The position numbers and the translations under genes are program-made. DNA of 46,855 nt from the NCBI GenBank assembly GCA_013334435.1, contig JAAXXP010000008.1, positions 1 to 46,855 on the forward strand, written 5' to 3'. This stretch comes from Chlorobiaceae bacterium (GTDB lineage: Bacteria; Bacteroidota; Chlorobiia; Chlorobiales; Chlorobiaceae). How positions within the stretch are numbered: the first letter of the stretch is position 1; the number at the start of each line of letters is the position of its first letter. The notes beneath the pieces were generated by a model that did not search any database, was not told where the DNA came from, and was given only the letters and a program-made list of their open reading frames with translations. Shown here piece by piece: positions 1 to 46,855 of the stretch.

Positions 1-236
1 GCAAGAATCGTTCAGGTCGAAAAACGGGAGAAACGCAGGTTCGATCTTTGCGCAGCGGGGAACGGACGATTGAAATACAAGCAGGGTGAAGCGGTTCTCG
101 ATAGGCATGAAGGGTAGCCTGTAAGCAAGATCTCGATGCCGATGCTCTCAGCCTTGCGATTTGGTCCGATATTCTCTATACCTCCGTGTTTATCGAGCGT
201 CCCGGCATGCCAGGGTCGGGAATTCAAGGCGTTGCC

Positions 237-596
237 ATGAACCCCGATTTCAGCGTTGTTCGTCGATACGGCCAGGCGCAGGATTCGGCGTATGCCGGAT
301 CAATGCGCCGACTCGATGCCATCGCTTCTTTTCTTTTTCCGCTGCAGATCACTACGGCAGCAGCCGGCTCATCATACCGCCATCTGCAGGTAGTTCCGGG
401 CAGCGATCTCAAGGCCGTTCTTGCCGGCAGCGTGTTCGCCCTTGTTGTTTTTATCCGCCTTGCCCGTTCAGGAACAGGGAAGAGGGCGTGGCTATGGAGC
501 GATTATCTCTTTGTCGCCGCGTTCGGATTCGTCGCCGTTGCGGTGATGTTTCTGTCTGAAGCCGATCATCAGATGCGACTGATGCGTAACGGATGA
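237..596 (+). CDS. Possible small membrane protein, function unknown
   Basis: This frame is open for about 119 codons and I do not recognise the family. Seen: two hydrophobic stretches in the C-terminal half (around [19 protein letters not shown] and [18 protein letters not shown]), compatible with two membrane helices, and codon choices similar to the neighbouring genes. I chose the ATG at 237; an upstream ATG at 186 is also open. The stop codon overlaps an ATG at 593 in the frame of the receptor gene downstream. The 236 bases before it show nothing recognisable. It could be a non-coding open frame, so confidence is modest. Confidence 0.4.
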
Positions 597-709
597 AAAA
601 GATGTTTGTTGCCGATACCGCGCGACTGCACCTGCAGAGTGCAACTCAATCCATTATCGTGGCTGCCGACCGGACTTCCGGAGTCTGCTTCTTTCAGGGT
701 CAATACGTT

Positions 710-2536
710 ATGAACCATAATCGAAAATTGGGAAAAAAAGTCTGCCGCACCCTCATGGCGCTCGCCGTCGCAGGATTTGCCGGCGAGGCGCAGGCTGCGA
801 CGGAGTCGCCGGTGCTTGACAAGATCGTTGTAAGCGCAACCAAGACGCCGCATACGCTCGGCGACGTGCCGGTTGATGCGGAGGTCATCACGAGGGAAGA
901 GCTGCTGAAAAGAAACGTTCAGTCCGCCCAGGATGCGCTGGATCAGACAACAGGCCTGCTTGTCGGGAAAACCTCAAGCGGGTGGGGCTCCAAGGGAACG
1001 GTCAGGGTTTACGGGCTCAGCGCGAAATATACCCTTGTGCTGGTGGACGGCCAGAGGCTGCTGGGCGGCCATCAGAATGCGATCGACCTGCAGCAGATAT
1101 CCATCGACATGATCGAGCGTATCGAAATCCTCAAAGGCCCCGCATCGGCGCTTTATGGCAGCGATGCCGTTGGCGGGGTGGTCAATATCATTACCCGGAA
1201 AGGGGCGGATAAACCCGAGTTTTCAGGATCGCTGGCCATGGGTTCTCGGGGAACGGCGGTGGGCTCCCTGTCCGGCGGCGCCGGTTCCGAAAATATCAGG
1301 ACAAGGTTCAGCTATACCTACCGTGAGTCGGACGGCGTCGACGAGGAGCTGGACAGCTACAGCGAACATATACTGCAGGGAACGGTATCGCTGAAACTGG
1401 CCGAAAAGGCCGAGTTCACCCTCAAGCCCTACTATTCGTTTCAGGATATGCCCGATCAGGATACAAAACAGGAGCGATACGGCATCAACGCGATGCTGGA
1501 CTGGGCGCCTGACGACCTCTCATCGGTCAAGCTTCGCGGGTCGTTTTTCGATTTCAGTTACAAGACCGACACGGATGATACCGTGCTGGACAACTACGAA
1601 TTCGAACTGCTCTATTCGCGAATGCTGTTCGAGAGCCACCTCATGACCGCGGGATACGAGTTCTGGAACGAAAGGCGCGACTATTATGCCTCTGCCGGTA
1701 CGAACAGCAAGATAGACCAGACCCTCAACAGCTTCTATCTGCAGGACGAGATCGATCTGTCTCCTGTAGTTCTGGTGCTCGGAGCTCGTCTCGATTCCCA
1801 TGAACGGTGGGGAGAGGAGATCAATCCGAAAGCAAGCGTGATGTTCAAGGCTACCGATGACCTCAAATTCCGGGCTTCGGTCGGCCGGGCATTCAAGGCG
1901 CCGTCGCTGTTGAGCCTCTATGACGAATGGATGATGGGGAGCATTACGGTGCATCCGAACCCCGATCTGAAACCCGAAAAATCTCTCGGTTACCAGTTGG
2001 GGGTCGAATACGCATTCAGTCCCGATATCGTCGCCAAGGCGAGCTGGTTCAGGAACGACCTTGAAGATATGATCAAAAGTACGGTAACGAGGGTTTCCGG
2101 AAGGATGCACATGTATTATGAGAACGTAGACCAGGCGATGACCCAGGGGGTAGAGCTGAATCTCGATGCACGGATCAGCGACTGCGTGTCGGCCAAGGTC
2201 GGCTATACCTGGCTCGATACGGAAGACAAACTTACCGGAAAGGAGCTGACCTACGAACCGGAAAGCAAATTCGTTTCCGGCCTGAATTTCACGTTCTGTC
2301 CCGCTTCCCTGACGCTCGGTCTTGAAGCTTCCTATACGGGAGCGCGGTTTACCGATGCGGCCAATACGGAAAAACTGGACGGTTTCTGGGTATGCAACGC
2401 AACGCTGACAAAAAAGTTTACCGAGCAGACCGAGGCGTTTATCAGGATCGACAACCTATTCGGAGAAGAGAACATCACCGACGAATATGATATTGACGGG
2501 ACCGAATTTCTCGCTGGGTTGAGGGTGAAGATCTGA
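710..2536 (+). CDS. TonB-dependent outer-membrane receptor (BtuB/FepA/CirA-like)
   Basis: Outer-membrane gated porin that would import a chelated metal or tetrapyrrole, energised by TonB-ExbB-ExbD. The protein is 608 residues from the ATG at 710, chosen because it begins a clean signal peptide ([20 protein letters not shown], cleavage after AQA near residue 29). The frame stays open upstream to 593, but that stretch does not look like protein. A TonB-box-like [10 protein letters not shown] follows the signal peptide. The plug domain shows [20 protein letters not shown] and [20 protein letters not shown], both classic receptor signatures, and the rest is beta-barrel sequence ending in AGLRVKI. 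It lies tail to tail with a lipoprotein chelatase gene and a few kilobases from exbB-exbD-tonB, which suggests an iron, heme or cobalamin-type substrate. The true ligand cannot be read from sequence. Confidence 0.93.
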
Positions 2537-2560
2537 CAGGTGCTTCCTCCCGGATTCGTA

Positions 2561-2601
2561 AGCCCTGACGTGCTTTTGCGCTTCGTCAGGGCTTTTTTTT
2601 T
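2561..2601 (+). terminator. Rho-independent terminator of the receptor gene
   Basis: Ten-base arms AGCCCTGACG and CGTCAGGGCT enclose a 13-base loop and are followed by a run of nine T on the plus strand. It sits 24 bases after the receptor stop codon and just before the end of the convergent chelatase gene. Confidence 0.9.
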
Positions 2602-2608
2602 GATAGCG

Positions 2609-3571
2609 CTACGGCAGGCGGGTTCCTGCCCGGATGGCCGCCGCCTGTTTTTGGGCCGTGCTCACGATCCATGCTTCGAGTTCCGTATCAGGCAGGATCG
2701 CGTCAGGCTTGTAACGCACGCGCCGCCTGTTGTCGGGAACTGAAGCGACCCCGCCACCGATGATATCGATCTGGAACTTTTCGCTGAACGAGACGAGCAG
2801 CGGAATCACGATAGCCCGCTGATGTCTTTTCAGGGTGCGGGTTATGGCCGAAGTCGTGCTGTCGGGGCTGTAGTGCGCGATATGGCCGCACCATGCAGTG
2901 GTATGCCCGGCGAATCCGGCATCACGGCAGACCTGAAGGCCCGTTGTGGCAAACAGCTCCGTCCATATATCGGGAAATTCGCTCGATCCGTAGCCGACAA
3001 GCACCAGAGCCTCTTCGTCCGGATTGGTGGAGAGGGCTTTTGCCCGTCGGAGTACGTTCTGACGAAGCAGGCTGGAAAAACCGAGCGGACCGGCCAGGTA
3101 CGTCCGTGCTTTCGGGACGTAGCGTTCAATGCCTTCAAGCCGCATCTGTTCGAGTGTAGCGGGATTCTCCTTTTTCCCTATGATGGTCGGGATATCGTCG
3201 AACACATGAGTGCCTGCGGTGAGGAAGACCGGTATGACGATGATGTCGGTATAGCCATTCCTGTCAAGTTCTCTGAGCGATTTCGCTATGGATGGTTCCG
3301 CGTGCTCCATGAAGGCGGTCGCAAGCGTGTCGATACCTTTGAGGGCGAGGATGCGGAAAGATACCCGTTGTTCCAGCTCGAGCAGCTGCTTTTTCCACTC
3401 CCCGGAGCGCGATCCGTGGTTGACGAGCAGAAGTGCGGTTTTTTTTGTTTTCGAATCGCCATGTTCCGTGCCCGCAGGTGGATTTTTGCCGTCTGTGCAG
3501 GCAACCAGGAGGAGCAGGGTCAGGAACTGTATGCATCGGGAGAAGCTGAAATTGCAGGGCATTGCGTTCAT
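2609..3571 (-). CDS. CbiX/CbiK-family chelatase-like lipoprotein (paralogue 2)
   Basis: Member of the class II chelatase family that inserts Co2+ or Fe2+ into sirohydrochlorin-type rings, but built as an exported lipoprotein of about 320 residues. The start at 3571 gives a signal peptide ending in LLLLVAC, a lipobox with the lipidated Cys at residue 25; the frame is open further upstream into the PepSY gene. Family marks are LLVNHGSR (the catalytic-type His), AFMEHAEPSIAKSL, and IPVFLTAGTHVFDDIP with a second His. The C-terminal half repeats the fold and contains WCGHIAHYSPDSTTSAI. A terminator lies between this gene and the PepSY gene, so it may be expressed less than, or separately from, the genes upstream. 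Known analogue: the periplasmic CbiK of Desulfovibrio vulgaris, reported to bind heme. A role in heme or tetrapyrrole handling here is inference. Confidence 0.85.
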   Translation of the reverse strand: MNAMPCNFSFSRCIQFLTLLLLVACTDGKNPPAGTEHGDSKTKKTALLLVNHGSRSGEWKKQLLELEQRVSFRILALKGIDTLATAFMEHAEPSIAKSLRELDRNGYTDIIVIPVFLTAGTHVFDDIPTIIGKKENPATLEQMRLEGIERYVPKARTYLAGPLGFSSLLRQNVLRRAKALSTNPDEEALVLVGYGSSEFPDIWTELFATTGLQVCRDAGFAGHTTAWCGHIAHYSPDSTTSAITRTLKRHQRAIVIPLLVSFSEKFQIDIIGGGVASVPDNRRRVRYKPDAILPDTELEAWIVSTAQKQAAAIRAGTRLP

Positions 3572-3580
3572 GGTGTTGTG

Positions 3581-3619
3581 AAAAAAACTGCCGGGCTTTT
3601 TTATTTGTATGCCCGGCAG
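3581..3619 (-). terminator. Terminator between PepSY gene and second chelatase gene
   Basis: On the minus strand, arms CTGCCGGGC and GCCCGGCAG (9 bp, 14-base loop) are followed by seven T. It lies in the 91-base gap inside an otherwise co-directional trio, so it may attenuate rather than end transcription. Confidence 0.75.
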
Positions 3620-3662
3620 GATGGGTGGATGGAGCCAAGCCAAAAGGAAAGCGGAAGCATCC

Positions 3663-4226
3663 TCAGAATTGCTGCGCAATGACGGCGATGAGGGGAGGCA
3701 TGGCCCCGGCGGCAAGCAGCCATTTGCCTCTGCCCTTCAGGCCATTGTTTCCCCGCAGCATGAACATGCCCGTTACGGTAATGGCTATCAGCATGAGGGC
3801 GAAGAGGTCCGATGCCCATTTCCACCATTCGACGCTGTTGCGATGCAGCACATTGACCTGATAGAAAAGCGGTCGCCGCGATACCTTCTCGTAGGTCCCC
3901 AAGCCGTTCGTCAGGTCTATCTGCATGGTGGCATTCCTGTAGTAGATTTTTATCTGACTGTCCGAAGGGAAGTCGTACAGCCGGTACCCTTTTTCTCCGG
4001 CCAGAAAGCCGAAGGCTTCGACCCGATCCGGGGTTATCTCGTTTTTACCGTACTTCCGATCGAGTTCGATCCGTTTTTTTTCGATGATGAAATCCGGATT
4101 CCAGTCGTCCAGATGGTTCAGCGCAAGTCCTGAAAGGCTGTACGCTATGATCAGCGCGGCAAAGAAATATCCCAGATCGCGGTGCAGGATGTTGTTGATC
4201 TTTCGCGCCTTGTCAAATTTTTTCAT
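3663..4226 (-). CDS. PepSY-associated transmembrane protein
   Basis: A 187-residue inner-membrane protein with predicted helices at about 19-37, 137-157 and 168-184 and a periplasmic PepSY-like segment between the first two. Conserved-looking histidines sit beside the helices (HRDLGY at 15, NHLDDW at 38, NVLHRN at 128), a pattern found in PepSY-TM proteins tied to ferric-siderophore or heme reduction. RBS AGAGGT lies six bases before the ATG. It starts 15 bases after the first chelatase gene, so the two probably share a transcript. I infer a role in reducing or releasing metal delivered by the TonB receptor; the electron donor and substrate are unknown. Confidence 0.8.
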
Positions 4227-4241
4227 TGGTACCTCTGCCGC

Positions 4242-5234
4242 TTATTTGCCTGTTGATGATGTGATTGCCGCAGCGGCTGTTTTTACCGAGCTTACGACCC
4301 ATGCTTCAATCGAGGGGTCCGGCAGGAGCGCGTCGGGTTTGTAAAGAATCCTGTTCTTCCCGGCTGCGGCTTTTTCGAGTCCCGAGCCGATAATCCGTAC
4401 CTGGAAGTTTTCATCGCGTGCTACGAGTACCGGAATGACGAGGGCATACGGTTTCGTTTTCAGTATCCGCTTTACGGCGGCAGCCGTCGAGTCCGGGCGG
4501 TATCGTACGATGTGGCCGCACCATCCGTAAGTACAGGTATCGATGCCGGTCTCCTTTTTTACCGACGCTCCCACCTTGTCGAACAGGGCGCTCCACTCCT
4601 TTTCATAGGCTTCGTCGCCGTATCCGATAAGGACGAGCCCCTCTTCCGAAGGGTTTTTCGACAGAGCTTTGACTCGTCTGACGACGTTCTGCTGCAGGGC
4701 GCTGCCGAAATCGAGCAGCGGTGTCATATGTATTGCCGCCTCGGGTTTGTATCGTTCGATTTTTTCGAGTTTCAGTGTTTCCATGGAGCGGGGGTCTTCC
4801 TTCTGACCCATGATGGTGGGCAGGTCATCGAAGGAGTGGGGACTGACGGTCAGGAACAGAGGGACGACAATGATATCCGAATATCCTTCCCGGTCGAACT
4901 CTTTCAGGCGCGTCGCGATCGATGGTTCGCTGTATTCCATGAAAGCGGTCTTGATTCCGGAAATTTCTCCGTCGGCCGCGATCTTCGCCGTGACGGACCT
5001 TTCGAGATCGAAAAGGGCCTCGCGCCAGGTTTTTGACGGGGAACCGTGACTGACCAGGAGCACGCCGGTTTTTTTCGATGCATTTGCCGCAGCGGCCGGC
5101 TGGCTTTTCCTGTCAGAAGAGCAGGCAGCAAGTGTTATGGCAAGAAGAAGAATGGAGAGCGGGATGCGCACAAGTGAAGAGAGGGGTATCATGTTTGCGT
5201 TACGCTGCATGACAGGGGTTTTCGGCTGTTTCAT
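4242..5234 (-). CDS. CbiX/CbiK-family chelatase-like lipoprotein (paralogue 1)
   Basis: A 330-residue exported relative of sirohydrochlorin cobalto/ferro-chelatases. The N-terminus carries a signal sequence ending in [10 protein letters not shown], with lipobox Cys38, followed by an Ala/Ser-rich linker. Family marks are [12 protein letters not shown] with the catalytic-type His, [14 protein letters not shown], and [16 protein letters not shown] with the second conserved His. The C-terminal half contains [19 protein letters not shown], matching the paralogue at 2609-3571 nearly position by position. ATGs at 5210 and 5192 are alternative starts; none has a strong RBS. It is the first gene of a minus-strand operon with the PepSY protein and follows a region with the shared TAGACAAAAT element. 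An extracytoplasmic chelatase fits metal or heme handling at the envelope rather than siroheme or cobalamin synthesis. That is inference. Confidence 0.88.
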
Positions 5235-5343
5235 CTCTTTTTTGTTTTCGTCTATTGATAATTCGACAATATAAAAATAAAATCATTTTATCGGCAATGG
5301 GCCTGCGGTTTACGAACATCATCGGTGAGGTTTTTTTATTTTG

Positions 5344-5356
5344 ATTTTGTCTAAAT
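5344..5356. promoter_or_regulatory. Shared iron-locus element, copy A
   Basis: Plus strand reads ATTTTGTCTAAAT, and its complement ATTTAGACAAAAT is identical to the copy before the DtxR gene. It lies 110 bases before the first chelatase gene in reverse orientation, and about 90 bases before a plus-strand terminator in the same orientation the element has at the other two sites. Confidence 0.5.
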
Positions 5357-5364
5357 TAATATTA

Positions 5365-5475
5365 GATTGCTTGCAGACAGTTGAAAAAGGTTGTGTTGTT
5401 CTCCTGTTTTGTTCTCCGTTTCAGGTTGTGCTGTTCTTTCAGAAAGCCCCCGCGTGCCACGGGGGCTTTTTTTTT
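5365..5475 (+). ncRNA. Candidate small RNA in the iron locus
   Basis: Between the shared element at 5344-5356 and a strong plus-strand terminator there are about 90 bases with no ATG and no plausible gene on the plus strand. The segment is U- and G-rich and holds TTGTTCTCC twice (5396-5404 and 5409-5417), plus a related CTGTTCTTTC at 5431-5440. The CTCC cores could pair with GGAG of Shine-Dalgarno sites, as in many trans-acting small RNAs. The transcript start is a guess. This is inferred from layout only; no plus-strand protein gene follows that could otherwise own the terminator. Confidence 0.35.
5443..5475 (+). terminator. Strong terminator with no upstream protein gene
   Basis: Arms AAAGCCCCCG and CGGGGGCTTT (10 bp, 7-base loop) lead into nine T on the plus strand. 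The minus-strand side has only a short T run, so it is directional. It is the main reason for proposing a plus-strand small RNA here. Confidence 0.85.
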
Positions 5476-5476
5476 G

Positions 5477-5661
5477 TCCGGAATGAAGCCCGGTCAGCCA
5501 GACTGCTGATTTGCTGAACGCCGGAAAGGATTCCGGAGCGGGAAACAGAGTTGCTGACAGTCCGGCAGATTCTGATCCGCAGTCGTGAGGCAGCAGCGCT
5601 CCAGGGCTCGGGGACGGTGTTTTTCTGAAATGACCGGGATGAAAACGTGGAGTAGGGGGGC
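5477..5661. other. Intergenic stretch without recognisable gene
   Basis: I see no convincing ORF, tRNA or riboswitch. Short inverted repeats such as GCCGGAAAGGATTCCGG occur. I checked for a cobalamin riboswitch because of the neighbouring genes and did not find its conserved core. Confidence 0.5.
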
Positions 5662-5714
5662 ACAGCCGCATAAAAAAACCGGAAAGGGATTTTCCGGTTT
5701 TTTTATGCGGCTGT
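5662..5714 (-). terminator. Very long perfect hairpin terminator after the DUF3793 gene
   Basis: Two perfectly complementary 24-base arms (5662-5685 and 5691-5714) enclose a five-base loop GGGAT. The inner part, CCGGAAA paired with TTTCCGG followed by seven T, works as an intrinsic terminator on the minus strand. Because the arms contain A7 and T7 it could also act on the plus strand. The outer arm includes the stop codon and last codons of the DUF3793 gene. Confidence 0.85.
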
Positions 5715-6314
5715 TATGTATTGCGAAGCCAGTACGCGTGCTTTTTCGTACCGCTGCTTTCTTTTTATGGAGGGTTCGGGATCACCGAATATTCTCCAGC
5801 CGCAGCTTCCGCTGCAGGGATCGGCGCTGATGCCCATGAAGCCCCATACATCCTTGAGCGGATAGCCGAGAGCGATGCCTATTTCATGAGGAATGGAGCC
5901 CGATGCGTGCCAGCGTTCCGCCACTTCAGCAAGAAATAAGGCGCTGTCGAGTCCGAACGGGTATTTCAGGACGCAATGCAGAATCTTTTTCGATGCTGCC
6001 GCAATACGCCGGTCTACGGCCGCGGTCCGGAAAAGTATGATTTTCAGCGAGTGTCCGTTATCGTAAAGCAGGCGATGGTCAAGATTCCAGGAACGGCAGA
6101 ATGACCCGGTGATCTCCATGCAGGCCCGGGCGTTCAATCCGAACATGTCTTTTTTCATGATGATCAGTTCACCGGGTTTTTTTGCGAACAGGACGCCCGC
6201 CGCATGGACGAATATCCATTTTTCCAGCAAGGAGTGCTCCTCAGGGGTATGGCCGAGCTTCTGTTTCCAGCGCTCCAGATTCTGCTGATCTGCTTTTGAA
6301 AAACAGTGCGTCAT
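5703..6314 (-). CDS. DUF3793 family protein
   Basis: A 203-residue cytoplasmic protein of unknown function. The family is recognised by the motif PHEIGIALGYPLKDVWGFMG at about 141-160, the usual DUF3793 signature, and by the C-terminal GWRIFGDPEPSIKR. The start ATG overlaps the stop of the DtxR-type regulator (ATGA), so the two are translationally coupled and share the regulator's promoter and its TAGACAAAAT element. From memory, DUF3793 members are common in anaerobes near iron-transport or flavodoxin genes, which would fit the context, but no activity is established here. Its stop codon lies inside a 53-base hairpin terminator. Confidence 0.82.
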   Translation of the reverse strand: MTHCFSKADQQNLERWKQKLGHTPEEHSLLEKWIFVHAAGVLFAKKPGELIIMKKDMFGLNARACMEITGSFCRSWNLDHRLLYDNGHSLKIILFRTAAVDRRIAAASKKILHCVLKYPFGLDSALFLAEVAERWHASGSIPHEIGIALGYPLKDVWGFMGISADPCSGSCGWRIFGDPEPSIKRKQRYEKARVLASQYITAA

Positions 6315-7051
6315 GGTTTGCGGATTGTTTTGGTCAAGGCGCGCCTTGTCCGGAGCGCACAGTTTTTTTCTCTGTCGATCTCCGTCTCGGCATGGCCGTT
6401 GCCGTTCACGGTATCGATCAGTGAGGCCATCGAAACCGAGAGCGGAATGATGCTCTGCTTTACGGCAATCCGGATAGGTCCGTTGAAGGGAGCCTTGTCG
6501 ATTATCCGGCAGGGCGTTCCGGGAACCAGCCCCATATCGCTGATATATTTCAGGAGTTCCGGATCGGTTGTCTGCAATGCGGCTATGGTTACGGTTTTGC
6601 CTGGCGCCGTTTCGGAGAGCGATGAAAGGGCTCTCTGTTTTATTCTTCCTTCGCGACCCGGAATGGCGTGGCCGTGAGGGTCGTGTTCCGGAAAGCCGAG
6701 CATCCTGTCCAGCGCGTCGGCCAGCCTTTCCGATATGACATGCTCAAGTCTGCACGCCTCGTCATGAAGCTCATGTATTCCGTAACCGGCGATCTGGAAG
6801 AGGAACGATTCGATCAGCCGTCTTTTCCGGAGAATTTTCCCCGCCGTGATTTTTCCTTTGTCGCTCAGGGTTACCTGTTCCCGCCACTCATGAACCAGAA
6901 ACCCTTCACTGGTCAGATGTTTTACCTTTTCTGAAACCGTCGACACGCTGTGTCCCATTGCAGCGGCGATTTCGCTGATCGAAGCATGGGTATGTTTTTC
7001 GGTTAGACGGAATATCGTCTGTATGTACATTTCACTGGATTCGCTCGGCAT
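6311..7051 (-). CDS. DtxR/IdeR-type metalloregulator fused to a FeoA (SH3-like) domain
   Basis: A 246-residue metal-dependent repressor. Residues 1-65 form the winged-helix DNA-binding domain (SISEIAAAMGHSVSTVSEKV), 66-140 the dimerisation and metal domain, and about 150-222 a FeoA-like SH3 domain. The primary metal ligands of DtxR (Met10, Cys102, Glu105, His106) map to Met8, Cys100, Glu103 and His104 in EACRLEHVISE. A Cys at this position is typical of Fe(II)-responsive rather than Mn(II)-responsive members. At the ancillary site, Glu83 and His98 equivalents are present (Glu81, His96), but the His79 equivalent appears to be Arg77. The gene is coupled by ATGA to the DUF3793 gene and preceded by a copy of the TAGACAAAAT element, suggesting autoregulation. 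It is the obvious candidate regulator of the locus; the binding site is inferred. Confidence 0.92.
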   Translation of the reverse strand: MPSESSEMYIQTIFRLTEKHTHASISEIAAAMGHSVSTVSEKVKHLTSEGFLVHEWREQVTLSDKGKITAGKILRKRRLIESFLFQIAGYGIHELHDEACRLEHVISERLADALDRMLGFPEHDPHGHAIPGREGRIKQRALSSLSETAPGKTVTIAALQTTDPELLKYISDMGLVPGTPCRIIDKAPFNGPIRIAVKQSIIPLSVSMASLIDTVNGNGHAETEIDREKNCALRTRRALTKTIRKP

Positions 7052-7127
7052 ACGGCTTCCGTTACTCGATGTGCTGGTTTCTTTACCGGTTTCTCTTTTC
7101 TGTATCAGTAATGTACCATATGTATTT

Positions 7128-7140
7128 ATTTAGACAAAAT
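7128..7140. promoter_or_regulatory. Shared iron-locus element, copy B
   Basis: ATTTAGACAAAAT, 77 bases before the DtxR-type gene. The minus strand reads ATTTTGTCTAAAT toward the gene. Flanks are very A/T-rich. Either an operator of the regulator or a -35-like promoter part (TTGTCT) overlapped by it. Confidence 0.55.
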
Positions 7141-7178
7141 ATAAATTCAATACATTGCGATTTTTCCTGTTTTTTGTT

Positions 7179-7835
7179 TCAAAGGATTCTGTAATGGATC
7201 GGAACGTCGATGCTGAGGGGTTCGAGACCGTATTCGGCAGGAGGCGGGAAGGGCTGGGCTCTCCTGACTGCTTCAATCGCGGCCTTGTCGAGAAGGGTGT
7301 ATCCTGATGATCTTACCAGACTCGAAGTCCTGACTTCGCCTTCGGGGCCGATGGTAATCCTTACAACGGCGCCGCCTTCCTGACGCATGTCGCGTGCAAA
7401 CGGAGGGTAGTGTTTTTTTTCCTGGATGCGGCTTCGTACAATCGAGAGATATCTTCCTGACTGCGGGGCAGGAGTTGCCTGCGGCGGCCCGGAAGAGGCT
7501 GTGGCCGCCGCAGACTCCTGCCGGGTGACCGGAGGAGAGTCATCCGAAGAAGGAGGCGCAGGTTTTTCAGAAATGCCGACCCGTCCGTCGGGACTGTATT
7601 TCTTTTTCTTTTTTGCCGGAGCCGTTTCCGTCCGGCACTCCCGGGTTTCGTTTTTTTTGGCGGATTCCGGTTTTATATCGGTCTTTCCGGTTTCCGCCGT
7701 CAGGGCGGTGAAGGTGATATGCGTCGTTACCGGTTCGGGTTCTTGATCCCTCCTTGCAGCCAGGGGCAGGAGCAGGACCGAATGAAAAAGAATCGAAACC
7801 GCAAATACTTTCCGCTGCAGTTTTCCGGGTTTCAT
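7179..7835 (-). CDS. tonB: TonB energy-transducing protein
   Basis: A 218-residue protein that links the ExbB-ExbD motor to outer-membrane receptors. It has a short cytoplasmic start, one membrane helix (VFAVSILFHSVLLLPLA, about 9-25), a Lys/Pro-rich periplasmic spacer (PAKKKKKYSPDG; PPQATPAPQ) and a C-terminal TonB domain from about 130. That domain includes YPPFARDMRQEGGAVVRITI and VRSSGYTLLDKAAIEAVRRA. Its start overlaps the exbD stop (ATGA), so exbB-exbD-tonB form a tightly coupled operon. It most likely serves the receptor at 710-2536, though other receptors in the genome may share it. Confidence 0.93.
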   Translation of the reverse strand: MKPGKLQRKVFAVSILFHSVLLLPLAARRDQEPEPVTTHITFTALTAETGKTDIKPESAKKNETRECRTETAPAKKKKKYSPDGRVGISEKPAPPSSDDSPPVTRQESAAATASSGPPQATPAPQSGRYLSIVRSRIQEKKHYPPFARDMRQEGGAVVRITIGPEGEVRTSSLVRSSGYTLLDKAAIEAVRRAQPFPPPAEYGLEPLSIDVPIHYRIL

Positions 7836-8239
7836 GGCCGCTCTTTTTTTTCGGTGACGACGGAGACTCCTGTTGCGCCAGCCTGTCTGGTCCGGTCCAT
7901 GACATCGATGACCAGTCCGAAGTTCACGGTCTTGTCGGCCAGCAGGCAGACCGTCCTGTCGGATCGGCCATCCAGCATCTTTTTTATGTCGAAACCAAGC
8001 TGAACGGCGCTCACAGGCCTGTTGTTCAGAAAGGTCAGTCCATCCCTGTTTATGCTGACGGTTATGTCGGGTTCTTCCTTCACGATGGCCGATGCCGATG
8101 CGGGAAGATCGACCGGAAGCACCGGTTTGGCGTAAATCGAGGTCAGGAGAAAAAAAATCAGCAACTGAAAGACGATATCGATCATCGGGGTCAGATCGAA
8201 GTGTTTTTTCTCGGGAAGATGTTCTCCAAAATCTATCAT
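7832..8239 (-). CDS. exbD: ExbD biopolymer transport protein
   Basis: A 135-residue inner-membrane protein with one helix (about 21-37) and a periplasmic domain. The helix carries the proton-pathway aspartate at position 21 in LTPMIDIVFQLLIFFLL, the hallmark of ExbD/TolR. The periplasmic part ends in the usual LVIDVMDRTRQAGATGVSVV. It overlaps exbB upstream and tonB downstream by four bases each, which implies translational coupling. With ExbB it uses the proton gradient to energise TonB. Confidence 0.94.
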   Translation of the reverse strand: MIDFGEHLPEKKHFDLTPMIDIVFQLLIFFLLTSIYAKPVLPVDLPASASAIVKEEPDITVSINRDGLTFLNNRPVSAVQLGFDIKKMLDGRSDRTVCLLADKTVNFGLVIDVMDRTRQAGATGVSVVTEKKERP

Positions 8240-8841
8240 CTCGTTTCTCCGAGGTGTTTTATGGCTTCCGTACCATAGTATTTCATTTGCCAGGCGAACG
8301 ATTGAACCTTGTTTTCAAGAAGATGATGCGCAACCATGGCGGGTATGGCTATGGCCATGCCGGCTACGGTCGTAATGAGTGCTTCCCATATCCCACCGGC
8401 AAGCATCGACGGGTCAATGGCGCTTTTTGCCGACGAAACCTCCTGAAAAGCCTCGACGAGGCCAAGAACGGTTCCGAGGAGCCCGAGCAGAGGCGCTATT
8501 CTGCCGATGAGTTCGAGGATGTGAAGATTCTGGTTGAGGCGCTTGAGTTCTCTGGAGCCTCGAAGCGAGATAACCTCCTCGAGCTGATCCTTCGACTGTC
8601 CGGCATGGCGGAGGCCCTCCTCGAGAATTCCGGCCACCGGTCCGGGAGATGATTCGGCAACTGCAAGTGCGCCGGCCGTATCCCCTTTTTCAAGAAGGTC
8701 GTGAATCTTTGCCGGATTTTCCGGCTTCTTTCCGGCAAGGAAAAAACTGATGGTTCGTTCGAGAGCGTAGGCGAAAGCTGCTATTGAGCAGAAGAGAAGG
8801 GGGTACATTACCGGGCCGCCCTTGAAAAAAAGATCAATCAT
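8236..8841 (-). CDS. exbB: ExbB proton-channel protein (MotA/TolQ/ExbB family)
   Basis: A 201-residue inner-membrane protein with three helices at about 10-34, 112-133 and 150-173. The core shows RIAPLLGLLGTVLGLVEAF and LAGGIWEALITTVAGMAIAI, the conserved pair of helices in ExbB/TolQ proteins. It is first in the exbB-exbD-tonB operon. It is divergent from the DUF456 gene, and the 241-base gap between them contains the third copy of the TAGACAAAAT element 71 bases upstream. Co-regulation with the DtxR-type gene and the chelatase operon is inferred from that element. Confidence 0.94.
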   Translation of the reverse strand: MIDLFFKGGPVMYPLLFCSIAAFAYALERTISFFLAGKKPENPAKIHDLLEKGDTAGALAVAESSPGPVAGILEEGLRHAGQSKDQLEEVISLRGSRELKRLNQNLHILELIGRIAPLLGLLGTVLGLVEAFQEVSSAKSAIDPSMLAGGIWEALITTVAGMAIAIPAMVAHHLLENKVQSFAWQMKYYGTEAIKHLGETR

Positions 8842-8911
8842 AAATAAAAGGATGGATGGGAACGTGTGTTGATTTCACTCCATGAGGCATCATGAATTTA
8901 AGAATATTATT

Positions 8912-8924
8912 AAATAGACAAAAT
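8912..8924. promoter_or_regulatory. Shared iron-locus element, copy C
   Basis: AAATAGACAAAAT, differing from copies A and B at two of 13 bases, 71 bases before exbB and in the same orientation relative to the gene as copy B. Downstream flank AAAAATAAGATAC resembles the copy B flank ATAAATTCAATAC. Confidence 0.5.
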
Positions 8925-9082
8925 AAAAATAAGATACCGTTCATTTTTTTCTGCAAGTCTGTCTTGCATTTATCGTCATGTTAAGGCAGCTTCATCACTG
9001 GTTGCCGCCGCAGGCTTGCCGGATCTTTTTTCGCGGTGAATCGTCAGGTGCGGAGCAGAAAAGGGTATAAACCGGATAACCT

Positions 9083-9568
9083 ATGGAGACTTCGACGTTT
9101 CTCTGGATCGTATCACTCGTATTGGTCGTAACGGGTTATGCCGGGCTTGTGATCCCGGCAATGCCGGGTATCGTATTTATTTTTGCCGGATTTCTGACGG
9201 CGGCATGGGCCGAGAACTTCGTGTATGTCGGATGGGGAACCATCAGCGTTCTCGGTTTGCTCGCGGGGCTTGCCTTCCTGCTTGATGCGGTGGCCGGGCT
9301 TGTGGGGGCAAAGCGTTTCGGAGCCGGGCGCTCCGGTCTTGCCGGGGCGGCGGCAGGCACCTTTGCCGGTATGTTTTTTGGAATTCCCGGGCTTCTTGCC
9401 GGCCCGTTTCTCGGAGCCGTGGCTGGAGAGCTTCTGGCCCGCAGAAACCTTCGTTCGGCCGGTCTGGCAGGAGTGGGCGCCTGGCTCGGTCTTGCCGCAG
9501 GAGGGGTCGTAAAAATCGCCATTGCCTTTGCTATGGCCGGCGTGTTTGTTTTTGTTCGTTTTTTGTAA
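9083..9568 (+). CDS. DUF456 family membrane protein
   Basis: A 161-residue hydrophobic protein with about five membrane segments and a glycine-rich middle (GAKRFGAGRSGLAGAAAGTF; FFGIPGLLAGPFLGAVAGEL). This is the usual DUF456 pattern of two glycine-zipper-like hairpins. No enzymatic residues stand out and the function is unknown. It is followed after 72 bases by a small membrane protein and is divergent from exbB. Confidence 0.85.
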   Translation: METSTFLWIVSLVLVVTGYAGLVIPAMPGIVFIFAGFLTAAWAENFVYVGWGTISVLGLLAGLAFLLDAVAGLVGAKRFGAGRSGLAGAAAGTFAGMFFGIPGLLAGPFLGAVAGELLARRNLRSAGLAGVGAWLGLAAGGVVKIAIAFAMAGVFVFVRFL

Positions 9569-9640
9569 GTTTCCGGTAATGCGACGGGAGCTGTACGTGT
9601 CGATTCACGGGTTATTAATAAAGCTAAACAGGATACCGAA

Positions 9641-9868
9641 ATGGAAGAGAAGAGCGCACAGGAAGCAGAGAGGGTTGTTGTCACCGATATCCGCATGCCG
9701 TTCTGGTCGATGGTTGTGTTCATGATAAAATGGGTATTTGCGAGCATTCCGGCAATGATTATCCTGTCGGTGATCATGAGTATCCTCATGCTTGTCGTCG
9801 CGGCCATGACCGGATCGATGTGGTGGCACATGCACAGCATGTTCGAACAGGGCGCTCCTTCGTTCTGA
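9641..9868 (+). CDS. Small membrane protein, unknown
   Basis: A 75-residue protein with a charged N-terminus (MEEKSAQEAERVVVTDIRMP) and two closely spaced hydrophobic segments covering about 22-60, the second rich in Met and Ile. It ends with WWHMHSMFEQGAPSF. An AGGA lies seven bases before the ATG. I do not recognise the family. Its position between the DUF456 gene and an aminotransferase on the same strand suggests a shared transcript. Confidence 0.7.
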   Translation: MEEKSAQEAERVVVTDIRMPFWSMVVFMIKWVFASIPAMIILSVIMSILMLVVAAMTGSMWWHMHSMFEQGAPSF

Positions 9869-9914
9869 AACCTTTCCTTTTTAATGGAACACCACCCATG
9901 AGGAGTGCATGCAT

Positions 9915-11081
9915 ATGAGCCTTGCTCTCGGCACCCGCCACGGCTGCGTGATGCAGTCGGAGATCAGGACCATGTCCATAGCCTGCGCGAAAGCCGGAGG
10001 CATCAATCTTTCGCAGGGAGTCTGCGATACTCCGGTTCCTCGGGAGGTGTCCGGCAGTGTGGCCAGGGCTGTAGCCGAAGGATGCAATACCTACACGCAC
10101 TATGCCGGTCTGAAAGCCCTGCGCGAAGCCATTGCCCTTAAACAGAAGCGTTTTTCCGGTCAGGATGTCGATCCCGAGAGCGAGGTCATTGTCAGTGCGG
10201 GGGCAACAGGGGCCATGTACTGCGCTTTTCAGGCGCTGCTCAGCCCTGGGGACGAAGTGATCGTGTTCGAGCCGTTTTACGGCTATCATGTCAGTACGCT
10301 TGTCGCCGCCGAGGCGGTGCCGGTATCCGTGCCGCTTGCCTTGCCGGGATGGAGCTTCACTGCGCACGATCTCGAACGCGCCGTTACCTCCAGAACACGG
10401 GGCATTATCGTCAACACCCCGGCAAACCCTTCAGGCAAGGTATTCAGCCGTGAGGATCTCGAGGTGATTGCCGCTTTTGCCGAACGGTACGATCTGTTTG
10501 TGTTTACCGACGAGATTTACGAACATTTCCTCTATGACGGGCATCGTCACACTTCGTTCGCATCCCTGCCGGGAATGAAAGCCCGTACGATAACGGTTTC
10601 CGGTTTCTCGAAAACCTTCAGTATTACCGGCTGGAGGCTGGGTTATGCGATCTGTGACGCCCGCTGGGCCAGTGCAATCGGCTATTTCAACGATCTTGTC
10701 TATGTCTGCGCCCCTTCGCCCCTCCAGGCTGCGGTCGCTGAAGGCATGCGGCTGCTCGATGACAGCTACTACCGCGCGCTCTCCCGGGAATACGTGAAGA
10801 AACGGGATCGCTTCTGTGATGCCCTCCGCCAGGCAGGGCTCTCTCCCCATGTGCCGGAGGGTGCATATTACGTTCTTGCCGATACAGGAGATCTGCCGGG
10901 GCGGAGCGCTACGCGGAAAGCCATGTACATTCTTGAAAAAACCGGGCTTGCCAGTGTCCCCGGCAGCGCTTTTTTCAGCGAGGGGCGGGGTGATGATCTG
11001 GTGCGTTTCTGCTTTGCCAAGGAGGATGCGGTTCTCGATGAGGCCTGCCGACGCCTTGCGCTTCTCCGGAAGGAGTCCTGA
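9915..11081 (+). CDS. Class I/II PLP-dependent aminotransferase
   Basis: Cytoplasmic fold-type I aminotransferase of 388 residues. The ATG at 9915 is chosen over one at 9909 because AGGAG at 9901-9905 is then nine bases away rather than three. The PLP lysine is in SGFSKTFSITGWRLGY (about Lys233). Other cofactor contacts are NTPANPSGK, the Asp and Tyr of FTDEIYEHFLYDG, and the N-terminal NLSQGVCDTPVP. The overall pattern fits the aspartate/aromatic or kynurenine-aminotransferase-like branch, but the amino donor and acceptor cannot be told from sequence. No pathway genes adjoin it. Confidence 0.9.
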   Translation: MSLALGTRHGCVMQSEIRTMSIACAKAGGINLSQGVCDTPVPREVSGSVARAVAEGCNTYTHYAGLKALREAIALKQKRFSGQDVDPESEVIVSAGATGAMYCAFQALLSPGDEVIVFEPFYGYHVSTLVAAEAVPVSVPLALPGWSFTAHDLERAVTSRTRGIIVNTPANPSGKVFSREDLEVIAAFAERYDLFVFTDEIYEHFLYDGHRHTSFASLPGMKARTITVSGFSKTFSITGWRLGYAICDARWASAIGYFNDLVYVCAPSPLQAAVAEGMRLLDDSYYRALSREYVKKRDRFCDALRQAGLSPHVPEGAYYVLADTGDLPGRSATRKAMYILEKTGLASVPGSAFFSEGRGDDLVRFCFAKEDAVLDEACRRLALLRKES

Positions 11082-11193
11082 GGCATTTTTTTGTGCTCCG
11101 GGGGAACACCCTGAGGGTTTTCCATTGTTAGCAATCGGTAGGAGTGTTCGTATCATGCCTCATCAACCGGTTAATGATAAGGAGCGACCTCGG

Positions 11194-12018
11194 ATGCGTC
11201 ATGCGGTCTCTTTTTTTGTCGTCCTGCTTCTGGGTGCCGCTCTGGGCGGATGCATCAGGGTTTCCACCCATGTTGCGGTCCGTCCGGACGGCGGAGGTCG
11301 TGTGACCGAACGGGTGCTGATGAACATGGCTTATATGAAGACCATGATGGCCGGTTCGGGAGATGTGCAGGGCAAAATGGAGAAAACCTCGTCTCCCGAC
11401 CGGAAGACGCTTGAGAGAAATGCCTCCGCGATGGGTGAAGGTGTACGTGTCGAGAGTTTCCGCCACTACCGTGAGGGTGATTTTGAAGGCTATGAGGCGG
11501 TTTATTCGTTCAGCGACATCAATCGACTGAGGGTTTCAGGCCGTCCCGACGAGGGCGTCGAGCGTGATGCTCCTGCAAAAGGGGGGACTTCATCCAGAGA
11601 GCCGATTCTTTTCCGCTTCAGCAAAGGTACGCCCTCAAAGCTTGTGATTGTGATGCCGGAGGAGGAGAGCCTCCTGAAGCCGGCGGCAAAGAGCGACCCA
11701 CCGTCTGCGCCCCCGACTCCCGAACAGCAGAAGCTTTCGCTTGCCATTATCAGGGAGGTTTTCAAGGGTACCCGCATGACGCTTTCCGTCGGAGTTGAGG
11801 GACGCCTGGTGAGCACCAGCGCGGTTTGCCGGGAGGGATCGCGCATTATCCTTGCCGAGGTGGATTTCGACCGGCTGCTCGGTGATGAAAATCAGGCCCC
11901 GGCGCTTCTGAATCTGACCGGTTACGGTTCGTCGCCCGATTCCGTTCGGGATATGCTGAACCGTGTTCCTGGAGTGCGTGGCGAAACCGGACGCGAGGTC
12001 ACAGTTCTGTTCAACTGA
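11194..12018 (+). CDS. Predicted lipoprotein, unknown function
   Basis: A 274-residue exported protein. The start at 11194 has AGGAG nine bases upstream and gives a signal peptide ending in LLLGAALGGC with a lipobox Cys. The mature part begins IRVSTHVAVRPDGGGRVTER, resembling the start of other bacterial lipoproteins with a beta-rich N-terminal domain. A Pro-rich stretch (SDPPSAPPTPEQQ) separates it from a C-terminal domain. The frame is open further upstream but overlaps the aminotransferase gene there. No catalytic motif is visible. Confidence 0.8.
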   Translation: MRHAVSFFVVLLLGAALGGCIRVSTHVAVRPDGGGRVTERVLMNMAYMKTMMAGSGDVQGKMEKTSSPDRKTLERNASAMGEGVRVESFRHYREGDFEGYEAVYSFSDINRLRVSGRPDEGVERDAPAKGGTSSREPILFRFSKGTPSKLVIVMPEEESLLKPAAKSDPPSAPPTPEQQKLSLAIIREVFKGTRMTLSVGVEGRLVSTSAVCREGSRIILAEVDFDRLLGDENQAPALLNLTGYGSSPDSVRDMLNRVPGVRGETGREVTVLFN

Positions 12019-12063
12019 GGGCAGCCTTGGGGAAAATCAACGTATCAGGGGAGGGCAGTCGCT

Positions 12064-12255
12064 ATGAACGTTTCCGATGATGTAGACGTACAGTGCCCGT
12101 ATTGCGGATCGGTTTTCACGGTTGCCGTCGAATCGTACGACTTCCGGCAGGAGTTCGTGGAGGATTGTGCTGTCTGCTGCCGTCCGCTTACGATCGTGAT
12201 GACCTTCGATGAAGAGGGTACGGCTCACGCCGAAGTCCATGGCGAGGATGAATAA
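12064..12255 (+). CDS. CPXCG-motif cysteine-rich protein
   Basis: A 63-residue acidic protein with two CxxC pairs: VQCPYCGSVF near the N-terminus and EDCAVCCRPL in the middle. Together they probably bind one zinc ion. This matches the small CPXCG family of unknown function. It ends immediately before the U-tract of the convergent RNase P RNA gene, so the two genes nearly touch tail to tail. Confidence 0.85.
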   Translation: MNVSDDVDVQCPYCGSVFTVAVESYDFRQEFVEDCAVCCRPLTIVMTFDEEGTAHAEVHGEDE

Positions 12256-12262
12256 AAAAAAA

Positions 12263-12703
12263 GCCGAAACCGAAGCTGTAAGCCGAATTCTGTGAATCGC
12301 CTTCCGCAGAAGGTGAAACTGCAGCCATTTATCTGATGCGGCTTACCCGAAAACTCTCCCGGTAAAGGGAATTGAACGGGCCGCTCTTTTTCCCCCGGAG
12401 GGGAAAAGTTTTCCTATTTAGCCTTGCTTCGGGGAGGTTTGCCAGGCATATCCCGTTGCCGGAACATCCGGTGGTCTCTTACACCGCCGTTTCACCCTTA
12501 CTCCGGTTTCCCGGAGCGGTCTGTTTTCTGTTGCACTGTCTGTGAAAGCGGGTTTTCCCCGCTCTCCCCGGGCTTGAATCGCGGATGCTCCGGTTTACAC
12601 CGGCAGCTCCTGAACTCTCGACCGGCACCCTGCCCTGTGAAGTTCGGACTTTCCTCTGCGTAACCTGAAAGTTATGCAGCGACTGCACGCTTGCGGTTTC
12701 AGC
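12263..12703 (-). ncRNA. rnpB: RNase P RNA, bacterial type A-like
   Basis: The RNA reads on the minus strand. It contains the conserved GAGGAAAGTCCGAACTTCAC and GGGCAGGGTGCCGG near its 5' end and ACAGAATTCGGCTTA near its 3' end. The ends are set by helix P1: GCTGAAACCGCAAGC at 12689-12703 pairs with GCTTCGGTTTCGGC at 12263-12276. P1 is followed at once by a run of T on the minus strand (12254-12262), so it also serves as the terminator. Length is about 440 nt. The RNA is the catalytic subunit that removes 5' leaders from tRNA precursors. Confidence 0.95.
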
Positions 12704-12736
12704 AAGTAAAAAGAACTGAAGAGAGACGGAAAAAAT

Positions 12737-13537
12737 TCAATCGGCCGCTTCATCGAACAGCCTTTCGTGAACGACAATCCTTCCGCACGATTCACACAGG
12801 TAAAATCCGCCCTGCACAATCATGGTGTGCCGGTTGGTGGGAACCCTGGTGTTGCATCCGGAACAGGCGTTTCGATTCAGTTTTACAACAGCGTTCTGCA
12901 GCACGCCGCTTCTGAGATGATCGTATTTGTCGAGAAGGCGTTTGGCTTCACTCATGATGAGCTCGCGCTGCTCGCTGATTTTTTTGTTCAGCGCATCGAC
13001 TTCGTCGGCGGTTTCAATGACAATGCCCTGCAGTTCCTCTTTTTTCTGTCCGACCTGCCGGCTGAGATCTTCGAGCTGCTGCATAAGCACATCGTCGGGC
13101 ATCATCTCTTCTGTTATCTCGTCATAACGGTTTTCATCGATGAGCTGGCGTCCTTTCTGCTGGGTTTCCAGGGTTCGCTGCTCAGCATGAGCGATGTCCT
13201 GAAGCTGTATTTCCGCCTGGGAGATCTCTTTTTCTTCGTACTCTATCTGTTTGGAAAGCGCGTCATACTCCTTGTTGTTGCGGGCAAGGGTCTGCTTTTC
13301 CTTGAAGGTTCTGATTTTCTCCCGGCACTCGTTGATGGTTTCATTCAGTTTTTGCCGGAGTTTCAGGTGATCGTCAGCAATTTTTTTGCGGGCCTCTATC
13401 TGACGTTTGGTGAATGCCAGGTCTTCGTCAAGGGCAGTGATCTCTTCCGGTAAACCTTTCTGAAGGCTGATAATGTTCTCGATCTGGTTGTCAAGGTGCT
13501 GAAGCCTGACAAGAAGGTTGATTTTTGTATGATCCAC
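12737..13537 (-). CDS. CdsZ-like coiled-coil protein with C4 zinc ribbon
   Basis: A 266-residue cytoplasmic protein. Residues 1-205 are strongly charged heptad-type coiled coil, and a C-terminal zinc ribbon has two Cys pairs (NACSGCNTRV and YLCESCGRIVV). This is the zf-RING_7/DUF164 family that includes chlamydial CdsZ; in other bacteria its role is not settled, with nucleic-acid or protein-scaffold roles suggested. It ends 33 bases before the RNase P RNA gene on the same strand, and a terminator of the upstream tRNA transcript precedes it. Confidence 0.88.
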   Translation of the reverse strand: MDHTKINLLVRLQHLDNQIENIISLQKGLPEEITALDEDLAFTKRQIEARKKIADDHLKLRQKLNETINECREKIRTFKEKQTLARNNKEYDALSKQIEYEEKEISQAEIQLQDIAHAEQRTLETQQKGRQLIDENRYDEITEEMMPDDVLMQQLEDLSRQVGQKKEELQGIVIETADEVDALNKKISEQRELIMSEAKRLLDKYDHLRSGVLQNAVVKLNRNACSGCNTRVPTNRHTMIVQGGFYLCESCGRIVVHERLFDEAAD

Positions 13538-13567
13538 TATTGCCTTTGTTTTGGATTATTGAAGCAT

Positions 13568-13596
13568 AAAAAAAGCACCTTCTCTGGAAAAGGTGC
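13568..13596 (-). terminator. Terminator between tRNA-Leu and the zinc-ribbon gene
   Basis: On the minus strand GCACCTT and AAGGTGC form a 7-bp stem with an 8-base loop followed by seven T. It lies about 100 bases after the tRNA and about 30 bases before the start of the zinc-ribbon gene. Confidence 0.75.
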
Positions 13597-13693
13597 ATAC
13601 CTTGATTTAGCTATGTGTAAACAGTCCGGATTCGTATCCTTCGCTGCGATTATTACCTGCTGTCGTCTGCATCTTGCCGTGGAAGCTTTTTAG

Positions 13694-13775
13694 TGCCCGA
13701 AAGGAGATTCGAACTCCTACACCTTGCGGCGCTCGTCCCTGAAACGAGTGCGTCTACCAGTTCCGCCATTCGGGC
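13694..13775 (-). tRNA. tRNA-Leu (anticodon CAG)
   Basis: The minus strand folds as a tRNA. Its parts are acceptor GCCCGAA paired with TTCGGGC, a D-arm GCGGAACTGGTAGACGC, anticodon stem CTCGT/ACGAG with loop TTCAGGG, a long class II variable arm and a T-arm AGGAGTTCGAATCTCCT. Anticodon CAG and the long variable arm indicate leucine. The discriminator is A and CCA is not encoded. Confidence 0.95.
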
Positions 13776-13841
13776 TTCGCAGAATTAAAACCAGACCAGA
13801 TTACAATAAACCTTTTTTCGATGTATTGTCAAAAAACAAAG

Positions 13842-14024
13842 TTACTTAATCTCTTTATGCACCGTGTGGCGCTGCATGTTCGGATTGTACTTTTTCAGCA
13901 GCAGCCTTTCGGTGGTGTTCTTCTTGTTTTTTGTCGTTGTGTAGCGCGAAACGGTTTTGCCTTCTTTTTTCGCTTCGGTGCACTCGATTGTTACAACAAT
14001 CCTGTTTTCTTTTCCTTTTGCCAT
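13842..14024 (-). CDS. rpmG: 50S ribosomal protein L33 (bL33)
   Basis: A 60-residue basic protein of the large ribosomal subunit. The core [20 protein letters not shown] and the ending RHTVHKEIK are diagnostic. The zinc-binding form of bL33 has two Cys pairs; here the second is replaced ([10 protein letters not shown]) and the first has only one Cys (IECTEAKK), so this is a zinc-independent form. It stands alone, divergent from lysA, with an A/T-rich promoter region between. Confidence 0.95.
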
Positions 14025-14175
14025 CAGAAACCTCAGTAATATATATTTAGTTAAGAGGCATGAATATAAGGCTTCAGTAAGGATTTTGCAAGTTCAGGTT
14101 TTTTGTTTCTCTTCTTCCGGGAGAAACGCTATACTATAAACCTTTCCATATACGATAACCATACCAGTTGAAGCT

Positions 14176-15429
14176 TTGAGCGAACGTACTGTTTTTCAAT
14201 ACCGGGACGATGTCCTCTCCTGTGAGGCGGTCCGCCTCGACGAACTTGCCTCAACCTACGGGACACCGCTTTTCGTCACCTCGAAGAGAAGTCTTGTGGA
14301 AAGCTGCCGGGAGTTCGAATCTGCTTTTTCCTCTCTCGATCATTTTACCTGTTATTCGGTAAAAGCAAATTTCAATCTCACCGTCATAAGCACCTTTGCC
14401 CGGATGGGATACGGCTGCGACGTCAATTCCGGAGGTGAACTGTTCCGCGCTCTCAAGGCGGGCGTTTCTGCCGAAAAGATCATTTTTGCCGGAGTTGGAA
14501 AGCGGGCCGACGAGATAGCCTATGCGCTCGATGCCGGCGTGCTTATGCTGAAGGTCGAGTCGCTGGCAGAACTCGAAGCTATCGACCGTATAGCCGGAGA
14601 GAAGGGGATGAAGGCGCCTGTTGCCCTGAGAATCAATCCCAACGTTACCGCCGAGACGCATCCCTATATCACCACCGGCGACAGCAAGGAGAAGTTCGGC
14701 ATCGATGAGGCCGGTCTTGAAGATGCTTTTTCGCTGCTGCACCGTCTGAAGCATGTCCGCCTTGTCGCGCTCGACATGCATATCGGTTCCCAGATTTTCG
14801 ATCCTGAATACTATGTTGCGGCGACAACCGTGCTGCTCGATATTTTCGAAACGGCTAAGTCCATGGGCTTTGCCATCGAATTTCTCGATATTGGCGGTGG
14901 TTTTCCTGTTACCTACGACGCCCGCAAGCCGGCAACCCCGATTTCGCATTTTGCTGATAAACTTGTTCCCCTGCTCGCTCCGACCGGTGTGAAGGTTATT
15001 TTCGAGCCGGGCCGGTTTCTTGTGGCCAATGCTTCGGTGCTGCTTACCAGGATTCTCTACAAAAAGCGCAACCACACCGGAAAGCGGTTTTTCATTGTCG
15101 ATGCCGGTATGACGGAGCTCATTCGTCCGGCGCTCTACCAGTCGCACCATGAAGTGCTTGCCGTTACCCGGCATGAGAGCTCCGTTGAGGCGGATGTTGT
15201 CGGTCCTATCTGCGAGTCGAGCGATTTTTTTGCCCGCCAGCGCACCATCGATGATGCGGGGGAAGGGGAGTTGCTTGCCGTGATGTCCTCCGGCGCCTAT
15301 GCTGCGGTGATGGGCAGCAACTACAACGGGCGTCTGCGTCCTGCCGAGGTTATGGTGGATGGAGATGATGTGCAGGTGATCCGCCGGCGTGAAACGTTAG
15401 AGCAGCTTATCGCAAACGAGGTGTTCTGA
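14176..15429 (+). CDS. lysA: Diaminopimelate decarboxylase
   Basis: PLP enzyme that decarboxylates meso-diaminopimelate to L-lysine, the last step of lysine synthesis. At 417 residues it is the usual length. The PLP lysine is Lys63 in CYSVKANFNLTV. Other marks are the HIGSQIFDPEYY loop, FLDIGGGFPV, the phosphate-binding FEPGRFLVANA, and the catalytic Cys/Glu region VVGPICESSDFFA. The start is a TTG: no in-frame ATG fits, and the protein begins with the expected SERTVFQYRDDVL. No strong RBS precedes it. It is convergent with metF. Confidence 0.95.
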   Translation: MSERTVFQYRDDVLSCEAVRLDELASTYGTPLFVTSKRSLVESCREFESAFSSLDHFTCYSVKANFNLTVISTFARMGYGCDVNSGGELFRALKAGVSAEKIIFAGVGKRADEIAYALDAGVLMLKVESLAELEAIDRIAGEKGMKAPVALRINPNVTAETHPYITTGDSKEKFGIDEAGLEDAFSLLHRLKHVRLVALDMHIGSQIFDPEYYVAATTVLLDIFETAKSMGFAIEFLDIGGGFPVTYDARKPATPISHFADKLVPLLAPTGVKVIFEPGRFLVANASVLLTRILYKKRNHTGKRFFIVDAGMTELIRPALYQSHHEVLAVTRHESSVEADVVGPICESSDFFARQRTIDDAGEGELLAVMSSGAYAAVMGSNYNGRLRPAEVMVDGDDVQVIRRRETLEQLIANEVF

Positions 15430-15485
15430 GTACGCGGCGATGGCGCTTCGTCTGCCATGCCTGAATATAGATCCTGTCGGTGAGG

Positions 15486-16358
15486 TCAGCTCCGGCTGAT
15501 ATTTTTGAATATCTTCATTGTCGCATCGGCAAGGTTCAGGGTGTAGAAGTGAATACCCCGGACCTGCCGGTCGATCAGCTCCTGCACCTGCGCGGTTGCC
15601 CAGTCAATTCCTATTTTTGCCACATCGCTGTCGTTTTCGGCTTCAAGCACCCTTTTGAGCAGGGGCGAGGGAATGCGTGCGCCCAGAGCCAGCTCCGACA
15701 TCCTGATCATGCCTTTTTTCGTGGTGACCGGCATGATGCCGGCAATGATCGGCACGTCGATGCCCGCTATCCGGCAGCGTTCCTCGAAATCGAAATAGTC
15801 ACGGTTGTCGAAAAAGAGCTGGGTCACGATGTAATCGGCTCCGGCATCCACTTTTTCCTTGAGGTGCTCGATCTCTTTGAGACGGTTCGGGGTTTCAGGG
15901 TGCCCCTCAGGAAATCCGGCGACACCGACGCCGATGGACGGGAAGTCCCGCCTGATGAAGCGGACCAGGTCGATGGCATGGGGAAAATCCCTGATTGCTT
16001 CGGCCAGCGTGGCCACTCCGGCCGGTTTGTCGCCCCTGAGAGCCAGAACGTTGGTGATGCCGTGTTCAAGGTAGTGCTCAAGGATGGAAGCGGTTTCCTT
16101 GCTGTCCGAACAGATGCAGGTCAGATGCGATACCACGGTCAGTCCGGTTTCCTTCTGGATTTTGGTGACAAGATCGTGGGTTCTTGATCGTGTTGATCCT
16201 CCGGCGCCATAGGTGACGCTGACGTAAGACGGGTGCAGGTGGTTCAGGTTTGCGATGGTTTCAAAGAGCGTATCCCAATCTTCGTCTTTTTTCGGCGGAA
16301 AGAATTCAAAACTGAATACGGGTTCACTCGCGGAGTTCAGGATCTCTCTGACAAGCAT
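15486..16358 (-). CDS. metF: 5,10-methylenetetrahydrofolate reductase
   Basis: Flavoenzyme reducing methylene-THF to methyl-THF, which feeds methionine synthesis. At 290 residues it is typical of bacterial MetF. Family motifs are FSFEFFPPKKDEDWDTLF, with the active-site Glu, then YVSVTYGAGGSTRSRTHDLV, ITNVLALRGDKPAG, and DYIVTQLFFDNRDYFDFEER. It stands alone on the minus strand, divergent from comEC and convergent with lysA; I see no riboswitch in the short 110-base upstream region. Confidence 0.96.
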   Translation of the reverse strand: MLVREILNSASEPVFSFEFFPPKKDEDWDTLFETIANLNHLHPSYVSVTYGAGGSTRSRTHDLVTKIQKETGLTVVSHLTCICSDSKETASILEHYLEHGITNVLALRGDKPAGVATLAEAIRDFPHAIDLVRFIRRDFPSIGVGVAGFPEGHPETPNRLKEIEHLKEKVDAGADYIVTQLFFDNRDYFDFEERCRIAGIDVPIIAGIMPVTTKKGMIRMSELALGARIPSPLLKRVLEAENDSDVAKIGIDWATAQVQELIDRQVRGIHFYTLNLADATMKIFKNISRS

Positions 16359-16468
16359 GTAGGGAATGGGCGTTTACGGGTTTTTCAAAGAAAAGAATAT
16401 ACAAAAACAATGATTTGCGTAAGTTAATTAATTGAGGATACTGTAAGGGGTACTTCAGTCCTGTTGCC

Positions 16469-18673
16469 ATGAAGGATATCATTGCTCCATATCCTGCCGT
16501 GCGCCTGCTGCTGTTCGTGGTTGCCGGAATTCTTGCCGGAACGGCCTCTTTGCTGCAGCTCGATGCATGGCTTCTTCTGAGTCTGCTCTTTTTTCTTCTT
16601 CTGAACGGCGCGTTCGTTTTTGAAGCGGTCCGGCTGCGACACCGTCCGTTTCCTCATGCAGTGACAGCCATAGCCTATCTGCTGTTCGTTTTCTCGTCCT
16701 TTGCGGCGGGAAGCCACTACCGGTTCAATATGGTGCCAGAGCGGAACCTGTTGCACTATACCGGCCGCCAGGTGCTGCTCTACGGCAAGATAGAGGGGCG
16801 TCCATCGCGCACCGAAAAGGGGCTTTCCTGGACGATGACGGCGCATGAGGTTTTCGAGCACGGAAGGACCGAACGGCTTTCCGATCGGGCTAAAATCTTT
16901 ATGAGAACCGGAACCGGGGAGCCTGTGGAGCTTCGTCACGGCGACATGGTGCGGGTGAAGGGGACAATTCGCCCGATACCGGGCGCGGCAAATCGGGGAG
17001 AGTTTGATCCCCGTCGTCACGCAAGGATGCAGGGCATCTTCGTGCAGCTCTACTGCGCCGGTCCCTGGCACCTGCAGCAGGATGGAGAACGTTCGCTCGA
17101 TCTGTTCGAGAGCTATGTGGTCGCTCCGCTCTACAGCTACATTGTGGCCTCCGTCGACCGCCTGATTCCCGATGGCGGTGAGCGGAAGCTGGTAAGAGGA
17201 GTACTGCTCGGTGAAAGGGAGGTGCTCGACAGGGAGGTGTTCGATGCATTCAAGACAACCGGAACCGCCCATGTGCTTGCCGTTTCCGGTCTCAATGTCG
17301 GTCTTCTCGCATTCGGTATCCATCTTCTTCTGCAGCGCTTCAAGATCAGTGCTGCGGGCCGCTGGTTTTCGTTCATCCTGATCGCATTTATCCTTGTGAC
17401 CTTCAGTTACGTCACCGGAAACTCGCCTTCGGTAAAACGTGCGGCAATCATGTCGATCGTGCTCTTCGGCGGTGAAGCGCTCGGCAGAAGGGCCTACGGT
17501 CTGAACTCTCTGGCCGTCTCCGACATCATCATTCTCCTTTTCGACCCCTTCGATCTTTTCAATCCGGGCTTCCTCATGACCAACGCCGCCGTGCTGGCCA
17601 TTCTGCTGATCTATCCGCTGCTGTATCCTCCAGGGCATCAGGAGGAGGGGATGCTGCGGGCTGCCGTCAGGTTCTTTCTCGGCAGTTTTTTCGTGAGTCT
17701 TGCGGCCATCATCGGAGTTTCACCGGTCATCGCCTACTATTTCGGCACCTTCTCCCTCGTGAGTCTTGCCGCAAACCTGCCGGTGGTGTTTTTTTCGACG
17801 GTGATGATGTACGCGCTCATGCCGATGCTCCTGTTCAATCTTTTCGCTCCCTTTCCGGCCTCGCTGTTCGGTATGAGCGGCTGGTTTTTTGCCCGTCTGA
17901 CCCTCGATTCGGCGCTTTTTTTCAGCCGGATGCCCTACGCTTCCGTACCGCTGAAACCCGATCTTCCCCAGGTGCTGATCTACTATGCTACAGCCGGAGC
18001 GGTTGCCTGGTTTTTCTACCGGAAAGCGTGGGGCAGGCTCGCCATAGCTTTCCTGCTGGGCTGCAATGCTTTTCTGTGGTATGGGATGGCGGACCGGACG
18101 CAACCGGGAAAAGGAGTGGTGACGGTGAATCTCGGCCGGAATCTCGCCCTGCTCTACGCTACAGGCAGCGAAACCGTGATCGTCGATGCGGGCAAAAATG
18201 CCCGTGATGCCTTGCGCATCATGCGCCAGATAGAAGAGTACCATCTTCCGCCGCCTGCTGCAGCGCTTCAGTTCCATTCGAAGGATTCGCTTTTCATGGC
18301 GCTTCCTGTTCGGCTGCACATGCCGGCCGAACAGGATCGTATGGTGCTCTCCTCGATGGTTATCAGCCGCCCGATGGAGAAGGTGCTCTCCATCCGGAGC
18401 CGTGACCGCTCGCTGCTCTATGTATCGGGTTCCAGCCGCCTGCGGGAAGAACTCGCCTGGAAAGCCGATATTGCGATTATCGCGGTCTACCGTTTCCGCG
18501 AAAAGCAGGAACGGCAGCTAACCCGATGGCTGAATTATGCGCAGCCGAAGCGCTGCATTTTCCTTGCCGGCTCGTTTCTCCCGCAGCAGGACAAGGCCGC
18601 GCTCTGCCGTTTTGCCGGACAGAGGCCGAACATCGAGATCCGTCGGCCCGACCGCCAGATCGTGATTCGTTAG
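16469..18673 (+). CDS. comEC: ComEC/Rec2 family DNA-uptake channel
   Basis: Polytopic inner-membrane protein of 734 residues related to the channel that passes single-stranded DNA into the cytoplasm during transformation. The order is two N-terminal helices, a DUF4131-type soluble domain (about 60-200), then the Competence domain with HVLAVSGLNVGLLAFGIHLL and YVTGNSPSVKRAAIMSIVLF, and further helices to about 540. The C-terminal 180 residues resemble the metallo-beta-lactamase-like domain (ETVIVDAGKNARDALRIM). I do not find its HxHxDH metal motif, so this domain looks catalytically dead or shortened. Whether the organism is naturally competent cannot be told here. Confidence 0.93.
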   Translation: MKDIIAPYPAVRLLLFVVAGILAGTASLLQLDAWLLLSLLFFLLLNGAFVFEAVRLRHRPFPHAVTAIAYLLFVFSSFAAGSHYRFNMVPERNLLHYTGRQVLLYGKIEGRPSRTEKGLSWTMTAHEVFEHGRTERLSDRAKIFMRTGTGEPVELRHGDMVRVKGTIRPIPGAANRGEFDPRRHARMQGIFVQLYCAGPWHLQQDGERSLDLFESYVVAPLYSYIVASVDRLIPDGGERKLVRGVLLGEREVLDREVFDAFKTTGTAHVLAVSGLNVGLLAFGIHLLLQRFKISAAGRWFSFILIAFILVTFSYVTGNSPSVKRAAIMSIVLFGGEALGRRAYGLNSLAVSDIIILLFDPFDLFNPGFLMTNAAVLAILLIYPLLYPPGHQEEGMLRAAVRFFLGSFFVSLAAIIGVSPVIAYYFGTFSLVSLAANLPVVFFSTVMMYALMPMLLFNLFAPFPASLFGMSGWFFARLTLDSALFFSRMPYASVPLKPDLPQVLIYYATAGAVAWFFYRKAWGRLAIAFLLGCNAFLWYGMADRTQPGKGVVTVNLGRNLALLYATGSETVIVDAGKNARDALRIMRQIEEYHLPPPAAALQFHSKDSLFMALPVRLHMPAEQDRMVLSSMVISRPMEKVLSIRSRDRSLLYVSGSSRLREELAWKADIAIIAVYRFREKQERQLTRWLNYAQPKRCIFLAGSFLPQQDKAALCRFAGQRPNIEIRRPDRQIVIR

Positions 18674-18810
18674 CCGCATGACGGCAGCTCTTCAGGAACC
18701 AATGCAGGTTCGCTGTTGTTGATGGTTCACTTGCATGAAACGTTGGCTATAAGTCAGATTCCATGAATGCGTCAGGTTTATTCTGGTATTTCAACTAAAG
18801 GGAGGAGACG

Positions 18811-19011
18811 ATGAAAAAAATCATTATGACAGGGTTGATTCTTCTGGTATCCGGTTGTGCTCCTTACATGCATGACCGCGACGACCGTCGCAACGACCGG
18901 GATTATCCTCGGAAAGATGGGCGCAGCGATTCTGACGACAGGGATGGCCGCCGCGATCAGAACGACAGGAGAGATCGTGACGATAACCTGTATCAGCCGG
19001 GTTACAAATAA
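18811..19011 (+). CDS. Asp/Arg-rich mini-lipoprotein
   Basis: A 66-residue predicted lipoprotein. A very strong RBS (GGGAGGAG) precedes the ATG. The signal peptide MKKIIMTGLILLVSGC gives lipobox Cys16. Nearly everything after it is Asp, Arg, Asn and Lys (HDRDDRRNDRD; SDDRDGRRDQNDRRDRDD), followed by a short tail NLYQPGYK. The mature part is of low complexity and probably disordered. I do not recognise a family. It is convergent with a small cytoplasmic gene ending 15 bases later. Confidence 0.75.
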   Translation: MKKIIMTGLILLVSGCAPYMHDRDDRRNDRDYPRKDGRSDSDDRDGRRDQNDRRDRDDNLYQPGYK

Positions 19012-19025
19012 CTCCCTGAAAACCA

Positions 19026-19403
19026 TCAGTGCCAGCCGGATTCCATGAGCCACCGTCCGGCCGATTCGGGGTCGGTGAACATGCGGAGGATGAGGCCCCG
19101 GTTGACGACGACGTTTTCGAAGAAACGCGCATCGGCAACGAATGCCGGATTGCATACGATTGCGATCCTGACTGCCCGTGGAACGTGCGAAGCCAGAAAT
19201 TTGCCCGCTTCGTAGGTATCGACGGTGCCCAGCCGGTATTCGATGCCGGTTTCGTCGCAGAGCACGCGGGTGGCTCCGGATCGAAGACAGGCCTCGATTA
19301 CCCCGAGAGCATAACCTTCAACATCCTCGATACTCTCATCGGAACCCGAGGCCGTCACGAAAAGGGTCTCTCCGTCGATTTTCGTGGTGTACCGGATACT
19401 CAT
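19026..19403 (-). CDS. STAS/SpoIIAA-like small protein
   Basis: A 125-residue cytoplasmic protein with an alternating beta-alpha pattern: beta start SIRYTTKIDGETLFVTASG, a helix with EGYALGVIEACLRSGATRVL, and a later strand RIAIVCNPAFVAD. It ends in an FTDPESAGRWL helix, much like SpoIIAA/STAS-like domains that read out 'status' signals in bacteria. The assignment is by pattern only. It is the last of four co-directional genes starting with the OppC-like permease. Confidence 0.6.
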   Translation of the reverse strand: MSIRYTTKIDGETLFVTASGSDESIEDVEGYALGVIEACLRSGATRVLCDETGIEYRLGTVDTYEAGKFLASHVPRAVRIAIVCNPAFVADARFFENVVVNRGLILRMFTDPESAGRWLMESGWH

Positions 19404-19433
19404 GGTTGGTGCAGGTTTGCTGCTTTTTTTAAG

Positions 19434-19709
19434 TCAGGCGTCGTTGCCGCCGCTGAAGAGGTTGTTTACGACGAGCTTGTCGATGATTTTCGTGACGTCC
19501 GGCGAGAGGCCGGGAGGGTTGATGCGGCTGATCACCTGGGCAAGGGTGTAGATCTTGCCTTCCAGGGGAAGGAACTTGTTGACCACCACGACCTTGTCTT
19601 CCCTCAGGCGGCATTCGCCGCCGAGAAAATTTCCTTTTTCGTACCGCAGGCCGAAGCCGAGTTCCTTTACGGTTTTTTCAAGCAGGGTGAGCTGTGCGGT
19701 TTTTTTCAT
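19434..19709 (-). CDS. Conserved hypothetical protein
   Basis: A 91-residue soluble protein, not recognised. It starts with a helix (TAQLTLLEKTVKELGFGLRY), then shows beta-like segments (GNFLGGECRLREDKVVVVNK) and a C-terminal helix pair (TKIIDKLVVNNLF). No Cys clusters, signal peptide or membrane segments. It lies 24 bases after the Nudix gene and 30 bases before the STAS-like gene, in an apparent operon. Confidence 0.7.
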   Translation of the reverse strand: MKKTAQLTLLEKTVKELGFGLRYEKGNFLGGECRLREDKVVVVNKFLPLEGKIYTLAQVISRINPPGLSPDVTKIIDKLVVNNLFSGGNDA

Positions 19710-19733
19710 GACGGCCGGGTCCCGGTAATGGTG

Positions 19734-20294
19734 TCAGCGGTTCAGCATCAGAAGATATTTCAGGATTGGCGCCGCATGAAGTGATTGACGCATCTCTCCC
19801 TGGAGTACGATTGTACGCAGTTCCCCGATACTTACCAGATGAACGGATATTTCCTCCGTGGCGTCGAGTTGCCTTGGTCCCAGGGGTTCCACACCTTCAG
19901 CAAGAAAGGTGCAGGTGAGATTGTTCTGCAGTGCGGGGTTCGCCGACAGCTCCATCCAGGGTGTCCACGTTCCGCCCCCGAATCCGGTCTCCTCGAGCAG
20001 TTCCCGTTTGGCGGCTTCGAGCAGCGACTCACCGGGCTTGTCGTGAACGCCTGCGGGAAGTTCCCAGTAAACGCCTCCGATACCGTGCCGGTACTGCCGG
20101 ATCAGCACCGCCTGGCCTTCCGTGGTCAGGGCCAGCACGTTTGTCCATGGCGGGTACTCCCAGATGTAGTAGTCGTCGATAATCCTGCCGTTCGGTAGTC
20201 TGACCCTGTCCTGCCGCATGGTGAGCCAGGGGTACCGGTAGAGGTACCGGGTGTCGAGCCTCTCCCATGCACCCGGCTCATGCTCGCCGTTCAT
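19734..20294 (-). CDS. Nudix hydrolase (ADP-ribose pyrophosphatase-like)
   Basis: A 186-residue hydrolase of nucleoside-diphosphate derivatives. The Nudix box is clear: KPGESLLEAAKRELLEETGF, with the REL-EETG helix that binds Mg2+. Upstream LIRQYRHGIGGVYWELPAGV is typical of the ADP-ribose/NDP-sugar pyrophosphatase branch. The start at 20294 is chosen because the ATG overlaps the stop of the permease gene (ATGA), indicating translational coupling; the open frame continues upstream only as a shadow inside the permease. Substrate is not certain. Confidence 0.9.
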   Translation of the reverse strand: MNGEHEPGAWERLDTRYLYRYPWLTMRQDRVRLPNGRIIDDYYIWEYPPWTNVLALTTEGQAVLIRQYRHGIGGVYWELPAGVHDKPGESLLEAAKRELLEETGFGGGTWTPWMELSANPALQNNLTCTFLAEGVEPLGPRQLDATEEISVHLVSIGELRTIVLQGEMRQSLHAAPILKYLLMLNR

Positions 20295-21736
20295 GACTGT
20301 CCGCGCATTCGGGGATCGAGGGCGTCCCGAACGCCGTCGCCGATAAGATTGAAGCAGATCACCGTGGTGAGAATCGCAATGCCGGGAAAGGTCGATATCC
20401 ACCAGTGGTTCAACAGGCTGTCGCGGCCTTCGTTGATGATGTTTCCCCAGCTCGGGGTGGGCGGCTGTACGCCGAGGCCGAGGAAGGAGAGTCCGGCTTC
20501 GGTAAGGATGATGCTGCCGATCCGGAGGGTTGCGGCAATGATGACCGGTGTCAGGGTGTTCGGTGCGAGGTGGCGGAAAATGATTCTCATACTGGAGAGT
20601 CCGAGCGCTTTGGCCGCAAGAATGAACTCCTGCTCCTTGAGGGAGAGTACCTGGCTTCTGACGATACGGGCGACACCCATCCATCCGGTGAAGGAGAGCG
20701 TGATGACGATCAGGTAGATCGAGTTGCCGAATGCGGCTATGATGATGAGAATCAGGAAGAGTGCGGGAAATGCGATCAGCACATCGACGATTCTCATCAG
20801 TACGGCATCGATCCATCCGCCGAAATAGCCCGACGATATGCCGATAACGGTTCCGAGCGTAACCGAGATGAGCACGACGAGAAACCCGATCGAGAGGGAA
20901 ATGCGTGACCCGTAGATCACCCGGCTGAGAATATCCCGTCCGTACTGATCGGTTCCGAGCACGAAGGTTCTGGTGACTTCCGGCGTTTTTCCACCGCGGT
21001 CGGCAAGTTCTTCAACCGGCATGGTTCTTGTTCGCATGCCCTGAAGATAGGTGACCGTGCCGTTTTCGATACGGTAGCCGTCGACAAATTTCAATGCGTT
21101 TGGCTCGTTCCGGGTTTTCAGGGTCCTGAGATCGCCGATCAGGGATGCTGCCATGCGGTCTTCGATGTTGTCGGCCCTTGTCACCGGCATCGCCTGAATT
21201 TTAGGCTGCAGGAGCACCAGCGCCTGCAGGCGGGTCAACGGCGGTTTATAGGCGGTAACGAGAAAATCCTGCTGGTCGTAAGGACTGAATGGCGCGAGGA
21301 GCGGAGCAAGGCATGCAACGGAGTACAGGACGAAAACCACCGCTGCCGCACTCTGGGCGATGGTGTTGCGCATGAACGCCTGCAGGCTGATGCTTCCGAG
21401 GCTGGATTCGTTGCGGCTTTCATCGGAATTTTGCCGGGCGGCCTTTGCCGCTGATTTTTCTGAAATGAGAGCGAGGGTCGGGAGCATGGCCAGAAGCACG
21501 ATTGCGGCAACCCAGAATTCGATGATCTCGATGCTGAAAATTTCCCGAAGTCTGTGGGGCGCCCTCACCAGCAGCGCCGATGCGACGGCAAGTGAACGGA
21601 GACTGATGAGCACCAGATCCCACTGCAGGATCAGGATGAGGAGATAGGCAAGAAAGGAGCAGAGCAGAAAAATGCCTTGTCCTTTTCTCTGACGGCGGAT
21701 AAGACCGAGTCCGGGGATACGATGAAGAAGCGGCAA
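20291..21736 (-). CDS. OppC/DppC-type ABC transporter permease with long N-terminal extension
   Basis: Inner-membrane permease of the oligopeptide/nickel ABC family, 481 residues, whereas DppC/OppC are usually near 300. The C-terminal 220 residues are the BPD transport domain, with GTDQYGRDILSRVIYGSRIS, the ATPase-contact loop region EFILAAKALGLSSMRIIFRH, and GLSFLGLGVQPPTPSWG. The first 140 residues add several hydrophobic segments (FLLCSFLAYLLILILQW; FWVAAIVLLAMLPTLALI) before the usual first helix. A 130-residue insert (about 165-270) follows that helix. No partner permease, ATPase or binding-protein gene is adjacent. It is coupled to a Nudix gene. Confidence 0.88.
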   Translation of the reverse strand: MPLLHRIPGLGLIRRQRKGQGIFLLCSFLAYLLILILQWDLVLISLRSLAVASALLVRAPHRLREIFSIEIIEFWVAAIVLLAMLPTLALISEKSAAKAARQNSDESRNESSLGSISLQAFMRNTIAQSAAAVVFVLYSVACLAPLLAPFSPYDQQDFLVTAYKPPLTRLQALVLLQPKIQAMPVTRADNIEDRMAASLIGDLRTLKTRNEPNALKFVDGYRIENGTVTYLQGMRTRTMPVEELADRGGKTPEVTRTFVLGTDQYGRDILSRVIYGSRISLSIGFLVVLISVTLGTVIGISSGYFGGWIDAVLMRIVDVLIAFPALFLILIIIAAFGNSIYLIVITLSFTGWMGVARIVRSQVLSLKEQEFILAAKALGLSSMRIIFRHLAPNTLTPVIIAATLRIGSIILTEAGLSFLGLGVQPPTPSWGNIINEGRDSLLNHWWISTFPGIAILTTVICFNLIGDGVRDALDPRMRGQS

Positions 21737-21959
21737 TGCTCAAGTATCTGATTTATGGTGGTCGCTGCTGCTTTGACGGGCAATTGTGTTTTTCGCTTCG
21801 GGTCTCCAGGAAATTATCACGCTCCGGAGCGGCGGGCGAAAAAACGCCCGAACCCGGCAATAGCGCTTAACGGTGCAGTCCTGTGAAGCGGTTTACTGCC
21901 AATATTGTTTCAATTACCGGAAAAAACAATACATGCAGCCCGAAAACCCTCCGGCGAAC
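21737..21959. other. Intergenic region upstream of the permease
   Basis: No gene is seen. A small hairpin GGGCG-AAAAAA-CGCCC lies near 21835-21852. The rest presumably holds the promoter of the permease operon on the minus strand, but I cannot place it. Confidence 0.4.
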
Positions 21960-21997
21960 AAAAAAAGCAGCTTTCCGATCAGGGGAAAGCTGCTTTT
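21960..21997 (-). terminator. Terminator of the prs-rplY operon
   Basis: Arms AAAAGCAGCTTTCC and GGAAAGCTGCTTTT pair over 14 bp with a seven-base loop, and the minus strand continues into T. It lies about 40 bases after the rplY stop codon. Confidence 0.9.
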
Positions 21998-22039
21998 CGA
22001 ATGCATGTTCTCTTTTCAGTGAAAAGGAAGGAGCGTGTT

Positions 22040-22633
22040 TCAGGCTTCGGCAGTGGCTTCGTCTGTTGCCTCGGCTTCCTTTTTCGGTGCAAGAACACTC
22101 ACAACCGGAGTATCGGGGTCATCCATGATGCTGAGTCCGGAATAGCCGCTCATCGGAATCTCTTTCACGTGAATGATATGGCCGATTTCCAGAGCGGTGA
22201 CGTCGATGGTGAGGTGATCCGGCATATCGGCAGGCAGCCCCTTGATGGTCAGTGCGTGACGGATAATCTGGATTTTCCCGCCTTTTTCAACACCGACGGC
22301 GTTGCCGCTTACGGCTACGGGAACTTCAAGTTCAATGATTTCGTCGGCTGCGAACAGCTGGAAATCGGTATGAATGACACGGTCGGTTACCGGGTCGAAC
22401 TGTACGTCCTTGATGAAGGAGCGCATTGTTTTGCCATCCGGAAACTGGAGGTCGATAATGTGCGATTCAGCCGAGTGAACGAGCTTGTTGAGAGCGATCT
22501 CATTGATACTGACTGCGACGGTCTCTTCACCTTTATGATAGATAACTGCAGGGACGATACCGCTCTTGCGCAGTCTGGCGGCTTCGTTTTTCCTGACAAC
22601 GCGGGGTTCTACCCCTAATGCAATTGTTTCCAT
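22040..22633 (-). CDS. rplY: 50S ribosomal protein L25 (bL25, general stress CTC type)
   Basis: Binds 5S rRNA in the large subunit. At 197 residues it is the long CTC form: an N-terminal L25 domain (about 1-90, with RKNEAARLRKSGIVPAVIY) followed by a TL5/CTC beta domain (about 95-185, with GLPADMPDHLTIDVTALEIG). It has an acidic Ala/Glu tail. It follows prs after 31 bases on the same strand, an arrangement common in bacteria, and is closed by a strong terminator. Confidence 0.96.
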   Translation of the reverse strand: METIALGVEPRVVRKNEAARLRKSGIVPAVIYHKGEETVAVSINEIALNKLVHSAESHIIDLQFPDGKTMRSFIKDVQFDPVTDRVIHTDFQLFAADEIIELEVPVAVSGNAVGVEKGGKIQIIRHALTIKGLPADMPDHLTIDVTALEIGHIIHVKEIPMSGYSGLSIMDDPDTPVVSVLAPKKEAEATDEATAEA

Positions 22634-22664
22634 GCTCTTCCTTTATATCTTTTCTGCTTGTGAT

Positions 22665-23636
22665 TTAGTGATTGTTCGTGATTTTTTCGCTGATATTTTT
22701 GCTGTCGAACAGGCAGCTGACCGAATCGTCTTCATAAATGCGCTTGATGGCTTCGCCGAACAGACCGCTGACCGATACGGTTTCGATTTTAGGCGAATAT
22801 GCGTGTTTGGTGACCACCGAATCGGTAACGATTACCTTTTCGATAACCGAGGCATCGATACGCTCGATGGCCGGACCGGAAAGGATCGGGTGCGTTGCTG
22901 CTGCATAGATGTTCAGGCCGCCTGCTTCGCGGATGGCTTTTGCTGCATTGACCAGCGTGCCGGCCGTGTCGATCATGTCATCGACAAGCAGGACGTTTCT
23001 TCCGCTCACATCGCCGATGATGTTCATCACTTCGGCTACGTTTGCCTTTGGACGCCGTTTGTCGACAATCACCAGATCGGTGCCAAGCTCTTCGGCGAAT
23101 TTTCTTGCGAGTTTGACGCCGCCTACGTCCGGTGAGGCGACAACGAGGTTGTCGCGGAACTCTCTGTGGCGGATATGGTCGATGAGTACGACGCTCGAAT
23201 AAAGGTGGTCAAACGGAATATCGAAAAATCCCTGTATCTGCGGAGCGTGCAGATCCATGGTCAGAATGCGGTTCGCTCCGGCTTCGGTAAGCAGGTTGGC
23301 GACAAGTTTGGCTGTGATGGCGACCCTCGGCTTGTCCTTTCTGTCCTGCCGGGCATAGCCGTAGTAGGGAAGAACCGCCGTGATTCGTGCTGCAGAGGAA
23401 CGCCGGGCTGCGTCGATCATGATCAGCAGCTCCATGAGGCTGTCGGCAGGTGGATTGGTGGACTGGATGATGAACAGATCCGATCCCCTGACCGATTCGA
23501 AATAGTTTACTGAAATTTCCCCGTCGGAGAAATTTTCGACTTTTGCGTTGCACAGCGGCATGCCGAGATAACGTGCTATTTTCTCTGCGATAGCCGGGTT
23601 GCTGCGCCCTGCAAAAATTTTAATTGGTTTTGCCAT
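22665..23636 (-). CDS. prs: Ribose-phosphate pyrophosphokinase (PRPP synthetase)
   Basis: Makes PRPP from ribose 5-phosphate and ATP for nucleotide, His and Trp synthesis. The start at 23636 gives MAKPIKIFAGRSNPAIAEKI, the expected N-terminus and 323 residues, with AGGA five bases upstream; the frame stays open to 23690. Catalytic and binding motifs are VLPYYGYARQDRKDKPR, the metal-binding DLHAPQIQGFFDIPFDHLYS, and the PRPP loop LLVDDMIDTAGTLVNAA. It shares a transcript with rplY. Confidence 0.96.
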   Translation of the reverse strand: MAKPIKIFAGRSNPAIAEKIARYLGMPLCNAKVENFSDGEISVNYFESVRGSDLFIIQSTNPPADSLMELLIMIDAARRSSAARITAVLPYYGYARQDRKDKPRVAITAKLVANLLTEAGANRILTMDLHAPQIQGFFDIPFDHLYSSVVLIDHIRHREFRDNLVVASPDVGGVKLARKFAEELGTDLVIVDKRRPKANVAEVMNIIGDVSGRNVLLVDDMIDTAGTLVNAAKAIREAGGLNIYAAATHPILSGPAIERIDASVIEKVIVTDSVVTKHAYSPKIETVSVSGLFGEAIKRIYEDDSVSCLFDSKNISEKITNNH

Positions 23637-23821
23637 TGCGTCCTGCATTTTCACTATGAAACGGGTTATATTATGGCAGTATTTTTTCATCTCCCGGATG
23701 GCCGGACCATTTATTCCGCTCCCTTGATCAGGCCGTCACAGGACTTCGAATATAATGAAAAAGGCTTAAAAATTAATTAATTTTTTCCTCTTTGCACCGT
23801 ATTGTTATCTACTTATAAAAT

Positions 23822-24874
23822 ATGTTAATAAGCGAAATCAGGGACTACCTTGGGCAGTTTTTCGGAAGTGTCGAACTGCATGGCGGCAGCGATGGTGTAA
23901 TTTCAGGCCCGGCAAAAATCGAAGACGCGCAGCCTGGCCAGGTCACCTTTGTGTCGAATGAAAAATATCTCAGGTTTCTTGACACGACGGAGGCTTCTCT
24001 GGTGATTGTCGCTCAAGGCGTCGATGTCGATCGCTATCGCGAACGCTCGGCATTTATCAGGGTCCGCGATCCCTATACGGCGTTCATGCTTCTGCTTCAG
24101 AAGTTCAGCAGGCCAAGAAAGATTGCCGCACCGGGCATAGCCCATACGGCCGTGATCGGAAAGGATGTGCGGCTCGGAACCGGTGTGTCGATAGGGGATT
24201 ATGCAGTTGTCGGCGACGGCTGTTCGATTGGCGACAACTCGGTGATCGGGCCTCATTCGGTACTTTTTCATGACGTTTCCGTAGGCAGCGGAACGGTTAT
24301 CAGCACGAATGTCACCTGTTATGATGGCTCCGTTATCGGCAATCGGGTAATCATACACTCCGGAAGCGTCATCGGAGCCGACGGGTTCGGTTTTGCCCCC
24401 CAGGAGGATGGTTCATATCTGAAAATACCGCAGCTCGGCATTGTCGAGATCGGTGACGATACCGAAATCGGGGCAAATACCACAATCGACCGGGCGACGA
24501 TGGGGAGCACGGTGATAGGCAAAGGGGTGAAAATCGACAATCTCGTTCAGGTGGCTCACAACTGCCGCATCGGGGATCATACCGTCATCGCCGCTCAGGC
24601 AGGAATTTCCGGCAGCGTCATCCTCGGCAAATGCTGCATGATCGGCGGGCAGGCCGGATTTGCAGGTCATCTTGAACTTGCCGATCGTATTCAGGTGGCC
24701 GCGAAATCCGGTCTTTCCAAGTCGTTTCCCGACGCCGGTATTTCATTGCGAGGCACTCCTGCACAACCCATGCGCGAACAGCTGAAGCAGGAAGCGCTGG
24801 TGAGGAACCTCGGCTCGATGAAGGAGCGGCTTGAGCGGCTTGAGGCCGAACTTCGCCGGCTGCAGGAGGGCTGA
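23822..24874 (+). CDS. lpxD: UDP-3-O-acylglucosamine N-acyltransferase
   Basis: Third step of lipid A synthesis: adds a hydroxyacyl chain from acyl-ACP to the glucosamine amine. The 350 residues comprise an N-terminal uridine-binding domain (1-100), left-handed beta-helix hexapeptide repeats (about 105-310) and a C-terminal helix ([20 protein letters not shown]). The catalytic His is in [20 protein letters not shown], and [15 protein letters not shown] is also typical. It stands alone between prs (divergent) and its own terminator, rather than beside lpxC or fabZ. Confidence 0.96.
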
Positions 24875-24899
24875 ACTCCCGTTTTCGTCATCCCGACGT

Positions 24900-24941
24900 G
24901 CTCCCTGAGCGGATTTGTGTTTCCCGCTCAGGGAGCTTTTT
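24900..24941 (+). terminator. Terminator of lpxD
   Basis: Arms GCTCCCTGAGCGG and CCGCTCAGGGAGC (13 bp) enclose an 11-base loop and are followed by five T on the plus strand, 25 bases after the stop codon. Confidence 0.88.
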
Positions 24942-24944
24942 CCT

Positions 24945-25337
24945 TTATGAGAGGTTTCTCGGCACCTGCGAGGAGTGGTGGTGCACGATAGGCCTGTCGA
25001 AGGTTATATCGATAACGAAGCTGAACCGGGAGGGAAAACTCAGCAGCACCTGATCGACTTCGAATTCAAAGGAGTAGATACCGCTGATGGTATGCAGGGT
25101 TTCGCTCAGGGGCTGTTTTCTCAGGGCTTTGTTGTGGAGCCTTACGCCGAGGCCGTCTCTTGTCGCAAGCTGTTCGAAATAGCCTTTTACTCCATCCGGG
25201 GATGTAACCGTATGGGGAGAAAATGTTGGAATCAGGACGGCATCTTCATGGTAAAGGGCGGCGATATCCTCGGGGTTTCCGCAGCATACCCGTGAAACCC
25301 ACTGGAACAGCACTTCTTCAGGATTGTTGAATAGCAT
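24945..25337 (-). CDS. NTF2-like/SnoaL-like protein (CaMKII association-domain type)
   Basis: A 130-residue protein of the NTF2 cone fold. The start at 25337 (MLFNNPEEVLFQWVSRVCCG) is chosen because the upstream open frame includes the ompA terminator. Fold marks are an N-terminal helix, the NPEDIAALYHEDAVLIPTFS loop, the GVKGYFEQLATRDGLGVRL helix and paired strands ending in the His-rich RPIVHHHSSQVP. Relatives in other bacteria include CaMKII-association-domain-like and DUF4440 proteins; a ligand or catalytic role is unknown. Confidence 0.75.
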   Translation of the reverse strand: MLFNNPEEVLFQWVSRVCCGNPEDIAALYHEDAVLIPTFSPHTVTSPDGVKGYFEQLATRDGLGVRLHNKALRKQPLSETLHTISGIYSFEFEVDQVLLSFPSRFSFVIDITFDRPIVHHHSSQVPRNLS

Positions 25338-25411
25338 GGTGAAAAATGTTTTTGGAAACAGTACAGTTGACTTGTCCCAAATATAGCGCGAGTTTTTTTC
25401 GGCGCAAGAAT

Positions 25412-25455
25412 AAAAAAAAAGCCTGAACGCCACCGTGGCGTTCAGGCTTTTTTTT
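25412..25455 (-). terminator. Terminator after the OmpA-family gene (bidirectional)
   Basis: GCCTGAACGCCAC and GTGGCGTTCAGGC are perfect 13-base arms separated by one base. They are flanked by nine A on the left and eight T on the right, so it can work on both strands. It lies 30 bases after the stop of the OmpA gene on the minus strand. Confidence 0.88.
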
Positions 25456-25485
25456 AGGCTGCCCGTTGTGATGCTGCGGAGAGGC

Positions 25486-26175
25486 TTACATCCTCAGTTC
25501 GCCGGTCTGTGCCTGACGTTTCAGATCGTTATTGGCGTAAATAAGGACTTCAACCCGGCGGTTCAGGCGGCGGCCGGACTCGGTTTCGTTGGTTGCAACC
25601 GGTCTGGTTTCACCGAAACCTACGGCAGAGAGTCTGTTTCCGGATACTCCATAGGCTCTCAGAAGGCTGGAAACGGCCTGTGCACGGCGCTCGGAGAGCA
25701 GCTGGTTGCTCTGTTCGTTGCCGACGCTGTCGGTATGGCCCTCGATCACCACGTTGGTGTCGTCATAATTGTTGAGAATGCGTGCGAGCTTCTCGAGATT
25801 GTACCGGCTGGTGGAGGTGATGGTCGATGAAGCGGTGGAGAAAAGAATTCCCGAATCGAACACGACCCGGATACCTTCTCCTACACGTTCCACGGTTGCT
25901 CCCTCGACATTACGGTCGATTTCGGCAGCCTGCTTGTCCATGTAGTTGCCGATAAGTGCTCCGGCTGCACCACCGATAACTGCGCCGAGAATGGCGCCTT
26001 TGGCCCAGCTTCCCGATCTGCTGCCGATAATGCCGCCCAGAAGTCCGCCTGCGGCAGCGCCGTACCCGGCTCCCCGGCCGGCATTGGTCGTGGTCTGGCA
26101 TCCCCAGGTAAGAGAGGTCATGGCAATAATCAGAATCAGTGCCACCGGTTTGGTAAGTTTTTGCAGATGTGTCAT
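25486..26175 (-). CDS. OmpA-family lipoprotein with glycine-zipper domain
   Basis: A 229-residue envelope protein. The start at 26175 gives a signal peptide with lipobox (IIAMTSLTWGC, Cys26). Next is a glycine-zipper segment (GYGAAAGGLLGGIIGSRSGS and AILGAVIGGAAGALIGNYMD), likely membrane-inserted. A C-terminal OmpA domain (about 110-220) binds peptidoglycan and carries VVIEGHTDSVGNEQSNQLLS and GFGETRPVATNETESGRRLN. It resembles YiaD/Pal-type proteins and probably ties the outer membrane to the wall. Confidence 0.92.
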   Translation of the reverse strand: MTHLQKLTKPVALILIIAMTSLTWGCQTTTNAGRGAGYGAAAGGLLGGIIGSRSGSWAKGAILGAVIGGAAGALIGNYMDKQAAEIDRNVEGATVERVGEGIRVVFDSGILFSTASSTITSTSRYNLEKLARILNNYDDTNVVIEGHTDSVGNEQSNQLLSERRAQAVSSLLRAYGVSGNRLSAVGFGETRPVATNETESGRRLNRRVEVLIYANNDLKRQAQTGELRM

Positions 26176-26515
26176 GGTTACAATGGGTTTAACGTTTGGA
26201 AATCTGCGGTCATAAAAAAAAATGGACACGGGTCCTTATCCTGGAACCGGAACAATAAACGTGTGCCTGTGTGTATATATACAATGCTAATATATTACCA
26301 GCAATGATTTTATAAAATACCTGCACCTGTTCTTAAGTTCCCGTTTTCTCAAGATAAGTCCCCAGGCAGCTGTTTTTTTTTCTTCGGATTTTTTATGGTT
26401 GTATGAGGCTGCCCCCTGTGCCGTTGCGTACACCGCTCCGTAAATTTTTTGCAGTGGGATTTCGTTCTTTTCCGGAAGGGAGATCGAGCAAATATAACGA
26501 ACGGGAGTATGCCTT
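26176..26515. other. A/T-rich divergent intergenic region
   Basis: About 340 bases between the divergent OmpA-family and DUF2515-like genes. It contains A/T-rich tracts (TGTGTATATATACAATGCTA) suitable for promoters in both directions, but no gene or RNA that I recognise. Confidence 0.4.
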
Positions 26516-27457
26516 ATGCCGGAACGAGAGGTCTGGATCGCCATGCTTGAAGAGCGGCTTCCGGGGGAAGTGCAGGCCGTGGAACGCAATCTGGCCATTA
26601 CCTCCGCGTATGCGTCGTGGTATCTTGAAAAGCCCGAACTGTTCAAGTGGGCGGGAATGGCCGCGTTTGCGTCGAGGCAGGTAGGCCTCGCTCTTGTCCT
26701 GTTCGAACTGATGCATGCTCCATCGGTGGACGCCCGGCGGACAGGCGGAACGGGGGCCGGCAGTGGCGACCTTTTCGGTGCATTGCTGCGGGCCCCGCTC
26801 TCTCTGGCATCCTCTCTGCATACGTTTGCCGCCGACCGGCTGCTTTTTTCCGATTTTGATGTCATACGCAGGGGCAATAACGGCATCTACCGGGACATCG
26901 CCTGGGCTCATGCTGCGTACCTGCATGGCGGCGTCGATGAGGTAGAGGCGGGGTGCGGCAGGGAGGATGATCTCATGCTCGAAGGCTTTCGTCTGATCGA
27001 CGAAGGCCGGCGGGGGTTTGCCGATGATTCCGGCAGCATGGCCGCCTGCAGCCGTGTCAGGGAGGGAAACATCCTGCTGCTGCGGCATGAACAGCAGCAT
27101 ACCCTGCAGCCTTTGTTCGAAACCGTATCGCCTGCCGGGAGGGTCGTGGTGTCGTTCGGCAGCGAACTCGATTTTTCATGCGGAACCGAAGAGGGCAGGG
27201 ATCGCAGGGCTTCGTTCGCAGGCTTTGCCGGATACCTCGAAATCGTAACAGGCATCCGGAGCGTTACGGTCGAGAAAGACCGGTGGGCGTGGATAGAGCG
27301 GGAGGTGCTTCCGGCCTGGGAGGCTGCCGAAGGATCTTTCTGCAGCGGTTCGGCCATCGAGCGGCAGCTTAGGCAGATGGCTGCAAAAGAGAGCGATCCG
27401 CTTCGCTTCGTCACCATGACGACTGGCAACTTCTGCCGCAGGTTCAGTTTCGGTTGA
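26516..27457 (+). CDS. DUF2515-like protein, unknown function
   Basis: A 313-residue soluble protein. GGGAG lies eight bases before the ATG. Segments recalling DUF2515-type proteins are KPELFKWAGMAAFASRQVGL near residue 40, RRGNNGIYRDIAWAHAAYL near 125, and REGNILLLRHEQQHTLQP near 185. The family is of unknown function and is sometimes seen near toxin or secretion loci. The assignment rests on these motifs only. It has no co-directional partner here: the divergent OmpA gene lies upstream and the export operon is convergent downstream. Confidence 0.6.
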   Translation: MPEREVWIAMLEERLPGEVQAVERNLAITSAYASWYLEKPELFKWAGMAAFASRQVGLALVLFELMHAPSVDARRTGGTGAGSGDLFGALLRAPLSLASSLHTFAADRLLFSDFDVIRRGNNGIYRDIAWAHAAYLHGGVDEVEAGCGREDDLMLEGFRLIDEGRRGFADDSGSMAACSRVREGNILLLRHEQQHTLQPLFETVSPAGRVVVSFGSELDFSCGTEEGRDRRASFAGFAGYLEIVTGIRSVTVEKDRWAWIEREVLPAWEAAEGSFCSGSAIERQLRQMAAKESDPLRFVTMTTGNFCRRFSFG

Positions 27458-27483
27458 GCCTGACGCTGCAGGGACGGGGGCAC

Positions 27484-28729
<1,246 letters not shown>

Positions 28730-28737
<8 letters not shown>

Positions 28738-29995
28738 AGCGCAGCGAATCGGCGGGATCGAGTTTCGAGGCGTTCACCGCAGGAGCCAGACCGGAAATGA
28801 TGCCGGTAAGCACCGAAACGCCGAGACTTGCCAGTACCAGGGTGAACGAGAACTGTACCGGAAAGTCGGGAATGGCTTTTTCGATGACGAACGTGATGGA
28901 GAGCGCGGTCACCAGACCGACAACTCCTCCCAGAAGGCAGATCATGACCGATTCGATGAGAAACTGCAGGAGGATGGTTCTCCGTTTCGCCCCCAGGGCT
29001 TTTCGCAGGCCGATCTCCCGGGTCCTCTCCCTGACGCTGACGAACGTTATGTTCATGATGCCGATAGCTCCCACAAAGAGCGACATGCCGGTAATGAAGA
29101 TGCCTGCGGCTGCAATGCCGTTCTTGATCGGGTCAAGCTGGCTTTTGAAGGCTTTCTGCTCGTTTATGGAAAAATCCTCCTCTTTTCCCGGCGCTATTCT
29201 GCGGATCCGGCGCATCAGGCCGAGCAGCTCCTCTTTGGCTTCGGCAATTCTTGCCTGGTCCCTGATTTTAACCCGTATGGTAACGAACATGTTTCGCCCG
29301 TACACCTTTTCAAAAGCGCCGAGCGGCATGATGACCTGATTGTCGAAGCTGAAGAGACCCAGAAACTTCCCCTGTTTTTTAAAAACCCCGACAATCCGGA
29401 ACTTGCGGTTTTTCAGGCTTATGGATTTTCCCAGCGCGTTTTCATTCGGAAACAGTCCCGAAGCGATGTCGTCTCCGACTACGCAGACCATTTCACTGCC
29501 CGCGGATTCCCCGGGGGTGAAGAATCGCCCGGAGGCAAGATCGCCGGATGCGGTTTTCAGGTACTCATGGTTGGTGCCGAGCGAGAAAATCTGTTCAAGG
29601 ACCCGGTCCTTGTAGCTGGCAGTTGCCTGATAGGTCGACATCTGCGGTACGGCAATGAGCAGCTCCGTATCGGGGTTATCGGCAATGATCCGGTTGATCC
29701 GGGCGGCATATTCCGTTTTCAGATCGGGGCGGTTGCGGTAGCGCCACCACTCGCCCATGGTGCTCCAGGAGCTTTTCTGGATATAGATCACGTCGTAGCC
29801 GATCATGGAGAGGCTTTTTTCGAATCCCATGTCGATACCGTTGATGGCCGTGCCCATCATGGTGATGGATACAATGCCGATAATGACCCCGAGAGCGGTA
29901 AGAAACGAACGGATTTTATTCGAGCTGATCTGAAACAGCGCGATTTTCAGGCTTTCAGCGGTTTCATACCGGAACTGCTGCAGATTTCCGTTCAT
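28730..29995 (-). CDS. MacB-like ABC transporter permease (first of pair)
   Basis: A 421-residue FtsX-type permease with the same plan as its neighbour: N-terminal helix ([20 protein letters not shown]), periplasmic core domain and three C-terminal helices. The coupling segment [20 protein letters not shown] and the ending [20 protein letters not shown] are typical. The start overlaps the ATPase gene (ATGA). In MacB of Escherichia coli, ATPase and permease are one chain; here they are split and the permease is duplicated, as in LolCDE-type systems. Confidence 0.92.
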
Positions 29996-30678
29996 TGCTT
30001 TTCATCGCTTTCGATTCTTCCGTCCCGCAGGCGGATAATCCTGCGGGTAAAGCGGGCGATGTCCTCTTCATGGGTGATGAGGATGATGGTATTGCCCAGA
30101 TCGGAGAGCTTGCCGAACATATCCATGATGTCGTGGCTGGTTGCGGTGTCGAGGTTGCCGGTCGGCTCGTCGGCAAGAATGATGGATGGCCTGTTTACCA
30201 GTGCCCTTGCAATGGCGACTCTCTGGATCTGACCGCCCGACAATTCCGCAGGCTTGTGCAGAATCCGGTCACCAAGTCCTACGCTCAGCAGCGCCTGCTC
30301 GGCACGTTCCTTGCGCTCTTCGGGCGGAACGCCCGAGTAGATCAGCGGCAGTTCGACGTTTTTCAGACAGTTCATGCGCGGCAGCAGATTGAAGGTCTGA
30401 AAGACGAAACCGATCTCCCGGTTTCTGACCCTGGCCAGTTCATCGTCATCCATTTCGGCAACATTAATGCCGTTGAGCTCATAGATGCCCGATGTCGGCG
30501 TGTCCAGGCACCCGATAATGTTCATGAGGGTCGATTTTCCGCTGCCGGAAGGACCCATGATCGCGGCATAGTCGTTGCGCCGGAACTCCATATCGATCGA
30601 GTCGAGCGCCTTGACGATCTGCTCTCCCATTTCGTAGTGCCGGCAGAGTGATGCCATGCGGATGATTACGGGTTCCAT
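29992..30678 (-). CDS. MacB/LolD-type ABC transporter ATPase
   Basis: A 228-residue ATP-binding subunit. Walker A is [15 protein letters not shown], the signature is [20 protein letters not shown], Walker B is [16 protein letters not shown], and the switch His is in [13 protein letters not shown]. The leading [20 protein letters not shown] resembles the lipoprotein/macrolide export branch (LolD, MacB). It is nine bases after the adaptor gene and coupled to the first permease, so it is the motor of the five-gene export operon. Confidence 0.94.
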
Positions 30679-30687
30679 GTCGCCTGC

Positions 30688-31962
30688 TTACCGTTTCGGG
30701 ATTTTGACGCTGCAACCGTCGTAAAGCTGGTTCGTGATCGCACTGTAGCTGCCGGATACCACATTCTCGCCCGCTCTGAGCCCGGAAAGGATGACGATGT
30801 GAGTGTTGTCGGTCGTTCCGGTCTTTACCTTCCGGAATCGCGCCTTTCCGTTTTCCACGACAAAAACGCCTTCAACGGAAGCGGCTTCACGGTTCTGTTT
30901 TCTGTCGGGGTCTTCCGACTCTTTCGGTGCGGTTTTCGATCCGTCCGGCGTTCTTACCGTCACGCACTGGATGGGAACGACAATGGCGTTTCTGACCCGT
31001 ATGGACTCGATGTCCGCGGTTGCGCTCATGCCCGGTTTCAGCAGACGCATATGGTTGAAAATATGGATCTTGACCGAAAAATTCGTGACCTCCTCCTGGG
31101 TGCCGGCAGCCTGTGAAACCGCCGAATTCGATATTTCGTGCACGATACCCCTGAAAATACGTTCTCCGAAAGCATCGACGGTAATGGAGACCGGGTTGCC
31201 TTTTCTGACGTTGATGATGTCGTTTTCATTGACCTCAACTTCTACCTGCATGCTGTCGAGATTTGCAAGCCGGAGTACTTCGGTTCCGGGAAACTGTCCG
31301 GTTCCGACGACGCGTTCGCCGCTTTTGTTGTTCAGCTTGATGATGGTGCCGTCGATGGGCGCCCGCACAACGGTTTTTTTCATGCGTTCCTCATTCTGGT
31401 CGAGAAGGCTCCGGTACTGCTCGATGGAATAGTTCGATGCTTCCCAGGACGCCTTGGCTGCTTCGGCATTGGTTTTAGCGGCAAGGTAGTCGGTCTGGGA
31501 GATCAGTTTTTCCCTGAAAAGCAGGGCCGCTTTCCGGAAATCATCTTCAGCCTTGATTTTTCTTGACTTTGTCTCGAGACTCTGTGCTTTTGCCAGGTTA
31601 AGCTGTGCCTGGCTCTGCTCGACCTGGTTGATGTAGACGTCAGGCTGGATCTTGAAGAGCAGATCTCCTTTTCTGACATCCATTCCGTCTTTGATGGGCA
31701 GTTCGATAATCTCTCCGGAAACGTCCGGTGACATGGCGACATCGGTCTCCGGTTCGATTTTCCCTGTAGCGGTGACAACATGCACCACCTCTTTTCTGAA
31801 TGATTTCTCGATGGTGACCTCGACGGGTTTTTCCCGGAAGATGAAAAAAGAGGCGAGAAGCGTGACGCCGAGGATGAGAACCGACAGGACTATCAGGAGG
31901 GATTTCCGGTTTTGCAGCGGTTGTTTTTTCTTCATGAGCGGTTGAGACCCCGACCGGGTCAT
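30688..31962 (-). CDS. MacA-like periplasmic adaptor (membrane fusion protein)
   Basis: A 424-residue inner-membrane-anchored adaptor bridging the ABC permeases and the TolC-like channel. One N-terminal helix (SLLIVLSVLILGVTLLASFF) is followed by the biotinyl-lipoyl half-motifs (GEIIELPIKDGMDVRKGDLL and VVRAPIDGTIIKLNNKSGER). A long coiled-coil hairpin (about 95-190) lies between them, then beta-barrel and membrane-proximal domains. I use the ATG that overlaps the tolC stop (ATGA); a downstream ATG at 31935 (MKKKQPLQNRKS) is an equally plausible start. The exported substrate, such as a macrolide, peptide or lipid, is unknown. Confidence 0.92.
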   Translation of the reverse strand: MTRSGSQPLMKKKQPLQNRKSLLIVLSVLILGVTLLASFFIFREKPVEVTIEKSFRKEVVHVVTATGKIEPETDVAMSPDVSGEIIELPIKDGMDVRKGDLLFKIQPDVYINQVEQSQAQLNLAKAQSLETKSRKIKAEDDFRKAALLFREKLISQTDYLAAKTNAEAAKASWEASNYSIEQYRSLLDQNEERMKKTVVRAPIDGTIIKLNNKSGERVVGTGQFPGTEVLRLANLDSMQVEVEVNENDIINVRKGNPVSITVDAFGERIFRGIVHEISNSAVSQAAGTQEEVTNFSVKIHIFNHMRLLKPGMSATADIESIRVRNAIVVPIQCVTVRTPDGSKTAPKESEDPDRKQNREAASVEGVFVVENGKARFRKVKTGTTDNTHIVILSGLRAGENVVSGSYSAITNQLYDGCSVKIPKR

Positions 31963-33380
31963 TGGGTTGACAGAGTTCCTGAGGTGAAGTCGAGCACGTT
32001 TTTCTGCAGGGCAAGGCTGTAGGTTGCCTGGCTGAGGGTCGACATGGCATTGAAAAGCGCCGCCCTGGCAGAGCTCAGCTCAATGAACCCTGCCGCGCCG
32101 AGATCATACTTTCTCTTGATGCCCTCGTAGGCCGCTTTTGCGGCCTTCAGACCGGCTTTTGCCGATGAGATGCTCGCCACCGCGGCATGATACTCGGCTG
32201 CCGCCTGCTGCAGGTCGAGGGCGATATCCGACTGCAGGTCTTCGTAATCGAGCTTCTGGTTGATATGGTTGATTTTCGCCTGCTCGACGTTGAAGCGGGT
32301 CTGGAATCCGTCAAATATTGCCCAGCTCAGATTCAGCACAACCGAATAACCTATCGAGTTTTCCAGCTGCTCGGCCATCGGAGGATAGGGGTAATCGACG
32401 GTAAAGCCGCTGTAAGTCTGGCGGAGCGACTCCACGCCGCTGGTGCTGACGTTGAAATTCAGGTCGAGCTTCGGATACCAGGATGATGCAGCCTGCCGGA
32501 TCTGCCATCTGGCGGCATCGGATTCAAGTTTTTGGCTTTGCAGGTCGTTCCGGTTTTTGCCCGCAAGTGCGATAAGGCTGTCGATATCGGGTTTCCGGAG
32601 ATCGGCCGACAGCATCTCTTTCGGGAGCGGTTCCAGCGAGAAGCCGGAGCGGGGATCGATGCGAAGCCTCCGGAGGAGTTCAAGCCGGCTTCTTTCAAGC
32701 TGTGCTTCGGCCCTGTTGACGGAAAGCTCGCTGCTGGCGGTTTCGGCCTGCTGCTGATAGAGATCGGGCATCGATTTCAGTCCGATCTCGAACTGCCGTT
32801 CGCTGAGTTTCAGCTGATCTTTTGCGGTCAGCAGGTTTTCGCGGGCGATGGCAAGTATTTCCTGGTTGAGCAGCACCTGGCAGTAGTTCTGCGTGACGTC
32901 GAAGACTACGGCCTGCCTGGCGCGCGCGAGTGAAAATTCAGCACCCTCCTCTTTTTTCAGGGCAGCCTGGAGAGCGGCGTAATCCCCGAAACCGTTGAAC
33001 AGGTTAAGGCTGGTCGTCAGGGTCAGATCGAGCGTTTCCCGTTCACTTTTCAGTTTCACGGTTTCAGTGCCAAATGTGGAAAGCTGGCTGTAGGAACGGC
33101 TGACGGAATAGGGCATATAGCCTGCAGATGCCGAAAGTTTCGGAAGAAAACTCCCATAGCTCCGCAATACGTCCGCGCCTTGCAGCCGGACGAGATTATC
33201 GGCTTTTTTGAGGGATGATGCGTTTTCCAGCGCAATCGAGATTGACTCCCGGAGCGAGAGTCGCCTTTGCGGAGGTTCTGCAGCAGACAGGTCGGAAAAG
33301 AGAAGCAGCAGCAACGAGGCGATAAGGATTCCCGGAAGCTGGCTGCGGTTCAATATGAAGGTTTGTAAACGCTTGGTCAT
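31959..33380 (-). CDS. TolC-family outer-membrane efflux protein
   Basis: A 473-residue outer-membrane channel protein. A signal peptide (LPGILIASLLLLLFSDLSAA) is followed by two tandem OEP domains rich in long amphipathic helices, the first with LSLRESISIALENASSLKKA and FDVTQNYCQVLLNQEILAIA. It heads the operon tolC, macA, ATPase, permease, permease; every junction is an overlap or a gap of nine bases, so the five products probably form one tripartite exporter. Confidence 0.93.
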   Translation of the reverse strand: MTKRLQTFILNRSQLPGILIASLLLLLFSDLSAAEPPQRRLSLRESISIALENASSLKKADNLVRLQGADVLRSYGSFLPKLSASAGYMPYSVSRSYSQLSTFGTETVKLKSERETLDLTLTTSLNLFNGFGDYAALQAALKKEEGAEFSLARARQAVVFDVTQNYCQVLLNQEILAIARENLLTAKDQLKLSERQFEIGLKSMPDLYQQQAETASSELSVNRAEAQLERSRLELLRRLRIDPRSGFSLEPLPKEMLSADLRKPDIDSLIALAGKNRNDLQSQKLESDAARWQIRQAASSWYPKLDLNFNVSTSGVESLRQTYSGFTVDYPYPPMAEQLENSIGYSVVLNLSWAIFDGFQTRFNVEQAKINHINQKLDYEDLQSDIALDLQQAAAEYHAAVASISSAKAGLKAAKAAYEGIKRKYDLGAAGFIELSSARAALFNAMSTLSQATYSLALQKNVLDFTSGTLSTQ

Positions 33381-33489
33381 CTTTTACTCGTTTGTCTGCT
33401 GGGATCGACAGATACTCACCTCATAAGCTTCAACGTGCATAAATAGTTTCATTTTCTGAAGATGAATCGTTCGGCCCGGATGAACGCGC

Positions 33490-34065
33490 CTACAGTTGTT
33501 CGAGCAGGATGTCGATTCTTTTCCGATAGTGATCGGCCTGTTCCGGTTTCAGCTGGATAAGGGAGGTGTAGATCCTGATGGCTTTTTTATAGGCGCCCTG
33601 CTGGGTAAACAGGTTTGCAAGGGTTTCCGTAGGAACGGCAATTGGCGCATCGTCGGGGAAGGGCTGTTTCTGTTCCAGAATGGGAGTGGGATCAAAACTT
33701 TCCGTTGAACAGTCCGGCTGGAACTCCTGCAATGCAGCCGAGAGCTGCTCAAGCTCGTCCGTTACCGGATCGAAACGTTTTTCTTCTTCGCAGGTTTTTT
33801 CCAGAGGAGGAAGTGACTGCAGTTCGATCAGTTCCTTCCATGCAATCTGGTTTGCCGGCGCCAGATGGCAGCACTTTTCGAGATGTCCCAGTGCGGAGCC
33901 GTAGCTCTTCAGGCCTTTCAGGGCTCTTGCGAAGAGCAGGTTGAAGAGGTACGAGTCCGGATACCGTTCCAGCAGCGGCTGGAGTTTGTTCAGCCCTGCC
34001 CGGTATTCCCCTCTGGAGAGATCGAGAGAGACCTCCGCAAAAAAAAGATGAGGTTCAGAAAGCAT
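33490..34065 (-). CDS. TPR-repeat protein
   Basis: A 191-residue protein with tetratricopeptide-like helices at both ends. The N-terminal part has RGEYRAGLNKLQPLLERYPD and LKSYGSALGHLEKCCHLAPA, and the C-terminal part has QGAYKKAIRIYTSLIQLKPE. A low-complexity acidic linker (about 95-145) separates them. There is no signal peptide, so it is probably cytoplasmic and a protein-interaction scaffold. It starts 38 bases after the ddl stop on the same strand and may be cotranscribed with it. Confidence 0.85.
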   Translation of the reverse strand: MLSEPHLFFAEVSLDLSRGEYRAGLNKLQPLLERYPDSYLFNLLFARALKGLKSYGSALGHLEKCCHLAPANQIAWKELIELQSLPPLEKTCEEEKRFDPVTDELEQLSAALQEFQPDCSTESFDPTPILEQKQPFPDDAPIAVPTETLANLFTQQGAYKKAIRIYTSLIQLKPEQADHYRKRIDILLEQL

Positions 34066-34103
34066 GGTTCAAAGGCTAAAAATGAAAGGCTGTGGATCCG
34101 GTC

Positions 34104-35189
34104 TCAGGTCAATTGCGTTGTTTCCATGGCGCAGAGCAGCAGCTTGTCGATAAGCCCGGAAAAGGTGATTCCTGAAGCTTCAAAAAGCTGCGGATACATG
34201 CTGATATCGGTAAATCCGGGTATGGTATTGATTTCGTTCAGGACGATCGAACCTGTCGCTTCGTTCACGAAAAAATCTACCCTCGACATGCCCCTGCAGC
34301 CGAGAGCCTTATAGACGGTTATGGCGCTCAGGCGGACCTCTTCGAGCAGTTTGTCGGGAAGGCGGGCCGGAATGAATGTTTTTGCGCTGTTGTGGATGTA
34401 CTTGTCCTGGAAATCGTAAAAATCGCTTCCAGGCTGGATTTCTCCGGGAACCGACGCTACCGGCCGGTCGTTGCCGAGCACGGCGACTTCGATCTCCCTG
34501 CCGCTTACCGCAGCTTCGACGAGCACCTTGCGGTCGAGGCCGAAGGCAGTCTGCAGCGCATTGCGGAGATCTCCGGCAAGGTGGACCTTCGATATGCCTA
34601 CCGAGGAGCCCAGGCTTGCGGGTTTGACGAAAACCGGGAAATCGAATTTCCGGACTATGAGCTCATGGATGCTCTCGGCTGAGGCCTCGTAGTCCTGTGC
34701 GACAAGGGTGATCGACGGGGCAGTTGCCACTCCTGCGTCGGCAGCGCACAGCTTTGTCAGGGCCTTGTCCATGGCAACGGCAGACGCCGCTACACCGCAT
34801 CCGGTATAGGGAATGCCCACGGTATCAAGAAATCCCTGTATTCTGCCATCCTCTCCGTAACTTCCGTGAAGGACAATGAAGGCCACATCGACACCCATGC
34901 CCGTAAAATTGAAATCGAAGGGTTTCTGGCCGGAATCGAGAGTTTTCCTTTCCAGAAGCTTTTCGGCCTCCTCCCTTGACCTGGAGCGCATGAGCGAAGA
35001 GAGGTCGAGCTCCAGAATCTCGCCGGCAAGCCCTCCGGCATACCACTGGCCGTCACGGGTTATGTAGAAGGGGATGATACGGTAGTGTTCGGAGTTGATG
35101 GTCCGGGCAATCGAACGTGCCGATATGATGGATATTTCATGTTCGGTTGATTTTCCCCCGAAAAGAAGGGCTACGGTTGTCTTTGACAT
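34104..35189 (-). CDS. ddl: D-alanine--D-alanine ligase
   Basis: ATP-grasp enzyme making the D-Ala-D-Ala dipeptide for peptidoglycan. It has 361 residues, as usual for the long Ddl type. Motifs are [20 protein letters not shown] at the N-terminus, [37 protein letters not shown], and the metal site [20 protein letters not shown]. The omega-loop segment FYDFQDKYI has Tyr after Lys, as in D-Ala-specific ligases, not the Phe of D-lactate-adding enzymes. The TPR gene follows on the same strand. Confidence 0.96.
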
Positions 35190-35534
35190 CGCGATTCCGT
35201 TACTAAGGTGTCAATATGGTTGAAACAGCCAGGTCAGCGTCGTTCATCCTGCCCGAGGTTTATGCCGGATTACCGGAACGGTACATTCTCGAAAGCCGGT
35301 CTTTGGACAGTGGGGGAACCCTTCTGGCATAATTTGGGAAAATACCCGACTGTATCGAGACTAACAACCCGCAATCCCGGAAAAAATCATTTCGTTTGCT
35401 TTTTGTCAGGATCCGGCCGGGGAAACTTACCGTAAGGCACAGTCGTTATGTCAATAAAAGAGCCGTTTTGTTGTCTCCCTGAAGCCCGGTTCGAGCTGAA
35501 GGGAACTCAGCCACAAATCCTGCGAGGTGTTCAT
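35190..35534. other. Intergenic region, nothing recognised
   Basis: About 345 bases between the divergent ddl and DUF4136 genes. Short open frames exist on both strands, but none has coding character or a family I know. No RNA or repeat stands out. Confidence 0.4.
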
Positions 35535-36137
35535 ATGAAGGAAAAAACCGGTTTTATGCGTGTCGCGGCCATACTGTTCATGTTTCTGGCTACCTCGTGT
35601 TCCGGACTGTCCGTCATGAGCGATTATGACCGCGATTACGATTTCACCCGGCAGCGAACCTACCGGTGGGTTACGGATTCCGGCCGTGACAGCAGCGATG
35701 TCCTTTCGGTCAACCCGCTCCTGAAGAACCGCGTGCAGTCGGCAATCGACAGGGAACTCGCCGCAAGGGGATTTCTTGCAGCCCGGGGTTCGTCTGCGGC
35801 CGGTCTGGAGATCGCCGTACGTGCCTATATAAGTGAGAAGAGCATGATCAGGCGTGAGCCCGCGCCCTTCTACCCTCGTCTCTACTGGTGGGGGAAGGGT
35901 TTCCGGTATTACCCCTGGTTTGATCCGTTCGAAGGAGTGCCTGTTCTCTACCATTACGACGAGTTTCTGCTTCTGATCGACATGACCGACCAGACGGGAA
36001 GGCGCATGGTCTGGAACGGTTCGGCAAGAGGTCTGCTGAAACGGTACAGAACCGGTGAAGCCATGCAGAAAGATATCGATTTTGCGGTATCGGAAATCTT
36101 TTCCGATTTTCCTCTGCAGAAAGCAGTCCGGAAGTAG
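35535..36137 (+). CDS. DUF4136 family lipoprotein
   Basis: A 200-residue envelope lipoprotein. The start at 35535, with GAGG nearby, gives the signal sequence MKEKTGFMRVAAILFMFLAT ending in lipobox Cys22. The mature protein begins with the DUF4136 pattern of a moving 'dust' start, SVMSDYDRDYDFTRQRTYRW, then VQSAIDRELAARGF and RRMVWNGSARGLL near the end. An aromatic insert (YPRLYWWGKGFRYYPWFDPF) is present. Function is unknown. The lipoate-ligase-like gene follows after 38 bases. Confidence 0.85.
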   Translation: MKEKTGFMRVAAILFMFLATSCSGLSVMSDYDRDYDFTRQRTYRWVTDSGRDSSDVLSVNPLLKNRVQSAIDRELAARGFLAARGSSAAGLEIAVRAYISEKSMIRREPAPFYPRLYWWGKGFRYYPWFDPFEGVPVLYHYDEFLLLIDMTDQTGRRMVWNGSARGLLKRYRTGEAMQKDIDFAVSEIFSDFPLQKAVRK

Positions 36138-36175
36138 GGGGGCTTCGCTACAAGCAGAAAAAAAGGTGGTTATCC

Positions 36176-36985
36176 GTGAAGAGGCTTTTTTCAACAGTAT
36201 ACGGAGTCGATACCGGCCCGCAGACCGGCGCACGCAATATGGAGGTCGATTGCATGCTCATGGAGGCCTTTGGCGATGGACGTTTTTACCGCCGGTACGG
36301 TTCGGGGAGCTGTTTATGGCGTTTTTACGGCTGGCAGCCCCATGCCGTGACGCTTGGGTACAATCAGGATAGTTCCGCTATCGATACCCTGCGTTGCGCC
36401 AGGGAGGGGATCGATATCGTCCGCAGACCGACCGGCGGGAGGGCTGTTTTTCATGCCGATGAGTTTACCTACAGCTTTTTTGCGGAAACCGACGAGCCGA
36501 ACGCCGTTATCTACCGTCTGGTTCACGAGGTGATCAGGCACGCCCTCGAAGCTCTCGGCATCGACGCTGAATTCTGCCGCTCCACCCTCGGCGAATCGAG
36601 TGGAAAAGGTGCTCCCGTAACCTGCTTTACGGCTTCGGCCCGCAACGAGCTTCAGGTGGATGGCCGGAAACTGGTCGGTTCGGCGCAGCGCCGTACCCGT
36701 CGGGTACTGCTGCAGCACGGCTCCCTTCCCCTCACCGGAAAGCACAAGGAGCTCAGCGGGCTTCTCGCCGGGGGTGGCAGGGAAGCTGCGGCTTCGACCC
36801 TGCGGGAGATGGAAAGGAAAACAGTTTCACTCCAGGAAGTTCTGGGTTATATTCCCCGTTACGGCACGCTGGTCGGATTGATGCGGGATGCATTCTTCAG
36901 GCTTAACGGCTTCGAAATGGTCATGCTTGAGCGCCATGAGCTTGAAGATTTTCTCGACTGCGGGCCGGTGACGTCAAACAGCTAA
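36176..36985 (+). CDS. Lipoate/octanoate--protein ligase family (LplA/LipM-like)
   Basis: A 269-residue enzyme of the biotin/lipoate ligase fold that attaches lipoyl or octanoyl groups to lipoyl domains of 2-oxoacid dehydrogenases or GcvH. Signatures are WRFYGWQPHAVTLGYNQD, IVRRPTGGRAVFHADEFTYS (the lipoate loop) and ARNELQVDGRKLVGSAQRR, where the Lys is the conserved catalytic or binding lysine. It lacks the extra C-terminal domain of E. coli LplA, so octanoyltransferase (LipM-like) or two-part ligase activity is equally possible. panB starts 15 bases downstream. Confidence 0.88.
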   Translation: MKRLFSTVYGVDTGPQTGARNMEVDCMLMEAFGDGRFYRRYGSGSCLWRFYGWQPHAVTLGYNQDSSAIDTLRCAREGIDIVRRPTGGRAVFHADEFTYSFFAETDEPNAVIYRLVHEVIRHALEALGIDAEFCRSTLGESSGKGAPVTCFTASARNELQVDGRKLVGSAQRRTRRVLLQHGSLPLTGKHKELSGLLAGGGREAAASTLREMERKTVSLQEVLGYIPRYGTLVGLMRDAFFRLNGFEMVMLERHELEDFLDCGPVTSNS

Positions 36986-37000
36986 AAAAAACAGACAGCA

Positions 37001-37834
37001 ATGAACCGAGGCAATCAGCAGAAGCCGGCGCATGTCACCACCAGAAGGCTCCTCGACATGAAAGAAAAGGGGGAGAAGATTTCCGTGCTGACGGCCTACG
37101 ATTTCACCATGGCGCGCATTCTCGACCGTGCCGGGGTCGATGTGATTCTTGTGGGAGATTCGGCGAGCAATGTTTTTTCAGGCCACAACACTACGCTGCC
37201 CATCACCATCGACGAGATGATCTACCATGCCAGGGCGGTGGTCAAGGGCGTGCAGGCCGAAACAAGCCGGGCCATGGTGGTTATCGACATGCCGTTCATG
37301 AGTTATCAGCTTTCCGGCGAGGAGGCGCTGCGCAATGCCGGCAAAATCATGAAGGAGCATGAGTGCGATGCCGTGAAACTGGAGGGCGGGTATGTCATAG
37401 CCGAAACGGTCAAACGTATTACCGATGTCGGCATCCCCGTCATGGGCCATCTCGGGCTCATGCCTCAGTCGATCTACAAGTACGGCAGTTACAAGGTTCG
37501 GGCGCAGGAGGAGCGGGAAGCCGAGCAGCTGCTCGAGGATGCCCGCCTGATCGAGGAGGCTGGCGCTTTCGCCATCGTACTCGAAAAAATCCCGTCGAAA
37601 CTGGCCGAAACCGTGACCCGGCAACTGAGCATTCCGACCATCGGGATCGGCGCCGGTGGTTCCTGTGACGGTCAGGTACTGGTGATCAACGACATTCTCG
37701 GTCTCAACCGCGAGTTTCATCCCCGTTTTGTGCGCCGTTATGCGGATCTCGACGAGGTTATTGAAAATGCAGTCATGCGCTATGTCGAGGATGTCCGTTC
37801 CGGGAGTTTTCCTTCCGCCGACGAGAGCTACTGA
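37001..37834 (+). CDS. panB: 3-methyl-2-oxobutanoate hydroxymethyltransferase
   Basis: First committed step of pantothenate synthesis: adds a hydroxymethyl group from methylene-THF to alpha-ketoisovalerate. At 277 residues it is typical. Motifs are [40 protein letters not shown] (metal-binding Asp), [17 protein letters not shown], and [20 protein letters not shown], with the catalytic Glu in [20 protein letters not shown]. It lies just after the lipoate-ligase-like gene, probably in one transcript. Confidence 0.97.
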
Positions 37835-37936
37835 AAAGCGTTTTCTTCTCCGGATGATGCTTTCAAAGCCGCCTGAAAGATTGTACCTTTAAGGTCAAAT
37901 TTCACTGAGGATCCCTGAAGGCAACCGCTCGGACAT

Positions 37937-37958
37937 GCCGGGATGCAGAGATCCCGGC
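37937..37958 (+). repeat. Perfect inverted repeat at the pssA start region
   Basis: GCCGGGAT and ATCCCGGC are perfect 8-base arms around a six-base loop. The ATG at 37943 lies in the 5' arm. No T run follows, so it is not a standard terminator. Confidence 0.6.
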
Positions 37959-38776
37959 AACCGGTAGCACGACCTATGGCAGACGCTGAAAAACAGACAT
38001 CCCGCAAGCGCTATCCGCCCGTTCTCCGGAGCGATCCGGAGGGCCGTTCCCGTTTACTTCCTTTCGTATCCCGTTCGTTCGTGCCATCGGTTTTTACCGT
38101 CATGAACATGGTCTGCGGTTATATCGCCATTGTCATGTCGGGAGAGGGGAGTTTTACCGCAGCCTGCTGGTTCATTATTTTTGCGGCTTTTTTCGACACC
38201 ATCGACGGATTTGTCGCCAGGGTGACAAACGGGACGTCGGATTTCGGTATCGAGCTCGATTCGCTTTCCGATCTGGTCTCGTTCGGGGCCGCACCGGCAT
38301 ATCTTGTCTACCGGTTTGCGCTGGAGGGCATGGACGGCTATACCGGTATTTTTCTGAGTTCCCTCGTCATGGTGGGCAGCGGTCTTCGTCTGGCCCGCTT
38401 CAATATCAATCTGATCGGATACCGCAAGGAGTCGTTCTCGGGCCTTCCCTCTCCGGCCCAGGCACTTACGGTTGCCGGTTTTGTGCTCTGGATGGGTTCC
38501 GAACGCATGCTTCCGGCGCAATCGCTTCAATCCGTGCTCGGATGGTTGTCGGTCATCCTTTCGATTCTGATGGTCAGCAAGGTGAATTACGATGCCCTCC
38601 CGAAACCTACGGTTGAAACGTTCAGGAAGCAGCCGGTGCAGCTAAGTCTCTATCTGATAGCGATTTTCTGCGTACTTCTCTTTCAGGCGAAGGCTTTTTT
38701 TCTTGCCATGTTGTTGTATATTCTGCTCGGGGTTATCCGCTCGCTCGGGCTTTTTATCCGGCAGTGGCAGACTTGA
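37943..38776 (+). CDS. pssA: CDP-diacylglycerol--serine O-phosphatidyltransferase
   Basis: Integral membrane enzyme of phospholipid synthesis making phosphatidylserine, the precursor of phosphatidylethanolamine. The CDP-alcohol phosphatidyltransferase motif D-x2-DG-x2-AR-x8-G-x3-D-x3-D is exact: DTIDGFVARVTNGTSDFGIE continuing into LDSLSD. Several helices follow (ALTVAGFVLWMGSER; LYLIAIFCVLLFQAKAFFLA). Start choice is open: ATG 37943 lies inside an inverted repeat, and ATG 37976 (MADAEKQTSRKRYPP) may be the real start, giving 266 residues. Confidence 0.93.
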   Translation: MQRSRQPVARPMADAEKQTSRKRYPPVLRSDPEGRSRLLPFVSRSFVPSVFTVMNMVCGYIAIVMSGEGSFTAACWFIIFAAFFDTIDGFVARVTNGTSDFGIELDSLSDLVSFGAAPAYLVYRFALEGMDGYTGIFLSSLVMVGSGLRLARFNINLIGYRKESFSGLPSPAQALTVAGFVLWMGSERMLPAQSLQSVLGWLSVILSILMVSKVNYDALPKPTVETFRKQPVQLSLYLIAIFCVLLFQAKAFFLAMLLYILLGVIRSLGLFIRQWQT

Positions 38777-38803
38777 TTTTTTTCAATCTATCCTGAACGC
38801 ACA

Positions 38804-39058
38804 ATGCCATTCAACGCTAAAATAAAGGTTACCCTGCGCCAGTCCATTCTCGATGTGCAGGGAAAAGCTGTAGAGCATGCCCTGAAAAATCTGGGATATA
38901 CCACCGTCGATTCGGCAAGGATCGGCAAATACATCGAAGTAAGCATCAACGAGGCGGACCGCCAGGAGGCCGAGCGGATATGCAACGAAATCTGCCAGAA
39001 ACTTCTCTCGAATCCCGTTATGGAAAACTACGCTTTCGAGCTGGAACAAGTCAATTAA
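38804..39058 (+). CDS. purS: Phosphoribosylformylglycinamidine synthase, PurS subunit
   Basis: An 84-residue small subunit that bridges PurL and PurQ in the fourth step of purine synthesis. The pattern KIKVTLRQSILDVQGKAVEH, KNLGYTTVDSARIGKYIEV and AERICNEICQKLLSNPVMEN is that of PurS. purQ follows after 14 bases; purL is not in this window. Purine genes organised this way belong to the three-subunit FGAM synthase used outside the enteric bacteria. Confidence 0.96.
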   Translation: MPFNAKIKVTLRQSILDVQGKAVEHALKNLGYTTVDSARIGKYIEVSINEADRQEAERICNEICQKLLSNPVMENYAFELEQVN

Positions 39059-39072
39059 ATTAGAATCCGATT

Positions 39073-39780
39073 ATGGCTGATATAACTGCAGGAATTGTTG
39101 TTTTTCCCGGCTCCAACTGCGATCACGATACCGAATATGCCGTCGCGTCCTTCAGCGGCGTAAAACCGGTCATGCTCTGGCACAATGACCGCGATCTGCA
39201 GGATGCGGATGTCATCATCCTTCCGGGAGGCTTTTCCTATGGCGACTATCTGCGTGCGGGGGCGATAGCCCGTTTTTCGCCGATCATGCTGGAGGTGATC
39301 GAGTTCGCCCGCAAAGGCTATCCGGTACTCGGTATCTGCAACGGCTTTCAGGTGCTGCTTGAAAGCGGCCTGCTCGAAGGCGCGCTATCGAGAAACCGCG
39401 ACAAGAAATTCATCTGCTCCCCGACGGCAATCAGCGTGGTCAATACCGCAACCATTTTTACCGGTCTCTACCGGCAGGGAGAGGTGCTTTCCGTGCCGAT
39501 TGCGCACGGTGAAGGCAACTACTTCGCTCCGCCCGAGGTTATCCGGAGGCTTGAGGACAACGACCAGATCGCTTTCCGTTACTGTGACCCGGATGGAAAC
39601 GTCACTCCCGAATCGAATCCCAACGGTTCCGTCGGCAACATCGCCGGCATTGTCAACAGGGAGGGCAATGTGCTGGGGCTCATGCCGCACCCCGAAAGGG
39701 CCAGTGAACCGCTGCTCGGGTCGGGCGACGGACGGCGGCTTTTCGAATCGGTTTTCGGCAGCATCGTCGGCCGGCGGTAA
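39073..39780 (+). CDS. purQ: Phosphoribosylformylglycinamidine synthase, PurQ glutaminase subunit
   Basis: Class I glutamine amidotransferase that supplies ammonia to PurL. It has 235 residues. The nucleophile Cys is in [20 protein letters not shown] and the triad His-x-Glu in [20 protein letters not shown]. The N-terminus [20 protein letters not shown] and [20 protein letters not shown] are diagnostic. It forms one transcript with purS and probably with the MFS gene 20 bases on. Confidence 0.97.
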
Positions 39781-39800
39781 CGGGATAAATCCTGAATGTC

Positions 39801-41066
39801 GTGACCCAGAAACATAAAGTATTTTCATGGCTGCTGTTTGATTTCGCCAACACCTCGTTCAGCGTCATGATGGTTACGTTTGCCTTTCCCCTGTATTTCA
39901 AGAATGTAATCTGCAGCGGGGATCCCTTTGGAGACATTCTCTGGGGGGCCGGGGTCAGCCTCTCCATGCTGCTTGTCGCCCTCATTTCTCCGGTGCTGGG
40001 TGCAGCTTCGGATTATTCCGGCAAAAGGAAACGGTATCTCTTTTTCTTTACCATGCTCTCGGTGGCCGCAACGGCGCTGCTGGGTTTTTCGGGCACCGGC
40101 ATGGCCATTTCGGCAATCATGCTGTTTGTGCTCGCCAATATGGGCTTTGAAGGAGGACTTGTTTTTTACGATGCCTATCTGAAGGAGATCACTTCAGAGA
40201 CAAGCATCGGCAGGGTGTCCGGTTATGGCTTCGCCATGGGTTACCTGGGTTCGCTTTCCATTCTTCTGCTCATGCGTCCGCTTCTCGCCGGGGGCATCGT
40301 TCCGGAAAACGCAGTCAACGTTCGTTCCGGTTTTTTCATAACGGCGCTCTTTTTCCTCATCTTTTCGCTGCCCCTTTTTCTGGTGCTCCGCGACGAGAAG
40401 AAGCGTGACGGCCGGGCGATTTCCCTGAAGCTGATCCTGCACTCCATCAAAGAGGTGAAGCACACCGTCCGCCACATCATGAGCTATCCCGACCTCGCCC
40501 GCTTTCTTCTGGCATACTTTTTCTACAACGACGCCATTCTCACCATTATCGCCTTCTCATCGATCTACGCCCAGAATACCCTTGGTTTCACTACCGGAGA
40601 ACTGATGGTCTTTTTCATGCTGGTGCAGACCACCGCCATTTTCGGCTCGCTTGTTTTCGGATTCATAACCGACAGGATAGGTCCGAAACGAACCATTGTT
40701 CTTACCCTGATGATCTGGTTCGGCGTTGTGCTGCTTGCAGTTTTCGCCGACAGCAAGGAGCTGTTTTTTTCGGCGGGCATGCTTGCCGGTATGGCCATGG
40801 GCTCCTCGCAGGCCGCCTCGCGCTCCATGATGGCCAAACTGACGCCTCGTGAACATGTTGCGGAGTTTTTCGGTTTTTATGACGGGACCTTCGGAAAGTC
40901 ATCGGCAATAGCGGGTCCCCTGGTATTCGGCATGGTATCGGCCCAGGCCTCGAGCCAGAAAGTTGCGCTCGCCTCACTGCTGGTGTTTTTCGGCGCAGGT
41001 CTTCTCCTGATGCTCCGGGTCAGGAGTTCGAGCGTATCCGGCCGGCCGGCCGTGCAGAAAAGCTGA
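39801..41066 (+). CDS. MFS transporter of the UMF1/Atg22-like family
   Basis: A 421-residue permease with about 12 membrane helices, beginning at a GTG. The N-terminus [20 protein letters not shown] and [20 protein letters not shown] are typical of the UMF1 branch related to yeast Atg22 vacuolar effluxers. [16 protein letters not shown] marks the loop after the eighth or so helix. Substrate is unknown; amino acid efflux is the function of the eukaryotic relative. It sits inside the purS-purQ-MFS-yihY-dnaX run. Confidence 0.88.
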
Positions 41067-41119
41067 CCGCGATTGCAGGGACGGGTGAACCGGCGGTCAG
41101 TATCTGCGGGAGAACAGCA

Positions 41120-42382
41120 ATGGGAAAAAATATGATGGAACCTCCTGTTTCCGGCACGTTCAATCCTGCCGGCATTCCGGCTTACTTTCGCCGGATGGGC
41201 CCTTTTTTTCTGAAAAATCTTCTTGCCGACAGGCTTTTTCTCAGTGCGGCATCGCTTGCCTTTCAGACGCTGCTTTCCATGGTGCCGTTTCTTGCCGTGA
41301 CGCTTTCGGTGCTCAGGGTGTTTCCTTTTTTTGCGGCATTGAAGCGCTATGTCGAAGAGTTCATCCTCCAGAATTTCGTACCCTCCTCCGGCGAGCTGTT
41401 TCAACGCTATTTCGAGGAGTTTATCGCAAAAACCTCCAGCGTGCCGCTTGTTGGAGGCATGCTGCTGTTCATCATTGCCCTCTCCCTGATTTCAACCATC
41501 GACAGCATCTTCAACGATATCTGGAAGGTGCGTGCTTCCAGAAAACCGATGCAGGCCTTCACGCTCTACTGGACGGTGCTGACTCTCGGCCCGGTGCTTA
41601 TAGGCGGCAGCCTTGCGGCAAGTTCGTACGTATGGTTTACCGTGTTCACCGAAGGCCCTCTGCTCGAGATGAAAATGCGCCTGATCTCGTTCCTTCCGTT
41701 CATGAACTCCCTTGCGGCTTTTTTTCTGCTTTACGTTCTGGTTCCGAACTGCCGGGTGAAATTTCTGCATGCGCTCTCCGGTGCAGCGGCAGCCGCGCTG
41801 CTTTTCGAACTTTCAAAAAAATGGTTTGTGTTTTATGTCAGCCGCTTTGCTACATTTGAACATATCTACGGTGCGCTTTCGGCTGTACCGATGCTGTTTT
41901 TCTGGATTTATCTCGGCTGGCTGGTGGTGTTGACCGGAGCCGAACTTGTTTTCACCCTTGGGGCGATGAGGAAGGGCCCGCAGGCAGAGACGGTTACAAG
42001 AACGCTGCAGGGTCTGGCTCCGGTGCTTTCGGTGCTCGGTGCTCTCCGGCAGGCGCAGCAGGCAGGTTGGCCGCTCCATACGGGTAAACGGGAGTTGGCC
42101 GGACAGGAAAGGATTATCGATCTGCTGCTCGAAAAAGGGGTGATCCATGAAACCGCAAAAGGGGAGCTTGCCGTGAGTCTTGATTTGTACAGGACAACCC
42201 TTTTCGATCTCTACAGGCTCATGCCCGGGGATTTGGTCCGGGATGATGCTTCTGCTGATTCCCTCGACGCTGCTTTCGGGGCTCTTGCCCCGATCGAGGA
42301 GGAGGTGACGGTTTGCCTGAAAAGACTTATGGCTGTGCCGCTCGCTTCACTATTGGAGGATTCATTTATTGACAAATCATGA
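41120..42382 (+). CDS. YihY/BrkB-family membrane protein
   Basis: A 420-residue protein. The first 290 residues form the YihY/BrkB domain with about six helices (LAFQTLLSMVPFLAVTLSVL; SLISTIDSIFNDIWKVRASR; FFWIYLGWLVVLTGAELVFT). A C-terminal soluble part of about 120 residues includes a winged-helix-like segment (ERIIDLLLEKGVIHETAKGE). Older literature called the family ribonuclease BN, which proved wrong, and no activity is firmly known. The stop overlaps the dnaX start (ATGA), so they are coupled. An ATG at 41132 is an alternative start. Confidence 0.9.
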   Translation: MGKNMMEPPVSGTFNPAGIPAYFRRMGPFFLKNLLADRLFLSAASLAFQTLLSMVPFLAVTLSVLRVFPFFAALKRYVEEFILQNFVPSSGELFQRYFEEFIAKTSSVPLVGGMLLFIIALSLISTIDSIFNDIWKVRASRKPMQAFTLYWTVLTLGPVLIGGSLAASSYVWFTVFTEGPLLEMKMRLISFLPFMNSLAAFFLLYVLVPNCRVKFLHALSGAAAAALLFELSKKWFVFYVSRFATFEHIYGALSAVPMLFFWIYLGWLVVLTGAELVFTLGAMRKGPQAETVTRTLQGLAPVLSVLGALRQAQQAGWPLHTGKRELAGQERIIDLLLEKGVIHETAKGELAVSLDLYRTTLFDLYRLMPGDLVRDDASADSLDAAFGALAPIEEEVTVCLKRLMAVPLASLLEDSFIDKS

Positions 42383-43563
42383 GTTATCAGGTCATTGCGC
42401 GCAAATACCGTCCGAAAACATTTGAGGACATAACGGCGCAGGAGCATATCACCAGGACGATCCAGAACTCTCTTCGCATGGGCCGGGTCGGTCACGGCTA
42501 TATTTTTTCGGGTTTGAGGGGAGTAGGCAAAACCACGGCGGCGAGGGTTTTCGCAAAAGCGGTAAACTGCCAGAAAATCATAGAGGATCCGGAGTATCTC
42601 AGAACGGTAACCGAGCCTTGCGGAGAGTGCGAAAGCTGCAGGGATTTCGATGCCGGAACCAGCCTGAACATTGCGGAATTCGATGCCGCATCGAACAACA
42701 GCGTTGACGACATCCGCACGCTTCGCGAAAATGTCCGTTACGGTCCGCAGAAAGGCCGCTACAGGGTGTACATCATCGACGAGGTGCACATGCTCTCGAT
42801 TGCGGCTTTCAACGCGTTCCTGAAAACGCTGGAAGAGCCCCCCGCGCATGCGATTTTCATTTTCGCCACCACCGAACTTCACAAGATTCCGGCTACGATA
42901 GCATCCCGCTGCCAGCGTTTCAACTTCAAGCGGATACCTCTGGAGGAGATTCAGAAGCAGCTGCAGATGATCTGCGATGCCGAAGGGATAACGGTTGAGC
43001 CGGACGCCCTCCAGCTTGTCGGCCGCAAGGCCCACGGCTCCATGCGCGATGCCCAGAGCATTCTCGACCAGGTCATCGCTTTTTCGGTAGACCGGAAGAG
43101 CGAAGGGGGTGTCAGCTACAGCAAGGTTGCCGAACTGCTCAACTACGTCGACGACGATCATTTCTTTGCCGTAACCGACGCCGTGCTCGAACGCAATCCG
43201 GCAGCGATGATCGATACCGCCCAGTTTGTCATCGAGAACGGGTATGACGAACAGGATTTTCTTGAAAAGCTTATCGAGCACCTGCGCAACATCCTCATGG
43301 TTCAGAATCTCCGCTCCCCGAGGCTTGTAGAAAGGCCCGATGCGGTCCGGGAGCGCTATCTGCGCGATGCAGGGAGGTTTTCTCCCGCTGTGGTCATGCA
43401 GATGATCGATCTTCTGCTCAATACCTCCAGGGAGCTTAAATTCCAGTTCGAGTACCGGTTCCGTTTCGAGCTCGCGCTCCTGAAACTCATCGATCTTGCA
43501 TCCGTCTCTCCGGCAGAATCTCCCGGCGGGCAGCAAAAAAAAAAGCCCGTAATGCAGCACTGA
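42379..43563 (+). CDS. dnaX: DNA polymerase III gamma subunit (zero-frame product of dnaX)
   Basis: AAA+ clamp-loader ATPase. In zero frame it is 394 residues. The Walker A motif is GLRGVGKTTAAR (45-56), the zinc Cys are at 64, 81, 84 and 87 (PCGECESC), Walker B is VYIIDEVHML, and the sensor/arginine-finger region is TIASRCQRFNFKRIPLEEIQ. Domain III (about 240-375) forms the collar. The frame ends soon after a run of ten A with the residues KKKPVMQH. Reading continues in the -1 frame to give tau. The start overlaps the yihY-type gene (ATGA). Confidence 0.96.
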   Translation: MSYQVIARKYRPKTFEDITAQEHITRTIQNSLRMGRVGHGYIFSGLRGVGKTTAARVFAKAVNCQKIIEDPEYLRTVTEPCGECESCRDFDAGTSLNIAEFDAASNNSVDDIRTLRENVRYGPQKGRYRVYIIDEVHMLSIAAFNAFLKTLEEPPAHAIFIFATTELHKIPATIASRCQRFNFKRIPLEEIQKQLQMICDAEGITVEPDALQLVGRKAHGSMRDAQSILDQVIAFSVDRKSEGGVSYSKVAELLNYVDDDHFFAVTDAVLERNPAAMIDTAQFVIENGYDEQDFLEKLIEHLRNILMVQNLRSPRLVERPDAVRERYLRDAGRFSPAVVMQMIDLLLNTSRELKFQFEYRFRFELALLKLIDLASVSPAESPGGQQKKKPVMQH

Positions 43564-44135
43564 AAAGCAGTGTGCCGTCGCCGGCCGAACCGCCGCCTCC
43601 CGCCAAAGCGGCGCCGGGTGTCCCCAAACCGATAAACACCGATATCGATCTCGGTTCCTGGCAGAAAAAGCTTTCCGGTTTTGCTTCGGGTTTTACGCCG
43701 CACCCCAGGAATATGCCAGCCCCGCCAGCCGGAGTGGCTGAGGATGCCGAGGATCTGACCGGCTCCATACCCGATATCGAGTCGCTGAAGGTGGAGTGGC
43801 ACCAGTTTCTCGAAGCGGTCGCCCGTGCCGATCACAGCGTTCTCTCCGCGCACCTGAATTCCTGTGAGCCCGTATCCTGCACCGGACGGGGCGTTTTGAC
43901 GGTTTCATGCTGCAGGAAGTTTTCCTACGAAGAGCTTCAGCAGGAACTTCCGGCGCTGCAGAAGGAGCTTGCCGCGTTTTACCGTCTGCCCCTGAACCTG
44001 CGTCTTGTCTATGACGCCGAAAAGGACGCCTGCACGAAAGAGAAAACCGTTTTCACGCTTTTCGACGAGCTCTCGCGCAGCAACAGTGTCGTCCAGTTCA
44101 TCATCAGGGAGTTCGGAGGGGAGCTGATCTACTGA
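42379..44135 (+). CDS. dnaX: DNA polymerase III tau subunit (via -1 frameshift)
   Basis: If ribosomes or RNA polymerase slip by one base at the A10 run (43535-43544), translation continues AAA GCC CGT AAT GCA GCA CTG past the gamma stop into a frame open to 44135. This would give about 585 residues. The extension has a Pro/Ala-rich linker (SPAEPPPPAKAAPGVPKP) and a C-terminal domain (LKVEWHQFLEAVARADHSVL; DELSRSNSVVQFIIREFGGE) that looks like the polymerase-binding domain of tau. Read alone, the downstream frame has only GTG or TTG starts without a good RBS, so it is better seen as part of tau than as a separate gene. Frameshift efficiency is unknown. Confidence 0.85.
43535..43575 (+). promoter_or_regulatory. 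dnaX programmed -1 frameshift cassette
   Basis: Ten A then G give the slippery heptamer A AAA AAG in the correct phase (zero-frame codons AAA AAG), the same heptamer used by E. coli dnaX. Eight bases later a stem-loop begins: GCA-G-CACTG at 43554-43562 pairs with CAGTG-TGC at 43568-43575 around loop AAAAG. The gamma stop codon TGA is at 43561-43563 within the stem. The A10 run alone could also cause transcriptional slippage, as in Thermus thermophilus. Confidence 0.85.
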
Positions 44136-44243
44136 GCAGGAGAGGCTCCCGGTTTTATAAATCAGCAAAAATTCCCGATATTCAGACTTTTCCGGCTATC
44201 CATTCAGACAATTCATTCATCATTATCAAAGAGAACAGAAGTT

Positions 44244-46064
44244 ATGCATAGAGCTGCAGAGAAGGCGATAACTCTTCAAAACAGGTTTCGAACGGACTAC
44301 TGCGGCCAGCTTGGCCCCGAGTGTGAAAACCGTTCCGTCAGGCTCGGGGGATGGGTTCACCGGAAGAGGGACCATGGCGGGCTGATATTTATCGATCTCA
44401 GGGACCATTCCGGAATCTGTCAGCTTGTCATCCAGCCCGAGCAGCAGGACCTGTTCGATGCGGCCGGGCATCTGCACTCGGAGTCGGTGATCTGCGTGGA
44501 AGGCACGGTTGTCCGGCGCAGCGCCGAAACCGTCAATTCGCGTCTCGCATCGGGCCAGATCGAAGTTGTGGTCAGCGCGCTGAGCCTCGAGGGCGAAGCC
44601 CAGCCACTCCCTTTTCCCGTAGCCGACGATGTGCAGACTTCCGAGGAGCTCCGGCTGAAGTACCGCTTTATCGACCTTCGCCGCGAAAAACTCCACGAAA
44701 ACATCATTTTCCGCAGCAGCCTCACCGCCGAAGTGCGCAGCTACCTCGTCGAGCGCGGCTTCATCGAAATCCAGACTCCCATTCTTACATCGAGTTCTCC
44801 CGAAGGCGCAAGGGATTTTCTGGTGCCGAGCCGTCTGCACCCGGGCAAGTTCTATGCGCTGCCGCAGGCTCCCCAGCAGTTCAAGCAGCTGCTCATGGTT
44901 GCGGGCTTTCCCCGCTATTTCCAGATAGCGCCCTGTTTCAGGGACGAAGACGCCCGTGCCGACCGCAGTCCCGGCGAGTTTTACCAGATCGATATGGAAA
45001 TGGCCTTTATCGAGCAGGATGATCTTTTCGAGATTCTCGAAGGGATGTTCCGGCACCTCACCGAAACCATGTCGAAGAAGCGGATCACAGCGTATCCGTT
45101 TCCCCGCATCAGCTACAAGGATGTGATGAACCGGTTCGGAACCGACAAGCCGGATCTGAGAATACCGCTTGAAATCAGGGATGTGACATCGCTTTTTGTC
45201 AACTCGTCGTTCAAGGTGTTCGCTTCCAACACCCGGGAGGGTTCGTGCGTCAAGGCGCTGGTGCTCAAGGGTCGCGGCGGCGAATCGAGGCTGTTCTACG
45301 ACAAGGCAGAAAAACGCGCCCGTGAGCTCGGTTCGGCAGGTCTTGCCTACATCCAGTTCAGGGAGGAAGGCCCGAAAGGCCCCGTGGTGAAGTTTCTCGG
45401 CGAGGAGGAGATGGAGCGCCTGAAAGCCGAGCTCGGTCTGGAGACCGGCGATGTGGTGTTTTTCGGAGCCGGCAAGTGGGAATCAACCTGCAGGATCATG
45501 GGGGGCATGCGCACGTATTTCGGGGACCTTTTCGAACTCGATCGCGACGAGCTCTCCTTCTGCTGGATCGTGGATTTTCCCATGTACGAGTACAACGAAG
45601 AGTCCAAAAAGATCGACTTTTCGCACAACCCCTTCTCCATGCCGCAGGGCGAGATGGAGGCGCTCGACACCATGCAGCCGCTCGACATCCTGGCCTACCA
45701 GTACGACATCGTCTGCAACGGTATCGAACTTTCCAGCGGCGCGATCCGCAACCACCGCCCCGACATCATGTACCGCGCCTTCGAGATAGCCGGATATTCG
45801 AAAGATGAGGTCAACAGCCGTTTCGGGCACATGATCGATGCTTTCAAACTTGGCGCTCCGCCGCACGGAGGCATAGCTCCCGGCCTCGACCGTCTCGTCA
45901 TGATCCTGCGCGACGAGCAGAACATCCGCGAGGTGATCGCTTTCCCGATGAACCAGTCAGCCCAGGATCTCATGATGTCCGCACCTTCGGAGGTCATGGA
46001 GCAGCAGTTGAAGGAGCTCTGCCTGAAGATCGAGCTTCCGCCCGCAAAAGAGGAGAAAAAGTAG
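44244..46064 (+). CDS. aspS: Aspartyl-tRNA synthetase
   Basis: Class IIb aminoacyl-tRNA synthetase, 606 residues, the long bacterial type with an inserted GAD domain. The N-terminal OB-fold is seen in [20 protein letters not shown], class II motif 2 is [20 protein letters not shown], and motif 3 is [19 protein letters not shown]. The bacterial GAD domain lies between about 290 and 420. Whether it is discriminating or also charges tRNA-Asn depends on the presence of GatCAB and AsnRS, which are not in this window. Closed by a bidirectional terminator. Confidence 0.97.
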
Positions 46065-46099
46065 GGAGATCGCGAGAGGGCCCGAATAGTTACGGTGAC

Positions 46100-46125
46100 A
46101 AAAAGAGGCTTTCAGGCCTCTTTTT
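46100..46125 (+). terminator. Bidirectional terminator between aspS and the MFS gene
   Basis: AGAGGC and GCCTCT arms with a six-base loop are flanked by A on the left and T on the right, so the hairpin can stop transcripts from both convergent genes. Confidence 0.85.
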
Positions 46126-46142
46126 GCGTTTTGAAGGGGTGA

Positions 46143-46855
46143 TCAGTCGAGCTGCTTCAGATCGAGGCGTCGCAGTTCCGGCGCAAACCAGCCGGTTACG
46201 CCCACTACGATCAGCGTCATCACCCCTCCGAACACCACCGAGGGCACCAGCCCCAGGAACCTTGCGGCAAGCCCCGACTCGAACGCGCCGAGCTCGTTCG
46301 ATGAACCGATGAAGATGCCGTTGATTGCTGCCACACGTCCGCGCATGGCGTCCGGAGTGACGAGCTGGATGATCGTTGTCCTGGTGACCATCGATACGCC
46401 GTCGCAAATTCCCGAAAGGAGCAGGAACATCGCTGCCGTCAGAAGATCACCCGACAGGGCGAATCCGATGATACATATCCCGAAACCGGCGACGGTTCCG
46501 AGCATCCAATGTCCGTTGTTCCTGCTGATCGGGCAACGAGAAAGCATGATACCGGTTGCCATACCGCCGAGCGCCGGCGCCGCACGCAGCAATCCGAGCG
46601 TTTCCGGACCAGTGCTGAAGACATCCTGGACGAAAGCCGGCAGCAGCGAGACCGCGCCTCCGAAGAGCACGGCAAACATGTCGAGCATCTGGGCGCCAAG
46701 AACGATGCGGTTGTTGCGCACGAACCGAAGGCCTTCGAGAATGCTGCTGATCATCGGAGAATTTTCAGCGGGCGCCCTGGCTTCGGTCCTGATGGAGAGC
46801 AGTACCGCCGCCGCGCCGAGGCCGAAAACGGCTGCTACGGCATAGCTGGCGGTTT
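46143..46855 (-). CDS. MFS transporter, partial (EntS/MFS_3-like), 5' end outside window
   Basis: The C-terminal part of a permease of the enterobactin-exporter-like MFS branch. The frame continues without a stop to the window edge and the residues before the first in-window Met (YAVAAVFGLGAAAVLLSIRT) form another membrane helix, so the true start lies beyond 46855. About five or more helices are seen, with the family loop TPDAMRGRVAAINGIF and a helix starting RNNRIVLGAQMLDMFAVLFG. Substrate is unknown; relatives export siderophores or drugs. Confidence 0.88.
   Translation of the reverse strand, partial: TASYAVAAVFGLGAAAVLLSIRTEARAPAENSPMISSILEGLRFVRNNRIVLGAQMLDMFAVLFGGAVSLLPAFVQDVFSTGPETLGLLRAAPALGGMATGIMLSRCPISRNNGHWMLGTVAGFGICIIGFALSGDLLTAAMFLLLSGICDGVSMVTRTTIIQLVTPDAMRGRVAAINGIFIGSSNELGAFESGLAARFLGLVPSVVFGGVMTLIVVGVTGWFAPELRRLDLKQLD

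Follow-up and report, generated by a model that had tools for sequence, protein, structure and literature searches.

The window, i.e., the whole 46,855-nucleotide stretch that was analyzed (contig JAAXXP010000008.1 of the Chlorobiaceae assembly GCA_013334435.1), contains an iron locus at approximately 1-8925 (Table 1). The locus encloses two genes of class II chelatase-like lipoproteins, cbiX-A and cbiX-B, with the membrane protein gene pepSY between them. These three genes are co-directional, and the intergenic gaps are 15 and 91 bp. The DtxR-FeoA and DUF3793 genes are placed between cbiX-A and tonB. The start of CbiX-B was assigned to a conserved ATG at 3571, and the listed ORF reaching 3715 begins at a TTG further upstream. 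Two FeoB genes for Fe(II) import were found in the genome.

Table 1. Genes and candidate regulatory sites of the iron locus in the window.
Feature	Position	Strand	Remark
DUF4857-protein homologue, C-terminal part, 5' of receptor	129-593	(+)	68% identity to L012 protein residues 526-679
TonB-dependent receptor	593-2536	(+)	ligand-specific family models all below cut-off
CbiX-B, diverged paralogue of CbiX-A, 320 aa	2609-3571	(-)	lipobox LVAC, Cys25
Small PepSY_TM-like protein (PF16357), 187 aa, predicted membrane redox partner	3663-4226	(-)	
CbiX-A, class II chelatase-like lipoprotein, 330 aa	4242-5234	(-)	lipobox LAAC, Cys38
Candidate operator ATTTAGACAAAAT 5' of cbiX-A	5344-5356	(-)	
DUF3793 (PF12672) protein	5703-6314	(-)	
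DtxR-type metal-dependent repressor fused to FeoA domain	6311-7051	(-)	likely locus regulator
Candidate operator ATTTAGACAAAAT 5' of dtxR-feoA	7128-7140	(+)	
TonB	7179-7835	(-)	
ExbD	7832-8239	(-)	assigned by reading; same gene order in L014/L015/L103/L104 homologues
ExbB	8236-8841	(-)	assigned by reading; same gene order in homologues
Weaker operator-like site, 2 mismatches, 5' of exbB	8913-8924	(+)	exact copy at same place in L014

The TonB receptor scored below the cut-off of every ligand-specific NCBIfam model, e.g., siderophore (219 against 223.5) and haem (176 against 317), and the receptors of relatives were likewise below every ligand-model cut-off of NCBIfam. At window 1-593, the C-terminal part of the DUF4857 protein was found alone, with stops in frame before base 129. 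It is a truncated gene or a contig-end artefact. On another contig of the same genome, C36 (L071:1-438), a C-terminal fragment of a CobN-type chelatase is followed by a second TonB receptor gene. The fragment is distinct from the three BchH-like copies.

The first-pass annotation of this DNA had described two lipobox CbiX paralogues that keep catalytic-type histidines and share a WCGHI motif, bracketing a PepSY-TM protein next to a TonB receptor and exbBD-tonB (8841-7179, minus strand). This description held, and the pair belongs to a larger iron locus. CbiX-A and CbiX-B both passed the Pfam CbiX model (PF01903), with 46 and 61 bits at a cut-off of 22. Residues H63, E100, and H133 (CbiX-A numbering) were invariant across 39 homologues and form a catalytic-type His-Glu-His metal site. 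In the profile alignment, they are aligned with the metal-site positions of CfbA. The metal site of CfbA is made up of His9/Glu42/His75, and that of SirB of His10/Glu43/His76 (PMC11301274). In the second half of the protein, W238-C239-G240-H241 were also invariant in the 39 homologues, but the following I was not. Among the proteins sampled from the phylum, neither canonical CbiX nor the other CbiX-like proteins have WCGH. Chelatase activity is predicted for both proteins.

The AlphaFold model of CbiX-A was confident (pLDDT 87.8). Its best PDB matches were SirB sirohydrochlorin chelatases, followed by Desulfovibrio CbiK-P, ferrochelatases, and P. gingivalis FetB. When the modeled secondary structure is read together with the alignment, the conserved positions come just after core-strand ends in both halves of the protein, and the two sets of residues would line one cleft. 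The changes specific to CbiX-B include a His replacing Tyr101, beside the catalytic Glu. A distant CbiX-like group of approximately 320 aa was observed in Bacteroidota (L079, L081, L082, L084, L086, L088, and L094). The members of it that were read, i.e., L079, L081, L082, and L084, have Sec-type N-termini, and none of them has WCGH or a lipobox.

The protein encoded between the two chelatase-like genes passed PF16357 (49 bits, cut-off 27), and its PF03929 score was below the cut-off. Three membrane-side histidines, H15, H38, and H128, were invariant in 28 sequences. PepSY_TM proteins of known function contain haem b and reduce ferrisiderophores (PMC13038864; PMC11334425). Like FoxB and other PepSY_TM ferric reductases, the PepSY protein of the window belongs to the PepSY_TM superfamily and carries invariant His, but it is half-size and has three predicted helices. 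A dimer would be required to rebuild two haem sites. The monomer model was of moderate quality (pTM 0.53), and with this model no significant match was obtained in the PDB fold search, FoxB not being among the top matches.

The first-pass annotation had proposed to look for this neighbourhood in other genomes, and its CbiX/PepSY part does recur there: a PepSY gene lies directly 3' of CbiX in 29 of the 35 loci with readable downstream DNA. In L042 (Thiotrichales, 6028-8838) and L043 (6007-8316), a NosR-like membrane protein with FMN_bind/Fer4_5 domains replaces PepSY, and in L042 this FMN-binding/ferredoxin protein is again placed between two CbiX copies. A membrane redox protein adjoins CbiX in every readable exported case.

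The CbiX lipoprotein gene has a patchy distribution: within the family it was found in 4 of 61 genomes, and within the phylum in 8 of 296. Relatives at 45-81% identity were found in Bacteroidota, Chlorobiota, Ignavibacteriota, Calditrichota, Chloroflexota, Planctomycetota, Pseudomonadota, and others. The mature domains of CbiX-A and CbiX-B are 50% identical, and the A-PepSY-B arrangement is kept in two Chlorobiaceae genera; the pair is therefore real, far beyond chance. In the second genus (L104 and L015, one genome region), exbB-exbD-tonB is followed by cbiX-A-pepSY-cbiX-B on a single strand. In the tree, the A copies and the B copies fall into two separate Chlorobiaceae clades, both with full support, so that a widespread lipoprotein-CbiX/PepSY module has been doubled specifically in Chlorobiaceae. 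CbiX-B diverged faster than CbiX-A. Most relatives have one CbiX with PepSY, so the two-lipoprotein layout is not the essence of the system.

Four members of the family (L033, L035, L039, and L045) have neither a signal peptide nor a membrane partner. They form one clade, so the four cases represent a single evolutionary event. This WCGH-bearing clade occurs in Chloroflexota and Ignavibacteriota, is apparently cytoplasmic, and is found without iron genes; in L035, the signal-less CbiX gene is followed by a gene of an FAD-dependent oxidoreductase. A search for the module on plasmids gave three records, two of which are Persicobacter megaplasmids with full-length relatives. These records do not count as evidence of mobility.

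The signal peptides could be spurious and the proteins ordinary cytoplasmic chelatases of siroheme or B12 synthesis, which was the alternative named in the first-pass annotation. It would suit this explanation that CbiX-A and CbiX-B are the sole CbiX-family genes of the genome. However, CbiD was not found in the window's genome, which is 99.6% complete, and 57 of the 61 family genomes lack the gene. In two Chloroherpetonaceae genomes (G129 and G065), a separate canonical CbiX coexists with the lipoprotein CbiX, and lipoprotein-type signals recur across the family. For these reasons a B12 or housekeeping siroheme role was rejected, and the explanation is hardly credible.

In Bacteroidota and Chloroherpetonaceae, the module was found beside genes of HmuY haem-binding proteins. 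HmuY-cluster genes adjoin it in 13 of 37 loci and also in G065, and the usual order is HmuY-like, CbiX, PepSY, (DUF6686), TonB receptor, and HmuY. Of these adjoining proteins, 19 of 22 passed Pfam HmuY and 9 have a type IX secretion (T9SS) tail. HmuY-like proteins with such tails adjoin CbiX in Bacteroidota, e.g., at L018:4718-5962, and the tails suggest haem capture at the cell surface. In G129, G065, and G070, the sole HmuY gene of the genome adjoins CbiX. With these three genomes as positive controls, no HmuY was detected in the window's genome or in five other module-bearing Chlorobiaceae genomes, so that haem is assigned to the window by homology only. Some loci have the module without a nearby TonB receptor or HmuY. 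The adjacency in relatives is indirect evidence that the ligand is haem or a close tetrapyrrole. No protein of more than 1,000 aa, i.e., of CobN size, was found beside HmuY in the 13 loci.

Another explanation is that the CbiX fold binds a siderophore or other ferric chelate instead of a tetrapyrrole, and that the iron is released from it by reduction. Class II chelatases act on tetrapyrroles, and the recurrent partner in relatives is HmuY; both points argue against it. The best score of the receptor was nevertheless that of the siderophore model, and known PepSY_TM enzymes reduce ferrisiderophores (PMC13038864). We consider such a chelate to be a very unlikely substrate.

A 13-base sequence, ATTTAGACAAAAT, precedes cbiX-A, dtxR-feoA, exbB, or TonB-receptor genes. 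With one mismatch or less, the window and five related loci together contain nine sites, whereas dinucleotide shuffles gave 0.33; this comparison is descriptive, because the sequence was spotted by eye before counting. The sequence is a candidate operator of the DtxR family, conserved in the related loci.

Taken together, an extracytoplasmic, reductase-coupled dechelatase system for haem or a related iron tetrapyrrole, feeding Fe(II) to FeoB, is predicted at this locus, and we regard this prediction as somewhat probable. The TonB receptor, powered by ExbB-ExbD-TonB, would carry the metallo-tetrapyrrole across the outer membrane. The CbiX lipoproteins would hold it in the inter-domain cleft, where the metal would face H63/E100/H133 as well as the WCGH of the C-domain. 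PepSY would then pass membrane electrons in a one-electron step and reduce Fe(III) to Fe(II), and the chelatase, running in reverse, would extract and free the Fe(II) at H63/E100/H133. FeoB would import the freed Fe(II), and the DtxR-FeoA repressor may control the locus. The sequences show the protein families, the lipoboxes, the conserved residues and module, the HmuY linkage in relatives, the shared operator-like sites, and feoB. What CbiX acts on, that it runs in reverse, that PepSY donates the electrons, in which order the steps occur, and that CbiX-A and CbiX-B have different tasks are all predictions. The first-pass annotation had suggested that the duplicated, membrane-tethered pair strips or inserts metal in a tetrapyrrole outside the cytoplasm. 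The lipoprotein signals, the metal site, and the iron/TonB setting agree with the extracytoplasmic metal chemistry, but duplication is not essential to it.

Metal insertion is the natural reaction of class II chelatases. This would be consistent with insertion of Mn, Co, Fe, or Zn into a porphyrin at the cell surface, similar to the Mn-protoporphyrin of FetB; FetB-dependent MnPPIX has been reported, as summarised in PMC13402209. Removal is favoured by the tight pairing with a redox membrane protein, by the iron-uptake genes around the pair, and by the DtxR-FeoA regulator, and insertion is considered improbable.

The main rival to dechelation is a carrier without catalysis. The CbiX lipoproteins would then be haemophore-like haem or metal carriers, or iron chaperones, in a relay from the receptor to the inner membrane, and PepSY would be a ferric reductase. 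Lipoproteins with HmuY neighbours fit such a relay, and a non-catalytic haem or metal carrier is indistinguishable from a dechelatase by sequence. In addition, the periplasmic CbiK-P of Desulfovibrio is termed a haem-binding protein in a title cited in PMC11301274, and IhtB is termed a putative haem-binding lipoprotein (PMC10913741). However, all 39 sequences, from several phyla, keep the full His-Glu-His site, which a simple carrier would not need. The carrier explanation is taken to be rather unlikely, and the reductase-coupled dechelatase is preferred.

How anaerobes remove iron from haem without oxygen-dependent haem oxygenases is a question that HmuS has only lately begun to answer. The conserved exported CbiX with a redox protein, often also with HmuY, offers a testable second mechanism where HmuY has no adjacent HmuS. 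In a broader sense, it is a nearly even prospect that the family represents a third class of anaerobic haem dechelatase that arose by convergence. This class would consist of a CbiX-derived, WCGH-marked extracytoplasmic lipoprotein with an interchangeable membrane electron donor, i.e., PepSY or the FMN-binding/ferredoxin NosR-like protein. In many Bacteroidota it would stand next to HmuY in place of the CobN-type HmuS, and it would have spread to, and been duplicated in, green sulfur bacteria. The proposed mechanism also offers a function for an unnamed family of at least Bacteroidota, Chlorobiota, Calditrichota, Planctomycetota, and Pseudomonadota. The linkage suggests that exported chelatases have a dedicated electron donor. 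In the open-access literature, no paper on a CbiX lipoprotein with a PepSY/HmuY module was found; subscription papers may exist.

Among known systems, IhtB/FetB of P. gingivalis, a CbiK-like haem-related lipoprotein (PMC10913741; PDB 9b86), is the closest functional precedent. It is an extracytoplasmic lipoprotein that has the fold of class II chelatases and belongs to a TonB-linked haem/iron system, it shares the lipobox signal peptide with the window pair (Cys38 and Cys25), and iron removal from haem has been proposed for it as for the pair. Its sequence differs in being on the CbiK side (profile against 9b86, E = 0.11; TM 0.48/0.58), and the published Iht system includes an ABC transporter instead of PepSY (PMC10913741). 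Membership in FetB/CbiK was rejected, as the best PF06180 score was 21.8 bits against a cut-off of 26.2, together with the same profile E value. CbiK of Desulfovibrio vulgaris, which the first-pass annotation gave as the only extracytoplasmic precedent, is thus one of at least two. This CbiK-P (PDB 2xvx/2xvz) is a class II chelatase outside the cytoplasm that has been reported to bind haem, and its fold is similar (TM 0.53/0.64). In profile comparison, it matched the window CbiX only at E = 0.52. To our knowledge, CbiK-P has no PepSY or HmuY linkage.

HmuS of the Bacteroides hmu operon was missing from the precedents of the first-pass annotation. It de-chelates haem to PPIX and Fe(II), needs a reductant, and shares its operon with HmuY; this is the reaction proposed for the window CbiX. 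In the 13 HmuY loci, CbiX occupies the expected place of HmuS. However, HmuS is a class I enzyme of the CobN/ChlH type (PMC12583661), whereas the window CbiX is of class II. Membership in HmuS/CobN was rejected: neither CbiX has the PF02514 domain, and the PF02514 genes of the genome are elsewhere. The sirohydrochlorin chelatases SirB, CbiX, and CfbA have the fold and the His-Glu-His metal site in common with the window CbiX, but they are cytoplasmic and have neither signal peptide nor WCGH. The B. thetaiotaomicron locus BT3625-33 encodes DUF4857, an ABC ATPase, PepSY-TM, and a TonB receptor, and is induced 37-128-fold without iron (PMC10434189). DUF4857 and a TonB receptor also occur in L012/L014 and in the window, whereas no CbiX is listed for BT3625-33. 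Exported chelatases themselves have precedents; the new feature would be that a class II chelatase exported for haem-iron acquisition has a dedicated redox partner.
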